Source: Kineococcus rhizosphaerae
GTDB taxonomy: Bacteria > Actinomycetota > Actinomycetes > Actinomycetales > Kineococcaceae
Direction of reading: 5' to 3'
Length of the DNA stretch: 64,000 nt
Assembly: GCF_003002055.1 (NCBI RefSeq)
Contig: NZ_PVZF01000006.1
Span: forward strand, 186,001 to 250,000
Below the pieces are notes generated by a model. It did not search any database, was not told where the DNA came from, and saw only the letters and a list, made by a program, of their open reading frames with translations. Within the stretch, counting starts at the first letter, position 1. Each line of letters opens with the position of its first letter. Position numbers and translations under genes: made by a program. Of this stretch, positions 1 through 64,000 are shown one piece after another.

Positions 1-433
1 CCTCGGCCGCGAAGGCCCCGAGCCCGAGGAACGGCGCGACGGGGGTCCCGTCCGCGGCCCGCACCGACGGCACGGTCCCGTCCGGCAGCCGGTTGTCCAG
101 GGACCGGGTGCCCGAGCACGTCCACGGGCGCCCTCGCGCGCAGTCGGCGCAGCGGCGGCAGGGGGCGAACCACGACAGCACGACGTGGTCGCCCACGGCG
201 ACGTCCCGCACGCCGGCGCCGGTCCCGGTGACGACCCCGGCGCCCTCGTGCCCGAGCACGAGGGGTTCGGTGGCGGGCCAGTCCCCGTCCAGGACGTGCA
301 GGTCGGAGTGGCAGACCCCGGCGGCCTTCACGGCCACCCGGACCAGTCCCGGTCCGAGGTCGTCCGGGGTGGCGATCTCCTCGACGCGCAGTCCGGCGGC
401 CGGGTCGAGGACGGCGGCGGGGACCAGGCTCAC
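1..433 (-). CDS. Zinc-dependent alcohol dehydrogenase, N-terminal part (cut by window edge)
   Basis: Medium-chain dehydrogenase/reductase, an NAD(P)- and zinc-dependent alcohol or aldehyde oxidoreductase. Only the first 144 codons are here; the gene runs leftward off the window. The catalytic-zinc motifs CHSDLH and GHEGAG and the four structural-zinc cysteines (CRRC, then C and C in CADCARGRPWTC) are all present, so the catalytic domain looks intact as far as it goes. The GTG start overlaps the stop of the upstream NCS1 permease gene by 4 bp (GTGA), implying translational coupling and possibly that the permease imports the substrate or precursor. The Rossmann domain is outside the window and the exact substrate cannot be told. 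Confidence 0.85.
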   Translation of the reverse strand, partial: MSLVPAAVLDPAAGLRVEEIATPDDLGPGLVRVAVKAAGVCHSDLHVLDGDWPATEPLVLGHEGAGVVTGTGAGVRDVAVGDHVVLSWFAPCRRCADCARGRPWTCSGTRSLDNRLPDGTVPSVRAADGTPVAPFLGLGAFAAE

Positions 434-1860
434 CGGGCACCGTCGAGCTCGTCGAGGGTCTGCTCGCTGCGGGTGATCGCGGCGCGTTCGCGGCGGTCGT
501 CGATGCTCCGGCTGAGCACGAGGTACAGCACGGCCGGGACGGCCAGGCCGACGAAGGGTGCGAGGTCGACGCCGCCGAGGGCACCGGCGACGGGACCGGA
601 GATCACCCCCTCGACGTGGGCGAAGGGCAGTTCGGCGAGGATCCCGACCCCGTAGGCGATCAGGCCGCGTCGGCCCCAGCGGCCGTACACCCCGTCGGGG
701 TCGAGCAGGTCGGCGATCGCGTAGTGGCTGCGCCGCACGAAGAAGTAGTCGACGAGGTTGACCGCGGTCCAGGGCGCGAGCAGGTAGAGCATGATGAGCA
801 GGGCGTTGTTCACGGCCTCGCTGGCGTCGGACAACCCGACCCCGACGACCGTCCACACGACGGCCAGCGCCAGGATCGCGACGACCCGCACGCTGCGGGT
901 GCGGGGCAGCGTGCGGACGGAGTCGATGCCGGTGACGAGGGACAGCATCCCGCTGTAGGCGTTCAGGCCCATGGTGGCGACGAGGACGAGGACCCCGAGC
1001 ACGGTCAGCAGGGCGCCGAGACCGCCGAACACCTGGTCGCCCGCGGCGTGGATGCCGGCGAGGGCGTCCTCGGCGCCGAGGCGGGTCGCGAACCAGGCGC
1101 CGAGCGGGATGAGCCAGGCCGGGGACGCGGCCGCGCCGACGAACACCGACAGGACGATCCTCACCGGGGAGGTGTCCTCGGGCAGGTAGCGGGAGTAGTC
1201 GGACACGTAGGGCGCGTAGGTGATGTTGTAGCTGGCGGCCACCGTGAACATCACGAGGAAACCGGTCCCGGAGAAACCGCCGGAACCCGTCGCCGTGACG
1301 GTGGGGTGGACGGCGCCGGCCAGCACGCCGACGGTCAGGACCACCCAGAACGGCAGCGAGATCCAGATGAGGACCTTGAAGGCCAGGTGCAGCCAGTCGT
1401 GGCCGAAGATCGCCAGGACGGTGGCGACGACGCTCACCGCGATGCCGACGACGACGGCGTTCCACCCGAAGATGCCCTGCAGGCCGGACCCGATGATGAC
1501 GGTGTCGACGATGTTGAACGCGACGAAGGTGACGAGGGACCCCACGAGGGGCACGAGGACCCCGCGGTAGCCGAACTGGGCGCGGGACTGGATCATCTGC
1601 GGCAACCCGAGCCGGGCCCCCTGGGTGGCGTGGAAGGCCATGAAGAGGGTGCCGAAGAGGATCCCGGCGATGCCGGCGATCGACGTCCACAGCAGCGAGA
1701 GACCGACGGTGGGCCCGATGAGGCCGATCGCGAGGGTGAACGGCTGGAAGTTCCCCATGAACCAGAAGGGGCCCTGCATCCCGACCCGGCCGTGCCGTTC
1801 GGACGTGGGGACCCAGTCGAGGGACCGTGCCTCGACGAGGGTGCTGCTGGTGGGGGGCAT
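430..1860 (-). CDS. NCS1 family nucleobase/cation symporter
   Basis: Integral membrane permease of the nucleobase:cation symporter-1 family (cytosine, purine, allantoin, hydantoin or thiamine uptake). The protein of about 476 residues has around twelve hydrophobic segments and an NCS1-like start (GPFWFMGNFQPFTLAIGLIG) with conserved Trp and Asn residues. I chose the ATG at 1860, not an upstream in-frame start at 1911, because AGGAG lies 6 nt before it. It is translationally coupled to the alcohol dehydrogenase downstream. Substrate is not predictable. A second NCS1 permease sits at 15699-17081. Confidence 0.85.
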   Translation of the reverse strand: MPPTSSTLVEARSLDWVPTSERHGRVGMQGPFWFMGNFQPFTLAIGLIGPTVGLSLLWTSIAGIAGILFGTLFMAFHATQGARLGLPQMIQSRAQFGYRGVLVPLVGSLVTFVAFNIVDTVIIGSGLQGIFGWNAVVVGIAVSVVATVLAIFGHDWLHLAFKVLIWISLPFWVVLTVGVLAGAVHPTVTATGSGGFSGTGFLVMFTVAASYNITYAPYVSDYSRYLPEDTSPVRIVLSVFVGAAASPAWLIPLGAWFATRLGAEDALAGIHAAGDQVFGGLGALLTVLGVLVLVATMGLNAYSGMLSLVTGIDSVRTLPRTRSVRVVAILALAVVWTVVGVGLSDASEAVNNALLIMLYLLAPWTAVNLVDYFFVRRSHYAIADLLDPDGVYGRWGRRGLIAYGVGILAELPFAHVEGVISGPVAGALGGVDLAPFVGLAVPAVLYLVLSRSIDDRRERAAITRSEQTLDELDGAR

Positions 1861-1933
1861 GCTGCACTCCTGTGTGGGTGACCCGGTGCGTTCCTGCGAC
1901 GTGGCGACCACGGTGCCCGAGCCGTCCCACTCC

Positions 1934-1992
1934 GGTCAACGGGTGTTTACCGAAAAGTTCCCGTGTTGACCGGGACGCGCCAGCGGTAGCCT
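1934..1992. promoter_or_regulatory. Divergent promoter region with inverted repeat GGTCAAC..GTTGACC
   Basis: The intergenic region between the NCS1 permease (minus) and the SnoaL-like gene (plus) holds GGTCAAC at 1934-1940 and GTTGACC at 1965-1971, perfect 7-bp arms 24 bp apart. The right arm contains a -35-like TTGACC; a -10-like TAGCCT follows at 1987-1992 (15-bp spacer, shorter than the ideal 17). The left arm reads TTGACC on the minus strand, so each arm may serve one divergent promoter. It may bind the XRE-cupin regulator encoded just downstream. This assignment is an inference. Confidence 0.4.
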
Positions 1993-2027
1993 CCCGGGAC
2001 AGTCACCGCCGACGGGAGGAACCACCG

Positions 2028-2438
2028 ATGACCGCCACCGACGGGGCACCGGAGCCCACGGACGCCCTCGACGCCGCCGCCGACGCGCTCGTGCGGGCGT
2101 TCGCGACGGGCGACCTCGACGCGTACTTCGCCTCCTTCGCCCCCGACGCCACGTTCGTCTTCCCCGACACCGGCCACGTCCTGGCGTCCACGCAGGAGTA
2201 CCGCGACCTGTGGGCCGCGTGGGTCGCCGACGGCGGGTTCGAGGTCGTGTCCTGCGTCGGCACGGACCGGTCGTGGCAGCTGCTCGGGGACAGCGCCGTC
2301 ATGGTCCACCGCGTCGCGACCCGCTCCCGCGCGGGCGGGCGGGTCCGCGACAGCGACGAGCGGGAGACGATCGTCTTCGCCCGCCGCGACGGCGCGTGGC
2401 TCGCCGTCCACGAGCACCTCTCGACGGTGACCCCGTGA
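2028..2438 (+). CDS. SnoaL/DUF4440-like NTF2-fold protein
   Basis: Small (136 aa) protein of the NTF2-like superfamily (SnoaL, ketosteroid isomerase or DUF4440 type). The pattern is typical: an N-terminal helix (ALVRAFATGDLDAYFASF), then DATFVFPDTGHV, and a C-terminal sheet ending in DGAWLAVHEHLS. Members either catalyse isomerase/cyclase reactions or bind small ligands; no specific substrate is evident. The start at 2028 is preceded by GGGAGGA. Its stop overlaps the GTG of the XRE-cupin gene (GTGA), so the two are made together, and the regulator may respond to the pathway in which this protein works. Confidence 0.8.
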   Translation: MTATDGAPEPTDALDAAADALVRAFATGDLDAYFASFAPDATFVFPDTGHVLASTQEYRDLWAAWVADGGFEVVSCVGTDRSWQLLGDSAVMVHRVATRSRAGGRVRDSDERETIVFARRDGAWLAVHEHLSTVTP

Positions 2439-3067
2439 CCCACCCCGTCCCGGCCGCCGGCCCGGAGGGGTCCCCCGCGATCGGCGGGCGCCTGCGCGCG
2501 GCCCGCACCGCGCGGCGGATGAGCATCGAGGAGGTCGCCACCGCCGCCGGGGTCACCAAGGGTTTCCTGTCCCGCCTCGAACGCGACCGGGCGGGCGTCT
2601 CGGTCGCGGCCCTCGTCCGGATCTGCGGCGTGCTCGACCTGGCCGTCGGCAGCCTGTTCGAACCCGCTCCGGCGGGTGAGGTGCTGCGGGCCGCCGACTA
2701 CCCCCCGATCTCGTTCGGCGGTCACGGTCTGCGGGAGTTCCTGCTCACCCCGCGCGGGGAGCAGCGGCTGGCCACGATCCTCAGCGAGATCGAACCCGGC
2801 GGCGGCGGTGGGGCCGAGGCCTACGCCCTGCCCGCCGACGTCGAGTTCTGCCTCGTCCTGGCCGGCGGCGTCGAACTCACGTTCCCCGGCGGGCCCGCTC
2901 CCGTGGTCCTCGAGGCCGGGGACGCCCTGACCTTCGACCCGGGCGAACCGCACACCTTCACCGCCGGGCCCGACGGGGCCCGTGTCCTGTGGGTCATCGC
3001 CCCGGGCCTGCTCGCCGCCCGCTCCTCCGACGCCCAGGTCGTGCTCGTGCGCGACGAGGACGCCTGA
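2435..3067 (+). CDS. XRE-family transcriptional regulator with cupin sensor
   Basis: Transcription factor of 210 aa. An N-terminal XRE helix-turn-helix (about residues 14-68; LRAARTARRMSIEEVATAAG then VTKGFLSRLERDRAG) is followed by a C-terminal cupin_2 domain (about 130-190) with the GEPHTF cupin motif. This family couples small-molecule or metal sensing by the cupin to DNA binding. The GTG start overlaps the preceding stop by 4 bp. A likely target is the divergent promoter region at 1934-1992 controlling its own operon and the permease. A second XRE-cupin regulator occurs at 60810. Confidence 0.88.
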   Translation: MTHPVPAAGPEGSPAIGGRLRAARTARRMSIEEVATAAGVTKGFLSRLERDRAGVSVAALVRICGVLDLAVGSLFEPAPAGEVLRAADYPPISFGGHGLREFLLTPRGEQRLATILSEIEPGGGGGAEAYALPADVEFCLVLAGGVELTFPGGPAPVVLEAGDALTFDPGEPHTFTAGPDGARVLWVIAPGLLAARSSDAQVVLVRDEDA

Positions 3068-3076
3068 GCGGGACCC

Positions 3077-3889
3077 TCAGGCGACCCGCACGACGGCACC
3101 GGCCGACCCCGGCAGGGCCGGGAACCGTTCCAGCACCTCGGGGTCGTGGCCCGGCAGGAACCCGGGCCCGCCCTCGCCCAGCTCGCGCACGCGGTCGTAG
3201 GCCGTGTGGACGAGCCCGGTGGTGTGCCGCAGCGGCCCGGGGCGGTCGGTCTCGAGGTTCTCGTAGAAGTGGCTGGCGTCGGAGGCGACGACGACGGGAC
3301 CGGCGGCCGTCACCACCCGCACGACCTGCGTACCGGCCGTGTGGCCGCCGACGAGGTGGACGCTGAGCCCGTCGGCCAGCTCGGCGTCGCCGTCCAGGAC
3401 GGCGCCCCGGCCGGCGGCCGTCGCCGCGACGACGTGCGCGGTGTCCGCCGCCTCGTGCAGCCAGTGCTCACGCCGGATCCGCCGGGCGATCGGCCCGGTC
3501 CAGTAGTCGAGCTCGGCGCGCTGGACGACGAAGCCCGCGCGGGGCAGGTCCCGCACGCACCCGGCGTGGTCGTAGTGCAGGTGCGTCAGGACGCACCGGT
3601 CGACGTCCCCGGCCGACAGCCCCACGTCGCCCAGGAGCGCGACGGGCGAACCCCGGTAGCGCAGCCCGGCCACCCCCGCGGCCCGCTCCGGGCCGATCCC
3701 GGTGTCCACCAGGACGACCTCGTCGGTCCCGACGAGCAACCAGGCGAAGTACGCCGTCGGGTGCGGTTCCCCGGCGTGCTCGTCGTGGTCGCCGAAGTGC
3801 TGACCGCGCACACCGTCCCGGTCGGCGTAGTGCACGAGGCTCACCGTCCACCGCCCCGGCACCGCCGGGCGCAGGCCGGCGAGCGTCAC
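3077..3889 (-). CDS. MBL-fold hydrolase, AHL-lactonase-like
   Basis: Metallo-beta-lactamase-fold hydrolase of 270 aa, closest in pattern to N-acyl-homoserine lactone or gamma-butyrolactone lactonases (AiiA/AttM/BlcC group). The dinuclear zinc motif HLHYDH is followed by VGGHTAGTQ and a metal-bridging Asp in VVASDASHF. It would hydrolyse a lactone or similar ester in the cytoplasm. The GTG start overlaps the stop of the upstream transporter gene by 4 bp, so it probably acts on the imported compound; a sugar or cyclitol lactone is as likely as a signal molecule. Substrate identity is inferred only from family. Confidence 0.8.
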   Translation of the reverse strand: MTLAGLRPAVPGRWTVSLVHYADRDGVRGQHFGDHDEHAGEPHPTAYFAWLLVGTDEVVLVDTGIGPERAAGVAGLRYRGSPVALLGDVGLSAGDVDRCVLTHLHYDHAGCVRDLPRAGFVVQRAELDYWTGPIARRIRREHWLHEAADTAHVVAATAAGRGAVLDGDAELADGLSVHLVGGHTAGTQVVRVVTAAGPVVVASDASHFYENLETDRPGPLRHTTGLVHTAYDRVRELGEGGPGFLPGHDPEVLERFPALPGSAGAVVRVA

Positions 3890-5205
3890 ACCCGGCTCCC
3901 GTGCTCGTGCTCCACCGCACGGGGCGCGCCGAGCTCGGCGGTCGGCACCCGGAACGTCTCGCGGCCCGTGAGCACCGCGACGACGTTCACGAGGCAGAAC
4001 CCGGCGACGACGAGGGCGGTCCCGCGCCAGGCGTCGACGCCGCCACCGGCCACCGCACCGGCGATGCTCGGGGCGAACCCCGCGATGGCGAACCCGATCT
4101 GCGTGCCGACCGCGGTGCCCGACAGGCGGACCCGGGCGGGGAACATCTCACCGTAGAACGCCGGCCAGGTCCCGCTCGTGGCGCTGTGCACGACGCCGAA
4201 CACGACCAGGCCCACGAGGAAGATCAGCGGCCACTGCCCCGTCGAGATCGACCACAGGTACAGCGGCATGAGCACGGCGCAGCCGAGGCTGCCGGCGATG
4301 AACACGGGTTTGCGACCGACGCGGTCGGACAGTCTGCCCCACAACGGGATCGACACCACGGCCAGGACGTTGGCCAGCACCCCCACCCACAGCATCGGCG
4401 CCCGTTCGAGCCCGACGGTGTTCACGGCGTAGGAGAGCGCGTAGACGGTGAAGATGGTGCTCACGGAGGCGATGACGGCCGCGAGCACGACCCGCAGGAC
4501 GGAGCGCCAGTGCCCGCTGAGGAGTTCGACGAGCGGCAGCCGGACCACCTCGGCGCGCGCGACCTCGCGCTCGAAGACGGGGGTCTCCTCCAGCGTGCGG
4601 CGGATGAGGAACGCTGCGACGACCACGACGGAGCTCAGCCAGAACGGCAGCCGCCAGCCCCAGCTCAGCAGCCGCTCCTCGGGCATGGCCGCGACGGGCA
4701 GGAAGACGGCCGTGGCGAGGATCTGCCCGGCCTGCGTGCCGCCGAGGGTGAAGCTGGTGAAGAACGCGCGCCGGCCGTCCGGGGCGTGCTCGAGGGTCAT
4801 GGCGTTCGCCCCGGCCTGCTCACCGCCGGCCGAGAAACCCTGCGCCAGCCGCAGCACGACGAGCAGCACGGGGGCGACGACCCCCGCCGTCGCGTAGGAC
4901 GGCAGGCAGCCCACGAGGAACGTGGACAGCCCCATGAGCAGGACGGTCGCGACGAGCACCTTCTTGCGCCCGAGGCGGTCCCCGACGTGACCCAGCACGA
5001 GGGCCCCGACGGGCCGGGCAAGGTACCCCACGCCGAACGTCGTCAGGGCCAGCAGCGTGCCCGCGGCAGGGTTGGAGTCGGGGAAGAACACCTTGCCGAA
5101 CACGAGCGCCGCGGCCGTGCCGTAGATGAAGAAGTCGTAGTACTCCAGCGCGGAGCCGATCCAGCCGGCCAGCGCCGCCTTGCGGGGGTTGGGTCGATGA
5201 CTCAC
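3886..5205 (-). CDS. MFS transporter, metabolite:H+ symporter (ShiA/KgtP-like) family
   Basis: Twelve-helix major facilitator of the MHS family, whose members carry shikimate (ShiA), 2-oxoglutarate (KgtP) or proline/betaine. Seen are WIGSALEYYDFFIYG at the first helix, the loop 2-3 motif GHVGDRLGRKK, RLAQGFSAGGE in helix 4, and GRLSDRVGRKP in the middle loop, all typical of MHS proteins. I start it at GTG 5205 because AAGGAG lies just upstream; an in-frame ATG at 5250 has no ribosome site. The nearby shikimate dehydrogenase and protocatechuate genes make shikimate or quinate attractive cargo, but that is inference. Confidence 0.85.
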   Translation of the reverse strand: MSHRPNPRKAALAGWIGSALEYYDFFIYGTAAALVFGKVFFPDSNPAAGTLLALTTFGVGYLARPVGALVLGHVGDRLGRKKVLVATVLLMGLSTFLVGCLPSYATAGVVAPVLLVVLRLAQGFSAGGEQAGANAMTLEHAPDGRRAFFTSFTLGGTQAGQILATAVFLPVAAMPEERLLSWGWRLPFWLSSVVVVAAFLIRRTLEETPVFEREVARAEVVRLPLVELLSGHWRSVLRVVLAAVIASVSTIFTVYALSYAVNTVGLERAPMLWVGVLANVLAVVSIPLWGRLSDRVGRKPVFIAGSLGCAVLMPLYLWSISTGQWPLIFLVGLVVFGVVHSATSGTWPAFYGEMFPARVRLSGTAVGTQIGFAIAGFAPSIAGAVAGGGVDAWRGTALVVAGFCLVNVVAVLTGRETFRVPTAELGAPRAVEHEHGSRV

Positions 5206-5265
5206 GTGTGCTCCTTCGCGTGCACCGTCGCAGGCAGGGGCCGGACGCACCGGGGTGATCGCAAT

Positions 5266-5283
5266 GTACGAACCAGTACGTTC
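5266..5283. promoter_or_regulatory. Candidate TetR operator upstream of the MHS transporter
   Basis: About 60 bp upstream of the transporter start is GAAC-N6-GTTC (5270-5283) overlapping GTAC-N6-GTAC (5266-5279). The core AACCAGT is repeated at 6059-6065 in front of aroE, on the other side of the tetR gene. Sharing a core across both flanks of a regulator is what a common operator would look like, but the arms are short. Confidence 0.35.
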
Positions 5284-5350
5284 TGAGGGTGGGCCGTGGC
5301 GCCAGCCGTGTCAAGGCCGGTCCCGGGCGGGCCCGGGGTCAGCGGGGTGC

Positions 5351-5977
5351 TCAGCGGACAGTGAGGAGGGCGACCACCATGTCGCCCAGCAGCCGGCGGT
5401 CGTGCTCGCGCCGGGAGGGGTCCAGGGTGTCGCGGCCGAACAGCGCGTCGAACGTGTGCCGGTTCGCGGTGCGGAACACGCACTGCGCGCTGATGGCCTG
5501 GTGGACGTCGAGGGCCGAGACGTCCGCCCGGAACAACCCCTGCGCCCGCCCCCGGGCCAGGATGGTCTCCAGGACCTGCAGCCGGTTGCTGGTCAGCCCC
5601 GCCACGTTCGTCCGGCGCAGGAACTGCGCCCGGTGGATGTTCTCGATGCTCACCAGCCGGATGAACTCCGGGTGCGCCTCGTGGTGGTCGAACGTCAGCT
5701 CCGCCAGGCGGCGCAGCGCGTCCACGGGCTCCAGGTGGTCGACGTCGAGTTCCTGCTCCAGGTCGCGGATGCGGCTGTACGCGTTCTCGAGGACCGCCAC
5801 GTACAGCCCTTCCTTGCTGCCGAAGTAGTAGTAGATCATCCGCTTCGTGGTGCGCGTGCTCGCCGCGATCTCGTCGACCCGGGCCCCGGCGAAACCCTGC
5901 TCGGAGAACTCCCGGGTCGCCACGTCGAGGATCTCGGCCCGGGTGCGGCCCGGGTCGCGCGTGCGGACGACCGTCAT
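5351..5977 (-). CDS. TetR family transcriptional regulator
   Basis: One-component repressor of 208 aa. The N-terminal helix-turn-helix spans about residues 10-56 (REFSEQGFAGARVDEIAAST then KRMIYYYFGSKEGLY); the rest is a helical ligand-binding domain with WHG-like C-terminal helices. Start at ATG 5977: a TAGGGT box ends 7 nt before it and there is no ribosome-binding site, fitting a leaderless message. Long open frame upstream of this ATG is antisense to aroE and was discarded. It lies between the MHS transporter and the divergently read aroE and probably controls one or both. Confidence 0.9.
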   Translation of the reverse strand: MTVVRTRDPGRTRAEILDVATREFSEQGFAGARVDEIAASTRTTKRMIYYYFGSKEGLYVAVLENAYSRIRDLEQELDVDHLEPVDALRRLAELTFDHHEAHPEFIRLVSIENIHRAQFLRRTNVAGLTSNRLQVLETILARGRAQGLFRADVSALDVHQAISAQCVFRTANRHTFDALFGRDTLDPSRREHDRRLLGDMVVALLTVR

Positions 5978-5984
5978 GCCCGGA

Positions 5985-5990
5985 ACCCTA
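5985..5990 (-). promoter_or_regulatory. -10 box of leaderless tetR promoter
   Basis: TAGGGT on the minus strand followed by 7 nt and the ATG at 5977; no Shine-Dalgarno sequence. This is the TANNNT spacing known for leaderless actinobacterial transcripts. Confidence 0.55.
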
Positions 5991-6056
5991 ACGACCGCCC
6001 CCGCGCACGCGGACCGGGCTCTGGCGCGCGGCCCGCCGGTGTGTTCTCCTGTCCAG

Positions 6057-6071
6057 GTAACCAGTTGGTAC
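6057..6071. promoter_or_regulatory. Candidate TetR operator upstream of aroE
   Basis: GTAACCAGTTGGTAC is an imperfect palindrome 24 bp before the aroE start. It shares AACCAGT with the site at 5266-5283 in front of the transporter. Likely bound by the adjacent TetR protein; weak on sequence alone. Confidence 0.35.
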
Positions 6072-6094
6072 AAAGCTGAGAACTGGAGGGCCCC

Positions 6095-6940
6095 GTGGTC
6101 CCCTCGCCCCGGTCCTGGCTGGTGGGTCTCGTCGGCACGGGCATCGGCCCCTCCCTGAGCCCCGCGCTGCACGAGCACGAGGCCGACGCCCTGGGCCTGC
6201 GCTACCTCTACCGCCGGCTCGACCTCGACGACCTCGGGCTGCCCGCCGAGCGGGTCGGGGACGTGCTGCGCGCCGCCCGGCTCGCCGGCTACGACGGGCT
6301 CAACGTCACCCACCCGGCCAAGCAGCTCGTCGTGGCCCACCTCGACGACCTCAGCGCCGACGCCCGGGCCCTGGGGGCCGTGAACACCGTCGTGCTGCGC
6401 GCGGGCCGTGCCGTCGGGCACAACACCGACTGGTCCGGCTTCGCCCGGTCCTTCGAGCGCGGCCTGCCGGACGCCGAGCGTGGGCTCGTCGTGCTCGTGG
6501 GGGCCGGCGGCGCCGGGTCGGCCGTCGCCCACGCCCTGCTGACCCTCGGCGTGCGCGACCTCGTCGTCGTCGACGCCGACGCCGGCCGGGCGCGGGACCT
6601 GGCCGCGGCCCGCGGCGGCGGCACCCGCGCCGCGACGCTCGCGGACCTGCCCGACCTGCTCGCCCGCGCCGACGGCGTCGTGAACAGCACCCCCGTCGGC
6701 ATGGCCGCCCACCCCGGCGCGTCGTTCGACGTGCGGCTCCTGCCCCGCCGGGCGTGGGTCGCCGACGTCGTCTACCGCCCCCTGGAGACCGAACTGGTGC
6801 ACCGGGCGCGCGCCGCGGGGCACCGGGTGCTCGACGGCGGCGGCATGGCGGTGTTCCAGGCCGTGGAGTCGTTCCGGTTGTTCACCGGTGCGAGTCCCGA
6901 CGCCGACCGCGTGCTCGCGCACTTCGCCGAGCTCGTCTGA
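6095..6940 (+). CDS. aroE: Shikimate/quinate 5-dehydrogenase (AroE family)
   Basis: NAD(P)-dependent dehydrogenase interconverting 3-dehydroshikimate and shikimate, or dehydroquinate and quinate. The 281-aa protein has the substrate domain with GIGPSLSP, the catalytic Lys in NVTHPAKQ and Asp in HNTDWSGF, then the Rossmann loop GAGGAGSA and the C-terminal DGGGMAVFQAVESF. GTG start at 6095 follows CTGGAGGG. Its place between a TetR gene, a ShiA-type transporter and the pob/pca genes suggests a catabolic paralogue (QsuD/QuiA role) feeding protocatechuate, not the biosynthetic AroE. No dehydroshikimate dehydratase or dehydroquinase is in the window. Confidence 0.9.
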   Translation: MVPSPRSWLVGLVGTGIGPSLSPALHEHEADALGLRYLYRRLDLDDLGLPAERVGDVLRAARLAGYDGLNVTHPAKQLVVAHLDDLSADARALGAVNTVVLRAGRAVGHNTDWSGFARSFERGLPDAERGLVVLVGAGGAGSAVAHALLTLGVRDLVVVDADAGRARDLAAARGGGTRAATLADLPDLLARADGVVNSTPVGMAAHPGASFDVRLLPRRAWVADVVYRPLETELVHRARAAGHRVLDGGGMAVFQAVESFRLFTGASPDADRVLAHFAELV

Positions 6941-7011
6941 GCCCGACCCGGGAGCCTCGCCGGGGTAGCCTGCGCGCACCCGTCACGCCGACGTCCACCG
7001 AGGAGCTCCCC

Positions 7012-7557
7012 GTGGCCCGCGCCCTGCTCGTCATCGACATCCAGCTCGACTACTTCCCCGGCGGGGCGTACCCGCTGGTGGCCCCCGAGGCCGCCGCGAC
7101 GGCGGCCGGCCGGGTCCTGGAGGCCGCCCGGTCCGAGGGCTGGCTCGTCGTGCACGTGCAGCACCACAGCGTCGACGGGACCCCGTTCCTCGTCCCGGGC
7201 ACCGAGGGCGCGCAGATCCACCCGGCCGTGGCGCCGGCCGACGACGAGCTCGTGGTCACGAAGCACGCCCCGAACTCCTTCCTGGAGACGGGGTTGCAGG
7301 AGACGCTGAGCGGCGCGGGGGTCGACGACCTGGTCGTGGCCGGGATGATGACGAGCATGTGCGTCGACTCCACGGTCCGCAGCGCCGCCGAGCGCGGGTT
7401 CACCGTCACGGTCGTGGCGGACGCGTGCGCCGCACCGGACCTGACGCTCGGGGCGAGCACCGTCCCCGGGCCCCAGGTGCACGCGGCGTTCCTCGCGGCC
7501 CTGGGCGGCGGTTTCGCCACCGTCACCGACTCCGAGGCGCTGCTCGCCGCGCGCTGA
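7012..7557 (+). CDS. Isochorismatase-family cysteine hydrolase
   Basis: Cysteine hydrolase of 181 aa in the isochorismatase/nicotinamidase superfamily. Seen are the N-terminal Asp (LLVIDIQLDYF), a central Lys (VVTKHAPNSF) and the nucleophile Cys in MTSMCVDSTVRSA, the expected Asp-Lys-Cys triad. Such enzymes hydrolyse amides, carbamates or vinyl ethers. GTG at 7012 follows GAGGAGC by a short spacer. It lies 71 bp after aroE on the same strand and may be co-transcribed. The substrate cannot be read from sequence. Confidence 0.85.
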   Translation: MARALLVIDIQLDYFPGGAYPLVAPEAAATAAGRVLEAARSEGWLVVHVQHHSVDGTPFLVPGTEGAQIHPAVAPADDELVVTKHAPNSFLETGLQETLSGAGVDDLVVAGMMTSMCVDSTVRSAAERGFTVTVVADACAAPDLTLGASTVPGPQVHAAFLAALGGGFATVTDSEALLAAR

Positions 7558-7582
7558 CCGGCTGCGCGTCCGGCAGGGCGGT

Positions 7583-8332
7583 TCAGCCGCGCAGCTCCCG
7601 CGCTATCCCGGCCGCCGCGACGGTCAGCGCCGCCACGAGCCGCGGACGGTCGCGGCGCAGGGACACCACGACCAGCCCGAGCGCCGCCACGACCTCCCCG
7701 CCCGGGCCCGGCACGGGCACCGCGACGGAGGCGTTGCCCACGTCCATCTCGCCGTTCGTGCTGGCGTACCCCTCGCGGCGGACCTGGGCGAGCTGACGGC
7801 CCAGGACGGCCGGGGACGTGATGCTGTACGGGGTCACCCGGCGCAGTTCGCGCATGACCTGCCGCTGCACCTCGACGGGGGCGTGGGCGAGCAGCACCTT
7901 GCCGACCCCCGTGGTGTGCAGCGGGAGCCGGCCCCCGACCCGGCTCACCACCGGCACCGACGCCGAGCCCTGCAGCCGGTCCACGTAGAGGACGCGGTCC
8001 CCGTCGCGCTGGGCGAGGTGGACCGTCGCCCGGGTCGCCGCCTGCAGGTCCTGCAGGAAGGGGGCCGCGACGTCGCGCAGGTCCGTCTGCACGGGCGCCA
8101 GCAGCCCGAGGTCCCAGGCGCCGCGCCCCACGACGTAGGACCCGTCGGCCCTGCGCTGCAGGAACCCGCGCTCGACGAGGCGGCGCACGATGCGCAGCGT
8201 CGTGGGCGGCGTCAGGCCGGTGCGGGCGGCCAGGTCGGCCAGCCGCAGCACCCGGTGCTCGGGGTCGAAGGCGGCGAGCACGTCGACCGTGCGGTCCACG
8301 AGCGAGGCGCCCGGGGCGCAACGACCGGCCAT
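7583..8332 (-). CDS. IclR family regulator of 4-hydroxybenzoate/protocatechuate catabolism (PobR/PcaR-like)
   Basis: IclR-type regulator of 249 aa with an N-terminal winged helix (about residues 22-62, LADLAARTGLTPPTTLRIVRRL) and a GAF-like effector domain (about 80-245, with LPLHTTGVGKVLLAHAP and GEMDVGNASVAVPV). It is divergent from pobA; a near-perfect palindrome sits between the two promoters. IclR proteins PobR, PcaR and PcaU control exactly these genes in other bacteria and sense 4-hydroxybenzoate, protocatechuate or 3-oxoadipate. Start ATG 8332 has a TAAGGT box 6 nt upstream and no ribosome-binding site. Confidence 0.9.
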   Translation of the reverse strand: MAGRCAPGASLVDRTVDVLAAFDPEHRVLRLADLAARTGLTPPTTLRIVRRLVERGFLQRRADGSYVVGRGAWDLGLLAPVQTDLRDVAAPFLQDLQAATRATVHLAQRDGDRVLYVDRLQGSASVPVVSRVGGRLPLHTTGVGKVLLAHAPVEVQRQVMRELRRVTPYSITSPAVLGRQLAQVRREGYASTNGEMDVGNASVAVPVPGPGGEVVAALGLVVVSLRRDRPRLVAALTVAAAGIARELRG

Positions 8333-8338
8333 GTCCCC

Positions 8339-8344
8339 ACCTTA
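8339..8344 (-). promoter_or_regulatory. -10 box of leaderless iclR promoter
   Basis: TAAGGT on the minus strand, 6 nt from the ATG at 8332, directly abutting the palindrome at 8345-8359. IclR binding there would be expected to repress its own gene. Confidence 0.55.
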
Positions 8345-8359
8345 TTCCACTCAGTGGAA
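8345..8359. promoter_or_regulatory. IclR operator palindrome between iclR and pobA
   Basis: TTCCACTCAGTGGAA has perfect 7-bp arms around one central base. It touches the -10 box of iclR and lies 31 bp upstream of the pobA -10 box, near that promoter's -35 region. It is the only strong palindrome in the 71-bp divergent gap, so it is the natural target of the adjacent IclR protein. Confidence 0.7.
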
Positions 8360-8390
8360 AGGACGGCTGGCGGCGGACCGGACGGCTGCC

Positions 8391-8396
8391 TACCGT
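8391..8396 (+). promoter_or_regulatory. -10 box of leaderless pobA promoter
   Basis: TACCGT followed by 7 nt and the ATG at 8404; no ribosome-binding site is present. Drives the pobA-pcaHG-pcaBDC operon in this reading. Confidence 0.55.
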
Positions 8397-8403
8397 CGGG
8401 TCC

Positions 8404-9594
8404 ATGACGAGGACGTCCACACGCGTTGTCGTGGTCGGCGGGGGCCCCGCGGGGCTCATGGCCTCCCACCTGCTGCACCGCGCCGGGATCGACACGGTGG
8501 TGCTCGACCGCCGCTCGGTCCACGAGATCGAGACCACCCACCGCGCCGGCATCCTCGAACGCGACAGCGTCCGCCTGCTGACCGAGACGGGCGTCTACTC
8601 CGGCGAGGGCACCGAACGCGTCCTGACCGAGGGCGACCGCCACGGCGGGATCTTCCTGCGGTTCGGCGGGCGTTCGCACCACGTCGACTTCGAACGGCTC
8701 GTCGGGGCGTCGGTGTGGCTGTACCCGCAGACCGAGGTGTTCTCCGACCTGCACCGGGCCCGCACCCGCGACGGCGGCGACCTGCGCTACGAGGTCTCCG
8801 ACGTGCAGGTGCACGACGTGGAGGGCTCGCCCCGCGTCACGTACACCGGCGCCGACGGCGGCGCGCACGAGGTCAGCGCGGAGATCGTCGTGGGCGCCGA
8901 CGGGTCGCGCAGCGCTTGCCGCAACCTCGTCGCCGACCACCGCAGGTTCACCCGCGAGTACCCCTTCGCGTGGTTCGGCATCCTGTGCGAGGCGCCCAAG
9001 AGCGCCCCCGAACTGATCTACGCCCGGTCCGAGCGCGGGTTCGCCCTCATCAGCCAGCGCACCGAGTCGGTGCAGCGCATGTACTTCCAGTGCGACCCGA
9101 CCGAGGACCCGGGCTCCTGGTCCGAGGACCGCATCTGGGACGAGCTGCAGACCCGGCTCGCCGGCGAGGACGGTTTCTCCCTGCAGGAGGGCCCCGTCAT
9201 CGACCGGTCCGTCCTGCCGTTCCGCAGCTTCGTCCAGACCCCGATGCGCCACGGCCGCCTCGTCCTGGCCGGCGACGCCGCGCACACGGTCCCCCCGACC
9301 GGGGCCAAGGGGCTCAACCTCGCCCTGGCCGACGTGCGGGTCCTGGCCGAGGTCGTGGAACGGGCGCTGGAGAAGAAGGACCTCGACGTCCTCGACGAGT
9401 ACACCGACCGGGCGCTGGCGCGGGTCTGGAAGGCCCAGCACTTCTCGTACTGGATGACGACGATGCTGCACCGGGCCCCCGGCGCGTCGGACTTCGACGA
9501 GCTGCGCCAGCTCGGGGAACTGAACTCCCTGGTCTCCTCCGAGGCCGGGTCCACCTACCTCGCGGAGGGGTACACGGGATGGCCGACACGATGA
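8404..9594 (+). CDS. pobA: 4-hydroxybenzoate 3-monooxygenase
   Basis: FAD-dependent aromatic hydroxylase converting 4-hydroxybenzoate, O2 and NAD(P)H to protocatechuate in the cytoplasm. The 396-aa length is typical. Motifs: FAD dinucleotide fold GGGPAG (residues 12-17), the DG-type motif GADGSRSACR (164-173) that contacts FAD and NADPH, and GDAAHTVPPTGAKG (290-303) for the FAD ribityl chain. First gene of the operon, under the IclR regulator. It overlaps pcaH by 16 bp, so hydroxylation and ring cleavage are made together. Confidence 0.97.
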   Translation: MTRTSTRVVVVGGGPAGLMASHLLHRAGIDTVVLDRRSVHEIETTHRAGILERDSVRLLTETGVYSGEGTERVLTEGDRHGGIFLRFGGRSHHVDFERLVGASVWLYPQTEVFSDLHRARTRDGGDLRYEVSDVQVHDVEGSPRVTYTGADGGAHEVSAEIVVGADGSRSACRNLVADHRRFTREYPFAWFGILCEAPKSAPELIYARSERGFALISQRTESVQRMYFQCDPTEDPGSWSEDRIWDELQTRLAGEDGFSLQEGPVIDRSVLPFRSFVQTPMRHGRLVLAGDAAHTVPPTGAKGLNLALADVRVLAEVVERALEKKDLDVLDEYTDRALARVWKAQHFSYWMTTMLHRAPGASDFDELRQLGELNSLVSSEAGSTYLAEGYTGWPTR

Positions 9595-10379
9595 CGAGCA
9601 CCCACGACGAGAGCACGGGACTGGAACGGCAGGCCGTCCTGTCCGCGGAGATGCACGAGATCTCCCAGAAGTGGGCGGTGACGTCCGAGCCCGAGCACCA
9701 GCCCCGCCGGGACTACCCGCCGTACCGCTCGACGCTCCTGCGCCACCCCACCAAGGACCTGCAGCAGGTCGACCCCGAGGGCGTCGAGCTGTGGGCCCCC
9801 GCGTTCGGGCAGCGCGACGTCGACCCCCTGGAGTCGGACCTGACGATCCAGCGCGGCGGTGAACCCCTCGGCGAGCGGATGGTCGTCACCGGCCGGGTGC
9901 TCGACGGCGAGGGGCGCCCCGTGCGCCACCAGCTGGTGGAGATCTGGCAGGCCAACGCCGGCGGCCGCTACGTCCACCAGCGCGACCAGCACCCCGCGCC
10001 GCTGGACCCGAACTTCACGGGCATGGGCCGGACCCTCACCGACGCCGACGGCACGTACCGGTTCACGACGATCAAACCCGGGCCCTACCCGTGGCGGAAC
10101 CACCACACGGCCTGGCGGCCGGCGCACATCCACTTCTCGCTGTTCGGCACCGACTTCACCCAGCGCCTCGTCACGCAGATGTACTTCCCCGGGGACCCGC
10201 TGTTCGCGCTGGACCCGATCTACCAGTCCGTCGTCGACCCGGCCGCGCGCGAACGCCTCGTCGCGGCCTACGACCACGACGTCACCACCCACGAGTGGGC
10301 CACCGGGTACCGCTGGGACATCGTCCTGACCGGTTCGCACCGCACGCCCACCGAGGACGACACGGAAGGTGCGCTGTGA
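9579..10379 (+). CDS. pcaH: Protocatechuate 3,4-dioxygenase beta subunit
   Basis: Iron(III)-binding subunit of the intradiol dioxygenase that opens protocatechuate to 3-carboxy-cis,cis-muconate. The non-heme iron ligands are visible: Tyr131 in GGRY, Tyr170 in KPGPYPW, and His183 and His185 in RPAHIHF. Length 266 aa; the N-terminal part is somewhat extended, as in other actinobacterial PcaH. I start at ATG 9579 after GGAGGGG; ATG 9591 is an alternative. It overlaps pobA by 16 bp and ends with GTGA, coupling it to pcaG. Confidence 0.96.
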   Translation: MADTMTSTHDESTGLERQAVLSAEMHEISQKWAVTSEPEHQPRRDYPPYRSTLLRHPTKDLQQVDPEGVELWAPAFGQRDVDPLESDLTIQRGGEPLGERMVVTGRVLDGEGRPVRHQLVEIWQANAGGRYVHQRDQHPAPLDPNFTGMGRTLTDADGTYRFTTIKPGPYPWRNHHTAWRPAHIHFSLFGTDFTQRLVTQMYFPGDPLFALDPIYQSVVDPAARERLVAAYDHDVTTHEWATGYRWDIVLTGSHRTPTEDDTEGAL

Positions 10380-10927
10380 CCCTCGCCCCCACCCCGGGCC
10401 AGACCGTCGGCCCGTTCTTCCACTACGCCCTGCCCTACGAGGGCGACAGCGACCTCGTGCCGATCGGCGCACCCGGCGCGATCCGGTTGCACGGCACCGT
10501 GGCCGACGGGGCGGGGGCCCCCGTCATCGACGCGATCATCGAGGTCTGGCAGGCCGGCCCCGACGGCCGGGTCGTCCGGGCCGCAGGGTCCCTGCACCGC
10601 GACGGGTACACGTTCACGGGTTTCGGCCGCGCGGCGACGGACCGCGCGGGTCACTACTCCTTCACCACCCTGACCCCCGGCGGCGTGGACGGCGGTCTGC
10701 CGTTCTTCGCCCTCACGGTGTTCGCGCGGGGGCTGACCCACCGCCTGAACACCCGTGCGTACCTGCCCGTGCCCGACGGCGCGGACGACGCGCTGCTGCG
10801 CGCGGCCGGGCAGCGGCGCCGGACCCTGCTCACCACCGCCGACGCCGACGGCTACCGTTTCGACGTGCACTTCCAGGGCCCCGACGAGACCGTGTTCCTC
10901 ACCACGCCCGGCGAACGCGTCCCGTGA
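10376..10927 (+). CDS. pcaG: Protocatechuate 3,4-dioxygenase alpha subunit
   Basis: The partner subunit of PcaH, with the intradiol dioxygenase fold but without the iron ligands. At 183 aa it has the family's GQTVGPFFHYAL opening and the IEVWQAGPDGR and FGRAATDRAGHYSF segments that match the beta subunit. The GTG start overlaps the pcaH stop (GTGA), which helps the 1:1 stoichiometry of the (alpha-beta)n complex. A 115-bp gap to pcaB follows, the only real gap in the operon. Confidence 0.95.
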   Translation: MTLAPTPGQTVGPFFHYALPYEGDSDLVPIGAPGAIRLHGTVADGAGAPVIDAIIEVWQAGPDGRVVRAAGSLHRDGYTFTGFGRAATDRAGHYSFTTLTPGGVDGGLPFFALTVFARGLTHRLNTRAYLPVPDGADDALLRAAGQRRRTLLTTADADGYRFDVHFQGPDETVFLTTPGERVP

Positions 10928-11042
10928 GCGACAGGAGGCGCAACACCGTCCGGACCGAGGGGACGCGCCGACGGAGTCGCTGCGCGGCCCCGAGGGGAGG
11001 CGGTGTCCCCAGCGCCGACGCGGAGCGAACGGGGAGAGGGCG
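10928..11042 (+). other. 115-bp spacer inside the pca operon
   Basis: This is the only sizable gap in an otherwise overlapping operon. It contains two copies of CCGAGGGGA (10956-10964 and 10990-10998) each followed by a related GCGCCGACG block, and short inverted pairs (CGTCC/GGACG; ACACCG/CGGTGT). I see no convincing gene or rho-independent terminator. It may be a decayed repeat or an mRNA structure tuning pcaG versus pcaB expression. Confidence 0.3.
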
Positions 11043-12026
11043 GTGAGCGACCTGTTCCGCCCCGGCGACCACCGCGCGGGCGAGCTGTTCACCGACGCCG
11101 CGTTCACCGCGGCGATGGTGGCCGTCGAGTCCGCGTGGGCGGGGGTCGACCTGCACGTCCCCGACCTCGACCTCGCCTCCGCCACCGAGTCGGGGGCGAA
11201 CCCGGTGATCCCGCTGGTGCGGGCGTTGAAGGAGGCCAACCCGGGGGTCGACGTCCACACGGGCCTGACGAGCCAGGACGTCCTCGACACCGCGCTCGTG
11301 CTGCTGCTGCGCGAGGCGGTCACGGTGGTGCGGGAGAACCTCGACCGCGCCGGTGCCGCACTGGGGTCCCTCGACGACGCTCACGGGCGGACCCCGGCGA
11401 TCGCCCGCACCCTGACGCAGTGGGCGTTGCCGATCACCCTGTCCGAGCGGTTCACCGCCTGGGGCACGGGGCTGGCGGAGGCCGCGCACGACCTCGCGGC
11501 GCTGGTGTTCCCCGTCCAGGCCGGCGGCCCGGTCGGGACGCTGGCCGACCGGCGTGGACTGGCCGCCCGGCTGGGCCTGGCCGACGTCGCCTCGTGGCAC
11601 ACGAACCGCCGGCCCGTCACCCGCGCGGGCGACGCGCTCGTGGCCGCATGCGACGCGTGCGGGCACGTCGCCCGGGACGTCCTGACGCTGTCGCGCCCGG
11701 AACTCGGCGAGGTCTCCGAGGGGTCGGGCGGCGGGTCGTCGTCCATGCCGCACAAGGCGAACCCGGCGCTGTCGACGCTGGTCCGCTCCACCGCGCTCGT
11801 CGCCCCGCACCTGGGGGCCGCGCTGCACTCCGCGGCGGCCGACCAGGTCGACGAACGGGCCGACGGCGCCTGGCACGCCGAGTGGGACACCCTGCGGCTG
11901 CTGGCGCGCCGGACGGTCGTCGCGACCGCGCAGACGGCGGACCTGCTGGCCGGGCTCCGCGTGCACCCCGAGCGGATCGCCGCGAACCTGGCGGCCGCCG
12001 AACAGATCCGAGGAGGAACCGCGTGA
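11043..12026 (+). CDS. pcaB: 3-carboxy-cis,cis-muconate cycloisomerase, short form
   Basis: Fumarase/aspartase-superfamily lyase that cyclises 3-carboxy-cis,cis-muconate to 4-carboxymuconolactone. The superfamily signature GSGGGSSSMPHKANP (with the catalytic Ser loop) and the TSQDVLDTAL block are present. At 327 aa it is clearly shorter than the roughly 450-aa Pseudomonas PcaB: it ends about 90 residues after the signature, lacking the C-terminal domain. The downstream gene overlaps its stop by GTGA, so the short end looks native, not a frameshift. GTG start at 11043 follows GGGGAGAGG. Confidence 0.92.
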   Translation: MSDLFRPGDHRAGELFTDAAFTAAMVAVESAWAGVDLHVPDLDLASATESGANPVIPLVRALKEANPGVDVHTGLTSQDVLDTALVLLLREAVTVVRENLDRAGAALGSLDDAHGRTPAIARTLTQWALPITLSERFTAWGTGLAEAAHDLAALVFPVQAGGPVGTLADRRGLAARLGLADVASWHTNRRPVTRAGDALVAACDACGHVARDVLTLSRPELGEVSEGSGGGSSSMPHKANPALSTLVRSTALVAPHLGAALHSAAADQVDERADGAWHAEWDTLRLLARRTVVATAQTADLLAGLRVHPERIAANLAAAEQIRGGTA

Positions 12027-12745
12027 CCACCCTCGTCCTGGGCCCGTCGCTGGGCACCACCGCCGCCACCTGCTGGGGACCCGTCACGGACCTGCTGCGC
12101 GCCGAGTTCGACGTCGTGGCCTGGGAACTGCCCGGTCACGGCGCCGACCGGTCGGCGGTCCCCGACGAGCTGACGATCGCCGACCTCGCGCAGCGCGTGG
12201 TGGACGCCGTCCCCGGGCCGTTCCTGTACGCCGGGGACTCCGTCGGTGGCCAGGTCGGGTTGCAGCTGCTCCTCGACCACCCCGACCGCGTCCTCGGCGC
12301 CGTCCTGTGCTGCACGGGGGCGCGGATCGGGACGCCGGAGTCGTGGGCCGAGCGGACCGCGCAGGTGCGGGGTTCGGGCACGGCGTCGCTGGTCGCCGCG
12401 ACGGCTGCGCGCTGGTTCGCCCCGGGGTTCCTCGAACGGCAGCCCGACCGCGGCGCGGCGCTGCTGCACGCGCTGCGCGACACCGACCCCGCCGGGTACG
12501 TCGCGGTCTGCGGCGCGCTGGCCCGGTTCGACGTGCGGGACCGGCTGGGGGAGATCGGCCGCCCGGTCGTCGCCGTCGCGGGCGCCCACGACGCGGTCTG
12601 CCCCCCGGAGTCGTTGCGCGAGATCGCGGACGGTGTGCAGGACGGACGTCTGGTGGTCCTCGACGACGTCGCCCACCAGGCCCCCGCGGAGGACCCGCAG
12701 GAGATCGCCCGGATCGTCCGGGAACTGGCCGAGGAGGTCTCGTGA
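12023..12745 (+). CDS. pcaD: 3-oxoadipate enol-lactonase
   Basis: Alpha/beta-hydrolase of 240 aa that hydrolyses 3-oxoadipate enol-lactone to 3-oxoadipate. The nucleophile elbow is GDSVGG; the acid is likely the Asp in VAGAHDAVCPP and the base the His in DDVAHQAP, completing the triad. The oxyanion loop lies around LGPSLGTT. The start overlaps the pcaB stop and the stop overlaps the pcaC start, both as GTGA. In several actinobacteria pcaD and pcaC are fused into one PcaL protein; here they are separate but directly coupled. Confidence 0.94.
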   Translation: MTTLVLGPSLGTTAATCWGPVTDLLRAEFDVVAWELPGHGADRSAVPDELTIADLAQRVVDAVPGPFLYAGDSVGGQVGLQLLLDHPDRVLGAVLCCTGARIGTPESWAERTAQVRGSGTASLVAATAARWFAPGFLERQPDRGAALLHALRDTDPAGYVAVCGALARFDVRDRLGEIGRPVVAVAGAHDAVCPPESLREIADGVQDGRLVVLDDVAHQAPAEDPQEIARIVRELAEEVS

Positions 12746-13143
12746 GCGAACCCACCCCCGAGCCCACCCCCGAGCACGTGGCGGGCATGCGCGTGCGCCG
12801 GGAGGTGCTGGGCAACGCCCACGTCGACCGCGCCGTGGCCGCCACGACGGGTTTCACCGCCGACTTCCAGCGCTACATCACGGAGAACGCGTGGGGCGCG
12901 GTGTGGACCCGGCCCGGCCTGGACCGGCGCAGCCGTTCCCTCATCACGCTGACGGCGCTCATCGCGCGCGGTCACCACGAGGAGTTCGCGATGCACGTCC
13001 GGGCGGCGCGCACCAACGGCGTCACCGTGGACGAGATCGGGGAGGTCATCCTGCAGTCCGCCGTCTACTGCGGGGTCCCCGACGCCAACACCGCGTTCCG
13101 GATCGCGGCGCAGGTGCTGGCCGAGCTCGGCGAGGAGCTCTAG
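12742..13143 (+). CDS. pcaC: 4-carboxymuconolactone decarboxylase
   Basis: Small (133 aa) AhpD-like all-helical decarboxylase turning 4-carboxymuconolactone into 3-oxoadipate enol-lactone. Typical features are WTRPGLDRRSRSLITLTALI, the EEFAMHVRAARTNGVT segment with its conserved His, and EIGEVILQSAVYCGVPDANTA'F'-type ending. It is the last gene of the operon, coupled to pcaD. The transferase and thiolase (pcaIJ, pcaF) that finish the 3-oxoadipate pathway are not in the window. Confidence 0.95.
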   Translation: MSEPTPEPTPEHVAGMRVRREVLGNAHVDRAVAATTGFTADFQRYITENAWGAVWTRPGLDRRSRSLITLTALIARGHHEEFAMHVRAARTNGVTVDEIGEVILQSAVYCGVPDANTAFRIAAQVLAELGEEL

Positions 13144-13174
13144 CCGCCGGGTCGGCGCGACCGGGTGCCCCTGC

Positions 13175-14227
13175 TCAGCCCCCGCTGGGACCCGTGGGGG
13201 CCGGCCCCTCGCCCCCACCGGGCTGGGCTCGGGCGCGGACCTGTGCGGGCACCGGCCAGCCGGCACGGGTTCCGTCGACGTGCTCGACCTCGTCCTCCCA
13301 CGGCACCCGGTACCGCCCGGCGGCCAGGTCGGCGACCCACGTGTAGGGGTTGTCGCGGGCCCCGCCCTCGACGGCGACGTACCCGCGGTGGCCGAGCTGG
13401 TAGACGTTGTTCTCCACCCCCCACCGGCGACGGGCGTCGTCGGCGCGCGAGGGCACCACCTCGGCGGTCACCAGGCGGTCGGGGGTCGCGTCCCCCTCGA
13501 CCAGCACGGTGCCGTCGACGTCGCAGACCATCGCCGCCCCCTGGGACCAGATCCCGTTCGGGTCCGGGCCGGCCATGCAGACCGAGACGGTGTAGGCGAG
13601 GTTGTGGAAGGCGTTGGCCTGGTTGGTGATCCGCCACGACTGCGCGATGGGGTGGGTGTACCCGGCGGTGCGCAGGATGACGTTCGCCCCGCGGTAGGCG
13701 GCCTCGCGGGCCACTTCGGGCAGCATCCCGTCGTGGCAGATGACCAGGGCCAGCCTCGATCCCGCGGGACCGTCGCACACGGGGATCCCGAGGTCGCCCG
13801 GCTGCCAGGGTTCCATCGGGACCCAGGGGTGCAGCTTGCGGTAATACAGCTGCACGGTGCCGGTGTCGTCGACGACGATCCCGGAGTTCCAGGGGGCGCC
13901 GCCGGGGTTGCGCTCCATCAGTGAGAAGCACCCCCACACCCCCGCCTCGGCACAGGCCTCCGTCAACGTCGTCACCTCGGGGCCGTCCCGGTCGACGAGG
14001 AGGGTGTCGTCGAGGAACGTCTGCGGGTCCAGGCCGTTGAGGCTGTACTCGGGGAAGACGACCAGGTCGAGGGTGGGCATGCCCCGCTTGGCCCGGCGCA
14101 GCAGGTCGGCCAGGCGCCCGGCCTGGGCCTGCAGGTCGGCGGGGCGGGTGACGACGGGGACGCGGGCCTGGACCATCCCCACCACCAGGGCACCGGGCGA
14201 GGGGTTCAGCCCGTCCAGGCCGGTCAC
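13175..14227 (-). CDS. Carbon-nitrogen hydrolase, formamidase/aliphatic amidase (AmiF/AmiE)-like
   Basis: Nitrilase-superfamily amidase of 350 aa. The Glu-Lys-Cys triad is visible: Glu in VFPEYSLNG, Lys in YYRKLHPW and Cys in VICHDGMLPE. The following REAAYRGANVILRTAGYT and WRITNQANAFHNL blocks are those of formamidase AmiF and short-chain aliphatic amidases. It would release ammonia from a small amide. Last gene of the five-gene amidohydrolytic operon, coupled by GTGA to the amidase upstream. The C-terminal 40 residues (Gly/Pro-rich) look dispensable. Confidence 0.88.
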   Translation of the reverse strand: MTGLDGLNPSPGALVVGMVQARVPVVTRPADLQAQAGRLADLLRRAKRGMPTLDLVVFPEYSLNGLDPQTFLDDTLLVDRDGPEVTTLTEACAEAGVWGCFSLMERNPGGAPWNSGIVVDDTGTVQLYYRKLHPWVPMEPWQPGDLGIPVCDGPAGSRLALVICHDGMLPEVAREAAYRGANVILRTAGYTHPIAQSWRITNQANAFHNLAYTVSVCMAGPDPNGIWSQGAAMVCDVDGTVLVEGDATPDRLVTAEVVPSRADDARRRWGVENNVYQLGHRGYVAVEGGARDNPYTWVADLAAGRYRVPWEDEVEHVDGTRAGWPVPAQVRARAQPGGGEGPAPTGPSGG

Positions 14228-15702
14228 GCCGTGACCCCGGCGGGTTCGGCGGCCCGCCCGAGCAGCGCGGGCCAGTGCTGCGCCCACGGGGCGGCGGCCT
14301 CGAAGGCCGCCGAGGCGCGCAGCACGGCGGCGTCGCCCAGGTGCGGGCCGACGATCTGCAGGCCCACGGGCAGGCCGTCGGCGGTGAACCCCGCCGGGAC
14401 GCTCGCGGCGGGCTGACCGGTCATGTTCATCGGGTTCACGAAACCCAGCCAGGCGTTGTCGGCGACGGTGCGCCCGTCGATCTCCGTGGGGCCCTGCACG
14501 CCGAGCCCGAAGGGCGGCACCGCCAGGGTGGGGGTCAGCAGCAGGTCGTACCCGGCCATGAACCGCCACATCCGGTTGACGACCCGTTTGCGCGTGACCA
14601 GGGCGTCGGTGAAGTCCTCGGCCGTCCACGGGTGGTCCAGCAGGGCTCGCAGGTGCGGGGACGTGTCGGGGTGCTCGCGCGCCAGGGCGCGCATCCCGCG
14701 CAGGTCCGTCTCGGCGGCGACCATCGCCCAGAACGCGTCACCGGCATCGCCGAGGTCGGGGCCGGCCTCCTCGACGTGGGCGCCCAGGTCGGCGAAGACG
14801 CCCACGGCGCGCTCGACGACCTCCCGCACCCGGGGGTCGACGGGCAGGTGCCCCAGGTCGGGGCTGTAGGCCACCCGCAGACCGGCCACCGGTCCCCCGG
14901 CGGCGGCCGCCGTCCAGTCCACGTCGAGGCACGGGATGGAGTGCCGGTCGCGCGGGTCGGGGCCCGCGACGACCGACAGCAGCAGGGCGGCGTCGGCGAC
15001 GGTGCGGGTCAGGGGCCCGACGTGCTCGAGGCTCTCCCAGCTGGAGATGCCCGGGTAGCGCTCGTCGCGGGTGCCGGGGTACAGCGGGACCCGGCCCATG
15101 GACGCCTTGATCCCGTAGAGGCCGCAGTGCGCGGCGGGGATGCGGATGGAACCCCCACCGTCGCTGCCGAACGCCAGCGGCGCCATCCCGGTCGCCACCG
15201 CGACGGCCGACCCCGCGCTGGAACCCCCGGGGGTGAGGTCGGGGTTCCACGGGTTGCGCGTGGTCGGGCTGACGGGGTTGTCCGCGACGGCGCTGTACCC
15301 GAACTCCGGGACGGTCGTCTGCCCCAGCAGGACCGCTCCGGCCGCCCGGGCGCGCTCCACGACGATGTCGTCCTCGTCGGGGACGAAGTCGAGGTAGGCC
15401 GGTGAACCGTTGCGGTTGCGGACCCCCCGGGTGGCGATGAGGTCCTTCACCGCCAGCGGCACCCCGGCCAGCGGGCCGACCCGCTCGCCGCGGGCCAGGG
15501 CGGCGTCCACGGCCGCCGCCTGCTCCCGCGCGGCGTCGGCCGTCAGCTCCACGAAAGCGTGCAGGGTCGCGTCCAGTTCCTCGATTCGGGACAGCGCGGC
15601 GTCGGTGACCTCGGCCGCCGAGACGGTGCGCTCGCGGACCAGGCGGGCCAGGTCGGTGGCGGGCAGCCGGGTGAGCTCGTCGAGGGTGGTGGGCTCGCTC
15701 AC
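14224..15702 (-). CDS. Amidase signature family hydrolase
   Basis: Ser-cisSer-Lys amidase of 492 aa. Lys in PLAVKDLIATRG, cis-Ser in GGSSAGSAVAVATG and the nucleophile Ser in GSDGGGSIRIPA are in place, and the C-terminal PAASVPAGFTADGLPVGLQIVGP is typical. It hydrolyses an amide, possibly a carbamoyl or ureido compound. GTG start overlaps the permease stop by 4 bp and its stop overlaps the formamidase-like gene by 4 bp. Long in-frame sequence upstream of 15702 is antisense to the permease and was not included. Confidence 0.9.
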   Translation of the reverse strand: MSEPTTLDELTRLPATDLARLVRERTVSAAEVTDAALSRIEELDATLHAFVELTADAAREQAAAVDAALARGERVGPLAGVPLAVKDLIATRGVRNRNGSPAYLDFVPDEDDIVVERARAAGAVLLGQTTVPEFGYSAVADNPVSPTTRNPWNPDLTPGGSSAGSAVAVATGMAPLAFGSDGGGSIRIPAAHCGLYGIKASMGRVPLYPGTRDERYPGISSWESLEHVGPLTRTVADAALLLSVVAGPDPRDRHSIPCLDVDWTAAAAGGPVAGLRVAYSPDLGHLPVDPRVREVVERAVGVFADLGAHVEEAGPDLGDAGDAFWAMVAAETDLRGMRALAREHPDTSPHLRALLDHPWTAEDFTDALVTRKRVVNRMWRFMAGYDLLLTPTLAVPPFGLGVQGPTEIDGRTVADNAWLGFVNPMNMTGQPAASVPAGFTADGLPVGLQIVGPHLGDAAVLRASAAFEAAAPWAQHWPALLGRAAEPAGVTA

Positions 15703-17081
15703 GAGGGGTCCTTCGCCGCCGCGCCGGGGGCCCGGTCCGGCGTGCGGGGGCCGACGAGCGAGACCTCCGGAGCACCCCGCAGTTCCCGCTGTCCGGTGAG
15801 CAGGTCCAGCAGCAGGTACGCCAGGGCGCCGACGACGATGCCGGCCAGCGCCTCGGACAGCTGCGGGGCCTGGAAGTGGACCAGGGCCGCGCCCAGGGCA
15901 CCGATCGCCCAGGCGACGAAGGGCCGGACGCGGAACGTGGTCAGCGGACGGCGTGCCGAGCGGCGCAGGACGAGCTGGTCGAGGATCAGCACCGCCCCGA
16001 TGGGGGGCACGAAGATGCCCAGCAGGTTCAGCCACGCCGCGAAGTGGCTCCACACCCCCGCCAGGGCCGCCACGAGGCCGACTCCGCCCAGGACGAGGGT
16101 GAGGACCCGCATGCGACCACCGGTGAGCTGGCTCCAGCCCACGGCCCCGTTGTAGAGGCAGTGGGTGCACACCGAGCCGAGGTTGATGAAGACGAACACC
16201 ACGGCCAGCGCGGACAGGACCCAGCCGTGGGAGGTGAGGATCGGCAGGAAGTCGCCGCCGTTGGCCGCCGGGGCGGCGGCCGCGCCGGCCGCCACGATCA
16301 GGCCCCCGACCAGCAGGGAGATGACGTTCGCCAGCGGGAAGGCGGTGAAGGTGGCCAGGACGGCTTCACGGCCGGTGCGCGACCAGCGGGTGAAGTCGGC
16401 GGTCATGGTCCCCGAGTCGGCGAAACCGGCCACGACGATCGTGATCGCCGCCCCCACGCTGAGCACGCCCGCGTCGGGGGCGCCGCCCTGGTAGGAGGTG
16501 ATGCCGGACATCCCGCCGCCGCGGGCGGCGAAGACGAGCGCGACGACGGCCAGGACGACGAACAGCGGCGCGGCCACCAGGCCGATGACCGTCAGGGCCC
16601 GGATGCCGATGAACGTGATGCCGATGTAGAGCACCCCGGCGATCGCGATCATCAAGGGTTCGTTCCAGCCCAGGGAACCGTTGAGCGTGGCGCCGGTCAG
16701 GCCGGTCTGGAAGGCGAACCAGCCGATGACCACCGTGGACAGGAACCCGGCGGCGATCGGAGCCCCCTTGCGCCCGAAGGTCTCCGCGGCGGTGAGGGCG
16801 AAGTTCTTGCCCGTGCGCCCGGCGACGAGGCTGAGCGCCCCGACGTACGCGAACAGGACCACGTTCCCGGCGACGATGGCGGCCATCCCGCGCCAGAAAC
16901 CCAGGCCGTAGACGATGGTGCCGCCGAAGATGGCGTTGGTGATGATCATGGGGAAGCCGAACCAGACGGCCGAGACCGACCCCAGGGATCGGCGGCGGGA
17001 CGCGGGGACGGGTTCGTGCTCGAACTCGGACTCGAGGCCGTGGTGCTCGACGGCGACGCCGTCGTGGGTGCTGGTGCTCAC
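15699..17081 (-). CDS. NCS1/CodB-like cytosine-purine permease
   Basis: Membrane permease of 460 aa with about twelve hydrophobic segments, of the CodB-like branch of NCS1 (cytosine, purine or related N-heterocycle uptake). Helix 1 has VWFGFPMIITNAIFGG; the C-terminus is hydrophilic. Start GTG 17081 follows GAGAGGA. Sitting in the middle of an operon of amidases, it most likely imports the cyclic or amide nitrogen compound degraded by them. Sequence cannot tell which base or analogue is carried. Confidence 0.88.
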   Translation of the reverse strand: MSTSTHDGVAVEHHGLESEFEHEPVPASRRRSLGSVSAVWFGFPMIITNAIFGGTIVYGLGFWRGMAAIVAGNVVLFAYVGALSLVAGRTGKNFALTAAETFGRKGAPIAAGFLSTVVIGWFAFQTGLTGATLNGSLGWNEPLMIAIAGVLYIGITFIGIRALTVIGLVAAPLFVVLAVVALVFAARGGGMSGITSYQGGAPDAGVLSVGAAITIVVAGFADSGTMTADFTRWSRTGREAVLATFTAFPLANVISLLVGGLIVAAGAAAAPAANGGDFLPILTSHGWVLSALAVVFVFINLGSVCTHCLYNGAVGWSQLTGGRMRVLTLVLGGVGLVAALAGVWSHFAAWLNLLGIFVPPIGAVLILDQLVLRRSARRPLTTFRVRPFVAWAIGALGAALVHFQAPQLSEALAGIVVGALAYLLLDLLTGQRELRGAPEVSLVGPRTPDRAPGAAAKDPS

Positions 17082-17113
17082 GGTCGGTTCCTCTCGGGGT
17101 GCAGGAGCGGGGG

Positions 17114-17941
17114 TCAGGGAGAAGGGACGGGCTGGAACGCCTCGTCGACGTGCGGGGAGGACAGCGGGGTGGGGGCCGGGCCGGTGGGGTTCCCGGACGG
17201 GCGCGGTGCTGCCACGGCCCAGCCCTCCCGGTCGAGGTGGACCCGCAGGGCGCGCAGACGTTCGGCCGCGGCGGGGCTGTCGCTGTGCACGCAGACGGTG
17301 CCGACCCCCGCCAGGGCGGGGGTGCGCAACTGCTGCACGGCACGTCCGGCCGCGGCGTCCGGGGTTCCGAGTTCCTCGGCGGTCCAGCCGAACATGCGCA
17401 CCCGGCCCGCGCGGTAGGGGCGGTCGGCGAAGAACTCCTCGACCACCCCCAGCCCCGCGTCGCGGGCGGCGACCGCCAGCGCCGACCCGGGCAGCGCGTA
17501 CAGCGCCAGGCCCGGGTCGAAGGACCGCACCGCCGCGCAGACCGCCCGCGCCAGGTCGGGCTGGTCGTTGACCATCACGTACAGGGCGCCGTGGGGTTTC
17601 ACGTGCGCCATCCGCTGCCCGGCCGCACGCACGAAGGCGTCCAGGGACCCGATCTGGGCCAGGCAGAGGTCGTGGACGTCCTGGGCGCCGACCGCGATGG
17701 CACGGCGGCCGAAACCCTCCCGGTCGGCCAGACCCACGTGGGCGCCGATGGCCACCCCGTGGCGGACGGCCAGGTCGACGCTCTCGCGCATGGTCCGCGG
17801 GTCCCCCGCGTGCGCGCCGCAGGCGATGTTGGCCGAGGTGATGAGGGGCATCACCTCGGCGTCGGCGCCGTAGCGGTAGACGCCGAAGCTCTCGCCCAGG
17901 TCGCAGTTCAGGTCCAGGGTGCGGGCGCCCGGCCCGCTCAC
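17114..17941 (-). CDS. LamB/YcsF family protein, 5-oxoprolinase subunit A (PxpA)-like
   Basis: TIM-barrel-like protein of 275 aa. The hallmark blocks are LNCDLGESFG, MPLITSANIACGAHAGDP, GAHVGLADREGFGRR and HVKPHGALY. In other bacteria PxpA works with PxpB and PxpC to open 5-oxoproline using ATP. No pxpB or pxpC is present here; instead the gene is coupled to an amidase (GTGA overlap, 17938-17941) and followed by a permease. It may open a different cyclic amide in this operon. Family identification is firm; substrate is open. Confidence 0.88.
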   Translation of the reverse strand: MSGPGARTLDLNCDLGESFGVYRYGADAEVMPLITSANIACGAHAGDPRTMRESVDLAVRHGVAIGAHVGLADREGFGRRAIAVGAQDVHDLCLAQIGSLDAFVRAAGQRMAHVKPHGALYVMVNDQPDLARAVCAAVRSFDPGLALYALPGSALAVAARDAGLGVVEEFFADRPYRAGRVRMFGWTAEELGTPDAAAGRAVQQLRTPALAGVGTVCVHSDSPAAAERLRALRVHLDREGWAVAAPRPSGNPTGPAPTPLSSPHVDEAFQPVPSP

Positions 17942-19488
17942 CGGGCGGCCGAGGCGAGGGGTTCGGCGGCTCCGGGGGTTTCGGAGGTTCCGGCGCTGCT
18001 CAGGTGCGGGGCCCGCCGCGGGGACACCGCGCGCTCCCAGGCCCGGGCGAAGCGCAGCAGCCGCCGCTCGCTCATCACCGGTCCGACGACCTCCAGGCCG
18101 ACCGGCAGCCCGTCGTCGGTGAACCCGACCGGGACGCTGGCCGCGGGCAGGGAGGACTGCGAGGCCAGCACGGTGTTGGTGGGGAACGTCAGCGCCGTCC
18201 ACCGCTTCGCCGCCAGTTCCTCCCGGGTGGGGGCGGGCACCTGGACGGTCGGGTAGACCAGGACGTCGACACCCGCCCCGGCCATCAGCGCGGTCAGCCG
18301 GCGGCGCAGGTCCTCCTGGCGCAGGCGCCGCGGCAGGTACTCCGGGTCGTGGCGGGGGTCCTCGGGCCCGGCGGCGATGTCGACGACGAGGTCGGTCAGG
18401 GGGTGGAAGGCCCCCGCGGCGACGATCTCGTCCCAGCTCGTGGCCGGGACGCCGGGACGGGCGGCCAGGAAGGCGGCGAGGTCCTGCTTGGACTGCGTCG
18501 TGTACAGCGAGGTCCCGGTGACCCACTCGTGCAGGTCGCCCAGTTCGAGGCCCTCGACGACGCCGGTCCCTTCGGCGCGCAGGCGGTCGAGGGCGGCGCG
18601 GACGACGGAGTTCGTGCCTGCGGACTCCGGACCGGTGCCGAACGCGTCCTCCAGGACGCCCACGCGGAAGGAGGCCAGGTCGGTGGAGTCCAGGTCCTCG
18701 GCGAAGGCGCCGAGGTGCTCGTGGCCGGCGGCCAGCGCGGTGTACTCGTCCTGCGGGTCCCAGCCGGCGATGACGTCGAGCACGACGGCCGCGTCGGTCA
18801 CCGTGCGCGCCATCGGGCCGGGGGTGTCCTGGAAGTGCACGAGGGGGGAGAAACCGGTGCGGCTGACCAGGCCGGTGGTGGGCCGCAGGCCGAACAGGTT
18901 GGTGAACGACGCCGGCAGGCGGATCGACCCCCCGGTGTCCTCCCCCAGCCCGACCAGCGCGAGGTCGGCCGCGACCGCGGCGGCGGTGCCGGCGCTGGAC
19001 CCGCCGGTCTCCCGCTCCAGGTCGTAGGGGTTTCGCGTGAACCCGGTGCGCGAGGAGAAGGAGAACCACCCGGCGGCGAAGTCGCACATCGCGGTCTTGC
19101 CCAGCACGACCGCACCCGCCGCCCGCAACCGGGCGACGACGGTGGCGTCCTGCTCGGGCACGTGGTCGGCGAACAGGGAGCAGCCGAAGGCGGTGGGGAT
19201 GCCGGCCGTCTCGGCCTGGTCCTTGACGACGATCGGAACCCCGTGCAGCGGGCCCAGGAACCGCCCGGTGCGGGAGAAGTGGTCGTCGGCCGCCCGGGCC
19301 TGGTCGAGCGCGGCGGGGTTGAGGGTGACCAGGGACCCCAGTCGCGGGCCGTCCCGGTCCAGGTCCTCGACGCGCTGCAGGTACCAGGCGGTCAGTTCCG
19401 CGCTGGTCGCCTCCCCCGCCCGCAGCATCCGGTGGAAGCGGGTGATGGTGAGTTCGGCGAAGGGGTGGGTTTCGCGCAGGTCGTCCAT
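17938..19488 (-). CDS. Amidase signature family hydrolase (first gene of amidohydrolytic operon)
   Basis: Ser-cisSer-Lys amidase of 516 aa: Lys in IVVKDQAETAG, cis-Ser in GGSSAGTAAAVAADLA, nucleophile Ser in GEDTGGSIRLPAS. The C-terminal block PAASVPVGFTDDGLPVGLEVVGP is typical. It diverges strongly from the second amidase at 14224, so the two likely act on different bonds of one substrate. The ATG is preceded by CCGGAGGA. It lies 46 bp downstream of the GntR gene on the same strand and may be read with it. Confidence 0.9.
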   Translation of the reverse strand: MDDLRETHPFAELTITRFHRMLRAGEATSAELTAWYLQRVEDLDRDGPRLGSLVTLNPAALDQARAADDHFSRTGRFLGPLHGVPIVVKDQAETAGIPTAFGCSLFADHVPEQDATVVARLRAAGAVVLGKTAMCDFAAGWFSFSSRTGFTRNPYDLERETGGSSAGTAAAVAADLALVGLGEDTGGSIRLPASFTNLFGLRPTTGLVSRTGFSPLVHFQDTPGPMARTVTDAAVVLDVIAGWDPQDEYTALAAGHEHLGAFAEDLDSTDLASFRVGVLEDAFGTGPESAGTNSVVRAALDRLRAEGTGVVEGLELGDLHEWVTGTSLYTTQSKQDLAAFLAARPGVPATSWDEIVAAGAFHPLTDLVVDIAAGPEDPRHDPEYLPRRLRQEDLRRRLTALMAGAGVDVLVYPTVQVPAPTREELAAKRWTALTFPTNTVLASQSSLPAASVPVGFTDDGLPVGLEVVGPVMSERRLLRFARAWERAVSPRRAPHLSSAGTSETPGAAEPLASAAR

Positions 19489-19534
19489 GCGGTGTCCTCC
19501 GGTCGTCCCCGGGCGCGGGGACGCGGTAGCGGTG

Positions 19535-20200
19535 TCAGGTGGGTGGTCGGCGCGCCTCGGACAGCGCCTCGGCGACCGTGCGGCGGGTGTGCTCCAGGTG
19601 CCAGTCGTTCTCGGCCAGCAACCCCGGCAGGTCCCCGGTCTCGATGAGCCCCAGCATCCGCACGTGCTGCCGGTGCGCTTCGCTGAAGTCCTCCACGGTC
19701 GAGGCGTAGATGGCCATGTACGGCTCGACCCGGTCCCAGACCCCCCGGATGAGGTCCAGCAGGTAGGGACTGGCCGCGCACTCGTAGAAGCGCTGGTGGA
19801 AACGGCGGTTCAGGGCCCGCCAACGACCCGTCTCGAGGTGATCGTCGGCCATCTCGGCCAGGACGGCGCGCAGGTCGTCGACGTCCGTGGGCGTCAGCCG
19901 GGGCAGGGCCCACTCGGTGGCCAGCTGCTCCAGGTGCAGGCGGACGGCGAAGACCTGGTGCAGTTCCTCGGCGGTCAGCGAGACCACGCTGACGCTGCGG
20001 CGCCCGAAGACGACGAAACCCTCGGCCTGCAACCGCTTGAGCGCTTCGCGGACCGGCATGGTGCTCACCGAGAGCTGGTCGGCCAGGGCCCGGATCGAGA
20101 CCCGGCTGCCCGGGGCGAGGGTTCCGCTGGTGATGCCGGACCGGACACGGTCGTACACCTCCTCCGCGAGCGTGGGAACGGTGATGGCGCTGACGTCCAC
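19535..20200 (-). CDS. GntR/FadR-type (FCD) transcriptional regulator
   Basis: Repressor of 221 aa: N-terminal winged helix (about residues 10-72, RSGITSGTLAPGSRVSIRALAD then MPVREALKRLQAEGFV) and C-terminal FCD domain (about 85-215) with metal/ligand residues in RRFHQRFYE and EAHRQHVRML. FCD regulators bind small organic acids or metal-chelated ligands. GTG start 20200 follows GGAGGT. It is read in the same direction as the amidase operon, and a perfect palindrome at 20219-20230 lies at its promoter, so autoregulation and control of the operon are likely. Confidence 0.9.
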   Translation of the reverse strand: MDVSAITVPTLAEEVYDRVRSGITSGTLAPGSRVSIRALADQLSVSTMPVREALKRLQAEGFVVFGRRSVSVVSLTAEELHQVFAVRLHLEQLATEWALPRLTPTDVDDLRAVLAEMADDHLETGRWRALNRRFHQRFYECAASPYLLDLIRGVWDRVEPYMAIYASTVEDFSEAHRQHVRMLGLIETGDLPGLLAENDWHLEHTRRTVAEALSEARRPPT

Positions 20201-20218
20201 GATGCTGACCTCCGTGAT

Positions 20219-20230
20219 GTGTGATCACAC
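20219..20230. promoter_or_regulatory. GntR operator: perfect 12-bp palindrome
   Basis: GTGTGATCACAC is fully self-complementary and lies 19 bp upstream of the gntR start codon, where it would cover the transcription start. It also resembles a CRP half-site pair with zero spacing, but CRP sites need a 6-bp spacer. Most likely the operator for the adjacent FCD regulator. Confidence 0.65.
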
Positions 20231-20336
20231 TTGCAGTCGGAGGTTACGCGCACGTTTCCCGCGGTTACGACGACGTCAATTCTCGTCCGTGGCGCGGATC
20301 CCGGGGAGCCCTCGACGCACCACCGCGACCGGGCGC

Positions 20337-21251
20337 CTACCCGCGCGGCTGCAGCCGGGCGTTCGGCAATTCCGGCGCGGGCAACGGCTCGGGCTCCCCG
20401 TCGGGGAAGACGCCGAACTGCGGCTCCCCCTCGACGGGCCCGGTGATCTCGGCCTGCCACCGTTCGCGGTACGCGGCGACCTCGTCGTGGTCGCGGCCGA
20501 CGAAGTTCCACCACATGACGATCCGCTCCCCCAGCGGGACCCCGCCGATGAGCAGCGCCCGGACGGGTCCGTCCCCGGCGCGCAGCGTCGCCGACGTGCG
20601 CCCGGTGGGCAGGTGGGCCAGGTGCGCGGGCGGCAGGGGCTCGCCGTCGACGGTGAGCGCGCCGGAGTCCAGCAGGACACCGTGCTCGAAACCCGGCTCG
20701 AGGTCGACGGTGACCTGCCCGCCGGCCGGCAGCAGGACCTCCGCCCCCAGCAGCGGCGCGGTGAACGTCCGCACGGGCGAACCCACCCCGGCCAGCGAGC
20801 CGATGAAGACGCGCAGTTCCGCGTCGTCATGCCGGACCGGAACGGGTTCGTGGTGCTGGAACGTCGGCTCCATCGCGCGCGTCGCCTCGGGCAGCGCGAA
20901 CCACAACTGGGTGCCGTGCAGGACCTCGGTGTCCGGGGTGGAGAACTCCTGGTGGGAGATGCCGCGACCGGCGACCATGAGGTTGACCTGCCCCGGGCGC
21001 ACGACGGCCCGGTAGCCGGCGGAGTCGAGGTGGGCGACGGCACCGGTGAACAACCACGTCACGGTGGCCAGGCCGGTGTGCGGGTGCCGCGGCACCCGCA
21101 TGCCCCCGCTGTCCGCGACGCGGTCGGGCCCGAAGTGGTCGAGGAAGCACCACGACCCGACGAGGGTGAGGGCCCGCTGCGGGAGGGTGCGCCGCACCGT
21201 CATGGCCCGCGGACCACCGAGGGGGACGTCGCGGGGGGCGTGGACCTGCAC
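20337..21251 (-). CDS. Pirin family protein
   Basis: Bicupin pirin of about 304 aa. Seen are PRDVPLGGPRAMTVRRTLPQ, the metal-binding HPHTGLATVTWLF with DHFGP upstream, and GRGISHQEFS. Pirins are iron-binding; some are quercetin dioxygenases, others redox-linked regulators. I start at GTG 21251 because the conserved PRDVPLGG block lies upstream of the first ATG (about 21203); a good ribosome site is lacking, so the exact start is uncertain. It stands alone, divergent from the DJ-1 family gene. Confidence 0.85.
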   Translation of the reverse strand: MQVHAPRDVPLGGPRAMTVRRTLPQRALTLVGSWCFLDHFGPDRVADSGGMRVPRHPHTGLATVTWLFTGAVAHLDSAGYRAVVRPGQVNLMVAGRGISHQEFSTPDTEVLHGTQLWFALPEATRAMEPTFQHHEPVPVRHDDAELRVFIGSLAGVGSPVRTFTAPLLGAEVLLPAGGQVTVDLEPGFEHGVLLDSGALTVDGEPLPPAHLAHLPTGRTSATLRAGDGPVRALLIGGVPLGERIVMWWNFVGRDHDEVAAYRERWQAEITGPVEGEPQFGVFPDGEPEPLPAPELPNARLQPRG

Positions 21252-21336
21252 CTCCGGGACGCTACCCCACGCCCGCCGGGCGGTACGAGGCTCCACGACC
21301 CTGGCCCGGAGCGGGCCCGTCGAGCACGATGGGCCC

Positions 21337-21936
21337 GTGAACGACACCGTGAAGCACCTCGGCATCGTCCTGTTCGACGGCGTGGAAGAACTCGACGCCG
21401 TCGGGCCCTGGGACGTCCTGGCCGCCTGGACCCAGCAGCACCCCGAGGACGGCTGGGTCGTGACCACCCTGTCCCGCGACGGCGGTGAGGTGACGGCGGC
21501 CAAGGGGATGCGGTTCGTCGCCGCGCACTCGTTCGCCGACGCGCCCCCGCTGCAGGCCGTGCTGCACCCCGGCGGCCGCGGGACGCGCCCGCAGCTGCGC
21601 GACGAGGACCACCTGGAGTGGGTGCGCGCGCAACGCCGCAGCGCGCCGCTCATGACGAGCGTGTGCACCGGTTCGCTCGTCTACGCCGCCGCCGGGCTGC
21701 TGGCAAACCGCCCAGCGACGACGCACTGGGGCTCGCTGGACCTGCTGCGCGAACTCGACGCCAGCATCGACGTGCGCCCCGACGACCGCTTCGTCGACGA
21801 CGGCGACGTCGTCACCTCCGCGGGCGTCTCCGCCGGCATCGACATGGCCCTGCACCTCGTGGCCCGGCTCAGCTCCCCCGACCGGGCGCGGCAGGTGCGC
21901 CGGGCGATCCAGTACGACCCCCAGCCCCCGGTCTGA
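21337..21936 (+). CDS. DJ-1/PfpI superfamily protein, isonitrile-hydratase-like
   Basis: Class I glutamine amidotransferase-like protein of 199 aa. The opening IVLFDGVEELDAVGPWDVL carries the family's conserved Glu, and the nucleophile Cys is in TSVCTGSLVYAAAGLL (nucleophile elbow). These features match the InhA (isonitrile hydratase) or regulator-like subgroup. GTG start 21337 has a CACGAT box 6 nt upstream, possibly leaderless. Monocistronic, ended by the hairpin at 21949-21981. Confidence 0.82.
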   Translation: MNDTVKHLGIVLFDGVEELDAVGPWDVLAAWTQQHPEDGWVVTTLSRDGGEVTAAKGMRFVAAHSFADAPPLQAVLHPGGRGTRPQLRDEDHLEWVRAQRRSAPLMTSVCTGSLVYAAAGLLANRPATTHWGSLDLLRELDASIDVRPDDRFVDDGDVVTSAGVSAGIDMALHLVARLSSPDRARQVRRAIQYDPQPPV

Positions 21937-21948
21937 GGGCCTCAGGAC

Positions 21949-21981
21949 CCCGTCCGGGCCCGCACCACCGGCCCGGACGGG
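21949..21981. terminator. Bidirectional hairpin terminator
   Basis: Perfect 12-bp GC-rich stem (CCCGTCCGGGCC pairing with GGCCCGGACGGG) with a 9-nt loop, between the convergent ends of the DJ-1 family gene (21936) and gapB (22001). No T-run follows on either strand, as is usual in very GC-rich actinobacteria. Confidence 0.7.
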
Positions 21982-22000
21982 TCACGCACCGGGGCGGGCG

Positions 22001-23506
22001 TCAGCCGACGCCGGCCCCAACGCCGGCCCCGGCCCTCGTGTGGACCGCCGGGAACACCGGGCGGTCCAGACCCTGGAACGTCTGCGCGACCCGCAGCACC
22101 TGCTCGCAGTAACCGCGTTCGTTGTCGTACCAGACGTAGAGGATCGCGGCGTCGCCGGTGACGATCGTGGCCAGCGCGTCCACCACGCCCGTCTTGCGGG
22201 TGCCGATGAAGTCGGTGGAGACGACCTCGGGGGAATCGGTGTAGTCGACCTGGTCCTGCAGCGGGGAGTCCAGCGAGACCTGCCGCAGGTACTCGTTGAG
22301 CGCCGCCTTGTCCGTCGCCCGTTCCAGGGTCAGGTGCAGCACGGCGAGGGACACGTCGGGGGTGGGGACCCGGATGGAGTTCCCGGTCAGCTTGCCCTCG
22401 AGTTCCGGCAGCGCCTTGGCGACGGCCTTGGCGGCACCCGTCTCGGTGAGGACCATGTTCAGCACCGCCGACCGTCCCCGCCGGTCGCCCTTGTGGTAGT
22501 TGTCGATGAGGTTCTGGTCGTTGGTGAACGAGTGCACCGTCTCGACGTGACCGCGCACGATCCCGAACTCCTCGTGGACGGCCTTCAGGACCGGGGCGAT
22601 GGCGTTCGTCGTACAGGACGCGGCCGAGGCGATCCGGTCGTCGGCCGTCAGGGTGTCCTGGTTCAGGCCGTGGACGACGTTCTTGACCGATCCCTTGCCG
22701 GGGGCGGTCAGCAGGACGCGCCCGGCGCCCGGGCTGCGCAGGTGCTGCGCCAGACCGTCGGCGTCGCGCCACTTCCCGGTGTTGTCGATGACCAGGGCGT
22801 CCTCGATGCCGTACCGCGCGTAGTCGACGGTGGCCGGGTCGTCGGAGTAGATCACCTGGATCGTCGTGCCGTTGGCGTGGATCCGCTCGTTCTCCTCGTC
22901 CACCGTGATCGTCCCGGCGAACGCGCCGTGCACGGAGTCGCGGCGCAGCAGGCTCGCGCGCTTGACGAGGTCGTTGGCGCCGCCGCGGCGCACGACGACG
23001 GCACGCAGGCGCAGACCCCACGGGTCCTGACCCTGCTCGACGAGCACGCGGGCGAGCAGGCGCCCGATGCGCCCGAACCCGTAGAGGACGACGTCGCGGC
23101 TGGCCCGAGCGGGTCCTGCGGGCCGGTCCGGGCCGGCCGGGTCGTACGCCAGGGGGGCGAGCAGGTCCCGGACGGCGGCTTCGCCGGTCGTCCCGTCCGC
23201 GCTGAGCCGGGTCGACAACCGGGCGATGTCGACGATCGCCGGGGACAACGGCAACCGGACGAGCACCTGCAGCAGGTCGAGGCTGACCTCGAGGGGCAGT
23301 TCGACGTCGTCGACGTGGCGGGCGAACCGATGGGCCTTGATGAGCCCGACGACGGACTCGCCGACGAGGCTGCGGCCGTGGACGGTCACGGTGACGCCGT
23401 GGTCGCGGTGCAGGCGGCCGACGAGCGGCACCACGGCCTCGGCCAGTCCGAGCTTCAGGGACCAGCCGAGGTCGTCGGACGGGGACGTGGGGACGGGTTC
23501 GGGCAC
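22001..23506 (-). CDS. gapB: Glyceraldehyde-3-phosphate dehydrogenase, GapB type with N-terminal extension
   Basis: GAPDH of 501 aa, about 150 residues longer than glycolytic GapA. It matches the C. glutamicum GapB type (about 480 aa, NADP-linked, gluconeogenic). The extra N-terminal domain (about 1-135) precedes the Rossmann motif YGFGRIGRLL; the catalytic Cys is in SAASCTTNAI, and VLTAPGKG and NDQNLIDNYHKGDRRGR follow. The last residues are a simple Gly-Ala-Val repeat. ATG at 23506 follows a GGAG site. The palindrome upstream at 23544-23562 suggests local regulation. Confidence 0.93.
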   Translation of the reverse strand: MPEPVPTSPSDDLGWSLKLGLAEAVVPLVGRLHRDHGVTVTVHGRSLVGESVVGLIKAHRFARHVDDVELPLEVSLDLLQVLVRLPLSPAIVDIARLSTRLSADGTTGEAAVRDLLAPLAYDPAGPDRPAGPARASRDVVLYGFGRIGRLLARVLVEQGQDPWGLRLRAVVVRRGGANDLVKRASLLRRDSVHGAFAGTITVDEENERIHANGTTIQVIYSDDPATVDYARYGIEDALVIDNTGKWRDADGLAQHLRSPGAGRVLLTAPGKGSVKNVVHGLNQDTLTADDRIASAASCTTNAIAPVLKAVHEEFGIVRGHVETVHSFTNDQNLIDNYHKGDRRGRSAVLNMVLTETGAAKAVAKALPELEGKLTGNSIRVPTPDVSLAVLHLTLERATDKAALNEYLRQVSLDSPLQDQVDYTDSPEVVSTDFIGTRKTGVVDALATIVTGDAAILYVWYDNERGYCEQVLRVAQTFQGLDRPVFPAVHTRAGAGVGAGVG

Positions 23507-23706
23507 GGGAGGACTCCTCAGTCGACCGCGGGGGCGGAGGTCAGGTCGGTTCTCGACCGACCGAGCCGGGAGACGACGCCGCGGCGCGGGGCACGGTCCG
23601 TGCGTCGGTCGTCAACGTTCGTCTCCAGTCGTGGCTGTCGTGGGACCACCATGGGGGAATCGGTGACCTCACGGGAGCTCCGTGGCCTGGAAAGATCGGC
23701 CGAAGT
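23507..23706 (-). promoter_or_regulatory. gapB upstream region with perfect inverted repeat (23544-23562)
   Basis: The 200-bp gap between the LuxR gene end and gapB. GGTCGGT (23544-23550) and ACCGACC (23556-23562) form perfect 7-bp arms with a 5-bp spacer, 38 bp upstream of the gapB start. This fits an operator of a carbon-flux regulator. No gene is visible in the rest of the gap. Confidence 0.5.
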
Positions 23707-26094
23707 TCACCGACCGTGCAATTCCTCACCCAACGCGGTCGACAGCTGCACGCGCCGGCTGACACCGAGGACGCGGAAGGCCCCGGCGAGGTGCGAGTGG
23801 ACGGTCCGGGCGGAGATCCCCAGGCGCTGGGCGATCTGCGGGGTCGTCCAGCCCTGCGCGGCGAGCACGGCGACCTCGCGCTGCCGGGCGCTCAGCCCGG
23901 CGGTGGGCGAGGGGTCCCCGGCGCCCGCCGCCGCGAGCTCCGAGCGGGCCCGGGCCGCCCAGCCGGGGGCGCCGAGCCGCGCGAACGTCTCCCCCGCCGC
24001 GCGCAGCAGCGGCCGGGAGTCGGCCGGACGCCCGCGCCGGCGCAGCCACTGCGCGAACTCCAGGCGCGTGATCGCCGCCTCCAGGGGCCAGCGCCCGGCC
24101 TCGGGGGCCAGGGCGCGCCGGAAGTGCTCCTCGGGCTCGTCGTCGAGCAGGGCGCGGGCCCGGTGCAGGACGAGCTCACGGCGCACCGAGGACAGGGAGC
24201 CACGCCGCAGCGCGGTCTCGACCAGCCGTCGTGCCGCCTCCCGCTCCCCCACGGCCCCGTGGGCGGCGACCGCGTCGGCCAGCGCCACGTCGGAGACCAG
24301 CGGGTGCAGCGCCTCGCCGCGCGGACCGCGGAGCCGGCGCAGGTGCCGCAGCGCGGCCGGGTGGTCACCGAGCCCGGCCGCCGCGAGCCCCCGGGCCCGC
24401 GCCAGGCGGGCGTCGTGCAGCGCCGACGTCGCCGGCGGCATGGCCCGCAGGGCGCGCAGGACGTGGTCGTGGTGGTCGGGCTCGTCCCGCAGGACCGCCA
24501 GGACGGCCCGGGACACGAGCGCGCTGACGTCCGTGCCGTCACCCGCCCGCGACGCCGCGGCCAGGCGTGCGAGGGCGTCGTCCCAGCGCCCGGCGTCGAG
24601 CAGGGCGATCGTCAGCAGCCCGTCGACGGTCCGTCCCCCGGCGTTGACGACCTGCGGGGCGACCGCGACCGAGCGGGTGAGGAACTCCACCGCCCGCCCG
24701 GTCTCGTCGACGGCGAGCGCGAGCCCGCCCAGCGCACCCCACCGGGTCGGTTCGCTGGCCCCCATCGCGCTCAGGCGGGGCCCGTGCTCGGCGATCTCGG
24801 CGCGGATCCGGTCGTGGTGGCCCACCGGGTCCAGCAGACCGCGCCCCCAGGCGCGGACCGTCTCCCCCTCCGGTCCGGTCGCGGCGTCGAGGAGTTCCTC
24901 GGCCCGTCGTCGGGCCAGCGGCGACGGGTCCCACCAGGCCTCTCCCACCGCGCGGAACACGGCGTCGTCGTACGGGGTCCCCGCGGTCAGCCGCCCGGCC
25001 CAGGCGAGGTCCCCCGCCGCCCGGGCCTGCCGCGCGGCGGCCAGGAGGCGTTGCGGCGCAGCGGTCCCCACCCCGGACGCGGCGGCCGCGGCCAGGACGT
25101 GAGCTGCGGCCCGCGGGGCCCCCCGCGCCGCGAGCCGGCCGGCGAGGGCGTCGAGCCGGGCGGCGGCCGCCTCGTCGGGCCCGGCCAGGGCGAGGTGCCA
25201 GTCCCGGGCGGGTTCAGTGCCGGGCAGGTCCGCGGCGAGCCGACGGTGCGCCGCGCGCCGCTGGTGGGTCGTGGCGTCGTCGAGGACGATCTCGGCGGTC
25301 AGCGGGTGGGCGAACCGCGGGACCGGTGACCGGGCACTCGTCGGGGCGGGGACGAGCAGGCCCGCGGCCAGAGCGGGTCCGAGGTCGCCCGCCCGGCAGC
25401 GCCACACCGCCGCGCGGCCGGCGGGTCGCCGGGTCCGGTCGGCCAGCGCGAGTTCCAGCAGGGCCCGGCGGGTGGCGGCGGGCAGGTCGTCCAGGCCGTC
25501 CGCGAAGGCCTCCCGCGCTCGCCGGCCCAGACCGGCCTCCGGTCCGGTGAGGTCGACGAGGGCCAGCGGGTTCCCGGCCGCCCGGCGCAGCAGCGGGACC
25601 CGCCCGGCGCCGCGGGCCACGCCCAGGTCGTCCAGGACCCGGTGCGCGTCCTCGGGGGTCAACGGGTGCAGCACCACGTCGGCGTCCTGGGTGCCCGTCG
25701 CGGTGGTGAGGACCGGGAACCACGCGCGCAGCCGGGTCAGGAGGACGCGCGACCCCGGGTCCGCCCGGTCGAGGTCGTCGACGGTCACGAGGGCCGGCCG
25801 GACGTCGCGCAGCGCCGCCGACAGGTCCGCGAGCGCCGAGTCCGGCCGCAGGACCGGGCCGCCGAGCAGGCCGTGCAGGTGCTGCGCGATCCCGAGCGGG
25901 GTCGCGCTGTCGCGCCCGGTGGCGACGAGGTGCAGCACCGTCCCCGCCGGGCTGCCCGGGGCGGAGACCGAGGCCGCGAGCATGGCGGACCTGCCGGTCC
26001 CGCGGGCGCCGGCGACGTGCACCCCGCGCCCGGAGGACAACCGGCGCGCCACGGCGGCGAGTTCGGCGTCGCGGCCGCGCAGCGGGAGGTTCAC
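23707..26094 (-). CDS. Large LuxR-family (LAL-type) regulator with degenerate Walker A
   Basis: Regulator of 795 aa: N-terminal AAA/STAND-like module, a helical repeat (TPR-like) middle, and a C-terminal LuxR helix-turn-helix (about 735-790, LSARQREVAVLAAQGWTTPQ then ISARTVHSHLAG). The P-loop reads GARGTGRS (residues 29-36), with Arg where the essential Lys is expected, while the Walker B-like VTVDDLD is kept. ATP hydrolysis may be lost. GTG start overlaps the stop of a second LAL gene (GTGA); long open frame upstream of 26094 is antisense noise from that gene. Target and inducer unknown. Confidence 0.85.
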   Translation of the reverse strand: MNLPLRGRDAELAAVARRLSSGRGVHVAGARGTGRSAMLAASVSAPGSPAGTVLHLVATGRDSATPLGIAQHLHGLLGGPVLRPDSALADLSAALRDVRPALVTVDDLDRADPGSRVLLTRLRAWFPVLTTATGTQDADVVLHPLTPEDAHRVLDDLGVARGAGRVPLLRRAAGNPLALVDLTGPEAGLGRRAREAFADGLDDLPAATRRALLELALADRTRRPAGRAAVWRCRAGDLGPALAAGLLVPAPTSARSPVPRFAHPLTAEIVLDDATTHQRRAAHRRLAADLPGTEPARDWHLALAGPDEAAAARLDALAGRLAARGAPRAAAHVLAAAAASGVGTAAPQRLLAAARQARAAGDLAWAGRLTAGTPYDDAVFRAVGEAWWDPSPLARRRAEELLDAATGPEGETVRAWGRGLLDPVGHHDRIRAEIAEHGPRLSAMGASEPTRWGALGGLALAVDETGRAVEFLTRSVAVAPQVVNAGGRTVDGLLTIALLDAGRWDDALARLAAASRAGDGTDVSALVSRAVLAVLRDEPDHHDHVLRALRAMPPATSALHDARLARARGLAAAGLGDHPAALRHLRRLRGPRGEALHPLVSDVALADAVAAHGAVGEREAARRLVETALRRGSLSSVRRELVLHRARALLDDEPEEHFRRALAPEAGRWPLEAAITRLEFAQWLRRRGRPADSRPLLRAAGETFARLGAPGWAARARSELAAAGAGDPSPTAGLSARQREVAVLAAQGWTTPQIAQRLGISARTVHSHLAGAFRVLGVSRRVQLSTALGEELHGR

Positions 26095-28799
26095 GGACCG
26101 GTGAGCAGGTGGACGAGCTGCGCCCGGGTGGCGACGCCGAGCCTCGGGAAGGCCCGGTACAGGTGCGAGGCGACGGTCCGGGGCGACAGGTGCAGCTGCT
26201 CGCCGATGTCCCGGTTGGACAGACCCGCCGCGGCCATCCTGACGACCTGCTCCTGCTGGGTGGTGAGTCCGGCCAGGACGTCGTGGACGTCGGCGCTGAC
26301 CTGGGTCCCGCTGGCGCGCAACGTGGTCCGGACCCGACGCTGCCAGCCGAACGCCCCGAGCCGTTCGAACGTCTCGGCCGCGGCCGCGGCGTGGGCGCCG
26401 GCGGGCCCGGGACGGCGCACCCCGAGCAGGAGGTCGGCGAGCTCCACCTGCAGCACGGCCTGCTCCAGGGGCCACACCCCGGCCCCCTCGGCGTCGACGA
26501 CGGGCGTCAGGGCGCTCACGGCGTCCGCCGGGTCGTCCAGCAGCAGCGCGTCGGCGGCGCGGACCCGCAGTTCCTGGCGCCGGGTCAGCCACCGCCCGGC
26601 GCGCGGTGCGCGGGTGCGGGCGACGAGGTCGCGGGCCCGCTCGAGGCGGCCGGTGCGGCGGGCCGCGGCGGCCAGGTCGGGCAGGGTCAGCAGGCTCTGC
26701 GGCTGGGCGGCGTGGGAGGACCCCGGCGTCGCGCCGTCGGGCCCAGCGTCCAGCCCACCGTCCAGCACCGCGGCCAGCACGTCGAAGGCGCGCTCGTGCT
26801 CGCCGTCGGCGGCCGCGGCCACGGCGTCGGCCCAGGCGACGCGCAGTCGTCCCATCGGCGACAGCGGGACGTGGTGGGCGAGGTCGGCGCGCGCGGCCTC
26901 GGCGCGGTCGCGGTGCCCGCGCAGCAGTTCGGCGATGACGAGGTGGGCCTGGGCGTGGGCCCGCAGGTTGGGGGCGTCGTTCAGCGTGGTGGCCTCGAGG
27001 TTGGCGACGGCGGTCCGCACCGCCTCCTGCCACCGGCCCAGGTCGAACAGCGGCCACACCAGTGCTCCCGGTGCGCTCAGCAGGACCGCGGGAGCACGTC
27101 CGGCCAGGACCGCGTCGACGGGCTCGCGCAGGAGCTCGGCGGCCAGGGACGGTTCGTCCAGGACCGAGGCGGCGGCCCCGAGCACCGCCGCGGTCACCGG
27201 GTGCCGCAGGGCGCCCGGGTCGGTCCCGGCCGCCACGACGGCGGCGTGGACGGCCGCGTCGGGGGCGCAGACGGCGGCGGCGAACAGGAGACCCGGGTCG
27301 CCGCGCAGCTCGTCGCCCTCCGGCAGCGCGGCGGCGATCTCCTGCTGCAGCAACGGGTCGGCGAGCATGAACGCAGGCAGGCCGAGGGACCGGGCGGCGC
27401 CGGCGCGCACCGGCCCGGTGCGCCGGCGCAGGAGGTCCAGGAGGGTCCGGGCCGAGCGCCGCGGGTCCCCCTGCACGGTGTCGAGCCAGGCGGACAGCAT
27501 GGCCGCCCGGTCGTCGCCGCTGTCGGGTCCCACCCGCTCGAGCAGTTCGCCGACCCAGGCCGATCGCCCGGTCGCCGCCGCGGTCTCGGCGGCGTCCAGC
27601 CGGCGGCGCGCCCGGTCCGCGGGGGTGGTGGACAGGTCGGCCGCCCGCTCGAACAGGACCGCGCCCGCCAGGGGCCGGCCGCTGCGCCGCTGCCCGTCGG
27701 CCACCCGCGCCACGTGGTCGGCCAGCCCGGCGTCGGGGCCGGTGGCCGCGGCGGCGAGCTGGAGGGCGGCCCGGTCGGGGTGCTCGGCGAGGGCGGCGGC
27801 GAGGTCGTGGTGGGCGCGGGTGCGTTCGGCCGCGGTGGCGGCGTAGTAGACGTGCGACTCGACGAGGGGGTGGCGGAACTGGACGACCCCGCCGTCGAGG
27901 CGGACGAGGCGGCGCCGTTCGGCGGGTTCGAAGTCCCGGTCGTCGGTGCCGGTGAGACGTTGCAGGAGGAGGACGTCACGTTCACCGCAGGCGGCGAGCA
28001 GCAGCAACCGGCAGGTGCTGGGGGGCAGGCCGGCCAGGTCGCGGGCGAAGACGCCGTCGAGGGTCTCGGGCACGGGCAGGACGCCGGCGACGGGGACGTC
28101 CCGGGCTCCGGAGCGGGCGAGTTCGACGAGCACGAGGGGGTTGCCCGCCGCAGCGTGCAGGACGGCTTCGCGGACCCGGCCGGGCAGGTCGGCGCCGGTG
28201 GCCTCCAGCAGGTGGCGGGCGGCGGTGTCGTCGAGCGCGGGCACGTCCAGCTGGTCGGTCACCGGTCCCAGCTCACGGGGGACGCTGTCGCGCCGGCAGG
28301 TGGCGAGGAGGCCGACCGGGCCGTCCGGGAGGCGGCTCAGGAGCGGCAGGAGGACGTCGTAGCTGTCCTCGTCGAGGCGGTCGACGTCGTCGAGGGCGAG
28401 CAGCAGGGGCGTGTCCTCGGCGGCGGCCTCGAGGGTCGAGCGCACCGCGAGGCGCAGGAGGCCGGTCTGGACGGGGGTCCCGGTCGCGGCGAGGGCGGCC
28501 CGGAGGGCGTCGCGCTGCTCGGCGGGCAGGTCCGGGGCGGGCGGCAGGCCGTCGAGGAGGTCCCGCAGGGAGCTGAAGGTCGCCAGCGTCCCCGAGCGGG
28601 TGCCCGTGGCGCGCTGGACGCGGTGGCCCTGCGCGGCGAAGTGGTCGGCCAGGGCCGCCAGCAGGGCGCTCTTGCCGACACCGGCGTCGCCGGTGAGCAG
28701 GGTCGCGCGCCGGGCCGCGCCGGTGGCGGTGACCGCGGCGACGGCCTGCTGCCACGTGCGGTCGCGTCCGACGAGTCCTGCCGGACCTGCTGCCCCCAC
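26091..28799 (-). CDS. Large LuxR-family (LAL-type) ATP-dependent regulator
   Basis: Regulator of 902 aa with the MalT/LAL layout: intact Walker A GDAGVGKS (37-44), Walker B LLLALDDVD (132-140), a long Ala/Arg-rich helical repeat region, and a LuxR helix-turn-helix at about 840-895 (LTTQQEQVVRMAAAGLSNRD then LSPRTVASHLYR). LAL proteins are ATP-dependent activators of catabolic or secondary-metabolism genes. GTG start 28799 follows GGAAGGAG. It is coupled to the 795-aa paralogue downstream. No obvious target operon adjoins it. Confidence 0.88.
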   Translation of the reverse strand: MGAAGPAGLVGRDRTWQQAVAAVTATGAARRATLLTGDAGVGKSALLAALADHFAAQGHRVQRATGTRSGTLATFSSLRDLLDGLPPAPDLPAEQRDALRAALAATGTPVQTGLLRLAVRSTLEAAAEDTPLLLALDDVDRLDEDSYDVLLPLLSRLPDGPVGLLATCRRDSVPRELGPVTDQLDVPALDDTAARHLLEATGADLPGRVREAVLHAAAGNPLVLVELARSGARDVPVAGVLPVPETLDGVFARDLAGLPPSTCRLLLLAACGERDVLLLQRLTGTDDRDFEPAERRRLVRLDGGVVQFRHPLVESHVYYAATAAERTRAHHDLAAALAEHPDRAALQLAAAATGPDAGLADHVARVADGQRRSGRPLAGAVLFERAADLSTTPADRARRRLDAAETAAATGRSAWVGELLERVGPDSGDDRAAMLSAWLDTVQGDPRRSARTLLDLLRRRTGPVRAGAARSLGLPAFMLADPLLQQEIAAALPEGDELRGDPGLLFAAAVCAPDAAVHAAVVAAGTDPGALRHPVTAAVLGAAASVLDEPSLAAELLREPVDAVLAGRAPAVLLSAPGALVWPLFDLGRWQEAVRTAVANLEATTLNDAPNLRAHAQAHLVIAELLRGHRDRAEAARADLAHHVPLSPMGRLRVAWADAVAAAADGEHERAFDVLAAVLDGGLDAGPDGATPGSSHAAQPQSLLTLPDLAAAARRTGRLERARDLVARTRAPRAGRWLTRRQELRVRAADALLLDDPADAVSALTPVVDAEGAGVWPLEQAVLQVELADLLLGVRRPGPAGAHAAAAAETFERLGAFGWQRRVRTTLRASGTQVSADVHDVLAGLTTQQEQVVRMAAAGLSNRDIGEQLHLSPRTVASHLYRAFPRLGVATRAQLVHLLTGP

Positions 28800-28879
28800 G
28801 AGTGCTCCTTCCCTCGTGCGGGAAGGTAGCCCACCCCCTCCGGTGCGCGGTCCCGTCGGAGGTCACGTGGGCGTGGCGC

Positions 28880-29758
28880 TCAGCCGGCCGCCACCAGCAC
28901 GTCCGACCGCTCGGACCTCGTCCGGCCCCGGGAGGCGCCCGCGCGGGACCGGACGAGGTCCAGCCCCCGCCGGCCGGCGTCGTCGATCGCGCTGAACATC
29001 GTGACGACGTGACCGGGGTGGTCGGGCAGGTCCAGCTCGTGCCACTGCAGGACGACGTCGCCGTGGTGGTCGATCGTCATCGGGACGGTCCCGTGGGTGA
29101 CGGCGGAGACCTCGTGGCTCGCCCACCAGCGCTGGAAGTCCCGGTCCTGCAACGACAACCGGCCGACGATCTCCTGCAGGCGCGGGTCGTCGGGGTCGGC
29201 GCTCAGGCGCAGCGAGGCGACCATGCGCCGCGCGTGCCGGGCCCAGTCGGGCATCTGCTGCCTGACCTGCGGGGTGAAGCTGGCGAGGACGACGTTGTGC
29301 CCGGGGCGGCACCAGTGGGCCGCCATGGCCGCCGCGAGGCCGTTGACGGCGACGACGTCCTTGGTGCGGTCGACCACGATGGCGGGGTTCTGGAAGGCAC
29401 CGACCACGGCGACGAGGTCGCTGTCATCGGTGGGCTCGGGGCGGGGGGCGGGGACGAGGCGGCGCCGGAACGGGTGGACGAGGCGGTAGAGGTAGTCGGC
29501 GGCGGCGGGGTCGAGCCGCAGCGCCCGGCACAGGGCGGCGAGGACCTGCTCGGAGGGCTGGTGGTCGCGGCCCTGCTCCAGGCGCAGGTAGTACTCGGGG
29601 CTGATGTCGGCGAGCTGGGCGACCTCCTCGCGGCGCAGGCCGGGTACGCGTCGGCCGGGTTCGCGGGTCAGCCCGACGTCCTCGGGCTGCAGCGCGTCCC
29701 GGCGGGCGCGCAGGAAGTCACCGACCTGCGTCGTGCGGGCCACGGTTCGTGCGGGCAC
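28880..29758 (-). CDS. MmyB-type XRE regulator (HTH plus ligand-binding domain)
   Basis: Transcription factor of 292 aa. The N-terminal helix-turn-helix (about 10-70) contains VPGLRREEVAQLADISPEYY and RLEQGRDHQPSEQVL, the usual MmyB head. The C-terminal PAS-like MmyB ligand-binding domain (about 115-270) has NPAIVVDRTKDVVAVN and the DRDFQRWWASHEV block. Such regulators control adjacent dehydrogenases and hydrolases. GTG 29758 is preceded by GGAGGAGG. It is 61 bp downstream of the NmrA gene and probably belongs to the same operon, whose first gene encodes only the ligand-binding half. Confidence 0.85.
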   Translation of the reverse strand: MPARTVARTTQVGDFLRARRDALQPEDVGLTREPGRRVPGLRREEVAQLADISPEYYLRLEQGRDHQPSEQVLAALCRALRLDPAAADYLYRLVHPFRRRLVPAPRPEPTDDSDLVAVVGAFQNPAIVVDRTKDVVAVNGLAAAMAAHWCRPGHNVVLASFTPQVRQQMPDWARHARRMVASLRLSADPDDPRLQEIVGRLSLQDRDFQRWWASHEVSAVTHGTVPMTIDHHGDVVLQWHELDLPDHPGHVVTMFSAIDDAGRRGLDLVRSRAGASRGRTRSERSDVLVAAG

Positions 29759-29819
29759 GGGCGTCCTCCTCCCCTCGTGGACCGTGATCGTGCCCGAGGA
29801 GGAGGACGTCCGGCCTCCG

Positions 29820-30659
29820 TCAGATGACTGCACCTGGCAGGGTGCGCGCCCAGTCGGCGAAGCTGGTCCACCGGTCCAGGACGCCGTCGGCGTGCAGGGC
29901 GCCGAGGTCGACGGCGTACCCGTGCCCGCGCAGGAACCGCCACATGGCGGGCATGTCGCCGTCGAGGTCGTCGGGCAGCGGCAGCTCCTCGGCCCGCACC
30001 TCCACGCCGAGGCTCGCGCCGAGGGCCTGCGCCATCCGCCGCGGGGTCGGTGCGTCGGAGGCCAGTTCGACGCGGCGGCCGGTGCCGGCCGGTCCGGTCA
30101 GGACGTGCGCCGCGTAGCGGCCGAAGTCGTCGCGGGCCAGCTGCTGCAGGGGCCGGTCGACGGGCAGCGGCAGCAGCAGCAGCCCGCGCCGCACGTCCTC
30201 GAGCCCGCCGAGCAGGTTCTCCATGAAGTACGCGGGGGCGAGGACCGTGTGCGGCACCGCGCTCGCGGCGAGCTCGGCCTCGATCACCGCCTTCGTCTCG
30301 AAGTGCGGGACGCCGGTGCCGGCCGTCGCCGAGGCGACGGAGGAGAGCACGAGGTGCGGCACGGCGGCGGCGGTCGCGGCGGCGATCACGGTGCGGCCCT
30401 GCGCGATCTCGGCCTCGGGGCCGTCCTCGAACGGGGTGGTCACGGCGAACACCGCGTCCGCGCCCGTCATCGCGGCCCTCAGCGAGGCGACGTCGTCGAG
30501 GTCACCGGGGACGAGGTCGACGCCGCCGGCGGCGAGCCGTCGGGAGCGGTCCGAGCCCGGGTCGCGCACGAGGGCGCGCAGCGCGTGCCCCCGTCCGCGC
30601 AGCGCCCGGACGACGGCGCCACCCTGACCGCCGGTGGCGCCGAGGACCGTCAGGCGCAT
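29820..30659 (-). CDS. NmrA-like NAD(P)-binding atypical SDR
   Basis: Rossmann-fold protein of 279 aa: GATGGQGGAVVRAL at the N-terminus, RDPGSDR for NADP selection, and AVFAVTTPFEDGPEAEIAQG, an NmrA/HSCARG-like pattern. These proteins reduce quinones or act as NADP redox sensors. The expected catalytic YxxxK is not seen. ATG at 30659 overlaps the stop of the hydrolase gene by one base (TGATG). Sits in an operon framed by MmyB-type regulators. Confidence 0.85.
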   Translation of the reverse strand: MRLTVLGATGGQGGAVVRALRGRGHALRALVRDPGSDRSRRLAAGGVDLVPGDLDDVASLRAAMTGADAVFAVTTPFEDGPEAEIAQGRTVIAAATAAAVPHLVLSSVASATAGTGVPHFETKAVIEAELAASAVPHTVLAPAYFMENLLGGLEDVRRGLLLLPLPVDRPLQQLARDDFGRYAAHVLTGPAGTGRRVELASDAPTPRRMAQALGASLGVEVRAEELPLPDDLDGDMPAMWRFLRGHGYAVDLGALHADGVLDRWTSFADWARTLPGAVI

Positions 30660-31408
30660 CAGAGCGAGGGCTCGAAGGCGACGTGCTCGCCGACGGCTTC
30701 GAGCACGGCCGAGGCGACGGCGTCGGGGTGGGAGACGGCCACGGCGTGCGAGGCCCCGGCCACCACGGTCACCCCCCGCACGCCCGCGCGTTCGGCCATG
30801 AAGGCCTGCGCGGCGGCCGGGATGTTCAGGTCGGCGTCGCCGTAGACCGACCACGACGGGACGTCCGCCCACGCCGGGTCGACCGACAGGTCCTGCGCGA
30901 GAGCGGCTTCGGTGACGGGACGCTGGGTGACGGCCATGGTCCGCGCGGTCTCGGCGGGCACGTCGGCGGCGAACTGCGCGGCGAAGCGGGCCGGGTCGAT
31001 GCGGAACTCCTGGCCCCCGCCGGTGAGCGGGTAGCTCAGCAGGGTGTCGCCGAGCGTGCTGCCGGGGAACCGCCCGGACAGTTCCAGCGCGTCCTCGCCC
31101 CGGGCGGGGACGAAGGCGGCGACGTAGACGAGGCCGACGACGACGTCGCGCAGCGCGGCGGCGGCCTCGGTGACGACCATGCCGCCGTAGGAGTGCCCGA
31201 CGAGGACGACGGGGCGGGCGGAACCGGCGACCAGACCGCGGACGACGTCGGCGAGGTAGGCCGCGTCGGAGGCCACCGAGCGCAGGGGGTTGGCGACGGC
31301 GACGGTCTCGACCCCACGGTCGTGCAGGGTCTCGGCCACCTCCGCCCAGGACGCGGACTCGGCGAACGCGCCGTGGACGAGGACGACGACGGGCTGCTGC
31401 TGGGACAC
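30659..31408 (-). CDS. Alpha/beta hydrolase
   Basis: Alpha/beta hydrolase of 249 aa. The oxyanion segment LVHGAFAES, the nucleophile elbow GHSYGG and the C-terminal His in VVAGASHAVAV complete a Ser-Asp-His triad with Asp in YGDADLNIP. It resembles the esterase/dienelactone-type hydrolases often paired with NmrA or MmyB genes in actinobacteria. GTG start 31408, 10 bp after the headless MmyB gene, following GAGAGGTG. Substrate unknown. Confidence 0.85.
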   Translation of the reverse strand: MSQQQPVVVLVHGAFAESASWAEVAETLHDRGVETVAVANPLRSVASDAAYLADVVRGLVAGSARPVVLVGHSYGGMVVTEAAAALRDVVVGLVYVAAFVPARGEDALELSGRFPGSTLGDTLLSYPLTGGGQEFRIDPARFAAQFAADVPAETARTMAVTQRPVTEAALAQDLSVDPAWADVPSWSVYGDADLNIPAAAQAFMAERAGVRGVTVVAGASHAVAVSHPDAVASAVLEAVGEHVAFEPSL

Positions 31409-31418
31409 GGGGCACCTC

Positions 31419-31928
31419 TCAGGGGAAGGGACGGGCGGTGCGCAGGGCGTGGAGCCGCTGCGCCGTCGTGGCGTCGTCGGGACGCCACACGGTGAGGACG
31501 CGGCCGGAGCGGGAGTCCGGCACGACGAGTTCGACCCAGGTCAGGTGCAACGGCCCGACCACGGGGTGGTCCATCTGGAACCCCGCGGTGGGGGGCTGGG
31601 ACTCCGCGGCCGCCCAGGCGCGGTTGAAGTCGTCGGAGTGCGCGGCGAGCTCCCCCACGAGGGCGCGGAACGCCGGGTCGTCCAGCCGGGCCGGCGAGGC
31701 CGCCCGCAGCGCACCCGCGATCGTCCGCGCGACCTGGTCCCACGTCGTGGTCGAGCGCGGCACGACGGGGTTGAGGAAGGTGAACCGGGCGATGTTCGTC
31801 CCCGGCTCGAAGGCGGCGGTGAGCCGGCGGGCGAGGTCGTTGGAGGCGAGCACGTCGAGGTAGGCGTCGTGGACGACGGCGGGCACCTCGTGGAGCGCCC
31901 GGGCCAGGTCCTCGAGGGGGTCGCTCAC
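31419..31928 (-). CDS. Headless MmyB ligand-binding-domain protein (no HTH)
   Basis: Protein of 169 aa that is only the PAS-like MmyB ligand-binding domain: EVPAVVHDAYLDVLASNDLA, then NPVVPRSTTTW and the HSDDFNRAWAAAES block that matches DRDFQRWWASHEV in the full-length protein at 28880. No helix-turn-helix is found upstream in any frame before the leaderless start GTG 31928 (TAGCGT box 7 nt upstream). It may be a ligand sensor, a dimerisation antagonist of the full-length paralogue, or a decayed regulator. First gene of the operon. Confidence 0.75.
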   Translation of the reverse strand: MSDPLEDLARALHEVPAVVHDAYLDVLASNDLARRLTAAFEPGTNIARFTFLNPVVPRSTTTWDQVARTIAGALRAASPARLDDPAFRALVGELAAHSDDFNRAWAAAESQPPTAGFQMDHPVVGPLHLTWVELVVPDSRSGRVLTVWRPDDATTAQRLHALRTARPFP

Positions 31929-31935
31929 CCCGCCG

Positions 31936-31976
31936 ACGCTAGGGGTCCGGGCCGGGGCCAGACAGGTCCTGACAGG
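31936..31976 (-). promoter_or_regulatory. Leaderless promoter with 10-bp-spaced direct repeats
   Basis: TAGCGT (31936-31941, minus strand) ends 7 nt before GTG 31928. Upstream, around the -35 region, CTGTC occurs twice one helical turn apart (GACAGG at 31961-31966 and 31971-31976 on the plus strand). Direct repeats at 10-bp spacing suit a dimeric MmyB/XRE protein binding one DNA face. Plausible site for the full-length MmyB regulator at 28880. Confidence 0.45.
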
Positions 31977-32055
31977 GTCAGGCCCACGGCCACCGGCAGC
32001 CGTGGTGGCCGGTGACGATGGGTGCCTCAGCCCGTCGCCACCCGAGGAGCCCCCC

Positions 32056-33018
32056 GTGCCCGGAAACCCGAAGAACGTCAGCCTCGAACCCGCCGCGCAG
32101 GCGTTCGTCGACGCCACCAGCGAACCGCCGTTCCTGTACCAGCTCGCTCCCGAGGACGGCCGCAAGGCCGTCGACGGCGTGCAGGACGAGCCCATCGAGA
32201 AACCCGCCGTCGACGAGGAGTGGGTGACCGTCCCCGGCGGCCCGACCGGCAGCGTGCGGGTCCGCCTCGTCCGCCCGGCCGGGGCCAGCGGGGCCCTGCC
32301 CGTCGTCGTCTACACCCACGGCGCCGGGTGGGTGTTCGGCGACGCCCACACCCACGACCGCCTCGTGCGCGACCTGGCGGTGGGGACCGGCGCGGCCGTG
32401 GTCTTCCCCGAGTACGACCGCTCGCCGGAGGCGAAGTACCCCGTCGCGAACGAGCAGGCCTACGCGGCGGTGAAGTGGGTCGTCGAGGAGGGCGCCGGGC
32501 ACGACCTGGACGGGACCCGCCTCGCGGTGGCCGGCGACTCGGTCGGCGGGAACATGGCGATCGCGCTGACGCTCATGGCCAAGGAGCGCGGGGAGTTCTC
32601 GTTCCGCCGGCAGGTGCTGTTCTACCCGGTGACGGACGCGAACTTCGACACGGCGTCGTACCACGAGTTCGCCGAGGGGTACTTCCTGGCCCGTGAGGGC
32701 ATGAAGTGGTTCTGGGACCAGTACACGACGCCCGAGACGGACCGCTCGCAGATCACGGTCTCCCCGCTGCGCGCCACGACCGAGCAGCTCACCGGCCTGC
32801 CGCCGGCGCTGGTGATCACGGCCGAGGCCGACGTCCTGCGCGACGAGGGCGAGGCGTACGCGGCGAAGCTGCGCGCCGCGGGCGTGCCGGTGACGGCGGT
32901 GCGCTACCAGGGCATCGTGCACGACTTCGTCATGGTGAACTCCCTGCACGCCACCGAGGCCGCGAAGGCGGCGGTGGCGCAGGCGGTCGCGGTGCTGCGC
33001 GCGGCGCTGCAGGACTGA
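32056..33018 (+). CDS. Alpha/beta hydrolase, hormone-sensitive-lipase-like esterase
   Basis: Esterase of 320 aa in the HSL/arylacetamide deacetylase family (EstA3/AcHB type). The oxyanion-hole motif is HGAGW (HGGG group), the nucleophile elbow is GDSVGG, the Asp is in TAEADVLRDEG and the His in GIVHDFVMVN. It would hydrolyse short acyl esters in the cytoplasm; there is no signal peptide. GTG start 32056 follows CGAGGAG. Single gene, divergent from the MmyB operon. Confidence 0.9.
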   Translation: MPGNPKNVSLEPAAQAFVDATSEPPFLYQLAPEDGRKAVDGVQDEPIEKPAVDEEWVTVPGGPTGSVRVRLVRPAGASGALPVVVYTHGAGWVFGDAHTHDRLVRDLAVGTGAAVVFPEYDRSPEAKYPVANEQAYAAVKWVVEEGAGHDLDGTRLAVAGDSVGGNMAIALTLMAKERGEFSFRRQVLFYPVTDANFDTASYHEFAEGYFLAREGMKWFWDQYTTPETDRSQITVSPLRATTEQLTGLPPALVITAEADVLRDEGEAYAAKLRAAGVPVTAVRYQGIVHDFVMVNSLHATEAAKAAVAQAVAVLRAALQD

Positions 33019-33082
33019 GGCAGGACTGGACCGGCGGCCCCGCCGGCAGGCGGCGGTCCACCGCGCCCGCCGGTGTGGCTGA

Positions 33083-34249
33083 ATGGTCCCCGTGGATCCC
33101 GACACGAACGTCCTGCCGGTCGACGCCGACGACGCCCTGCTCGTGGGCCGGGTGTGGGACCCGGCCCGCGGTGGGCCCGTGCCGGTGGCCGTGACGCGCG
33201 CGGGCGTGCACGACCTGTGGGACGAGGTCGGCACGACCGCGGACCTGCTGGAACGGGCGGACCGCCTCGACGTGGTGCGGGGCGCGGTCTCGCGCGCCCC
33301 GGCCTGGCGCACGGCCGACGTCGTGGCGGCCTCCCTGGCCCGCGACACGACCCGGCCCCGGTTCCTGGCTCCCGTCGACCTGCAGGTCGTCAAGGCGTGC
33401 GGGGTCACGTTCGTCGACAGCATGCTCGAACGGGTCATCGAGGAGCGGGTCGGCGGGGACCCGTCCCGGGCGGCGCAGGTGCGCGAGTCGATCACCGACG
33501 CCATCGGCGGCAGCCTGGCCGAGCTGCGTCCGGGGTCGCAGGCCGCGGCGCGGGCCAAGGCGGTGCTGCAGGAGCAGGGCCTGTGGTCGGCCTACCTCGA
33601 GGTCGGCATCGGCCCCGACCCGGAGGTGTTCACCAAGGCCCCCGTGCTGGCCTCGGTCGGCCTCGGGGCGCAGGTGGGCGTGAAGCGCTCCTCGACCTGG
33701 AACAACCCCGAACCCGAACTCGTGCTCGTCGTGTCGTCGACCGGTGCCGTCGTGGGCGCGACCCTGGGCAACGACGTCAACCTGCGCGACGTGGAGGGCC
33801 GGTCGGCGCTGCTGCTCGGGGAGGCCAAGGACAACAACGCCTCCTCGGCGATCGGCCCGTTCGTCCGGTTGTTCGACGAGCGGTTCACCCTCGACGACCT
33901 GCGCAGCGAGGAGATCGCCCTGGTCGTCACGGGGAGCGACGGGTTCACCCTGCACGGGAGGAACTCGCTGTCGCGCATCAGCCGCCCCTTCGAGGAACTC
34001 GTGGCGGCGGCCCTGGGCGAGCACCACCAGTACCCCGACGGCCTGGTGCTGTACACCGGGACGCTGTTCGCCCCCACCCAGGACCGGTACGGCGCCGGGC
34101 AGGGTTTCACCCACGCGGTCGGTGACGAGGTCGTCATCGCCAGCGCGCACCTGGGGACCCTCGTGAACACCGTCGGGATCGCCGAGGAGCTGCCCCGCTG
34201 GGAGTTCGGGCTGCGCGCTCTCCTGGCCCACCTGTCCAGCCGGCGCTGA
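33083..34249 (+). CDS. FAH-family 2-keto-3-deoxy-sugar-acid dehydratase, XylX-like
   Basis: Fumarylacetoacetate hydrolase fold, 388 aa. It follows the Caulobacter 2-keto-3-deoxy-D-xylonate dehydratase pattern closely: APVDLQVVKACGVTF, LERVIEERV, the metal-binding LWSAYLEVGIGPD, SSTWNNPEPE and GNDVNLRDVEGRSAL with AKDNNASSAIGPF. In the Weimberg-type pathway this enzyme converts 2-keto-3-deoxy-pentonate to 2-oxoglutarate semialdehyde. Start ATG 33083 has no ribosome site; GTG 33092 is an alternative. No pentose dehydrogenase or xylonate dehydratase is adjacent. Confidence 0.85.
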   Translation: MVPVDPDTNVLPVDADDALLVGRVWDPARGGPVPVAVTRAGVHDLWDEVGTTADLLERADRLDVVRGAVSRAPAWRTADVVAASLARDTTRPRFLAPVDLQVVKACGVTFVDSMLERVIEERVGGDPSRAAQVRESITDAIGGSLAELRPGSQAAARAKAVLQEQGLWSAYLEVGIGPDPEVFTKAPVLASVGLGAQVGVKRSSTWNNPEPELVLVVSSTGAVVGATLGNDVNLRDVEGRSALLLGEAKDNNASSAIGPFVRLFDERFTLDDLRSEEIALVVTGSDGFTLHGRNSLSRISRPFEELVAAALGEHHQYPDGLVLYTGTLFAPTQDRYGAGQGFTHAVGDEVVIASAHLGTLVNTVGIAEELPRWEFGLRALLAHLSSRR

Positions 34250-34354
34250 GGCGGACGCCCGCACCGGGAGCCGGACCGCCCCGCGACGGCCACGAGGACG
34301 TTTCGCGAGCGCGCGGGCGGGCAGGAGAGGGAGGAACACCGAGTAGGGACGACC

Positions 34355-34744
34355 ATGAGCGAACAGCCGAACCGCACGGCGGGCCAACTCGTCGACGAAC
34401 TGACCTCCGACACCACCCAGCTGGTGCGCGCGGAGATCCGCAAGGGGCAGCAGGAGCTCCTCGGCAAGGCCAGGGAGGCGTCCAGGGGCGCCGCCCTGCT
34501 GGGTGGAGCGGCCGTGCTGGGCGCCCTGGCGGCCGGGACCTCGGTGGCGTTCGTGGTGCGGGCCGTCGGCAAGGTCGTCCCGCCGCCGACCGCGGCGTTC
34601 CTGACGACGGCCCTGTACGGCGCAGGGGCGGCCGCGCTGACGGCCGCGGGCCTGCAGGAGGTCAGACGGGTCGGCCCGCTGTGGCCGGAGGAGACCCTGG
34701 CCAGCGTCCGTGAGGACGTGCGGGCGGCCCGCCACGCCGGCTGA
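34355..34744 (+). CDS. Actinobacterial holin-X-like membrane protein
   Basis: Small (129 aa) membrane protein of the Phage_holin_3_6/Actinobacterial Holin-X family. An amphipathic N-terminus (GQLVDELTSDTTQLVRAEIR) is followed by two hydrophobic helices (about 48-68 and 78-98) and a short charged tail. Despite the name, chromosomal copies are not phage genes and their function is unknown. Start ATG 34355 follows GGGAGGAAC. Not linked to any phage gene here. Confidence 0.8.
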   Translation: MSEQPNRTAGQLVDELTSDTTQLVRAEIRKGQQELLGKAREASRGAALLGGAAVLGALAAGTSVAFVVRAVGKVVPPPTAAFLTTALYGAGAAALTAAGLQEVRRVGPLWPEETLASVREDVRAARHAG

Positions 34745-34765
34745 CCCCGGCGACGAGCCGGCCGC

Positions 34766-35092
34766 TCAGCGCGGCTGGACCTCGCCCATCGGGCCGAACC
34801 CCGGGGTGTCGGGCGCCTCGACGTAGATGATCTGCGGCTGGGCGGCGACGTAGTCGGGCATCTGGCCGATCGCCTTCTGGAAGTGCTCGGAGGCGACGTG
34901 CACCTTGCCGGCCTCGTCGTCGGCGAACCCCTCGACGAGGGTCCACAGGTTCGGGTCCTCGACACCGCGCGACCAGTCGAAGAACAGGTTGCCCGGTTCG
35001 GCGCGGACGGCGTCGGTGAACTCGCGCACGAGCTCGGGCCAGCGGTCGGACAGCTCGGGCTTCACGGGCCACTTCACGACGATGAGGATCAT
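34766..35092 (-). CDS. Antibiotic biosynthesis monooxygenase (ABM) domain protein
   Basis: Ferredoxin-like ABM-fold protein of 108 aa (MILIVVKWPVKPELSDRW at the start, FFDWSRGVEDPNLWTLVEGF in the core, HVASEHFQKAIG). Members include quinol monooxygenases (YgiN) and heme-degrading IsdG types; no heme-ligand His-Trp pattern specific to IsdG is evident. A TAGGCT box 6 nt before the ATG suggests a leaderless transcript. Follows ureC on the same strand with its own promoter. Confidence 0.82.
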   Translation of the reverse strand: MILIVVKWPVKPELSDRWPELVREFTDAVRAEPGNLFFDWSRGVEDPNLWTLVEGFADDEAGKVHVASEHFQKAIGQMPDYVAAQPQIIYVEAPDTPGFGPMGEVQPR

Positions 35093-35098
35093 GCCGGG

Positions 35099-35104
35099 AG
35101 CCTA
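35099..35104 (-). promoter_or_regulatory. -10 box of leaderless ABM gene promoter
   Basis: TAGGCT on the minus strand, 6 nt from the ATG at 35092, no ribosome-binding site. Confidence 0.5.
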
Positions 35105-35168
35105 GTGACGCCACCGGCCCCCGGCACCCCGTGCTCTCACCCCGCGAGAAGGGGGCACGGCCCCGTCC

Positions 35169-36845
35169 TCAGAGGTGGTACAGCCGGGTCAGGCTCGTCG
35201 CCTCCGCCGGTTCGGAGCTCACCGGTTCGCCGTCGACGGTCACCAGGCCCGAGGGGGCGACGCGGACCTGCGCGAGCCGGGAGTTGCGCACCATGGACGC
35301 CAGCCCGATCCCGCGGGTCCCGCGCACCCCGACGCGCCGGCGGCGGGTCGTCATGGCGTCGTTGCCGTCCTCGGCGGCGGCCTGCGACGTGAACGCCACG
35401 GACAGGTCCGCGGCCGTCGCCCCGTGCGCGCCGAACTGCGGGCCCAGGACGAGCGGCTGGGCGCGGTCGATCGCGGCGTTCGGGTCGCCCGTGACGCCGT
35501 AGGCGGGGAAACCGGCCTTGAGGACGAGTTCGGGTTTGGCGCCGAAGAACTCCGGGCGCCACAGGACGACGTCGGCGAGCTTGCCGACCTCCAGGGTCCC
35601 GACCTCGTGGGACAGCCCGTGCGCGATGGCGGGGTTCACCGTGAGCTTGGCGACGTAGCGCAGCGCGCGCTCGTTGTCGTGCAGCGGGTTCTCGGCCCCG
35701 AGTTCGAGCTTCATCTTCCCGGCCATCGCGAACGTGCGCCGGACGGTCTCCCCCGCCCGGCCCATGCCCTGCGCGTCGGAGGAGGTGATGGGGATGACGC
35801 CGAGGTCGTGCAGGACGTCCTCGGCGCCCATGGTGCCCGCGCGGATCCGGTCGCGGGCCAGGGCGGCGTCGCCGGGCAGGTCCTCCTTGAGCCCGTGGGC
35901 CGAGATGATCATGTGGTAGTGCTCGGCGACGGCGTCGCGGCCGAACGGCAGCGTCGGGTTCGTGGACGAGCCGATGACGTTGGGTTCGCCGGCCATGCGC
36001 AGGACGTTCGGGACGTGCCCGCCGCCGCAGCCCTCGATGTGGAAGGCGTGGATGGTGCGGCCGTCGAGCACGGCGAGGGTGTCCTCGACCGAGAGGGCCT
36101 CGTTGATGCCGTCGGTGTGCAGGGCGACCTGGACGTCGTGCTCCTCGGCGACGGTCAGGGCGGTGTCCAGGGCGCGGGCGTGCGCGCCCATGTCCTCGTG
36201 CACCTTGAAACCGCAGGCGCCGCCCTCGACGAGCGCCTCCACGGACGACCCCGGCTCGGAGGCCGAGCCCCGGCCGAGGAACCCGATGTTCACGGGCCAG
36301 GCGTCGAAGGCGTTGAACGCGTGCCGCAGCGCCCAGGGGGAGTTCACGCCGACCCCCCAGACGGGCCCGAACTCCTGGCCGATGATCGTGGTGACCCCGG
36401 AGGCGAGGGAGGCCTCCATGACCCGGGGGGACAGCAGGTGCACGTGGGTGTCGATGGCCCCGGCGGTGGCGATGAGCCCCTCGCCGGAGACGATCGTCGT
36501 CCCGGTCCCGACGACGACGTCCACGTCGTCGAGGGTGTCGGGGTTCCCCGCGCGACCGACGCCGGAGATCCGTCCCTCGCGGATGCCGATGGACAGCTTC
36601 CGGACCCCCTGGACGGCGTCGATCACGACGACGTTGGAGATGACGACGTCGCACGTCTCGCGCACGCGCGCGGCCTTCAGGTGCAGCCCGTCGCGCGCGG
36701 TCTTGGCGAAACCGGCGAGGAACTCCTCCCCCGGCGCCTGCGCGTCGTGCTCGACCTGGACGACGAGTCCGGTGTCGCCGAGGCGGACGCGGTCACCGGC
36801 CCGCGGTCCGTAGGTGGCCGCGTAGTCCCTGCTCGACAGGCTCAT
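35169..36845 (-). CDS. ureC: Urease alpha subunit, divergent form
   Basis: Nickel metallohydrolase subunit of 558 aa carrying the urease active site. Metal ligands are present: His134 and His136 (HVHLLSP), carbamylated Lys214 in GFKVHEDMG with His216, then VALHTD, AFHIEG and an Asp in SSDAQGMGR. The flap reads SAHGL: the usual Cys319 (Klebsiella numbering) is Ala316 here, while catalytic His320 (His317) is kept. HEDMG replaces the common HEDWG. The ATG overlaps the ureAB stop (ATGA). No ureDEFG accessory genes are in the window, so maturation must rely on genes elsewhere. Confidence 0.92.
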   Translation of the reverse strand: MSLSSRDYAATYGPRAGDRVRLGDTGLVVQVEHDAQAPGEEFLAGFAKTARDGLHLKAARVRETCDVVISNVVVIDAVQGVRKLSIGIREGRISGVGRAGNPDTLDDVDVVVGTGTTIVSGEGLIATAGAIDTHVHLLSPRVMEASLASGVTTIIGQEFGPVWGVGVNSPWALRHAFNAFDAWPVNIGFLGRGSASEPGSSVEALVEGGACGFKVHEDMGAHARALDTALTVAEEHDVQVALHTDGINEALSVEDTLAVLDGRTIHAFHIEGCGGGHVPNVLRMAGEPNVIGSSTNPTLPFGRDAVAEHYHMIISAHGLKEDLPGDAALARDRIRAGTMGAEDVLHDLGVIPITSSDAQGMGRAGETVRRTFAMAGKMKLELGAENPLHDNERALRYVAKLTVNPAIAHGLSHEVGTLEVGKLADVVLWRPEFFGAKPELVLKAGFPAYGVTGDPNAAIDRAQPLVLGPQFGAHGATAADLSVAFTSQAAAEDGNDAMTTRRRRVGVRGTRGIGLASMVRNSRLAQVRVAPSGLVTVDGEPVSSEPAEATSLTRLYHL

Positions 36846-37558
36846 CGAGAACCCCCTGCGTCGTCGGAGTGGTGTTCGGCGCGGTCGAGGTACCCGCACG
36901 CGCGGGCCCGTTCCAGGGCCTGCTCGAAGGCGCCGGGCGCGTCGAGGGGGCCGTCGACCAGCCCGGCGAAACCGATCGCGACGCGGCCCCCGCCGATCGG
37001 AGTGAGGCGCACGTCCTGCGTCTGGCCGGGGTCCCAGCGGATCGTGGCCCCGGCGTCGATCGCGGCGCGCCGGCCGTAGGCGGCGACCCGGTCGAAGCTC
37101 AGCCGCGGGTTCACCTCGAAGAAGTGGAAGTGCGACGTGACGCTGACGGGCACGGTGGCGGTGTTCGTCACCGTGAGCGTGACGGTGTCGGCGAACTCCA
37201 GCGGGGTGTCCGGTCCGGGCAGGACGGCGCCGGGCGCGTCGTCGCCGAGGGAGCCGCCGCCGAAGGGGTCGGTGACGACGACGAGGCGGGTGCCGTCGTC
37301 GAACACGGCTTCGACCTCCACCTGCGGCACCACGTCGGGGACCCCGGGCAGGACGTCGTCGGGGCCCAGGACGGACCGGCCGGCCTCCTTGGCCTCGGCC
37401 AGGCGGGAGCCGTCGCGGGCCGCCTCGCAGACGGTGTCGGCGATCAGCGCGGTGGCCTCGGGGACGTTGAGGCGCAGCCCGCGCGCGCGGCGGGCGCGGG
37501 CGAGCTCGGCCACCGTGAAGATCAGCAACCGGTCGCGTTCGCTGGGCGTCAGGCGCAC
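36842..37558 (-). CDS. ureAB: Urease gamma/beta fusion subunit
   Basis: Fused UreA-UreB of 238 aa, as in Helicobacter UreA. Residues 1-100 are the gamma part (LTPSERDRLLIFTVAELARA, NVPEATALIADTVCEAARDG); about 108-215 the beta part (PGAVLPGP, SHFHFFEVNPRLSFDR, DPGQTQDVRLTPIGG). It assembles with UreC. GTG start 37558 carries a TAGGGT box 7 nt upstream, so the message looks leaderless. It is divergent from the APC permease/agmatine deiminase operon; urea or ammonia metabolism links them plausibly. Confidence 0.92.
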   Translation of the reverse strand: MRLTPSERDRLLIFTVAELARARRARGLRLNVPEATALIADTVCEAARDGSRLAEAKEAGRSVLGPDDVLPGVPDVVPQVEVEAVFDDGTRLVVVTDPFGGGSLGDDAPGAVLPGPDTPLEFADTVTLTVTNTATVPVSVTSHFHFFEVNPRLSFDRVAAYGRRAAIDAGATIRWDPGQTQDVRLTPIGGGRVAIGFAGLVDGPLDAPGAFEQALERARACGYLDRAEHHSDDAGGSR

Positions 37559-37565
37559 GGCACGG

Positions 37566-37571
37566 ACCCTA
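37566..37571 (-). promoter_or_regulatory. -10 box of leaderless urease promoter
   Basis: TAGGGT on the minus strand, 7 nt from the GTG of ureAB at 37558; no ribosome-binding site. Confidence 0.55.
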
Positions 37572-37655
37572 GTCCGGCGCGGCGGAGGGCGTCACGAGGG
37601 CCGGACCCCAGCCGTGACGCGGTGGAAACGTCGTCGAAACACACGACGGCCACCA

Positions 37656-37680
37656 TAACCGACACGGTTTCGGTTACGCT
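37656..37680 (+). promoter_or_regulatory. TetR-type operator overlapping the APC operon promoter
   Basis: TAACCGA (37656-37662) and TCGGTTA (37670-37676) are perfect 7-bp arms with a 7-bp spacer. The right arm overlaps a -10-like TACGCT (37675-37680), ideal for repression. The operon it would control ends with a tetR gene (41799), so a negative feedback loop is likely. Transcription would start near 37687. Confidence 0.65.
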
Positions 37681-37720
37681 GTCGTTCGTGCAACGGCGCA
37701 CCCACCCCCAGGAGGCCCCC

Positions 37721-39160
37721 GTGCTCGACCCCGCCCCACCCCGCCCCGCGCAGGCACCCGAGGACCACCTCAAGGCCGGAGCGCTCGGCGCCACCGGCAT
37801 CACCGCCATGGTCGTCGCGGCGGCCGCCCCGCTCACCGTCATGGCCGGCATCGCCCCCCTGGCGATCTCCATCGGCGGCATCGGCGCCCCCGCCGGCTAC
37901 CTGGCCGCCGCCGTCGTGCTGGCCCTGTTCGCGGTGGGGTTCACGACCATGACCCGCCTGACCGGCGGCGCGGGCGCGTTCTACTCCTACATCACCCTCG
38001 GCCTGGGCCGCAGCGCCGGCGCGGGCGCCGGCCTGCTCGCCGTCGTCTCGTACAACACGCTGCAGATCGGCGTCTACGGCCTGCTCGGCACCCAGTTCCA
38101 GGCCGCCTTCGTCCGCCTCGCCGGCGTCGACCTGCCGTGGTGGCTCTACGCGGTCGCCGCGATCGCCGTCGTCTGGGCGCTGGGGCGGCGCGGCATCGAC
38201 GTCGGCGCGAAGGTCCTGGGCGTGCTGCTGGCCGCCGAGACCGCGATCCTCGCCGTCCTCGTCGTCGGCGTCGTCGCGCACGGCGGTCACGACGGGCTGC
38301 ACCTGAGCACGTTCTCCCCCTCCGCCCTGGCGAACCCCGGTCTGCTGGGCATCCTCGGGTTCTGCTTCGCCGCGTTCGCCGGGTTCGAGTCGACGGCCCT
38401 GTACCGGCGCGAGGCGCGCGAGCCCGACCGCTCGATCCCCCGCGCCACCTACGCCGCGGTCGCCTTCCTCGGCCTGTTCTACGCCCTGGTGGTGTGGGCC
38501 GTCGTCCAGGCCGTCGGCGACGCCGGCGTCGTCGCGGCCGCCGGCGCCGACCCCGTCGGGTTGTTCTTCACCGTCATGGACACCTACGTCGGCGCGTGGG
38601 CCAGCCACGTCATGGACGTGCTCGTCCTCACCAGCGTCCTCGCGTCCCAGATCGCCTTCCACAACGCGATCAACCGCTACTCCTTCACCCTCGCCCAGGA
38701 CGGGCTGCTGCCCGCCGCGATGGCCCACGCGCACCCGAGGTTCGCCTCCCCCGCCCGGGCCGGGGCCGCGCAGAGCGTCCTCGCCCTCGTGGTCGTCGCG
38801 GGGTTCGCCCTCGCCGGGGCCGACCCCTACCGCCAGCTCGTGCTGCTCGTGAACACCCCCGGCGCGATCGGGGTCCTGCTGCTGCAGGCGATCACCGCCG
38901 TGGCCGTCGTCGTCTACCTGCACCGCCACGGGACCGTCCGCCCCGGGGTGCTGTGGGCCTCGGTCGGCGCGACGGTCCTGCTCACCGTCGCCCTCGGGGT
39001 CCTGGTCCGGCACGTCGCCCTGCTCACGGCCGCCCCCACGTCGACGAACGTCGTGCTCGTCGCCGTCGTCCCGGCGGTGTTCGCCGTGGGCGTCCTGCTC
39101 GCCCGCGTGCTGCGCCGCCGCCGTCCCGACCTCTACGCCCGCATCGGAGGGAACCCGTGA
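37721..39160 (+). CDS. APC superfamily amino acid/polyamine permease
   Basis: Membrane transporter of 479 aa with about twelve helices; the N-terminal LGATGITAMVVAAAAPLTVMAG and FCFAAFAGFESTALYRREAREPDRSIPRA are APC signatures. The start is chosen at GTG 37721 because GGAGG precedes it by 5 nt; GTG 37688 lies right at the promoter and could be a leaderless start. First gene of the operon with an amidohydrolase and an agmatine deiminase-like enzyme, so a basic amino acid, polyamine or guanidino compound is the likely cargo. Confidence 0.85.
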   Translation: MLDPAPPRPAQAPEDHLKAGALGATGITAMVVAAAAPLTVMAGIAPLAISIGGIGAPAGYLAAAVVLALFAVGFTTMTRLTGGAGAFYSYITLGLGRSAGAGAGLLAVVSYNTLQIGVYGLLGTQFQAAFVRLAGVDLPWWLYAVAAIAVVWALGRRGIDVGAKVLGVLLAAETAILAVLVVGVVAHGGHDGLHLSTFSPSALANPGLLGILGFCFAAFAGFESTALYRREAREPDRSIPRATYAAVAFLGLFYALVVWAVVQAVGDAGVVAAAGADPVGLFFTVMDTYVGAWASHVMDVLVLTSVLASQIAFHNAINRYSFTLAQDGLLPAAMAHAHPRFASPARAGAAQSVLALVVVAGFALAGADPYRQLVLLVNTPGAIGVLLLQAITAVAVVVYLHRHGTVRPGVLWASVGATVLLTVALGVLVRHVALLTAAPTSTNVVLVAVVPAVFAVGVLLARVLRRRRPDLYARIGGNP

Positions 39161-40749
39161 ACCCGTCCCTGATCGTCCTCGCCGACACGATCCACACCCT
39201 CGACCCGGACCGCCCGCACGCGCAGGCCGTCGCCGTCACCGGCGGGACGATCACCGCCGTCGGCGACCGCGCCGACGTCGCCGGCTGGCAGGGGCAGGGC
39301 ACCGAGGTCGTCGACCTCGGGGCGGCGACCCTCGTCCCCGGTCTCGTCGACGGGCACGTCCACCCCGTCATGGGCCTGAACCTCACGAACGGCCTGGACC
39401 TCACCGGGGTGCGCTCCGTGGCCGACCTGGTGGCGGCCCTGCGCACCCTCGACGTCGCCCGCGGCGAGTGGGTCCGCGGCTGGGGGCTGGACCCGAACGC
39501 CTTCGAGGGCCGGCCCGTCACCTCCGCCCCGCTCGTCGAGGCCCTCGGCCCGGACGTCCCCGCCTACGTCGTGCTGTTCGACGCGCACTCGGCCATCGCC
39601 TCCCCGCGCGCCCTGGAACTGGCCGGCGTCGACGGAGCCCGGGAGTTCCGCTCCGGCGCCCAGGTGGTCGTGGCCGACGGCACCCCCACCGGGCACCTGC
39701 TGGAGATGGAGGCGATGGACCTCGTCACCGCGCACCTGCCCGCCGAGGACCCCGCCGACCGGCGCGCCCGGTTCCTCGCGCTCCTGCGCGACATGGCCGC
39801 CTGCGGTCTGACCGCCGCCAACGCCATGGACTTCGAGGGCGACTCCCACGACCTCGTGCGGGCCGTGGAGCACGACCTGCCGATCCGGCTGCGGTTCGCC
39901 CCCTTCGTCATGCCCGTCCACGGCCGCACCTACCTCGACCACGTCGTCGACCTGCAGCGCGCGCAGGGGGCCCGGTGGTCCGTCGACGGCGCCAAGTTCA
40001 TGATCGACGGGACGATCGACGGCGGCACCGCGTGGCTGGAGGAGGCCGACACCCACGGCGAGTCCACCGCCCCGTTCTGGCCCGACCCCGCCGAGTACGA
40101 CGAGGCGCTCGCGTTCCTGGCCGCGCACGACGTCCCCACCGTGACGCACGCCATCGGTGACGCCGGGATCCGGCACGTCCTGCGCACCGTCGCCGGACTG
40201 CCGGGAAACCCCCGGGTCCCGCACCGCGTCGAGCACGTCGAGACCCTCCCCGACGACCTCGTGGGGGAGTTCGCCCGGCTCGACGTCACCGCGAGCATGC
40301 AGCCCACCCACTGCACGCACTACACGAAGGCCGACCACAGCGACAACTGGTCGCAGCGCCTCGGCAAGGTCCGCGCCGACCGGGGTTTCCGCACGCGCGA
40401 CCTTCGCGACGCCGGGGCCCGGCTCGCCCTGGGGTCGGACTGGCCCATCGCCCCCTACGACCCGCGGGCGATCATCGCCGACGCGCAGCTGCGGCGCACC
40501 GCGGGGAACCACGCCGAAGAACCCGTGCTACCCGGCCAGGCGCTGACCGCGCGGATGGCGCTGGAGGGGTACACGATCGAGGCCGCCCGCGCAGCCGGGC
40601 TCGCCGCCGTCGCCGGTGGCCTGCGGCCCGGGAACCGCGCCGACCTGTCGGCGTTCACCCTCGACCCCCTCACCGTCGACCCCGACGAGTTCGCCCAGTC
40701 CCCCGTCCGGCTGACCGTCGTCGACGGTTCCGTCGTCCACCGCGACTAG
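39157..40749 (+). CDS. YtcJ-like metal-dependent amidohydrolase
   Basis: Amidohydrolase of 530 aa (YtcJ/AepA-like Amidohydro_3 family): the metal motif GHVHP, GWGLDPNAF, a central KFMIDGTIDGGTAW, HAIGDAGIRHVL, then HRVEHVE and the C-terminal Asp in ALGSDWPIA. It hydrolyses an amide or cyclic C-N bond in the cytoplasm. GTG start overlaps the permease stop by 4 bp. Together with the next gene it suggests stepwise removal of nitrogen from an imported compound. Confidence 0.88.
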   Translation: MNPSLIVLADTIHTLDPDRPHAQAVAVTGGTITAVGDRADVAGWQGQGTEVVDLGAATLVPGLVDGHVHPVMGLNLTNGLDLTGVRSVADLVAALRTLDVARGEWVRGWGLDPNAFEGRPVTSAPLVEALGPDVPAYVVLFDAHSAIASPRALELAGVDGAREFRSGAQVVVADGTPTGHLLEMEAMDLVTAHLPAEDPADRRARFLALLRDMAACGLTAANAMDFEGDSHDLVRAVEHDLPIRLRFAPFVMPVHGRTYLDHVVDLQRAQGARWSVDGAKFMIDGTIDGGTAWLEEADTHGESTAPFWPDPAEYDEALAFLAAHDVPTVTHAIGDAGIRHVLRTVAGLPGNPRVPHRVEHVETLPDDLVGEFARLDVTASMQPTHCTHYTKADHSDNWSQRLGKVRADRGFRTRDLRDAGARLALGSDWPIAPYDPRAIIADAQLRRTAGNHAEEPVLPGQALTARMALEGYTIEAARAAGLAAVAGGLRPGNRADLSAFTLDPLTVDPDEFAQSPVRLTVVDGSVVHRD

Positions 40750-40762
40750 ACCCGGAGGAACC

Positions 40763-41782
40763 GTGTCCGAACAGCGCATGCCCGCCGAGTGGGAACCCCA
40801 CCAGCGCACCTGGATGGCCTTCCCCACCCCGAACCCGACGTTCGGCGAGGACGGCGGGCCCGACCTCGCCCGGGCCCGCCGCGCGTGGAGCGCCGTCGCC
40901 ACCACGATCGTCGGGTACGAACCCGTCACGGTCCTGGTGAACCCCGGCGACCGCGCGCAGGCCCGCGAACTGCTCGACCCGCGCGTCGAGATCGCCGACG
41001 TCGCCGTCGACGACGCCTGGTTGCGCGACTCCGGCCCGACGTTCGCCCGGCGGGGGAACTCCCCCGTCGCGGTCGACTGGGTCTTCAACGGCTGGGGCGC
41101 CCAGTCGTGGGCGCGCTGGGACCACGACGCCCTCGCGGCCCGCGCGGTCGCCGGGCTCACCGGAACTCCCGTGAGCGGTTCCGAACTCACCCAGGAGGGC
41201 GGCGGGTTCCACGTGGACGGTCGCGGGACGGTCCTGCTCACCGAGACCGTCCAGCTCGACCCGCACCGCAACCCCGGCTGGACGCGCGAACGCGTCGAGG
41301 CCGAGGTCCACGGCCAGCTCGGCACCTCGACGGCGATCTGGTTGCCGCGCGGGCTGACCGCCGACTACGGCGAGTTCGGCACCCGCGGCCACGTCGACAT
41401 CGTCGCGGCGTTCACCTCCTCCGGGCAGGTCCTCGTGCACACCCAGCCGGACCCCGGCCACCCGGACCACGCCGTCAGCACCGAGGTCCTGGACCTGCTG
41501 CGCTCGGCCACCGACGCGCGGGGCGAGCGCCTGCGGGTCGCCGAGATCCCTGCTCCGCGGACGTCGGAGGTCGACGGCGAACTCGTGGACTTCTCCTACG
41601 TCAACCACTACGTCGCGAACTCCGTCGTCGTCGCGTGCGCGTTCGACGACCCCCGCGACGGCGAGGCGAAGGCCGTCCTCGAGGCCGCCTACCCCGGGCG
41701 TACGGTGGTCACCGTCGACGCGCGCGACGTGTTCGCGTTCGGCGGCGGGATCCACTGCATCACCCAGCAGCAACCGGACTGA
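40763..41782 (+). CDS. Agmatine deiminase family enzyme (AguA/PPAD-like)
   Basis: Guanidino-group-modifying enzyme fold, 339 aa. The catalytic pattern is seen: MPAEWEPHQRTWMAFPT, DDAWLRDSGP, EGGGFHVDG, HVDIVAAF and the nucleophile Cys332 in FGGGIHCITQQQP. Agmatine deiminase gives N-carbamoylputrescine and ammonia; closely related enzymes act on peptidyl-arginine or other guanidines. GTG 40763 follows GGAGGAACC. No N-carbamoylputrescine amidase is adjacent, though nitrilase-like and amidase genes occur elsewhere in the window, and urease lies divergently. Confidence 0.88.
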   Translation: MSEQRMPAEWEPHQRTWMAFPTPNPTFGEDGGPDLARARRAWSAVATTIVGYEPVTVLVNPGDRAQARELLDPRVEIADVAVDDAWLRDSGPTFARRGNSPVAVDWVFNGWGAQSWARWDHDALAARAVAGLTGTPVSGSELTQEGGGFHVDGRGTVLLTETVQLDPHRNPGWTRERVEAEVHGQLGTSTAIWLPRGLTADYGEFGTRGHVDIVAAFTSSGQVLVHTQPDPGHPDHAVSTEVLDLLRSATDARGERLRVAEIPAPRTSEVDGELVDFSYVNHYVANSVVVACAFDDPRDGEAKAVLEAAYPGRTVVTVDARDVFAFGGGIHCITQQQPD

Positions 41783-41798
41783 CCCTGGAGAACCCCGC

Positions 41799-42419
41799 AT
41801 GGCCCGCCCCACCACCCCGCTGCTGTCCCGCGAGCAGATCCTGCGCGCCGCGCTGGACCTGCTCGACCGCACCGGGGAACTCGGCCTGCCGGCCCTGGCC
41901 CGGGACCTGGGGGTCAGCACCTCCTCGCTGTACCACCACGTCAAGGGGGGTCGCGAGGAGGTGATCGAGGGCATCCGGGGGGTGCTGTCGGCCGACGGGA
42001 TGCCCACCGAGGTGGTGCCGGGTGAGGACTGGCGGGAGTTCACCCGGCGCTGGGCCCGGCAGTACCGGGCGGCGTTCGCCGCCCACCCGGCCGCGGTGCC
42101 CCTGCTGACGGCGCAGACCGTCAGCCACCCCGCGACCATGGCCTCCTACGAGGCCCTCGCCGACGTCCTGCACGACGCCGGGTTCGACGACGAGGAACTC
42201 CTGCACGCCGTCACCGTGCTCGACTGCTTCGTCCTCGGTTCCGCCCTCGACGCCGGGGCGCCCGTGGAGGTCTGGGCCGACTCCGGCCGGGAGGGGTCGC
42301 GGTTGTCGCAGGCGATCCGCGCGACCAGGGCCCAGCCGGGCGACCGGTCCGAACGGGCGTTCCTGCTGGGGCTGGACAGCCTGCTCGTGGGGCTGGAACG
42401 GTTGCGGGACCGGGCCTGA
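41799..42419 (+). CDS. TetR family regulator of the APC/deiminase operon
   Basis: Repressor of 206 aa: helix-turn-helix at about 10-55 (REQILRAALDLLDRTGELGL, VSTSSLYHHVKGGREE) and a TetR_C-like ligand domain. It is the last gene of the permease-amidohydrolase-deiminase operon, and the operon promoter carries a perfect TetR-type palindrome, so it most likely represses its own operon until the substrate accumulates. ATG 41799 follows CCTGGAGAA. Confidence 0.88.
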   Translation: MARPTTPLLSREQILRAALDLLDRTGELGLPALARDLGVSTSSLYHHVKGGREEVIEGIRGVLSADGMPTEVVPGEDWREFTRRWARQYRAAFAAHPAAVPLLTAQTVSHPATMASYEALADVLHDAGFDDEELLHAVTVLDCFVLGSALDAGAPVEVWADSGREGSRLSQAIRATRAQPGDRSERAFLLGLDSLLVGLERLRDRA

Positions 42420-42436
42420 GGGAACAGCCCCCCGGG

Positions 42437-45034
42437 TCAGGGCGCCGGCGGCGCCACGACGTGCGGAACCCGCTCCGGCCCGGCCTCGGCGGGCCGCTCC
42501 CCCTCCCGCGGGTGCAGCCGGAACGCCAGCAGCGCCACGTCGTCCTCGTGCTCGCCCGGCACCATGAGCCGCAGGACGCCGTCGACGAGGTCCTCCAGGG
42601 GCTGGGCGGCGAGCTCGGTGACGACGGAACCCAGCAGCTGCAACCGCTCCTCGAGGGAGACGTCGCGCCGCTCGATGAGCCCGTCGGTGAACGCCAGCAC
42701 CGTCGAGCCGCGTTCCAGGTCCACCACCGCGTCGGACCGGCGCGCGCCCGGGTCGATGCCCAGCAGCAGCTCGGCCGACCCGGTGCCCAGCGTCCGCACG
42801 GTCCCGTCCGGCCCGATGACGACGGGGTTCAGGTGACCCGCGTTCGACCAGCGCAGGCGGGTCCGGTCCCCGGTGTCCTCCAGCCGGGCCACGACGGCCG
42901 TCGCGGTCGTGGCGACGTCCAGGCCCTGCATCGCGGCGTCCAACCCCAGGAGAACCTTCGCGGGGCTGTGGCCGGTGGTGTAGGCGATCCCCCGCAGCAA
43001 CGACCGGATCTGGCTCATCGCGGCGGCGGCGTCGATGTCGTGCCCCATGACGTCGCCGATGACGAGGACCGTGGCCCCGTCGGGGGTGAGGAACGCGTCG
43101 TACCAGTCGCCGCCGACGCGCGCGGCGCGGGCCGCGGGACGGTAGCGGACGGCCACCTGGACGTGGTCCGGCTGGACGGGCGCGGTGAGCAGGCTGCGCT
43201 GCAACCCCTCCGCGACCCGGTGCTGCGCGGAGTACAGCCGTGCGTTGTCCAGGGCCAGGCCCGCGCGGTCCCCGACCTCCGTGGCCAGCAGCAGGTCCTC
43301 GGGCGACAGGCGGTCCGCGGCGTCGTCGTGGAAGAGGGTGATGAGCCCGACGGTGCGGCCCCGCGCGCGGACCGGCAGGCACTCCAGCGCCCCCGGCGCG
43401 AGGCGGGTGATGAGCTCGCGCGCGGTGCTGCCGGCGGCCAGCTGCGCCACGAGGGCCGCGGTGGCGTCCTCGGGAACGGTCACCGGCCGGCCGGTGCGCC
43501 AGACCCGGAACAGGTAGGAGTCCGGGGTCAGCGCCGTCATCCGGGCCTCCCGGTAGGCCCGCACGAGGTCCTGCGCGGCGGGGTCGGCGTGCTGGCAGCC
43601 GAGGTCGCGCAACTGCCCCTCCTCGTCGACCAGCGTCACCAGGCACCAGTCGCCCAGCGCCGGGACGAGGTGCTGGGCCAGCCGGGCGTACGCCTCCTCG
43701 ACGTCCAGGGTGGACGACAGGTCCTCGCTGACCCGGACGATCAGCCGCAGCCGCTCGGCGGCGGCCGCGGCCGCGGCGTGCGCCGCCTCCAGGGCGTGCT
43801 GGGCGCGGCGGCGTTCGGTGATGTCCAGGAAGTACACCGACACCCCGTCGGGGTCGGGCCAGGCCCGCACCTCGAACCACGCGTCCAGGGGCGCCGGGTA
43901 GTACGCCTCGAAGGTCGCCGGGAGGCCCGTCGCGGCCACCTCGCGGTAGTGCGTCTCGAAGTCGGAGGCCACCGCGTCGGGGAACAGCTCCCAGACGTCG
44001 CCGCCGAGCAGTTCGGCGCGGGGGCGGCCCAGGACCCGTTCGGCCTCGGAGTTCACGTAGCTGAACCGCCAGTCCCGGCCCAGCGAGAAGAACGCGGAGG
44101 ACATCGACTCCAGGATCCGGGCAACGCGCGCGTCCTCGGCGCGGGTGGCGGTCGTGTCGAAGGCCGCCCCGAGCAGCCGCACGCTGCGTCCCGTCTCGTC
44201 GGCGAGCGCCTGACCGCGCGCCCGCACCCAGCGGGTGGTGCCGTCGGGGCGCACGACGCGGTACTCGGCCTCGAACGGGCCGACGGTGTCGATCGAGTCC
44301 TGCAGGGCGCGGCCGACCCGGGGGCGGTCGTCGGGGTGCAGGCGGGCGTCGAACGCCTCGATGCTGCGGCTGAAGTCGTCGGCGGCGTAGCCGAACATCC
44401 GCAGGAGGTTCTCGTCCCACTCCAGGACGCCGGTGAGCAGGTCCCAGTCGAAGGTGCCGACGCCACCGGCGCCGACGGCGAGCTGCCAGCGGACGCGGGT
44501 GGCTTCGAGGTCGACGGCGAGCGCCGACAGTTCCAGTTCGGTGACGGCGGAACCGGCGAGGTCGGTCAGGAGGGAGACGTCGGCCCCGGTCCAGGCGCGG
44601 GTGCCGGGCCCGAAGACGCACAGGGCCCCGATGACGTGGCCGTCCTGGTCGCGCAGGGGGACGCCGAGGTAGCTGCCGACGGCCCCGGAGGCGACGGCGG
44701 GCAGGTCGCGGACGCGGTCGTCGGTGGCGGCGTCGGGGACCACGAGGGGCGCACCGGAGGTCGCGGTGACGGTGCACAGGGCCTCGGCGAGCGGGTGGGC
44801 GGTGACGCGCTCGCCGGGGGCGGGTGCGGCGGCCGCTCCGGTGGCGGCGGAGATGGTCAGGACGTTGGACAGAAGCGAGACCTGGGCGGCGTCGGTGCCC
44901 AGGAGCCGGGCGGCGAGCTCGGCGAGCCGGTCGAGGGCGGGGTGGGGTGCCGAGGAGGTGAGTCGGCGGGCCGACCGGACGCGGCCGGCGTCGTCGGCGA
45001 ACGCGGGCGGTGCACCGGGGCGTTCGCTGTCCAT
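42437..45034 (-). CDS. GAF-PAS-PAS-GAF-PP2C (SpoIIE-type) serine phosphatase
   Basis: Signalling phosphatase of 865 aa without membrane segments. Domains: GAF (about 20-170), PAS (185-300), PAS (305-420), coiled Ala-rich linker, GAF (450-600), then a PPM/SpoIIE catalytic domain (about 640-845) with RVGGDWYDAF, VIGDVMGHD, FTDGLIE and EDDVALLAF giving the Mn-binding Asp residues. Such RsbU-like enzymes dephosphorylate anti-anti-sigma factors in response to light, redox or small ligands. Start at ATG 45034 follows CAGGAGA. No anti-sigma partner gene is adjacent. Confidence 0.88.
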   Translation of the reverse strand: MDSERPGAPPAFADDAGRVRSARRLTSSAPHPALDRLAELAARLLGTDAAQVSLLSNVLTISAATGAAAAPAPGERVTAHPLAEALCTVTATSGAPLVVPDAATDDRVRDLPAVASGAVGSYLGVPLRDQDGHVIGALCVFGPGTRAWTGADVSLLTDLAGSAVTELELSALAVDLEATRVRWQLAVGAGGVGTFDWDLLTGVLEWDENLLRMFGYAADDFSRSIEAFDARLHPDDRPRVGRALQDSIDTVGPFEAEYRVVRPDGTTRWVRARGQALADETGRSVRLLGAAFDTTATRAEDARVARILESMSSAFFSLGRDWRFSYVNSEAERVLGRPRAELLGGDVWELFPDAVASDFETHYREVAATGLPATFEAYYPAPLDAWFEVRAWPDPDGVSVYFLDITERRRAQHALEAAHAAAAAAAERLRLIVRVSEDLSSTLDVEEAYARLAQHLVPALGDWCLVTLVDEEGQLRDLGCQHADPAAQDLVRAYREARMTALTPDSYLFRVWRTGRPVTVPEDATAALVAQLAAGSTARELITRLAPGALECLPVRARGRTVGLITLFHDDAADRLSPEDLLLATEVGDRAGLALDNARLYSAQHRVAEGLQRSLLTAPVQPDHVQVAVRYRPAARAARVGGDWYDAFLTPDGATVLVIGDVMGHDIDAAAAMSQIRSLLRGIAYTTGHSPAKVLLGLDAAMQGLDVATTATAVVARLEDTGDRTRLRWSNAGHLNPVVIGPDGTVRTLGTGSAELLLGIDPGARRSDAVVDLERGSTVLAFTDGLIERRDVSLEERLQLLGSVVTELAAQPLEDLVDGVLRLMVPGEHEDDVALLAFRLHPREGERPAEAGPERVPHVVAPPAP

Positions 45035-45183
45035 GGGTACGGATCTCCTGGCGGGTGGGGCGAGCGAGCAACGCCGGGCTTCCTCAGCGACGTCCGAGTG
45101 TCGCACGCCGGACCGGCGCGCGCCGGGAGCGCGGGGGGACGCGGGTGGGGCAGGATGGCGGCCTGAGCGGGGAGGGTGGGCGG

Positions 45184-45849
45184 TTGCGGGCTGGGAGGGC
45201 GCTGGCGCTGGTCGTGGCGGGCCTGCTGCTGGGCGGGTGCACGACCCCGGCGGGGGACGCCGACGGGTCGGCCGGTGCGGGGACGGCGCTGGCCCAGCTG
45301 CAGACCCTGCCGGTGAAGGGCCGCGCCCCGAAGACGGGGTACTCGCGCGCGCAGTTCGGGGACGGGTGGGTCGACACCGACCACAACGGCTGCGACACCC
45401 GCAACGACGTCCTGGGGCGCGACCTGCGGGACGTGAGGTTCAAGGGCGGCGGGGACTGCGTCGTGGCGAGCGGTTCGCTCACCGACCCGTACGGCGGGGG
45501 CACGATCAGGTTCCGCCGGGGTCAGGGCACGAGCGACGACGTCCAGATCGACCACGTGGTCGCGCTGTCGAACGCCTGGCAGACGGGTGCGCAGCGGTGG
45601 GACGCGGCCGAGCGCACCGAGTTCGCGAACGACCGGCTCGAACTGCTCGCGGTCGACGGACCGCTGAACTCCTCCAAGGGTGACGGGGACGCGGCGACGT
45701 GGCTGCCGCCGAACACCGCGTTCCGCTGCACGTACGTCGCACGGCAGGTGGCGGTGAAGGCGGAGTACGGGTTGTGGGTGACGCCCGCGGAGCGGGACGC
45801 GATCGAGCGCGTGCTCGCGACGTGCCCGGGTCAGCCCGCGGCGGACTGA
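45184..45849 (+). CDS. HNH nuclease-domain lipoprotein (GmrSD C-terminal/DUF1524-like)
   Basis: Exported protein of about 221 aa. An N-terminal signal (Arg residues, then ALALVVAGLLL) ends in the lipobox LLGGC with Cys19. The mature part is the actinobacterial secreted HNH family: TGYSRAQFGDGW, DHNGCDTRNDVL, catalytic His in QIDHVVALSNAW and the Asn/Lys block NSSKGDGDAATWLPP. It is predicted to act on nucleic acid outside the membrane. TTG start at 45184 is preceded by GGGAGGG; GTG 45144 is a weaker option. Confidence 0.82.
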   Translation: MRAGRALALVVAGLLLGGCTTPAGDADGSAGAGTALAQLQTLPVKGRAPKTGYSRAQFGDGWVDTDHNGCDTRNDVLGRDLRDVRFKGGGDCVVASGSLTDPYGGGTIRFRRGQGTSDDVQIDHVVALSNAWQTGAQRWDAAERTEFANDRLELLAVDGPLNSSKGDGDAATWLPPNTAFRCTYVARQVAVKAEYGLWVTPAERDAIERVLATCPGQPAAD

Positions 45850-45866
45850 CCCGGTCCCGCCGCTCG

Positions 45867-47246
45867 TCAGCTCGACGACCGTCCCGGGTGGTCGGCGGCG
45901 AGCCGGGACGAACCCGGGCCGTTCAGCTGCTCGCGCAGGGTGCCCGTCGCGGGGACCTCGGGCAGCCGGCCGCGTGCGCGCAGGACCGGGACCACGAGGT
46001 CGGCGAAGTCCTCGACGTCGGCCGGCGCGAAGACCGGTTCGAGCATGAACCCGTCCAGGTCGGTGGCGTCCAGGACGCGTTCGAGCTCGTCGGCGACCTC
46101 GACGGGGTCGCCCGTGATCGCGAACCCGCGCGTCCCGCGACCGCGCAGCTCGTCGAGCACCTCGCGCACGCTCAGCGCCGGTCTGCCGTCACCGCCCAGG
46201 AACCGGGTGACGTTGGTCTGCCCCGTCTGGCCCGCCGCTCCCCGGCCGAGCACCTGCTCGAGCGTGCCGTCCGGGTCGAGCGCCAGCAGGTCGATGCCGG
46301 TGTTGTGCGAGTACAGGGCCGCGACGACCTCGTCCGACTGCAGCCGGTCGAACTCCTCGCGGCGGGCGACGGCCTCGTCGTGGGTGGGCGCGACCACGAC
46401 GGTCACCCCGACGATCGTCGTGACCGAGCGCGGGTCCCGGCCGTGGGCGGCGGCCCCGGCCCGGATGTCCGCGACGGCCGCCGCGGTCTGCTCCAGCGTG
46501 GTGGCCTGCACGAAGACCGCTTCGGCGTTGCGGGCCGCGAACGCCCGCCCGCGCGCGGAGGTCCCCGCCTGGAACAGCACGGGGGTCCGCTGGGGCGAGG
46601 GCGGGGAGGCGAAGTACCCGGAGGACCGGACGTAGCGCCCCTCGAACGACACCCGGTGGATCTTGGCGGGGTCGGCGTACAGGCCCGCCTCGCGGTCCAC
46701 GACGAGGGCGTCGTCCTCCCAGCTGCGCTCCCAGAGGTTCACGGCGGCGTCGACGTACTCGTCGGCCATCGCGTACCGCTCGTCGTGCAGGACCATCTCC
46801 CGGTGCCCGAACAGTTCGGCGACGACGTCCTGCGCTGAACCCGTGACGATGTTCCACCCGATGCGGCCGCCGGTGAAGTGGTCGAGCGTGGCGAAGCGCC
46901 GCGCGCTCTGCACGGGGTGGTCCAGACCGGTCGGCGAGGTGACGACGAAACCGAGGCGCGCGGTCTCGCGGGCCAGCGCCGTGACGACCACGGAGGGGTC
47001 CAGCGTCGGGAAGTTGATGCCCCGGGCCGCGGCCGTCCCGGACAGTTCCCCGTCGACGGTGGGGTAGCCGAAGGTGTCGGCCAGGAACAGGAACGTGAAA
47101 CCGGCCTCGTCGATGACCCGGGCGAGGTGCACCCAGTGCTCGAGCGAGGTGAAGTCCACGCTCGCGGAACGGTGGTGGGGCCAGCTGAGCGTCCCGCCGA
47201 CCTGGGGACCGAGGACTTCGAAGACTCCGAGGTGCATCTGCTTCAC
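45867..47246 (-). CDS. LLM flavin-dependent monooxygenase, NtaA/SnaA/DszA type
   Basis: FMN-dependent monooxygenase of 459 aa using flavin reduced by a partner reductase. Family blocks: EVLGPQVGGTLSWPHHRS, FLADTFGYPTVDGE, FATLDHFTGGRIGWNIVTG, LWERSWEDDAL and QAGTSARGRAFAARNAEAVF. Members oxidise nitrilotriacetate, dibenzothiophene sulfone, alkyl sulfides or streptogramin precursors. No flavin reductase is adjacent. GTG 47246 lacks an obvious ribosome site; ATG nine bases later is possible. A paralogue is at 59325. Confidence 0.87.
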   Translation of the reverse strand: MKQMHLGVFEVLGPQVGGTLSWPHHRSASVDFTSLEHWVHLARVIDEAGFTFLFLADTFGYPTVDGELSGTAAARGINFPTLDPSVVVTALARETARLGFVVTSPTGLDHPVQSARRFATLDHFTGGRIGWNIVTGSAQDVVAELFGHREMVLHDERYAMADEYVDAAVNLWERSWEDDALVVDREAGLYADPAKIHRVSFEGRYVRSSGYFASPPSPQRTPVLFQAGTSARGRAFAARNAEAVFVQATTLEQTAAAVADIRAGAAAHGRDPRSVTTIVGVTVVVAPTHDEAVARREEFDRLQSDEVVAALYSHNTGIDLLALDPDGTLEQVLGRGAAGQTGQTNVTRFLGGDGRPALSVREVLDELRGRGTRGFAITGDPVEVADELERVLDATDLDGFMLEPVFAPADVEDFADLVVPVLRARGRLPEVPATGTLREQLNGPGSSRLAADHPGRSSS

Positions 47247-47300
47247 GGCACGGCTGCGCTTTCCGGGACGGGCGTCTCACCTGCGTCGCGCAGGCCGTGC

Positions 47301-47318
47301 ACCCGCCGGTCGGCGGGT
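47301..47318. repeat. Short GC hairpin in divergent LLM/LysE gap
   Basis: ACCCGCC-GGTC-GGCGGGT: perfect 7-bp stem with a 4-nt loop, 55 bp upstream of the LLM start and 92 bp upstream of the LysE start. Could be an attenuator-like leader structure for the minus-strand gene. No known riboswitch consensus is recognisable. Confidence 0.3.
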
Positions 47319-47397
47319 CGTGAGGTGGAGCGCTGCGAGTGAACCACACCCGGCCGAGGCCGGTCGAGGATCCCCGTCCGGGCGAGGTGCCCGGGTC

Positions 47398-47403
47398 TAG
47401 CCT
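47398..47403 (+). promoter_or_regulatory. -10 box of leaderless lysE-family promoter
   Basis: TAGCCT followed by 6 nt and GTG 47410, no ribosome-binding site. Confidence 0.5.
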
Positions 47404-47409
47404 CGACGG

Positions 47410-48021
47410 GTGACCCTCGACGCCGTCCTCGCGTTCTGCGCGCTGTGCCTGCTGCTGGAGCTCACCCCCGGCCCGAACACGTTCCTCGTGCTGCGCCACA
47501 GCCTGCAGGGGGCCCGGACGGGGGTGGTCACGGCGCTGGGGTCGGCCGTGGGGGCGGTGGTGTGGGCCGCGGCCGTGGCCGTGGGGCTGGCGGCGCTGCT
47601 GGAACGCTCGGCGCAGGCGTACCAGGTGCTGAAGGTCGCCGGCGGGCTGTACCTCGTCCACCTCGGGGTCCGCACGTTGCTGGCCCACCGGGGCCCGGCG
47701 TCCACGCCGGCGGGGTCCGCCTCCTCGCTGCCGGCGGCGTTCCGCGCCGGGCTCGTCTCGTGCGTCCTGAACCCGAAGGTGGGGCTGTTCTTCGTGGCGG
47801 TCGTCCCGCAGTTCGTGCCGGCCGGGGCCGGGGTGGGGACGACGTTGCTGCTGGGGGTGCTGGAGGCGGGGGTGGCGCTGACCTACCTGAGCGTGCTGTC
47901 CCAGGTCGCCGCCCGGGCCGTGGAGTGGCTGCGGCGGCCCCGGGTGACGCGGACCCTGGAGCGCGCGAGCGCCGCGGTGCTGACGGCGTTCGGGGTGGGG
48001 ACGCTCGTCAGCGCCCGGTGA
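47410..48021 (+). CDS. LysE/RhtB family exporter
   Basis: Small membrane exporter of 203 aa with about six helices: the N-terminal LELTPGPNTFLVLRHSLQG is the LysE/RhtB signature and VSCVLNPKVGLFFVAVVPQF is the conserved second block. It probably exports an amino acid or its derivative. GTG start 47410 appears leaderless. Divergent from the LLM monooxygenase. Confidence 0.88.
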   Translation: MTLDAVLAFCALCLLLELTPGPNTFLVLRHSLQGARTGVVTALGSAVGAVVWAAAVAVGLAALLERSAQAYQVLKVAGGLYLVHLGVRTLLAHRGPASTPAGSASSLPAAFRAGLVSCVLNPKVGLFFVAVVPQFVPAGAGVGTTLLLGVLEAGVALTYLSVLSQVAARAVEWLRRPRVTRTLERASAAVLTAFGVGTLVSAR

Positions 48022-48079
48022 GGTCGGGAGGTGGAACCGGGCGCCGACGAGCGCCCGCCGCCCCCCGCGTGCGAGCGCG

Positions 48080-48085
48080 TAGCGT
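48080..48085 (+). promoter_or_regulatory. -10 box of leaderless small-ORF/SET operon
   Basis: TAGCGT followed by 6 nt and GTG 48092. The promoter supports the reality of the small gene and its coupling to the SET gene. Confidence 0.5.
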
Positions 48086-48091
48086 CGAGGT

Positions 48092-48286
48092 GTGGAAGCG
48101 ATCCCCGTGCGTGACGAGCACGGCCGCGTCCTGCGGGACGCCGCCGGCGGCGAGACCACCGACCAGGGCACTCCGGTCGCCACCACCCCCGAGGTCGACC
48201 TCGGCGTGACCGGCCCGCGGGAGGGCGTCCCGGTCGCCGACCTCGCCGGAGCCGTCCGCCCCCCAGCACCGGTCGTTCACCGGTGA
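48092..48286 (+). CDS. Small hypothetical protein (64 aa) coupled to SET-domain gene
   Basis: I do not recognise this protein. It is 64 aa, acidic and Gly/Pro/Val-rich, without membrane segments or cysteines. Support for it being a gene: a leaderless-type promoter 6 nt upstream of its GTG, and a GTGA overlap with the SET-domain gene downstream, typical of co-translated pairs in this genome. It could be a partner or substrate of the SET protein, or simply a translational leader. Confidence 0.55.
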   Translation: MEAIPVRDEHGRVLRDAAGGETTDQGTPVATTPEVDLGVTGPREGVPVADLAGAVRPPAPVVHR

Positions 48287-48825
48287 CGCCGGGCTCGCCC
48301 GGACCCGACTGCTGGCTCAACCCCCTCGTCCGCGTCGGCCGGTCCCCGATCGAGGGCGAGGGCCTGTTCGCCGCCGCTCCCCTCCCCCGGGGCACCGCGG
48401 TCGCCCGCTTCGGGGGTCGGCTCGTGAGCGACGCCGAGCTGGGCCGGCTGTTCGCCGAGGCCGCGCGCACCGGCACCTACGTGGACACGATGTCCGTCGG
48501 ACGGGACGTGAACCTGGTCCTGCCCCCGGACGTGCCGAACCACACGGGCAACCACGGCTGCGACCCGAACACCTGGTGGGCCGACCCCTTCACCGTCGTC
48601 GCGCGGCGCGACGTCGAGCGCGGTGAGGAGCTCACCCTGGACTACGCGACGATCACGGACGACCCCGGTTTCACGATGCCGTGCGCGTGCCGCGCGGCGT
48701 CCTGCCGCGGCCGGGTCACGGGGGCGGACTGGCGGCTGCCCGGGCTGCAGGCGGCGTACGGGGACCACTGGGTGCCGGTCCTGCGGCAGCGGATCACCGG
48801 TTCCCGTACCGGGTTGCAGCGCTGA
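48283..48825 (+). CDS. SET-domain lysine methyltransferase-like protein
   Basis: Bacterial SET protein of 180 aa: SPIEGEGLFAAAPLPRGT (SET-N, cofactor), NHTGNHGCDPNTWW (the NHS/C motif), GEELTLDYATI (catalytic Tyr region) and a post-SET zinc cluster CACRAASCRG. The arrangement is that of SAM-dependent protein methyltransferases. Bacterial SET proteins may modify ribosomal or nucleoid proteins; the target is unknown. GTG start overlaps the small upstream gene by 4 bp. Confidence 0.85.
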   Translation: MTPGSPGPDCWLNPLVRVGRSPIEGEGLFAAAPLPRGTAVARFGGRLVSDAELGRLFAEAARTGTYVDTMSVGRDVNLVLPPDVPNHTGNHGCDPNTWWADPFTVVARRDVERGEELTLDYATITDDPGFTMPCACRAASCRGRVTGADWRLPGLQAAYGDHWVPVLRQRITGSRTGLQR

Positions 48826-48889
48826 GCCCGGTGCCCCGCAGCGGTCTGCACCGTTGACGACCACTCACGAACGGCGGTAGGAGGGCTCC

Positions 48890-49114
48890 ATGTCCGAGAC
48901 CACCAAGGGACCCGCGTCGTACTTCCCCGCCATCGAGGCGAAGTACGGCCAGCCCGTCGCGCACTGGCAGCAGCTGCTGCGCGAGCACCGCGCCGCGAAC
49001 CCCGGCGTGAAGCACCTGCAGCAGGTGACGTGGCTGAAGGAAGAGCACGGCCTGGGCCACGGGCACGCCAACGCCCTGGTGGCCGCGACCCGGGCCGAGG
49101 ACGACCACGACTGA
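48890..49114 (+). CDS. DUF4287 domain protein
   Basis: Protein of 74 aa of the DUF4287 family, seen in KGPASYFPAIEAKYGQPVAHW and VTWLKEEHGLGHGHANALVA. Members often precede a DUF5655 domain; this one stands alone. Function unknown. ATG 48890 follows GGTAGGAGG. Ends 9 bp before the convergent uronate dehydrogenase gene. Confidence 0.85.
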   Translation: MSETTKGPASYFPAIEAKYGQPVAHWQQLLREHRAANPGVKHLQQVTWLKEEHGLGHGHANALVAATRAEDDHD

Positions 49115-49122
49115 CCCGTCCG

Positions 49123-49917
49123 TCAGTTGGGCTGCCCCAGGGGCGTCGTGGTGAAACCGCCCCCGACGAGGTCCACGACCTCGTCGGGGTCGGCCCCGGC
49201 GAGCACCTCCGCGGCGAACTCCTCGGCGTCGTCCTGCGGGTGGTAGCCGATGGCCTCGCCCTCGGCCAGCGACCACCAGCGCCGGGTGTTCCGGGAGATG
49301 CCCCACACGCTGTGCCAGCCGCGGACCCGCGGGTCGAGGGCGGCCGCCAGCAGCCGGGTGCAGTCGTCGTAGGACATCCACGTGGACAGCCCCCGCACGT
49401 TCGCGGGACGGGCGAAGCAGGTGCCGATGCGGACCGAGACGACGTCGAGGCCGGCGCGCTCGACGAACAACCGGGCCAGCGACTCCCCGGCCGCCTTGCT
49501 CCAGCCGTAGTAGGTGTCGGGGCGCAGTTCCGCGTCGGCGGGCAGTTCCGCGCCCTCGGCGCGCGCCGTCATCCCCGTGGCGTGGTTGCTGGAGGCGTAC
49601 ACGACCTTGGCGACCCCCCGCCGCACGCACGCGTCGAACAGCGTCCACAGGCCCTGGACGTTGGCCTCCAGCACCTGCGCCCACGGAGCCTCCCGGCTCT
49701 GCCCGGCCAGGTGCACGACGGCGTCGACGCCCTCCAGCGCACCCTCGACCACCGCGGCGTCGGTGACCGAGCCCGTGACGAGGTCCCCCTCGGCCCCGTC
49801 GGGGTGGGCCAGGTCCAGGGACCGCACGCGGTACCCGGCGGCGCGAAGGCGCGGGACCAGTTCGCGGCCGAGACCGCCGGCGGATCCGGTGACGAGGAGG
49901 TGCGGGAGTTCGCTCAC
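49123..49917 (-). CDS. udh: Uronate dehydrogenase-like SDR
   Basis: Extended SDR of 264 aa that fits uronate dehydrogenase (galacturonate or glucuronate to the aldaro-lactone, NAD-dependent). Seen: TGSAGGLGRELVPRLRAAG, ASSNHATGM (the catalytic Ser region), YGWSKAAGE (Tyr-Lys), VRIGTC and LSTWMSYDDCTRLLAAAL, all in the order of Agrobacterium Udh. GTG start 49917 faces a tetR gene, and one palindrome lies between the two starts. Would feed hexuronates into oxidative catabolism. Confidence 0.82.
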   Translation of the reverse strand: MSELPHLLVTGSAGGLGRELVPRLRAAGYRVRSLDLAHPDGAEGDLVTGSVTDAAVVEGALEGVDAVVHLAGQSREAPWAQVLEANVQGLWTLFDACVRRGVAKVVYASSNHATGMTARAEGAELPADAELRPDTYYGWSKAAGESLARLFVERAGLDVVSVRIGTCFARPANVRGLSTWMSYDDCTRLLAAALDPRVRGWHSVWGISRNTRRWWSLAEGEAIGYHPQDDAEEFAAEVLAGADPDEVVDLVGGGFTTTPLGQPN

Positions 49918-49922
49918 CCTGA

Positions 49923-49937
49923 GGTCATAGCATGACC
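49923..49937. promoter_or_regulatory. TetR operator shared by udh and tetR
   Basis: GGTCATAGCATGACC: perfect 6-bp arms around AGC, filling the 22-bp gap between the two divergent start codons. A TAGCAT box (49928-49933) lies inside it, 6 nt before the tetR GTG, so both promoters overlap the operator. Binding would silence both genes. Confidence 0.7.
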
Positions 49938-49939
49938 AC

Positions 49940-50542
49940 GTGCCAGAGGGAACCGAGCAGCGCCGCTCCTACCGCAAGGGGATCGAGCGTCGTCAGCAGA
50001 TCCTCGACCACGCGATCGACCAGTTCGCCGAGCGCGGGGTCGACGGTGCGTCGCTGCGGTCGGTCGGGGACGCCATCGGGGTTTCGCACGCCGCGCTGCG
50101 GCACTACTTCAGCTCCCGCGACGAACTCCTCGTCGAGGCCTACCGCGAGCACGAACGGCGCGTGCAACCCGAGACCCTGCCCGCCACCGAGGGGGCGGTG
50201 GAGTCGATGGCGCAGTCCGCGGACCGCAACCGCGGCATCCCGGGCCTGGTGCAGCTGTACTCGACGCTGACCTCCGACGCCCTGCAGGAGCAGCACCCCC
50301 TGACCCGGGAGTTCATCCGCGCACGGTTCTCCCGCGTGCGCGACGAGCTCGCCGAGAAGATCGCCGAGGGTCAGCGCGCGGGGCGGATCGCCGCCGACAT
50401 CGACCCGCGGGACGCAGCCGCCCTGGTCGCCGCCGCCTCCGACGGCCTGCAGGTCCAGTGGTTGCTGGACCCGGGGACCGTCGACGTGCGGCGGTCCCTG
50501 GAACTCCTGGAACGCTTCCTGCCCAGCGGGTCAGCCGGCTGA
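49940..50542 (+). CDS. TetR family regulator of udh
   Basis: Repressor of 200 aa: helix-turn-helix at about 15-62 (QQILDHAIDQFAERGVDGAS, VSHAALRHYFSSRDE) and TetR_C-type effector domain. GTG start 49940 with a TAGCAT box 6 nt upstream, leaderless. Divergent from the uronate dehydrogenase gene with a shared palindrome. Its 3' end overlaps the convergent LacI gene by 12 bp (50531-50542). Confidence 0.9.
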   Translation: MPEGTEQRRSYRKGIERRQQILDHAIDQFAERGVDGASLRSVGDAIGVSHAALRHYFSSRDELLVEAYREHERRVQPETLPATEGAVESMAQSADRNRGIPGLVQLYSTLTSDALQEQHPLTREFIRARFSRVRDELAEKIAEGQRAGRIAADIDPRDAAALVAAASDGLQVQWLLDPGTVDVRRSLELLERFLPSGSAG

Positions 50543-51514
50543 GCCGCACCCGCACGAACCACGGACGACCAGTTCGGCGGGCAGCACCTGCCGGTCGGTG
50601 CTCGTGTCCCCGTCGAGCGCGCGGGCGACCGCGGCCCGGGCCATGGCCTCGACGGGCTGGCGCACCGTCGTCAGCTGGGGGTTGGTGAACTCCGTCTCGA
50701 CGGTCCCGTCGAAGCTCACGACCGCCACGTCCTCGGGTACCCGCAGCCCGAGTTCGAACAGCGCCCGCAGGACCCCGACGGCCTGCAGGTCGGAGGAGAC
50801 GAACACCGACCGGGGCCGGTCCGGCGACCCGAACAGGCGCAACCCCGCCCCGTAGCCGCCGTGGCGGGAGAACTCACCGCGTGCGATGGGCCCCTCGGGG
50901 GTCCCGGCCTCGCGGGCGGCGGCCCGCCAGCCCTGTTCGCGCAGCTCCCCGGTCTCCCCGCCGATGACCAGCCCCACCGGACCGCGCCCGTGCCCGAGCA
51001 GGTGCGCCGTCCCCGTCCGCGCGCCGCCGAGGGCGTCGAACCCGAGGCTGGGGAACCCGGGGACCTCGAAGAAGGTGTTCAGCAGGACCAGCGGGACCCC
51101 GAGCCCGGCGCGGGTCACGAGGTCCGGGCGGGCCATGACGCTGGTCACGATGAGCGCGTCGACGCCGCGGGCCACGAGGGTCTCGATGCGCCGGTGCTCG
51201 GCCTCGGCACCCCCCTCGGTGCTGGCCAGGAGCACGTCGTACCCGCGCCCGGCGGCGACCTCCTCGACGGCCAGGGCGAACTGCGCCCACAACGGGTTCC
51301 CCAGGTCGGGCACCACGTGCCCCAGCAACCGGGACGACCCGCGCCGCAACGCCTGCGCGCTCGGGTTCGGTCGGTACCCCAGCACCTCGATGGCCTCGCG
51401 GACCCGCGCCGCGGTCGCCGCGGCGACCGGGCGCGGGCCGTCGTTGACGACGTAGCTGACGACCGCGGAGCTCACGCCCGCGTACCGGGCGACGTCGGCC
51501 CTGGTGACGCTCAC
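50531..51514 (-). CDS. LacI family transcriptional regulator
   Basis: LacI-type regulator of 327 aa: N-terminal HTH (VTRADVARYAGVSSAVVSYV) with hinge (RPNPSAQALRRG) and a periplasmic-binding-protein-like sugar domain (65-320). The C-terminal tail RGSCGCG is typical. It lies upstream of the Gfo/Idh/MocA-isomerase operon in the same orientation and probably regulates it or another sugar operon. GTG start 51514 with a TAGGAT box 6 nt upstream is leaderless. Confidence 0.92.
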   Translation of the reverse strand: MSVTRADVARYAGVSSAVVSYVVNDGPRPVAAATAARVREAIEVLGYRPNPSAQALRRGSSRLLGHVVPDLGNPLWAQFALAVEEVAAGRGYDVLLASTEGGAEAEHRRIETLVARGVDALIVTSVMARPDLVTRAGLGVPLVLLNTFFEVPGFPSLGFDALGGARTGTAHLLGHGRGPVGLVIGGETGELREQGWRAAAREAGTPEGPIARGEFSRHGGYGAGLRLFGSPDRPRSVFVSSDLQAVGVLRALFELGLRVPEDVAVVSFDGTVETEFTNPQLTTVRQPVEAMARAAVARALDGDTSTDRQVLPAELVVRGSCGCGSAG

Positions 51515-51520
51515 GCCCCG

Positions 51521-51526
51521 ATCCTA
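51521..51526 (-). promoter_or_regulatory. -10 box of leaderless lacI-family promoter
   Basis: TAGGAT on the minus strand, 6 nt from GTG 51514. Confidence 0.5.
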
Positions 51527-51631
51527 GGAGCTCGGACCGCGAGGCGGGGTCGCCGGCGCCGGGGTCGCGTCGACCACGGACCGGGCGACGCCGCCGACGA
51601 CGGCAGGAGCGCCGGAGCCTTCCCCGGGGTC

Positions 51632-51667
51632 GACCCCCTCGTCGCACAGCGGCGTGACGAGGGGGTC
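51632..51667 (-). terminator. Hairpin terminator after the Gfo/isomerase operon
   Basis: GACCCCCTCGTC (51632-51643) and GACGAGGGGGTC (51656-51667) form a perfect 12-bp stem with a 12-nt loop, 13 bp past the stop of the Gfo gene. It separates this operon from the LacI gene read in the same direction. No T-run. Confidence 0.65.
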
Positions 51668-51679
51668 GCTCCGCGCGGG

Positions 51680-52777
51680 TCAGAGGGTGGCGGCCGACGG
51701 GTCCCAGTCCTCCGGCAGCGGCGCGACCGGGGCGACGGTCGAGGTGACGTCCACGGCCGTGCGGGTGGCGGCGGCGTCGCGGACGGCGAGCAGCACGTCG
51801 AGGACGTGCGCGGCCACGACGCCCGAGGCGCGTTCGGTGCCGCCGGTGCGGATCGCGCGGGCCAGGTCCAGGACCCCGGACCCGCGGCCGAAGGTGGACC
51901 CGACGGCCGCGATCGTCGTCGGCTCCTCCTGGCCGAACCGCCACAGCGTCGAGTCACCCTCGAAGGTGTTCGGGTCCGGCAGGACGATGGTGCCCTCGGT
52001 GCCGTTGATCTCGACGAACCCGTTGCGCGGCAGGGCGTGCTGGAACGAGAACGTCGACTGCGCCGACTGCCCGCCGTCGAACTCGATGAGGGCGGCGTGG
52101 TGGGTCGGGACCTCGACCGGGAAGGTCTGCCCCGCCCGCGGGCCCGACGCGATCGTGCGGCGCTCGACGGACTTCGACGACACCGCCTGCACGCGGCCGG
52201 CCGACCCGAAGGCGTGGACCAGGGTCGTCACGTAGTACGGCCCCATGTCGAACAGCGGGCCCGCGCCGTGGGCGAACAGGAAGTCCGGGTTGGGGTGCCA
52301 GGCCTCCGGGCCGGGGACGTGGAACATCGTCGTGGCCGACAGGGGCTGGCCGATGTCGCCGCGGGCGATGGCGCGCAGCGCGGTCTGGATGCCGGCCCCG
52401 AGGACGGTGTCGGGGGCGCACGCCACGCGCAGCCCCAGCCGCTCGGCGTCGGCCAGCAGCGCCAGGCCGGACTCGGCGTCCAGCGCGAGGGGTTTCTCGC
52501 TCCACACGTGCTTGCCGGCGGCCAGGACCTGACGGCCGACCTCGGCGTGCGCGGCGGGGATCGTCAGGTTGACGACGATCTCGACGTCGTCGCGGGCGAG
52601 CAGTTCCTCGACGGTCCCGGACGCCTGCACGCCGAACGCCTCGGCCTGCGCCTGCGCGCGGTCCAGGGCGATGTCGGCGATGAACCGGACCTCGACGTCG
52701 GGGAACTTGGTCAGGTTCTCGAGGTACTGGGTCGAGATGTTCCCGGCCCCGATGATCCCCACTCCGACGCGGCTCAC
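51680..52777 (-). CDS. Gfo/Idh/MocA family sugar oxidoreductase
   Basis: NAD(P)-dependent sugar or inositol dehydrogenase of 365 aa: GIIGAGNISTQYLENL at the N-terminus, the catalytic-Lys motif SEKPLALD (EKP), and a C-terminal alpha/beta domain with FDMGPYYVTTLVHAFG. Such enzymes oxidise or epimerise sugars and inositols, often with an IolE-like isomerase. GTG overlaps the stop of the isomerase gene by 4 bp. Confidence 0.92.
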   Translation of the reverse strand: MSRVGVGIIGAGNISTQYLENLTKFPDVEVRFIADIALDRAQAQAEAFGVQASGTVEELLARDDVEIVVNLTIPAAHAEVGRQVLAAGKHVWSEKPLALDAESGLALLADAERLGLRVACAPDTVLGAGIQTALRAIARGDIGQPLSATTMFHVPGPEAWHPNPDFLFAHGAGPLFDMGPYYVTTLVHAFGSAGRVQAVSSKSVERRTIASGPRAGQTFPVEVPTHHAALIEFDGGQSAQSTFSFQHALPRNGFVEINGTEGTIVLPDPNTFEGDSTLWRFGQEEPTTIAAVGSTFGRGSGVLDLARAIRTGGTERASGVVAAHVLDVLLAVRDAAATRTAVDVTSTVAPVAPLPEDWDPSAATL

Positions 52778-53514
52778 GCGTCGTTCTCCTGCAGCCACGC
52801 CAGGGAGGCGGCGATGCCGTCGAAGACGTCGCCGGAGTACGCGTCGAACTCGATGACGCGCAGCGCCTGCGGGGCGGCGGCGAGGATGGCGGGGACGTCG
52901 ATCTGGCCCTGCCCGGCGGGCTGCTGCAGCGAGGTGTCGGTGCTCTTGGCCCCGTCCTTGACGTGGAGGAACTTCACGCGCTCCCCCAGGCTCTCCAGCA
53001 GCGCCGGGGTGTCGGCGCCGCCGACGGTGGCCCAGAACGTGTCGATCTCCAGGACGACCCCGGGGGCCAGGCGCTCGACGAACAGCTCCAGGACGGGACG
53101 GCCGTCGACGGTGTTCTCCAGCTCCCAGTGGTGGTTGTGGTAGCCGAAGTCGAGGACGTACTCGTGCGCCAGGACGCTGAGCTCGTTGACGCGGTCGGCG
53201 ATCTTCGCCGCGTCGTCGGCGGTCCGCCAGCGGTCGGCGGGGACGAACGGGTCGATGACCGTGGTGATCCCGAGCTCGTTGGCGGCCTCGAAGACCTCCC
53301 GCGGGTTCTCGGCGTCGATGACGGCGGCGTGCCCGGACGGGGCGCTGACCCCGGCGGCGGCGAACGCGGCCTTGAACTCGGCCGTGCGGGTGTGGAAGGC
53401 GTAGGGCTCCACCTGGGTCAGGCCGATCTCGGCCAGGCGGGCGACGGCGGCGGACAGGTCCTGCTGGACCGCGTCGCGCACCGAGTACAGCTGCACGGAG
53501 GGTTTCCGGGACAC
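52774..53514 (-). CDS. Sugar phosphate isomerase/epimerase (xylose-isomerase-like TIM barrel)
   Basis: AP-endonuclease-2-like TIM barrel of 246 aa: PSVQLYSVRDAVQQDL, GYHNHHWEL, the metal ligands in EIDTFWATVGG, HVKDG and the final EFD. Family members are sugar isomerases, epimerases or IolE/IolI-type enzymes. First gene of the operon with the Gfo oxidoreductase. GTG 53514 follows AAGGAG by 7 nt. Confidence 0.88.
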   Translation of the reverse strand: MSRKPSVQLYSVRDAVQQDLSAAVARLAEIGLTQVEPYAFHTRTAEFKAAFAAAGVSAPSGHAAVIDAENPREVFEAANELGITTVIDPFVPADRWRTADDAAKIADRVNELSVLAHEYVLDFGYHNHHWELENTVDGRPVLELFVERLAPGVVLEIDTFWATVGGADTPALLESLGERVKFLHVKDGAKSTDTSLQQPAGQGQIDVPAILAAAPQALRVIEFDAYSGDVFDGIAASLAWLQENDA

Positions 53515-53555
53515 CTCGAGACTCCTTCGTTCCGGGACGGGTGGTGCTGCCACCC

Positions 53556-53580
53556 AGCCTACCGGAACCTTCCAATGGAA
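53556..53580 (-). promoter_or_regulatory. Promoter and operator of the isomerase/Gfo operon
   Basis: TAGGCT (53556-53561, minus strand) is a -10 candidate. TTCCAATGGAA (53570-53580) is an 11-bp palindrome around one central base, placed between -10 and -35. This location fits repression, possibly by the LacI protein at 50531. Confidence 0.5.
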
Positions 53581-53725
53581 AGTATTGCGCGGGGCCCGTC
53601 GCCGCCGGCCCGGGGGGATCCGATCCGGCCACGGGACCGGCCGTTCCGCGTATGGTTGCCCCCGCGTCCAAGCCGGGCGGCCGGATGCCTCCCCCTGGAG
53701 CCCGCGTGGACCCGAGGACGACGAC

Positions 53726-55534
53726 GTGAGCGACGCGTCGCTGCTGGCCGCCGTGGCGGCCCTCGCCGAGGAGGCCGCCCGGGGCGTCGGTCCCGACGAC
53801 CTCCTGCGCCGGCTGGTGGACGTCGTCGCCGAGCACCTCGACGGGGTCGACGGCGTGGGCGTCGTGGTCGCCGACGGGGCCGCCCTGCGGCTCGTGCACG
53901 TCAGCGGGGCCGGGGTCGATGAGCCCGAGACGGTGCAGGACGTCCTGCAATCCGGCCCGTGCCAGGACGCGGCGCTCTCCGGCGCCGAGGTGGTCGTGGA
54001 CGACCTCACCGATCCCGCGCAGACGGCGTGGCCCGAGTTCGTGGACCTCGCGCTCGGCGTCGGGCTCCGGTCCGTCGTCGCGGTCCCCCTGGCCAACCAC
54101 GGCCGCGTCTGGGGCGTGCTCGACCTCTACCGCCGGCAGCCCGGGACGTGGCGCGAGCAGGAGCTGCACTGGGCCCGGGTCGTGGCGCACCTGGCCGCGT
54201 CCTACCTGAGCATCGCGACCGACCGCGACCGCGCGCAGCGGGCCCAGCAGGCGCTCGAGCACGCCAGCACCCACGACGCCCTGACGGGGCTGCCCAACCG
54301 GGTGCTGCTCTTCGACCGGCTCGAGCACTCCCTGAGCGCGGCCCGCCGCCACGGCCGTGCCGTCGCGGTCCTGTTCATCGACCTCGACCGCTTCAAGGCC
54401 GTCAACGACACGCTGGGGCACGCCGCGGGCGACGAGGTGCTGGTGGCGGTCGCCTCGCGCATGAGCGCGGAGCTGCGGGACGAGGACACCCTGGCCCGGC
54501 TGGCGGGCGACGAGTTCGTCGTCGTCTGCGACGACCTGCCCGACCCGCCGGACGGCACCGGGGTCCGCACCCACGCCGACACCCTGCGCGAGCGCCTGCG
54601 CCGGGCGCTGGCCCGCCCGCTGCGGATCGGCGACGTGGACCTCGTCGTGACGGCGAGCATCGGGGTGGCCCACGACGACGGCACCTGCGACGCCGACGCG
54701 CTCGTCGCCGAGGCCGACCACGCGATGTACCTGGAGAAGCACCGCCCGCCCACCGCGGCGCGCCCCGGCACCGTCCTGCCGACCCTCGAGGCGCAGCTGG
54801 CCCGCGCCCTGCCGGAACGGCGGCTGCGGCTGCACTACCAGCCGATCACCGACGAGGAGGGCACCGTGCGGACGGTGGAGGCCCTGCTGCGGTGGGAGCA
54901 CCCCACCCGGGGGCTGCTGCCCGCCGCGGAGTTCGTCGACCTGGCCGAGAGCACCGGCCTGATCGTGGACCTCGGGCACTGGGTGGTCGACCAGGCCTGC
55001 GCGCACCTGGGGCGCTGGCGGCGCGCGCACGGCGCGGCGGCACCGCGGACGGTCTGGATCAACCTCAGCCCAGCAGAACTGGTCGACCCCGACCTCGGCA
55101 CCGTCCTGGGCGCGGCCCTGGAGGAGAACGGCCTGGAGCCGGCCGACGTCGGGCTGGAGATCCTCGAGAGCGGCTTCGCCGACTCCCGCGTCCTGCCGGG
55201 CCTGCACGCCCGGCACCTCGACGGGCACCCGCTGTCCGTCGACGACTTCGGCACGGGGTACTCCTCGCTGTCCCGTCTGGTCGAGCTGCCCGTCGCGATG
55301 GTCAAGGTCGACAAGTCGCTCGTCGCCGGCGTCGCCCACGACCTGCGCCGGCGGGCCTTGCTCGACGCGGTGGTGACGGTGGCCGCCGGCCTCGACGTCC
55401 AGGTCATCGCCGAGGGCATCGAGACGGCGGACCAGGCCAAGGCCGTGCTCGCGGCCGGGTGCCACTACCTGCAGGGCTTCCACTGCGGTGCACCCGAACC
55501 GGCCGAGACCGTCGTCCGGCACTGGGCCGGGTGA
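53726..55534 (+). CDS. GAF-GGDEF-EAL cyclic-di-GMP enzyme
   Basis: Cytoplasmic c-di-GMP protein of 602 aa. GAF domain (about 15-165); GGDEF (about 180-345) with the active loop AGDEF and an intact inhibitory site RDED five residues before it; EAL (about 360-595) with VEALLRWEHP, INLSP, the DDFGTGYSSLS loop, KVDKSL and AEGIE. Both synthesis and hydrolysis residues appear present, so it could be bifunctional. GTG 53726 lacks a clear ribosome site. Divergent from the sugar operon. Confidence 0.9.
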   Translation: MSDASLLAAVAALAEEAARGVGPDDLLRRLVDVVAEHLDGVDGVGVVVADGAALRLVHVSGAGVDEPETVQDVLQSGPCQDAALSGAEVVVDDLTDPAQTAWPEFVDLALGVGLRSVVAVPLANHGRVWGVLDLYRRQPGTWREQELHWARVVAHLAASYLSIATDRDRAQRAQQALEHASTHDALTGLPNRVLLFDRLEHSLSAARRHGRAVAVLFIDLDRFKAVNDTLGHAAGDEVLVAVASRMSAELRDEDTLARLAGDEFVVVCDDLPDPPDGTGVRTHADTLRERLRRALARPLRIGDVDLVVTASIGVAHDDGTCDADALVAEADHAMYLEKHRPPTAARPGTVLPTLEAQLARALPERRLRLHYQPITDEEGTVRTVEALLRWEHPTRGLLPAAEFVDLAESTGLIVDLGHWVVDQACAHLGRWRRAHGAAAPRTVWINLSPAELVDPDLGTVLGAALEENGLEPADVGLEILESGFADSRVLPGLHARHLDGHPLSVDDFGTGYSSLSRLVELPVAMVKVDKSLVAGVAHDLRRRALLDAVVTVAAGLDVQVIAEGIETADQAKAVLAAGCHYLQGFHCGAPEPAETVVRHWAG

Positions 55535-55538
55535 GCCG

Positions 55539-55562
55539 TCAGTCCAGGCCTCAGTCCAGGCC
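55539..55562 (-). repeat. 12-bp tandem duplication over the bioN stop codon
   Basis: TCAGTCCAGGCC occurs twice in tandem. On the coding strand it repeats Gly-Leu-Asp-stop, so the last three codons and stop of bioN are followed by an identical copy. A recent slippage event, harmless because the first stop is used. Confidence 0.8.
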
Positions 55563-56195
55563 GCGGGCGGCGAGCGCCTCGCCGAGCTGCTCGGCGTGGG
55601 CGACGGCCCGCACGACGGTGGGCACGAGCAGGGCCCGGGGGTCGCCGGACAGCCCGCGCGCGGCCGCGGCCTCGCGCGACTCGGCGAGCAGCCGGCTGAC
55701 GACGGGGATGCTCGTCAGCGTGAGGGTGAACGCGAAACCCACCCGCTCGGGATCGACCCCGAACCGCCGCAGGGGTCGCAGGGCCCGCACGACCGTGTCG
55801 AGCAGTGCGGGCACCGGGGTCGTGGCCGTGACGAGGGTCGCGGCCCACAGGCAGCCCAGGAGCCCGGCGACGACGGTCGCGGCCAGCCAGGGGCCTGCGG
55901 ACCACCACTGCACGGCGGCGAGGGCGAGCAGGACCCACCAGGTCCGGCGGACCTGCGCGCGCAGCAGCCCGCGCCGCAGCCGGCAACCGCGCGCGAGGCC
56001 GGCGAGGGCGAGCAGGAGCAGCGCCAGGCCCACGGCCGCGACGGGTCCGGGCCAGACACCGCGCACGACGCCGACGGCCGTCCCGACGCCGACGAGCCCG
56101 AGGAGCTTGGCCCCGGCGCGGGCGCGGTGCAGCACCGAGTCGCCCGGTTCGGCCAGCCCGAGCAGCGGGGGCGGGCCGCCGAGGCCCTTCCTCAC
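55551..56195 (-). CDS. bioN: Energy-coupling factor transmembrane protein (biotin ECF)
   Basis: EcfT/BioN membrane subunit of 214 aa with about five helices. The two Ala-Arg-Gly coupling motifs that grip the ATPase are present (AAAARGLSG and LAARGLD at the very end). Couples BioM to the substrate-binding BioY for biotin import. GTG start overlaps the bioM stop by 4 bp. Length is shorter than the 260-aa EcfT but typical for BioN. Confidence 0.88.
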   Translation of the reverse strand: MRKGLGGPPPLLGLAEPGDSVLHRARAGAKLLGLVGVGTAVGVVRGVWPGPVAAVGLALLLLALAGLARGCRLRRGLLRAQVRRTWWVLLALAAVQWWSAGPWLAATVVAGLLGCLWAATLVTATTPVPALLDTVVRALRPLRRFGVDPERVGFAFTLTLTSIPVVSRLLAESREAAAARGLSGDPRALLVPTVVRAVAHAEQLGEALAARGLD

Positions 56196-56866
56196 GCCGA
56201 CCCCCGGTAGGCCGTCAGCACCTCGGCGGCGGTGCCGTCGGCGTGGACGCGGCCGTCCTCGATCCACAGCGCGCGGTCGGCGCGGGCGGCGAGGTCGAGG
56301 TCGTGGGTGGCGACGACGACCTGCCGCACGTGCGCGGGCGGGTCCCGCAGGACGTCGGCGACCCGGCGGGCCGTGCGCAGGTCCAGCAGGGTCGTGGGCT
56401 CGTCGGCGAGAAGGACGGCCGGCTCGGTGGCGAGCACGGTGGTCAGCGCGAGCAGCTGGCGCTGCCCGGAGGAGATGTCGCGCACGGAGCGCTCGGCCAG
56501 CTCCCCGAGCCCGGCGGCGGCCAGCAGGGCGCGGGCGGCGGCCTGCCGGTCACGGACCCCGGTGCGGCGCAACGACAGCGCGACGTCCTCCACGGCCGTC
56601 GGCATGACGAGCTGGGCGTCGGGGTCGGTGAAGACGAACCCGACGTGACGGCGCAGGTCCTTCAGCCGCTGCTCGGGGTCGATCCCGTCGACCAGCACGC
56701 GACCGGCCGAGGGCAGCACGAGCCCGTCGAGCAGGCGCAGCAGCGTGGACTTGCCGGAGCCGTTGGGGCCGACCAGGACGGTGAAGGGGTCGGTGAGCTC
56801 GAGGTCCAGCGGGTGCAGGACGACGCGGTCCTCGGCGTCGACCCGCACGCCGTCGAGGCGGATCAC
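56192..56866 (-). CDS. bioM: Biotin ECF transporter ATP-binding protein
   Basis: ABC ATPase of 224 aa: Walker A GPNGSGKST, Q-loop region FVFTDPDAQL, signature ISSGQRQLLAL, Walker B VLLADEPTTLLD and the switch His in VVVATHDLD. The SSGQR variant signature is common in ECF ATPases. Coupled to bioN by GTGA and 16 bp downstream of bioY. Confidence 0.92.
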   Translation of the reverse strand: MIRLDGVRVDAEDRVVLHPLDLELTDPFTVLVGPNGSGKSTLLRLLDGLVLPSAGRVLVDGIDPEQRLKDLRRHVGFVFTDPDAQLVMPTAVEDVALSLRRTGVRDRQAAARALLAAAGLGELAERSVRDISSGQRQLLALTTVLATEPAVLLADEPTTLLDLRTARRVADVLRDPPAHVRQVVVATHDLDLAARADRALWIEDGRVHADGTAAEVLTAYRGSA

Positions 56867-56882
56867 CGGGGGTGGTCCGGGG

Positions 56883-57485
56883 TCAGCGGGTGAGGCGGGG
56901 GAACGCGCGGTGGACCGGGGCGGCGACCAGGACGGTCAGGACGACCTTGACCGCGTCACCGGGGAGGTAGAGCACGCACAGGGCGGCCGCCTTCGCGAGC
57001 GTGAGGTGGCCCGCGAGCGCCATCCCGGGGACGCCCCCGAGGTAGACGACGCCGATCCCGCCGAGGACCGCACCGACGGCGATGCCCGGCACGGTCCGGC
57101 CCCGGCGGATCCCGGCGCGCGTCAGCAGGCCGACGACGAGCGCGGCGAACGGGTAGGACAGCAGGAACCCGGCGCCGGTGGAGGCGAAGACCCCGACCCC
57201 GGCGGCGCCGCCCGCGAACACGGGGACCCCGACGGCCCCGACGAGCAGGTACAGCGCCGCGGCCGCCGCGCCCCGCCACGGTCCGAGGACGGCTCCGCAC
57301 AGCATGATCCCGAGCGTCTGCAGCGTGATCGGGATGGCCAGGACGCCCACGGGGATGCCCGGGGTCAGCGCGAGGGCGCAGACCAGGGCGGCGAACACCG
57401 CGACGAGCGCCAGGTCGCGGGAGCGGTCGGCGGGCCGGCGGACACCGGGCGCGGGACGGGCCGCCGGGCGCGTGGAGGGGGTCAC
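56883..57485 (-). CDS. bioY: Biotin transporter substrate-binding subunit
   Basis: BioY S-component of 200 aa with about six helices: VCALALTPGIPVGVLAIPITLQTLG and CGAVLGPWRGAAAAALYLLVGAVGVPVF are the BioY biotin-binding blocks. Leader gene of bioYMN. GTG start 57485 has a TAGATT box 6 nt upstream and no ribosome-binding site. No BirA-type operator is evident at the promoter. Confidence 0.92.
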   Translation of the reverse strand: MTPSTRPAARPAPGVRRPADRSRDLALVAVFAALVCALALTPGIPVGVLAIPITLQTLGIMLCGAVLGPWRGAAAAALYLLVGAVGVPVFAGGAAGVGVFASTGAGFLLSYPFAALVVGLLTRAGIRRGRTVPGIAVGAVLGGIGVVYLGGVPGMALAGHLTLAKAAALCVLYLPGDAVKVVLTVLVAAPVHRAFPRLTR

Positions 57486-57491
57486 CCGGGG

Positions 57492-57497
57492 AATCTA
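57492..57497 (-). promoter_or_regulatory. -10 box of leaderless bioYMN promoter
   Basis: TAGATT on the minus strand, 6 nt from GTG 57485, with no Shine-Dalgarno sequence. Confidence 0.55.
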
Positions 57498-57597
57498 GCC
57501 GACCCCCGGGCGGGTCCCGGTGCCGTTGAGGTGGGCCGGGACGGGCCCCGGCCCCGGGACCTGCGAGCCTGGGTGCCCCCGTCGAAGGAGTCCCGCC

Positions 57598-58638
57598 GTG
57601 AAGGCCGTCGTCGTCCACGCCCCCGGTGACCTGCGGGTCGAGGAGGTCCCCGAACCGTCCGCACCCGCCGGCGGGGTGCTGGTCCGCGTCGTCTACGGGG
57701 GGATCTGCGGGTCGGACCTGCACTACGCGAAGGACGCCCGCAACGGTCCCTACGCCGTGACCGAGCCGCTGACCCTGGGCCACGAGGTCGTCGGCGTCGT
57801 CGAACGCCTCGGGGCGGGGGTCACCGGGCCCGGCGTCGGCACCCGGGTCGCGATCCACCCCGCCACCCCGGCCGCCGCGGCGGGCCGCACCGAGCCCACG
57901 GGGCTGCACCTGCGCAGGGGCGGGGCCTACCTGGGCAGCGCGTCGACGCAGCCGCACACCCAGGGCGGGCTCACGGAACTGCTCGCGGTCGCCGCCGGGC
58001 AGCTGCGCCCGCTGCCGGACGGGCTGCCGCTGCGCCGGGCCGTGCTGGCCGAACCGCTGGCCGTCGCGCTGCACGGCGTCGGGCGGCTCGGTGACCGGGT
58101 GGCGGGGGCCCGGGTGCTGGTCAGCGGGTCCGGGCCGATCGGGGCGCTGGCGGTGGCCGCCCTCCAGCACGCCGGGGCCGCGCACGTCACCGCCGCCGAC
58201 CTGCAGGCCCTGCCGCTGCAGGTCGCGGGCCGGGTGGGCGCCGACGCCCTCGTGAACCTCTCCGAGGGCGGGCGGGTGCCCGACGAGGCGTTCGACGTCG
58301 TCGTCGAGGCCGCCGGGGTGCTCGCCTCGCTGCGGACCGCGATCCGCGCCGTCCGCCCGGGTGGGGCGATCCTGCAGCTGGGGATCCTGCCCGCGGGGGA
58401 CCTGCCGATCCCGATCGCCGACGTCGTCTCCCGGGAGGTGGCGCTGTTCGGGACCCAGCGCTTCGACACCGAACTGGACCGGGCGGTGGAGGTCCTGGCC
58501 GCCGACGAGACGCTGGCCGCCGTCGTCACCGACGTGTTCGGGATCGAGGACGCCGCCGCCGCGTTCGCGCGCGCGGCGGACTCGGCGAGGTCGTCCAAGA
58601 CCGTGGTCCGGGTCTCCCCCGACCCCGACGCCTCCTGA
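57598..58638 (+). CDS. L-idonate 5-dehydrogenase-like MDR lacking structural zinc
   Basis: Medium-chain dehydrogenase of 346 aa resembling IdnD: GGICGSDLHYAKD with the catalytic Cys37, GHEVVG with His62-Glu63, LAEPLAVALH and the Rossmann SGSGPIGALAV. The four structural-zinc cysteines of the family are replaced by Ala/Gly/Thr (PATPAAAAGR and on), so only catalytic zinc is expected. It would oxidise idonate or a related sugar acid or polyol to the 5-keto form. GTG 57598 follows AAGGAG. Confidence 0.85.
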   Translation: MKAVVVHAPGDLRVEEVPEPSAPAGGVLVRVVYGGICGSDLHYAKDARNGPYAVTEPLTLGHEVVGVVERLGAGVTGPGVGTRVAIHPATPAAAAGRTEPTGLHLRRGGAYLGSASTQPHTQGGLTELLAVAAGQLRPLPDGLPLRRAVLAEPLAVALHGVGRLGDRVAGARVLVSGSGPIGALAVAALQHAGAAHVTAADLQALPLQVAGRVGADALVNLSEGGRVPDEAFDVVVEAAGVLASLRTAIRAVRPGGAILQLGILPAGDLPIPIADVVSREVALFGTQRFDTELDRAVEVLAADETLAAVVTDVFGIEDAAAAFARAADSARSSKTVVRVSPDPDAS

Positions 58639-58659
58639 CGCGGGCGACGGGCCGGACCG

Positions 58660-59268
58660 TCAGTCGGTGCGGGCGTTGTAGACGACCGCACCGGTGGCGG
58701 CGACGTGCGCCGCGTAGGCGCGGTAGACGTCCAGCGCCTGCTCGCGCAGGACGTCGGTGACGACCGAGATCCCGCGGGCCTCGAACTGCTCGGCCCAGTC
58801 GTCGCGGACCGGGCCCTCGTCGAACCCGGTGATCTCCTCGAGTTCCGGTCCGGAGCCGGCCACCACGAGGGTGCGCACCCCGGACCACAGCGTCGCGCCG
58901 TAGCACTGGGCGCACGGGCGCCAGTTCACGACGAGTTCGCGGCGGGCCCCGCCGGCGCCGAGGTCCCAGGACCCGGTGCCGACCTGGGCCAGCCCCAGGG
59001 CGGTGACCTCGGCGTGGCCCGAGGAGATCCCCGTGGACAGGACGACGTTGACCCCCACGGACAGCAGCTCCCCGCTGTCGGTGTCGACGACCACGGCGGC
59101 GAACGGCCCGCCGTTGCCCTCCAGGAAGTTCCGCCCGGCGAGGCGGTGGACCAGGGCCATGCGGTCCTCACGGGTCGCCAGGACGGCGGGTGCGTCGGAC
59201 AGTTCCTCGTCCACCCAGGAGGGGAGGGCGATCGTGAAGGAGTGCGCGAGGTCTCGGGGTGCGGGCAT
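58660..59268 (-). CDS. Cytidine/guanine deaminase-like nucleoside deaminase
   Basis: CDA-fold zinc deaminase of 202 aa: zinc ligands and catalytic Glu in GHAEV and in PCAQC. The N-terminal extension (about 60 residues) precedes the core FAAVVVDTDSGELLSVGVN. Overall layout is that of guanine/nucleoside deaminases or related cytosine-type enzymes; the substrate is open. ATG 59268 follows AGGAGAG. Downstream of the LLM monooxygenase by 56 bp and possibly in its operon. Confidence 0.85.
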   Translation of the reverse strand: MPAPRDLAHSFTIALPSWVDEELSDAPAVLATREDRMALVHRLAGRNFLEGNGGPFAAVVVDTDSGELLSVGVNVVLSTGISSGHAEVTALGLAQVGTGSWDLGAGGARRELVVNWRPCAQCYGATLWSGVRTLVVAGSGPELEEITGFDEGPVRDDWAEQFEARGISVVTDVLREQALDVYRAYAAHVAATGAVVYNARTD

Positions 59269-59324
59269 CGTCTGGTCTCTCCTAGTGCACGGGTCGGGGA
59301 CGTCGGTCGGGTCGGGTGCGTGGT

Positions 59325-60698
59325 TCACCACTGCCGGAACGCGACGCCGGGGTGGTTCTCGGGGAGGCGGTCGCTGTCGTGGCCCAGCATCCGCCGGCGC
59401 ATGGATCCGGTGCGGGGTTCGGCCGGCAGCAGGCCGCGCCGGCGCAGGATCGGCACGACGTGGTCGATGAAACCGCGGTAGCTGGCCATCCCGCCGTAGG
59501 TGTACTCGACGAGGAACCCGTCCAGGCCGGTCGTGGTGACGGTGCGCTCGATCTGGTCCGCGCAGGATTCGGGGGTTCCCGTGATGCGCATGCCTGTGAT
59601 CGAAGTCGCGATCCGGTCGAGGATCTGCCCGACGGTCGGGTTCCCGTCCTGGAAGCGGGCGAGCATCGACTTGCCGACCTCGGTCTGCACGTCCGCCAGG
59701 GTCGTGTCCATCCCGAAACCGGCGAGGTCCACCCCGCTCCAGCCGAGGAACAGGGCGGCGGCGGACTCCCGGCTGGGGGTCGCGTCGAGGTCGGCCCGCA
59801 GCCGGGTGGCCTCCTCCTCGGTGGAACCGACGACGACGGAGGCGGACACGACGACCTTGAGGTCGTGCGGGTCCCGTCCGTGCCGGGCGGCGCGGGCCCG
59901 CAGGTCGGCGACGTTGGCGGCCTGGACGGCGGGGTCGCGGTCCTGGATGAAGACGCACTCGGCGAACCGGCCGGCGAAGGCCCGGCCGGCGGGTGAGGTG
60001 CCGGCCTGCAGGAGGAAGGGCGTGCGCTGGGGGGAGGGGATCGCGGTGAAGTAGCCGTCGAGGTCGAAGTGCTCGCCGTGGTGGGTGACGCGGTGGACGC
60101 GGGCGGGGTCGGCGAAGGTCCGGGTCGCCTTGTCGTGCAGGACGGCTCCGTCCTCCCAGCACCCCTCCCAGAGCTTGAAGGAGAGTTCGAGGAACTCGGT
60201 GGCCCGCTGGTAGCGCTGCTCGTGGGGGGTGATGCTCGTGTGGCCCAGCAGGCGCGTGAGGGCCTGCTGGTTGTCCGAGGTGACGACGTTCCACGCGATG
60301 CGGCCGTCGGTGAGGTGGTCCAGGCTCGTGAACGCCCGGGCGTTGAGGTTGGGGTGCTGCGCCGTGGTGGAGGCGGTGACGGCGAAGCCGAGCCGTTCGA
60401 CGGTGGCGGCCAGTCCGCTGACGAGCGTCATCGGGTCGTGGACGGGTACCTGCACGGCTTCGCGCAGGACGGCGTCGGGCACCGAGCCGTCGTCCTTCAT
60501 GGGGTAGCCGATCGCCTCGGCCAGGAACAGGAAGTCGAAACCGCCGGCCTCGAGCTGGCGGGCCATGTCCTGCCAGTACGGCAGCGTCGCGAACCCCGCG
60601 GTGTCGCTGAGGGGGTGGCTCCAGGCGTTGCTGATGAAGTTGGGGGTGAACTCCTCGAACGCGCCGAGGACGATCTGCTGGGGCACGGTCACCTTCAC
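59325..60698 (-). CDS. LLM flavin-dependent monooxygenase, NtaA/SnaA/DszA type (second copy)
   Basis: FMN-dependent monooxygenase of about 457 aa, same family as 45867 (FLAEAIGYPMKDDG, FTSLDHLTDGRIAWNVVTSD, LWEGCWEDGAV, QAGTSPAGRAFAGRFAECVF). The substrate probably differs, as the N-terminus and loops do. GTG 60698 is my start; GTG 60692 is possible. It reads away from the XRE-cupin gene, which may regulate it through the palindrome at 60770-60784. No flavin reductase nearby. Confidence 0.86.
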   Translation of the reverse strand: MKVTVPQQIVLGAFEEFTPNFISNAWSHPLSDTAGFATLPYWQDMARQLEAGGFDFLFLAEAIGYPMKDDGSVPDAVLREAVQVPVHDPMTLVSGLAATVERLGFAVTASTTAQHPNLNARAFTSLDHLTDGRIAWNVVTSDNQQALTRLLGHTSITPHEQRYQRATEFLELSFKLWEGCWEDGAVLHDKATRTFADPARVHRVTHHGEHFDLDGYFTAIPSPQRTPFLLQAGTSPAGRAFAGRFAECVFIQDRDPAVQAANVADLRARAARHGRDPHDLKVVVSASVVVGSTEEEATRLRADLDATPSRESAAALFLGWSGVDLAGFGMDTTLADVQTEVGKSMLARFQDGNPTVGQILDRIATSITGMRITGTPESCADQIERTVTTTGLDGFLVEYTYGGMASYRGFIDHVVPILRRRGLLPAEPRTGSMRRRMLGHDSDRLPENHPGVAFRQW

Positions 60699-60702
60699 CG
60701 GT

Positions 60703-60732
60703 CGAGGTCGGGCACGAGGTCGGGCACGAGGT
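60703..60732. repeat. 12-bp tandem repeat in LLM leader
   Basis: CGAGGTCGGGCA occurs twice in tandem followed by a half copy (60703-60732), just upstream of the LLM start. Too short to call function; could affect translation initiation or simply be slippage. Confidence 0.6.
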
Positions 60733-60769
60733 GGCGCCCGCCGGGGTACCGTGGGCGACCGGCAAGAAG

Positions 60770-60784
60770 ATAACTGCTGGTTAT
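60770..60784. promoter_or_regulatory. ATAAC-N5-GTTAT palindrome between LLM and XRE-cupin genes
   Basis: ATAAC (60770-60774) and GTTAT (60780-60784) are perfect 5-bp arms in an unusually AT-rich patch that likely contains both promoters. The neighbouring XRE-cupin protein is the obvious candidate binder. Confidence 0.5.
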
Positions 60785-60809
60785 TACGAACGTGTTGCGT
60801 GGAGGGGTG

Positions 60810-61406
60810 ATGGGAACGGCAGACCCGCGGGACCCCCCGTCGCACCAGGTCGGGGCCCGCGTGCGCGCGCACCGCGCCGCGCGCGGCTGGTCCATGCGGG
60901 AACTGGCCCGGCGGGCCGGTGTCTCGCAGCCCTTCATCACCAAGCTCGAACGCGGCGACCAGCTGCCGAGCATCCCCACCCTGTACGCCCTCGCGACCGC
61001 CCTCGACGTGCCGCCGTCCGCGCTGCTGCCCACCACCCACCGGGGCGCCGGGGCCACCCCGGGCGTGTCGATGCCCTCACCCCCCACCGGCCCCGCGACC
61101 AGGTTGCTGGCCGGCGGACCCGACCGGTCGCTGCACGTCTACGAACTGACCCTGCCCCCCGCGGGCGGTGACGAGCACTGGTTCACCCACCCCGGCGAGG
61201 AGGTGGCGGTCGTCCTGGAGGGGACGGTGCACTGCGAGCGCCGCCGCGGCACCGGGCGGGTCCGGGACGCCGCCGCGGCCGGCCCCGGGGACTGCCTGGA
61301 GATCGACCCGGCCCTCCCCCACCGCTGGCGCAACCGCGGCGAGGTCCCCGCCCGGCTCCTGCTGGTCTGCGACGACCGCACCCCGGCCCACTCGGCCACC
61401 ACCTGA
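60810..61406 (+). CDS. XRE-cupin transcriptional regulator
   Basis: Regulator of 198 aa: N-terminal XRE HTH (about 12-65, ARVRAHRAARGWSMRELARR, VSQPFITKLERGDQ) and a cupin sensor (about 110-190, HWFTHPGEEVAVVLEG, GDCLEIDPALPHRWRNRG). It likely senses the substrate or product of the divergent LLM monooxygenase. ATG 60810 is chosen after GGAGGGG; GTG 60792 is an alternative start. Its stop abuts the 35-bp hairpin. Confidence 0.87.
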   Translation: MGTADPRDPPSHQVGARVRAHRAARGWSMRELARRAGVSQPFITKLERGDQLPSIPTLYALATALDVPPSALLPTTHRGAGATPGVSMPSPPTGPATRLLAGGPDRSLHVYELTLPPAGGDEHWFTHPGEEVAVVLEGTVHCERRRGTGRVRDAAAAGPGDCLEIDPALPHRWRNRGEVPARLLLVCDDRTPAHSATT

Positions 61407-61409
61407 GGA

Positions 61410-61493
61410 CCCCGTTCCCCGCGCGAGGCACACTTCGAGCCCTGCAGGATCGATCCTTCAGGGCTCGAAGTGTGCCTCGCGCGGGGAACGGGG
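61410..61493. terminator. Perfect 35-bp inverted repeat with palindromic loop between convergent genes
   Basis: The left arm (61410-61444) and right arm (61459-61493) are perfectly complementary over 35 bp; the 14-nt loop itself contains the 12-bp palindrome AGGATCGATCCT. The element starts 3 bp after one stop codon (61406) and ends one base before the other (61495). It would act as a bidirectional terminator, but is far longer than needed and may be a mobile or REP-like palindrome. Confidence 0.85.
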
Positions 61494-61494
61494 G

Positions 61495-62304
61495 TCAGAG
61501 GACCGAGAGCATCCCGCCGTCGACGTGGAGCACCTGGCCGTTGACGAACGCCGAGGCGTCGGAGGCGAAGAAGAGCAGCGCGCCGACGAGGTCCTCGACC
61601 TGACCCCACCGCCCGGCGGGCGTGCGGCCCTCGACCCAGCGGCTGAACTCGGCGTCGGCGACGAGGGCCGCGGTGAGCTCGGTGGCGAAGTACCCCGGCC
61701 CGAGGGCGTTGACCTGGATCCCCGAGCCGGCGAGGTCGGCGCACATCCCCTTCGTGAGCATCTTCAGCCCGCCCTTGGTCGCCGAGTACGGGGCGATCCC
61801 CGGGCGCACCACCTCGCTCTGCACGGACAGGACGTTGACGATCTTGCCGTGGCCGCGGTCCCGCATCCGGCGCGCGACGGACCGGGCGACGTAGAACGCG
61901 CTGGACAGGTTCACGTCGAGCATGCGCGCCCAGTCCGCGTCGGAGAACTCGGTGAACGGGGCCCGCTGCTGCATCCCGGTGTTGTTGACGAGGATCTCCA
62001 CGGGGTACCCGTCCGCCTCCAGGCCCGCGACGGCCTGCTCGACCGCGGCGGGGTCGGTGACGTCGAACGCGCGGGCGACGGTGCGGCCCGGCCCGAGCGC
62101 GGCGAGCCCGGCCGCGACCTGCTCGGCGACCTGCGGGTCGCGGCCGTTGACGACCACGGTCGCCCCGGCCCGCACCAGCCCGGAGGCCAGCGCGTGACCG
62201 ATCCCGCGGGTGGAGCCGGTGACGAGGGCGACGCGCCCGGTGACGTCGAACAGCCGCGCGGGGTCCGGGGCGGGCGGACGGGACTCCTGGGGGGCGGTGG
62301 TCAT
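61495..62304 (-). CDS. Gluconate 5-dehydrogenase-like SDR
   Basis: Classical SDR of 269 aa: TGSTRGIGHAL, NNTGMQQRAPFTEFSDADW (gluconate 5-dehydrogenase fingerprint), catalytic Ser in VLSVQSE and YSATKGG, GPGYFATELT. It reduces 5-keto-gluconate to gluconate in the IdnO role, which would follow the idonate dehydrogenase at 57598. ATG start 62304 has a CAGGAT box 6 nt upstream. Confidence 0.85.
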   Translation of the reverse strand: MTTAPQESRPPAPDPARLFDVTGRVALVTGSTRGIGHALASGLVRAGATVVVNGRDPQVAEQVAAGLAALGPGRTVARAFDVTDPAAVEQAVAGLEADGYPVEILVNNTGMQQRAPFTEFSDADWARMLDVNLSSAFYVARSVARRMRDRGHGKIVNVLSVQSEVVRPGIAPYSATKGGLKMLTKGMCADLAGSGIQVNALGPGYFATELTAALVADAEFSRWVEGRTPAGRWGQVEDLVGALLFFASDASAFVNGQVLHVDGGMLSVL

Positions 62305-62372
62305 GTCCCCATCCTGGTGACGGCCGGGAGCGGGCGCACACTCGGCCCTTCCCTCTCGTACGGACGTTCTGA

Positions 62373-62378
62373 TAGCTT
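62373..62378 (+). promoter_or_regulatory. -10 box of leaderless tetR promoter
   Basis: TAGCTT followed by 6 nt and GTG 62385. Confidence 0.55.
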
Positions 62379-62384
62379 CCGGTC

Positions 62385-62939
62385 GTGGCCCGCCGCACCG
62401 ACCCCGACCGCCGGGACCGCATCGTCGAGACCGTCCTGGACGTCATCGCCGAGAAGGGCACCGCGGGGGCGACGTACCGCACCGTCGCCGAGGCCGCCGA
62501 CGTCCCCCTGGGGTCGATGACCTACCACTTCCCCACCCGCGACGGCATGCTGCTCGCGGCGTTCACCCGGCTGGCCGACACCATGCACGCGCGGTTCGAG
62601 CGCGTCCTGGCCGAACTGCCCCCCGGCTCCGACCCCCGCGAGGGCGTCGTGCAGATCATCGCGGGGGAAGGCATCGAGCACCGGCGGGACATGGTGCTGC
62701 AGACGGAGCTGTGGGCCCTGGCCGTCCGCGACGAGCGCTACCGCGAACTCGTCCAGCAGTGGATGCACCGCTCGCGGACCTCCCTGTCGCGGTACTTCCC
62801 CCCCGACCTCGCCCCCATGATCGACGCCCTGCTCGAAGGGTTGATCCTGCACAGCTGGATCTCCGTCGAGGGTTTCGACCTCGACCGCGTCCGCGCCGCC
62901 GTCCGGCGGCTCACCGGCCCCCTGGAAGGTTTCGCGTGA
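62385..62939 (+). CDS. TetR family transcriptional regulator
   Basis: Repressor of 184 aa: helix-turn-helix (about 8-55, RIVETVLDVIAEKGTAGATY, VPLGSMTYHFPTRDGML) and TetR_C_6-type domain. Coupled by GTGA to the MFS transporter downstream, which it most likely represses, an efflux arrangement. GTG start 62385 is leaderless-type. Confidence 0.9.
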   Translation: MARRTDPDRRDRIVETVLDVIAEKGTAGATYRTVAEAADVPLGSMTYHFPTRDGMLLAAFTRLADTMHARFERVLAELPPGSDPREGVVQIIAGEGIEHRRDMVLQTELWALAVRDERYRELVQQWMHRSRTSLSRYFPPDLAPMIDALLEGLILHSWISVEGFDLDRVRAAVRRLTGPLEGFA

Positions 62940-64000
62940 CCCCCACCCCGTTCCGCGTGCGCGCCGCGCTGACGACGGCGTTCGCCTGCACCGGACTGAC
63001 GATGGCGACGTGGGTCTCGCGGACCCCCGCCATCCGCGACCTCACCCACTCCAGCACCGCGCAGATGGGGCTGGTGATCGCCGGGCTGTCGGCCGGTTCC
63101 ATGGTCGGCATCGCGGTCGGCGGGACGTACGTCGCCCGCACCGGCGCGCGCTCGGTCGTGCGCACCGGGATGCTCGCCATCGCCCTCGGGTCGGTCGTCG
63201 TCGCGGCCGGCGCCGGCCTGGGGCACGCCCCGCTGGTGGCCCTGGGCCTGGCGTTCCTGGGGTTCGGGATGGGTTCGGGGGAGATCGCCCTGAACGTCGA
63301 AGGCGTTGCGCTGGAGTCGGTCGTGGGACGCACCGTGGTCCCGAGCCTGCACGGTGCCTACAGCGCGGGGTTGTGCGCCGGGGCGCTGCTGGGTCTGGCC
63401 GCGAACGCGACGCACCTGCCCGTCCCGGTCCACCTGCTCGCCGTCGCGGGCCTCACCGCGGGCGCCACGGGCTGGCTGGTCCGCAACCTCGCCACCGGCA
63501 CCGGCCGGGAGCAGCAGCGCCGCACGCGCGTACCGCTGCGCGAGACCGTCACGGGTTTCCTGTCGGTGTGGCGCGAGAGGCGGACCCTGGCGATCGGCGT
63601 CGTCGTCCTGGGCATGGCGCTGGCCGAGGGTTCGGCGGGCGACTGGCTGCCGCTCATCGTCGTCGACGGGTTCGGCCTGACCGCCACGACGGGTTCCCTC
63701 GTCTACGCGTTCTTCGGCGCCGCCATGGCGACGGGGCGCTTCGCGGGCGGGCCCCTCCTCGACCGGTACGGCCGCGCACCGGTGCTGCTGACGTCGGCCG
63801 GGGCGGCGGTCGTCGGCATCGCCCTCGTCTCCTTCGCCCCCGGCATCGCGCTCGCCGTCGTCGGCGTCCTGCTGTGGGGTCTGGGCGCCGCGCTCGGGTT
63901 CCCCGTCGCGCTGTCCGCCGCGGGCGACGACCCCGTCGGCGCCGCGCGGCGGGTCAGCGCCGTCGCGACGATGGGCTACCTCGCGTTCCTCGTCGGCCCG
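62936..64000 (+). CDS. MFS transporter (YbjJ-like), 3' end outside window
   Basis: Major facilitator, 355 codons visible; the gene runs off the right edge. About eleven hydrophobic segments are seen with FGMGSGEIALNVEGVALE in the helix 4 region and LVYAFFGAAMATGRFAGGPLLDRYGR in the helix 8-9 loop, pattern of YbjJ/FucP-like transporters. GTG start overlaps the tetR stop by 4 bp. Either efflux under TetR control or nutrient uptake; not decidable. Confidence 0.85.
   Translation, partial: MTPTPFRVRAALTTAFACTGLTMATWVSRTPAIRDLTHSSTAQMGLVIAGLSAGSMVGIAVGGTYVARTGARSVVRTGMLAIALGSVVVAAGAGLGHAPLVALGLAFLGFGMGSGEIALNVEGVALESVVGRTVVPSLHGAYSAGLCAGALLGLAANATHLPVPVHLLAVAGLTAGATGWLVRNLATGTGREQQRRTRVPLRETVTGFLSVWRERRTLAIGVVVLGMALAEGSAGDWLPLIVVDGFGLTATTGSLVYAFFGAAMATGRFAGGPLLDRYGRAPVLLTSAGAAVVGIALVSFAPGIALAVVGVLLWGLGAALGFPVALSAAGDDPVGAARRVSAVATMGYLAFLVGP

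Follow-up and report, generated by a model that had tools for sequence, protein, structure and literature searches.

In the 64,000-nucleotide stretch of the Kineococcus rhizosphaerae genome analysed here (the window; the genome is called G000 below), two convergent genes meet across a gap filled by a palindrome. The left gene, at 60792..61406 on the plus strand, encodes a helix-turn-helix and cupin protein, and its TGA ends at 61406, leaving a 3-bp gap; the right gene, at 61495..62304 on the minus strand, encodes a short-chain dehydrogenase whose stop (TCA on the plus strand) starts at 61495, leaving a 1-bp gap. The palindrome itself spans 61410..61493, and 41 of the 42 pairs in its 84 bp are complementary, the sole exception being 61445/61458. 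Pairing is free of mismatches over 35 bp (61410-61444 with 61459-61493), and the 14-nt loop at 61445-61458 contains a 12-nt palindrome of its own, AGGATCGATCCT, at 61446-61457. The original prediction had claimed this perfect repeat, the palindrome within its loop and the tight fit between the two stops, and all three claims are confirmed.

Family alignments and a weight matrix identify the left arm core as the 22-mer GCGCGAGGCACACTTCGAGCCC at 61421..61442 (plus strand); the right arm core, its inverted copy, lies at 61461..61482 (minus strand), with the core centres 42 bp apart. The spacer between them, at 61443..61460, is of fixed length, 18 nt here and 17 nt in the 41-bp class, with a sequence that differs among copies and is partly self-complementary. 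Outside the cores, a left stem extension at 61410..61420 pairs with a right one at 61483..61493.

Among the 25 listed of 50 inverted repeats in the window with arms at most 60 bp apart, this one is the longest, ahead of one with 28 nt at 82%; no other palindrome in the 64 kb reaches the score limit of our palindrome scan. A 104-nt stretch including the palindrome folds as RNA at -96 kcal/mol with a z-score of -14.6, and 0 of 200 shuffles were equally stable. Hairpins near 21949 and 51632, cited in the original prediction as the window's ordinary terminators, are indeed shorter by eye and lack the core motif. No Rfam family exceeded its gathering score in the 64-kb window, which rules out a known RNA family there. 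Apart from the two arms of the element itself, the arm motif does not recur in the window at up to three mismatches.

A dispersed family of paired arms in G000

The palindrome is one member of a dispersed family, whose existence we regard as solidly established. A BLAST search with the element as query found further palindromic copies in the host genome, which comprises 5.61 Mb in 63 contigs, and the 12-mer GAGGCACACCTC occurs 120 times at up to one mismatch, against 14 times for the reversed control; 100 of these 120 places were listed, including all 27 exact ones, and every one of the 27 exact cores lies inside an element. When a strict pattern was used to look for two cores 20-50 nt apart, all 23 pairs that it matched were separated by 29 or 30 nt; the reversed control matched 0. 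To survey the genome, 51 stretches around likely sites were scanned with a weight matrix derived from the 48 arms of 24 strict pairs, of which the same-genus genome G008 contributed one. The 46 elements read in this way are made up of a 22-bp arm that is usually accompanied by its inverted copy: 36 have the arrangement +-, three ++, two --, two +--, two ++- and one ++--, and -+ was never found. Neighbouring arms are spaced, centre to centre, at 41 bp in 38 of 52 intervals and at 42 bp in 14, and the 11 of the 52 that join arms of the same orientation likewise measure 41 or 42 bp. A single other arm distance below 500 bp was seen (63 bp, to a weak hit), and three weight-matrix hits in these stretches had no partner. 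The G000 consensus arm, GCCGGAGGCACACCTCGCGCCC, is exact in 2 of 72 arms, with a mean identity to consensus of 0.888. On the 53-kb contig C18, elements at L085 (G000:C18:41047-47047) carry a compensated sub-spelling, GACGCACACGTCGG, as if in a contig-specific dialect.

These copies bear on whether the window palindrome is a product of chance or of a local inverted duplication with no family significance. In the eight relatives with a match to the dehydrogenase gene (E 1e-60 or better, 57-88% identity; orthology is not certain for all), no counterpart of the window copy was seen within 160 nt behind that gene, and the outer 11 bp of the window copy stretch its stem beyond the family unit; both observations fit such an origin. 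Set against 46 elements in the same genome, we consider it to have almost no chance of being correct, and the copy count refutes a single-copy palindrome. The helix-turn-helix/cupin gene, for its part, did not turn up in any of the eight fetched dehydrogenase loci. The original prediction was to fall if the element proved single-copy and absent or imperfect in close relatives; the family is multi-copy, yet the window copy is unseen behind the same gene in eight relatives. Its suggestion of a dispersed palindromic repeat holds, the 46 elements lying mostly behind stop codons.

By position, with genes called throughout by a simple codon-score caller, 26 of the 46 elements lie between convergent genes, 17 in tandem gaps, two in divergent gaps and one inside a called gene (L043). 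Among gaps of at least 60 bp in the window and in 20 stretches taken from G008 and G001, the baseline convergent share is 23 of 190. A stop codon lies within 30 bp of 40 of the 46 elements, and on both sides of 15. Elsewhere, the same distance to a stop was found for 11 of 15 elements in G008, 4 of 8 in G006, 7 of 10 loci in G001 (where two of the ten are inside a called gene) and 24 of 35 in the second genus described below. We surveyed 70 flanking proteins (24 + 23 + 23) of 96 flank entries, three of them from G008 loci; the families listed look like ordinary metabolism and housekeeping. A transposase or a single gene family beside the elements was rejected; none of the families listed, the 25 commonest of 39, 42 and 30, is a transposase. 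The transposase aside, the family shows what is expected of REP-like dispersed palindromes, many extragenic copies near gene 3' ends.

Ordinary bidirectional intrinsic terminators, sharing sequence through common descent of a good hairpin, would also lie behind stops and between convergent genes, and would also form a very stable, G+C-rich hairpin such as the RNA fold gives for the window palindrome. Terminators of high-G+C bacteria may lack a T-run, and by eye there is none behind either arm of the window palindrome, on either strand. However, a terminator needs no fixed spacer of 17-18 nt, no sequence-specific arms in a species-wide spelling and no 41-bp spacing of same-orientation arms, and the arm motif has no second home in the window outside the element. 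Together with the missing T-run, these features lead us to regard terminators alone as a distinctly unlikely explanation.

Arm spelling, spacers and shared sites across genomes

A covariance model trained on 38 elements, of which G000 supplied 36, gave rows in 7 of 11 same-genus genomes: 121 in G000 (both strands counted, and partly by construction), 71 in G006, 46 in G008, 30 in G001, 4 in G005, 2 in G003 and 1 in G004. There were no rows in G002, G007, G009 and G010. Four loci from G003, G004 and G005 turned out to be other hairpins or a degenerate copy, and a threshold of 20 of 24 matches, which 33 of 36 G000 elements reach, retrieved no palindrome from 200 kb each of G007 and G009. In G008, G006 and G001, where the elements read are high-ranking model hits and form part of each set, the architecture is that of G000 and the arms are spelled differently. 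The consensus arm is GCTCGAAGCACGGTTCGGGCCC in G008 (exact in 11 of 30 arms), GTGGAAAACACACTTTCCGCCC in G006 (5 of 16) and GCGGAAACAACACTTTCCGCCC in G001 (19 of 22, with 99.4% identity to consensus); G001 spacers agree no better than the outer flanks (0.384 vs 0.366).

Some local features of these genomes were also noted. Five of the 12 listed G001 elements fall within about 65 kb at roughly 3.39-3.45 Mb of G001:C1 (L176, L177), and six of the other seven lie between 2.9 and 4.6 Mb. The origin could not be located from the GC skew of 20 stretches, nor did short DnaA words turn up in the initial 20 kb of either G008 or G001. Near position 6008 of L186, in G008, two arms of G008 type flank a 55-nt loop at about 83 bp (two units) from each other, as would result from the loss of a middle arm.

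To delimit the paired unit, left/right likeness within elements was compared with arms shuffled between elements, counting how many of 5000 shuffles reached the observed value. In G000 (36 elements) the counts are 0 and 0 for the arm halves, 0 for the spacer, 400 for the near flank and 2027 for the far flank; in G008 (15 elements) they are 0 for the inner half, 0 for the spacer, 132 for the outer half, 2316 for the near flank and 2818 for the far flank. In G006 (8 elements) the spacer gives 32, the inner half 82, the outer half 309, the near flank 2664 and the far flank 46, and in G001 (11 elements) the spacer gives 497 and the flanks 3262 and 2061, the arms varying too little for comparison. 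The paired unit thus stops at the arms in G000 and G008, with the G006 far flank an exception on 8 elements. Outer flanks in G000 pair no better than expected by chance, so the extended stem of the window palindrome seems peculiar to that copy. The self-complementarity of spacers within elements (0/5000 in G000 and in G008) suggests an RNA or single-stranded DNA hairpin, or template correction within the palindrome, and points away from a pure double-strand binding site, which has no need of such pairing.

Many positions are shared between G008 and G000. Ten of the 15 G008 elements read sit where G000 also has an element; the corresponding figure is 3 of 11 for G001, with a fourth locus matched but its element elsewhere, and among the 8 G006 elements two matches are clear and two doubtful. 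Arms and spacers were compared in nine G000/G008 pairs, the array L082/L171 being dropped. Spacer likeness at matching sites is 0.677 vs 0.557 for non-matching pairs (20 of 20000 shuffles), and arm likeness is 0.697 vs 0.686 (4464 of 20000 shuffles); within species, arm likeness is 0.834 and 0.819 in the same G000/G008 set, vs 0.70 at matching sites. By these measures of likeness, the spacers at the nine shared sites retain a trace of common descent that the arms do not. The sequences indicate that the arms have changed concertedly, with places and, in part, spacers inherited. The original prediction had inferred active maintenance from the length and perfection of the repeat, a claim that is sustained in part: the fixed spacing and the greater likeness of arms within species than at matching sites support it, whereas the arms of G000 are far from uniform.

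An order-wide search with a wider model, R2 (297 genomes, stricter filters, 16 candidates scored per genome), was strong solely in the family's own genus and gave weak rows in 13 genomes belonging to other genera. Since models R1 and R2 derive from the elements themselves, their finds are biased towards the length and spelling of those elements. Inspection of the weak rows brought out a second genus, in which 14 of 21 genomes match at E 0.5 or less. Its arms are spelled GCGCGAACGTACACTTGNGGCCC, CAACGCGGGGTCACTTNNGGCCC and CCGAGGTGACACTTCGCGCCC, with an inner part, CACTT-NNN-GCCC, common to many copies. Of the 56 tabulated loci, 40 gave a spacing between CACTT centres, which is 36/37 in 33 (corresponding to 41/42 in G000), 27/28 in five and 57/58 in two. 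We call this genus Arthrobacter-like because Arthrobacter sp. StoSoilB13 carries one of its dialects: a palindrome scan of ten 50-kb stretches, two of them picked around BLAST hits, found 28 palindromes, six of them in that dialect, with a spacing of 36 in five of five measured, and a mono-shuffled control of 200 kb gave 0 palindromes. StoSoilB13 seemingly holds further dispersed palindrome families, CCCAACTNNGTCGCA... and CCGAGATGGCA... (L279, L281, L283, L284, L286, L287; L282), and L249 and L269 of the second genus contain another long palindrome, with arm GCGAACTGGCAGGTAA..., a model hit in two species. Phylum-wide, the strict pattern, with a single spelling and few close genera sampled, matched only G000 (1 of 396 genomes). 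An exact 20-mer gave two single hits with no second arm in a genome-contig collection from which records of this and near genomes are possibly absent, and searching plasmids with two further dialects yielded either no hit or two weak ones (E 0.2 and 0.8).

A putative reader of paired arms

We propose that this is a REPIN-like palindrome family whose paired arms are read by a putative sequence-specific factor and which doubles as a 3'-end hairpin, a reading to which we assign a probability of roughly 0.55. In the parts of Bertels and Rainey (2011, PMC3116915) available to us, REPINs have conserved inverted ends at a fixed distance and a spacer with compensatory changes, and distances of 71 and 110 bp are named. 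The family described here likewise places its two conserved, inverted arms a set distance apart, around a variable spacer. Compared with that account of REPINs and REP doublets, it is alike in its less conserved, compensated spacer, its extragenic position and some tandem clusters; it is unlike in its Actinomycetota host, its centres 41/42 bp apart, the absence of a Y1/RAYT match over cut-off in G000, and arms that appear to have been rewritten in place at shared sites. As that text already describes the REPIN layout, the novelty lies in arms altered in place, a transposase missing from G000 and a spacing common to two genera. REPs tagged GTAG or CGTC, in the portion of PMC3733652 at hand, are short palindromes less than 20 bp from the 3' ends of convergent or unidirectional genes, and the CGTC families there also seem to be without a dedicated transposase. 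The G000 palindromes resemble them in adjoining gene 3' ends and differ in that the arm consensus carries neither tag; by eye, GTAG and CGTC are absent from both strands of the four species consensus 22-mers. The terms 'actinobacter', 'Arthrobacter' and 'Kineococcus' do not occur in the main text of PMC3733652. The RepRanger table lists 5,512 REPs and 705 RITs in Arthrobacter livingstonensis (PMC12306157), so that Arthrobacter palindromes are in print as a count; the available text describes no paired arms, spacing, dialect or such family. A search of the published literature by titles and abstract openings, with subscription papers outside its scope, found no description of this paired-arm family.

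The elements could instead be classical REPINs, miniature mobile elements whose mover, a REP-associated tyrosine transposase (RAYT), has been lost from G000 or has diverged there too far to be recognised, their arms being alike through copying. The fixed-distance inverted ends and compensatory spacer changes (as excerpted from PMC3116915), the placement beside 3' ends (likewise from PMC3733652) and the wide differences in copy number among family-bearing genomes all suit such an element. However, searching G000 for the Pfam family Y1_Tnp yielded nothing over the cut-off (best E 1.83), whereas 10 of the 14 control genomes gave a match, 6 of them over the cut-off. Recent copying would carry the spacer along, so the nearly identical arms of G001, beside spacers no more alike than outer flanks, count against it, as do the G008 elements at G000 element sites and the untagged consensus arms. 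We consider classical REPINs unlikely, though worth keeping in view. The RAYT/REP-type element put forward in the original prediction accordingly stands as regards the doublet layout and fails as regards the transposase over cut-off and the tags.

Species dialects also recall DNA-uptake signals. DUS copies number in thousands and are mostly solitary. G000 has dozens of copies, and all its exact cores belong to elements of one spacing, none standing alone. The Neisseriaceae DUS, as far as the available text of PMC3630211 goes, have species dialects and inverted pairs linked to terminators, and the present family shares with them a species-specific spelling of one motif and inverted pairs at gene ends. 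The counts and the lack of solitary cores make an uptake-type signal very improbable.

The preferred reading of a paired-arm reader is drawn from the fixed spacing combined with free spacer sequence, which extends to same-orientation arms, and from the species-wide spelling. Each copy would, as a rule, present two inverted arms of about 22 bp, 41 or 42 bp apart, or about four helical turns, a distance that would set both arms on one face of the DNA. The putative factor, most simply a DNA-binding protein and possibly a dimer on each arm, would read the paired arms; its preference may have drifted in each lineage, with selection or arm-level conversion rewriting the arms in place. The self-complementary spacers and the position at gene ends suggest an additional hairpin role at 3' ends: once transcribed, the palindrome would give both convergent mRNAs a very stable 3' hairpin, which probably ends or caps transcripts in both directions. 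Several observations weigh against a reader. No cognate protein was found, and arms are loosely kept in G000, G008 and G006; 7 of 40 second-genus spacings are 27/28 or 57/58; 4 of 11 same-genus genomes have no row and three more have 1-4; and the spacer comparison uses 9 pairs, with fewer shared positions in G001 and G006. In its fullest form, which we rate at somewhat less than even odds, our proposal is of an undescribed type of actinomycete paired recognition site, lying behind genes, with arms four helical turns apart and a putative fast-drifting reader; its dozens of dispersed copies would be respelled in place, each species acquiring a new common spelling, while positions, spacing and partly spacers are inherited.

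Our comparison presents a clear case of short dispersed palindromes evolving in concert where no RAYT is visible; the geometry and many of the places are the same and the spelling is different. What keeps REP-like repeats alike, whether mobility, conversion or selection by a reader, becomes testable by setting arms against spacers at matching sites. The family also points to a putative factor that may act at gene ends in high-G+C Gram-positive bacteria.
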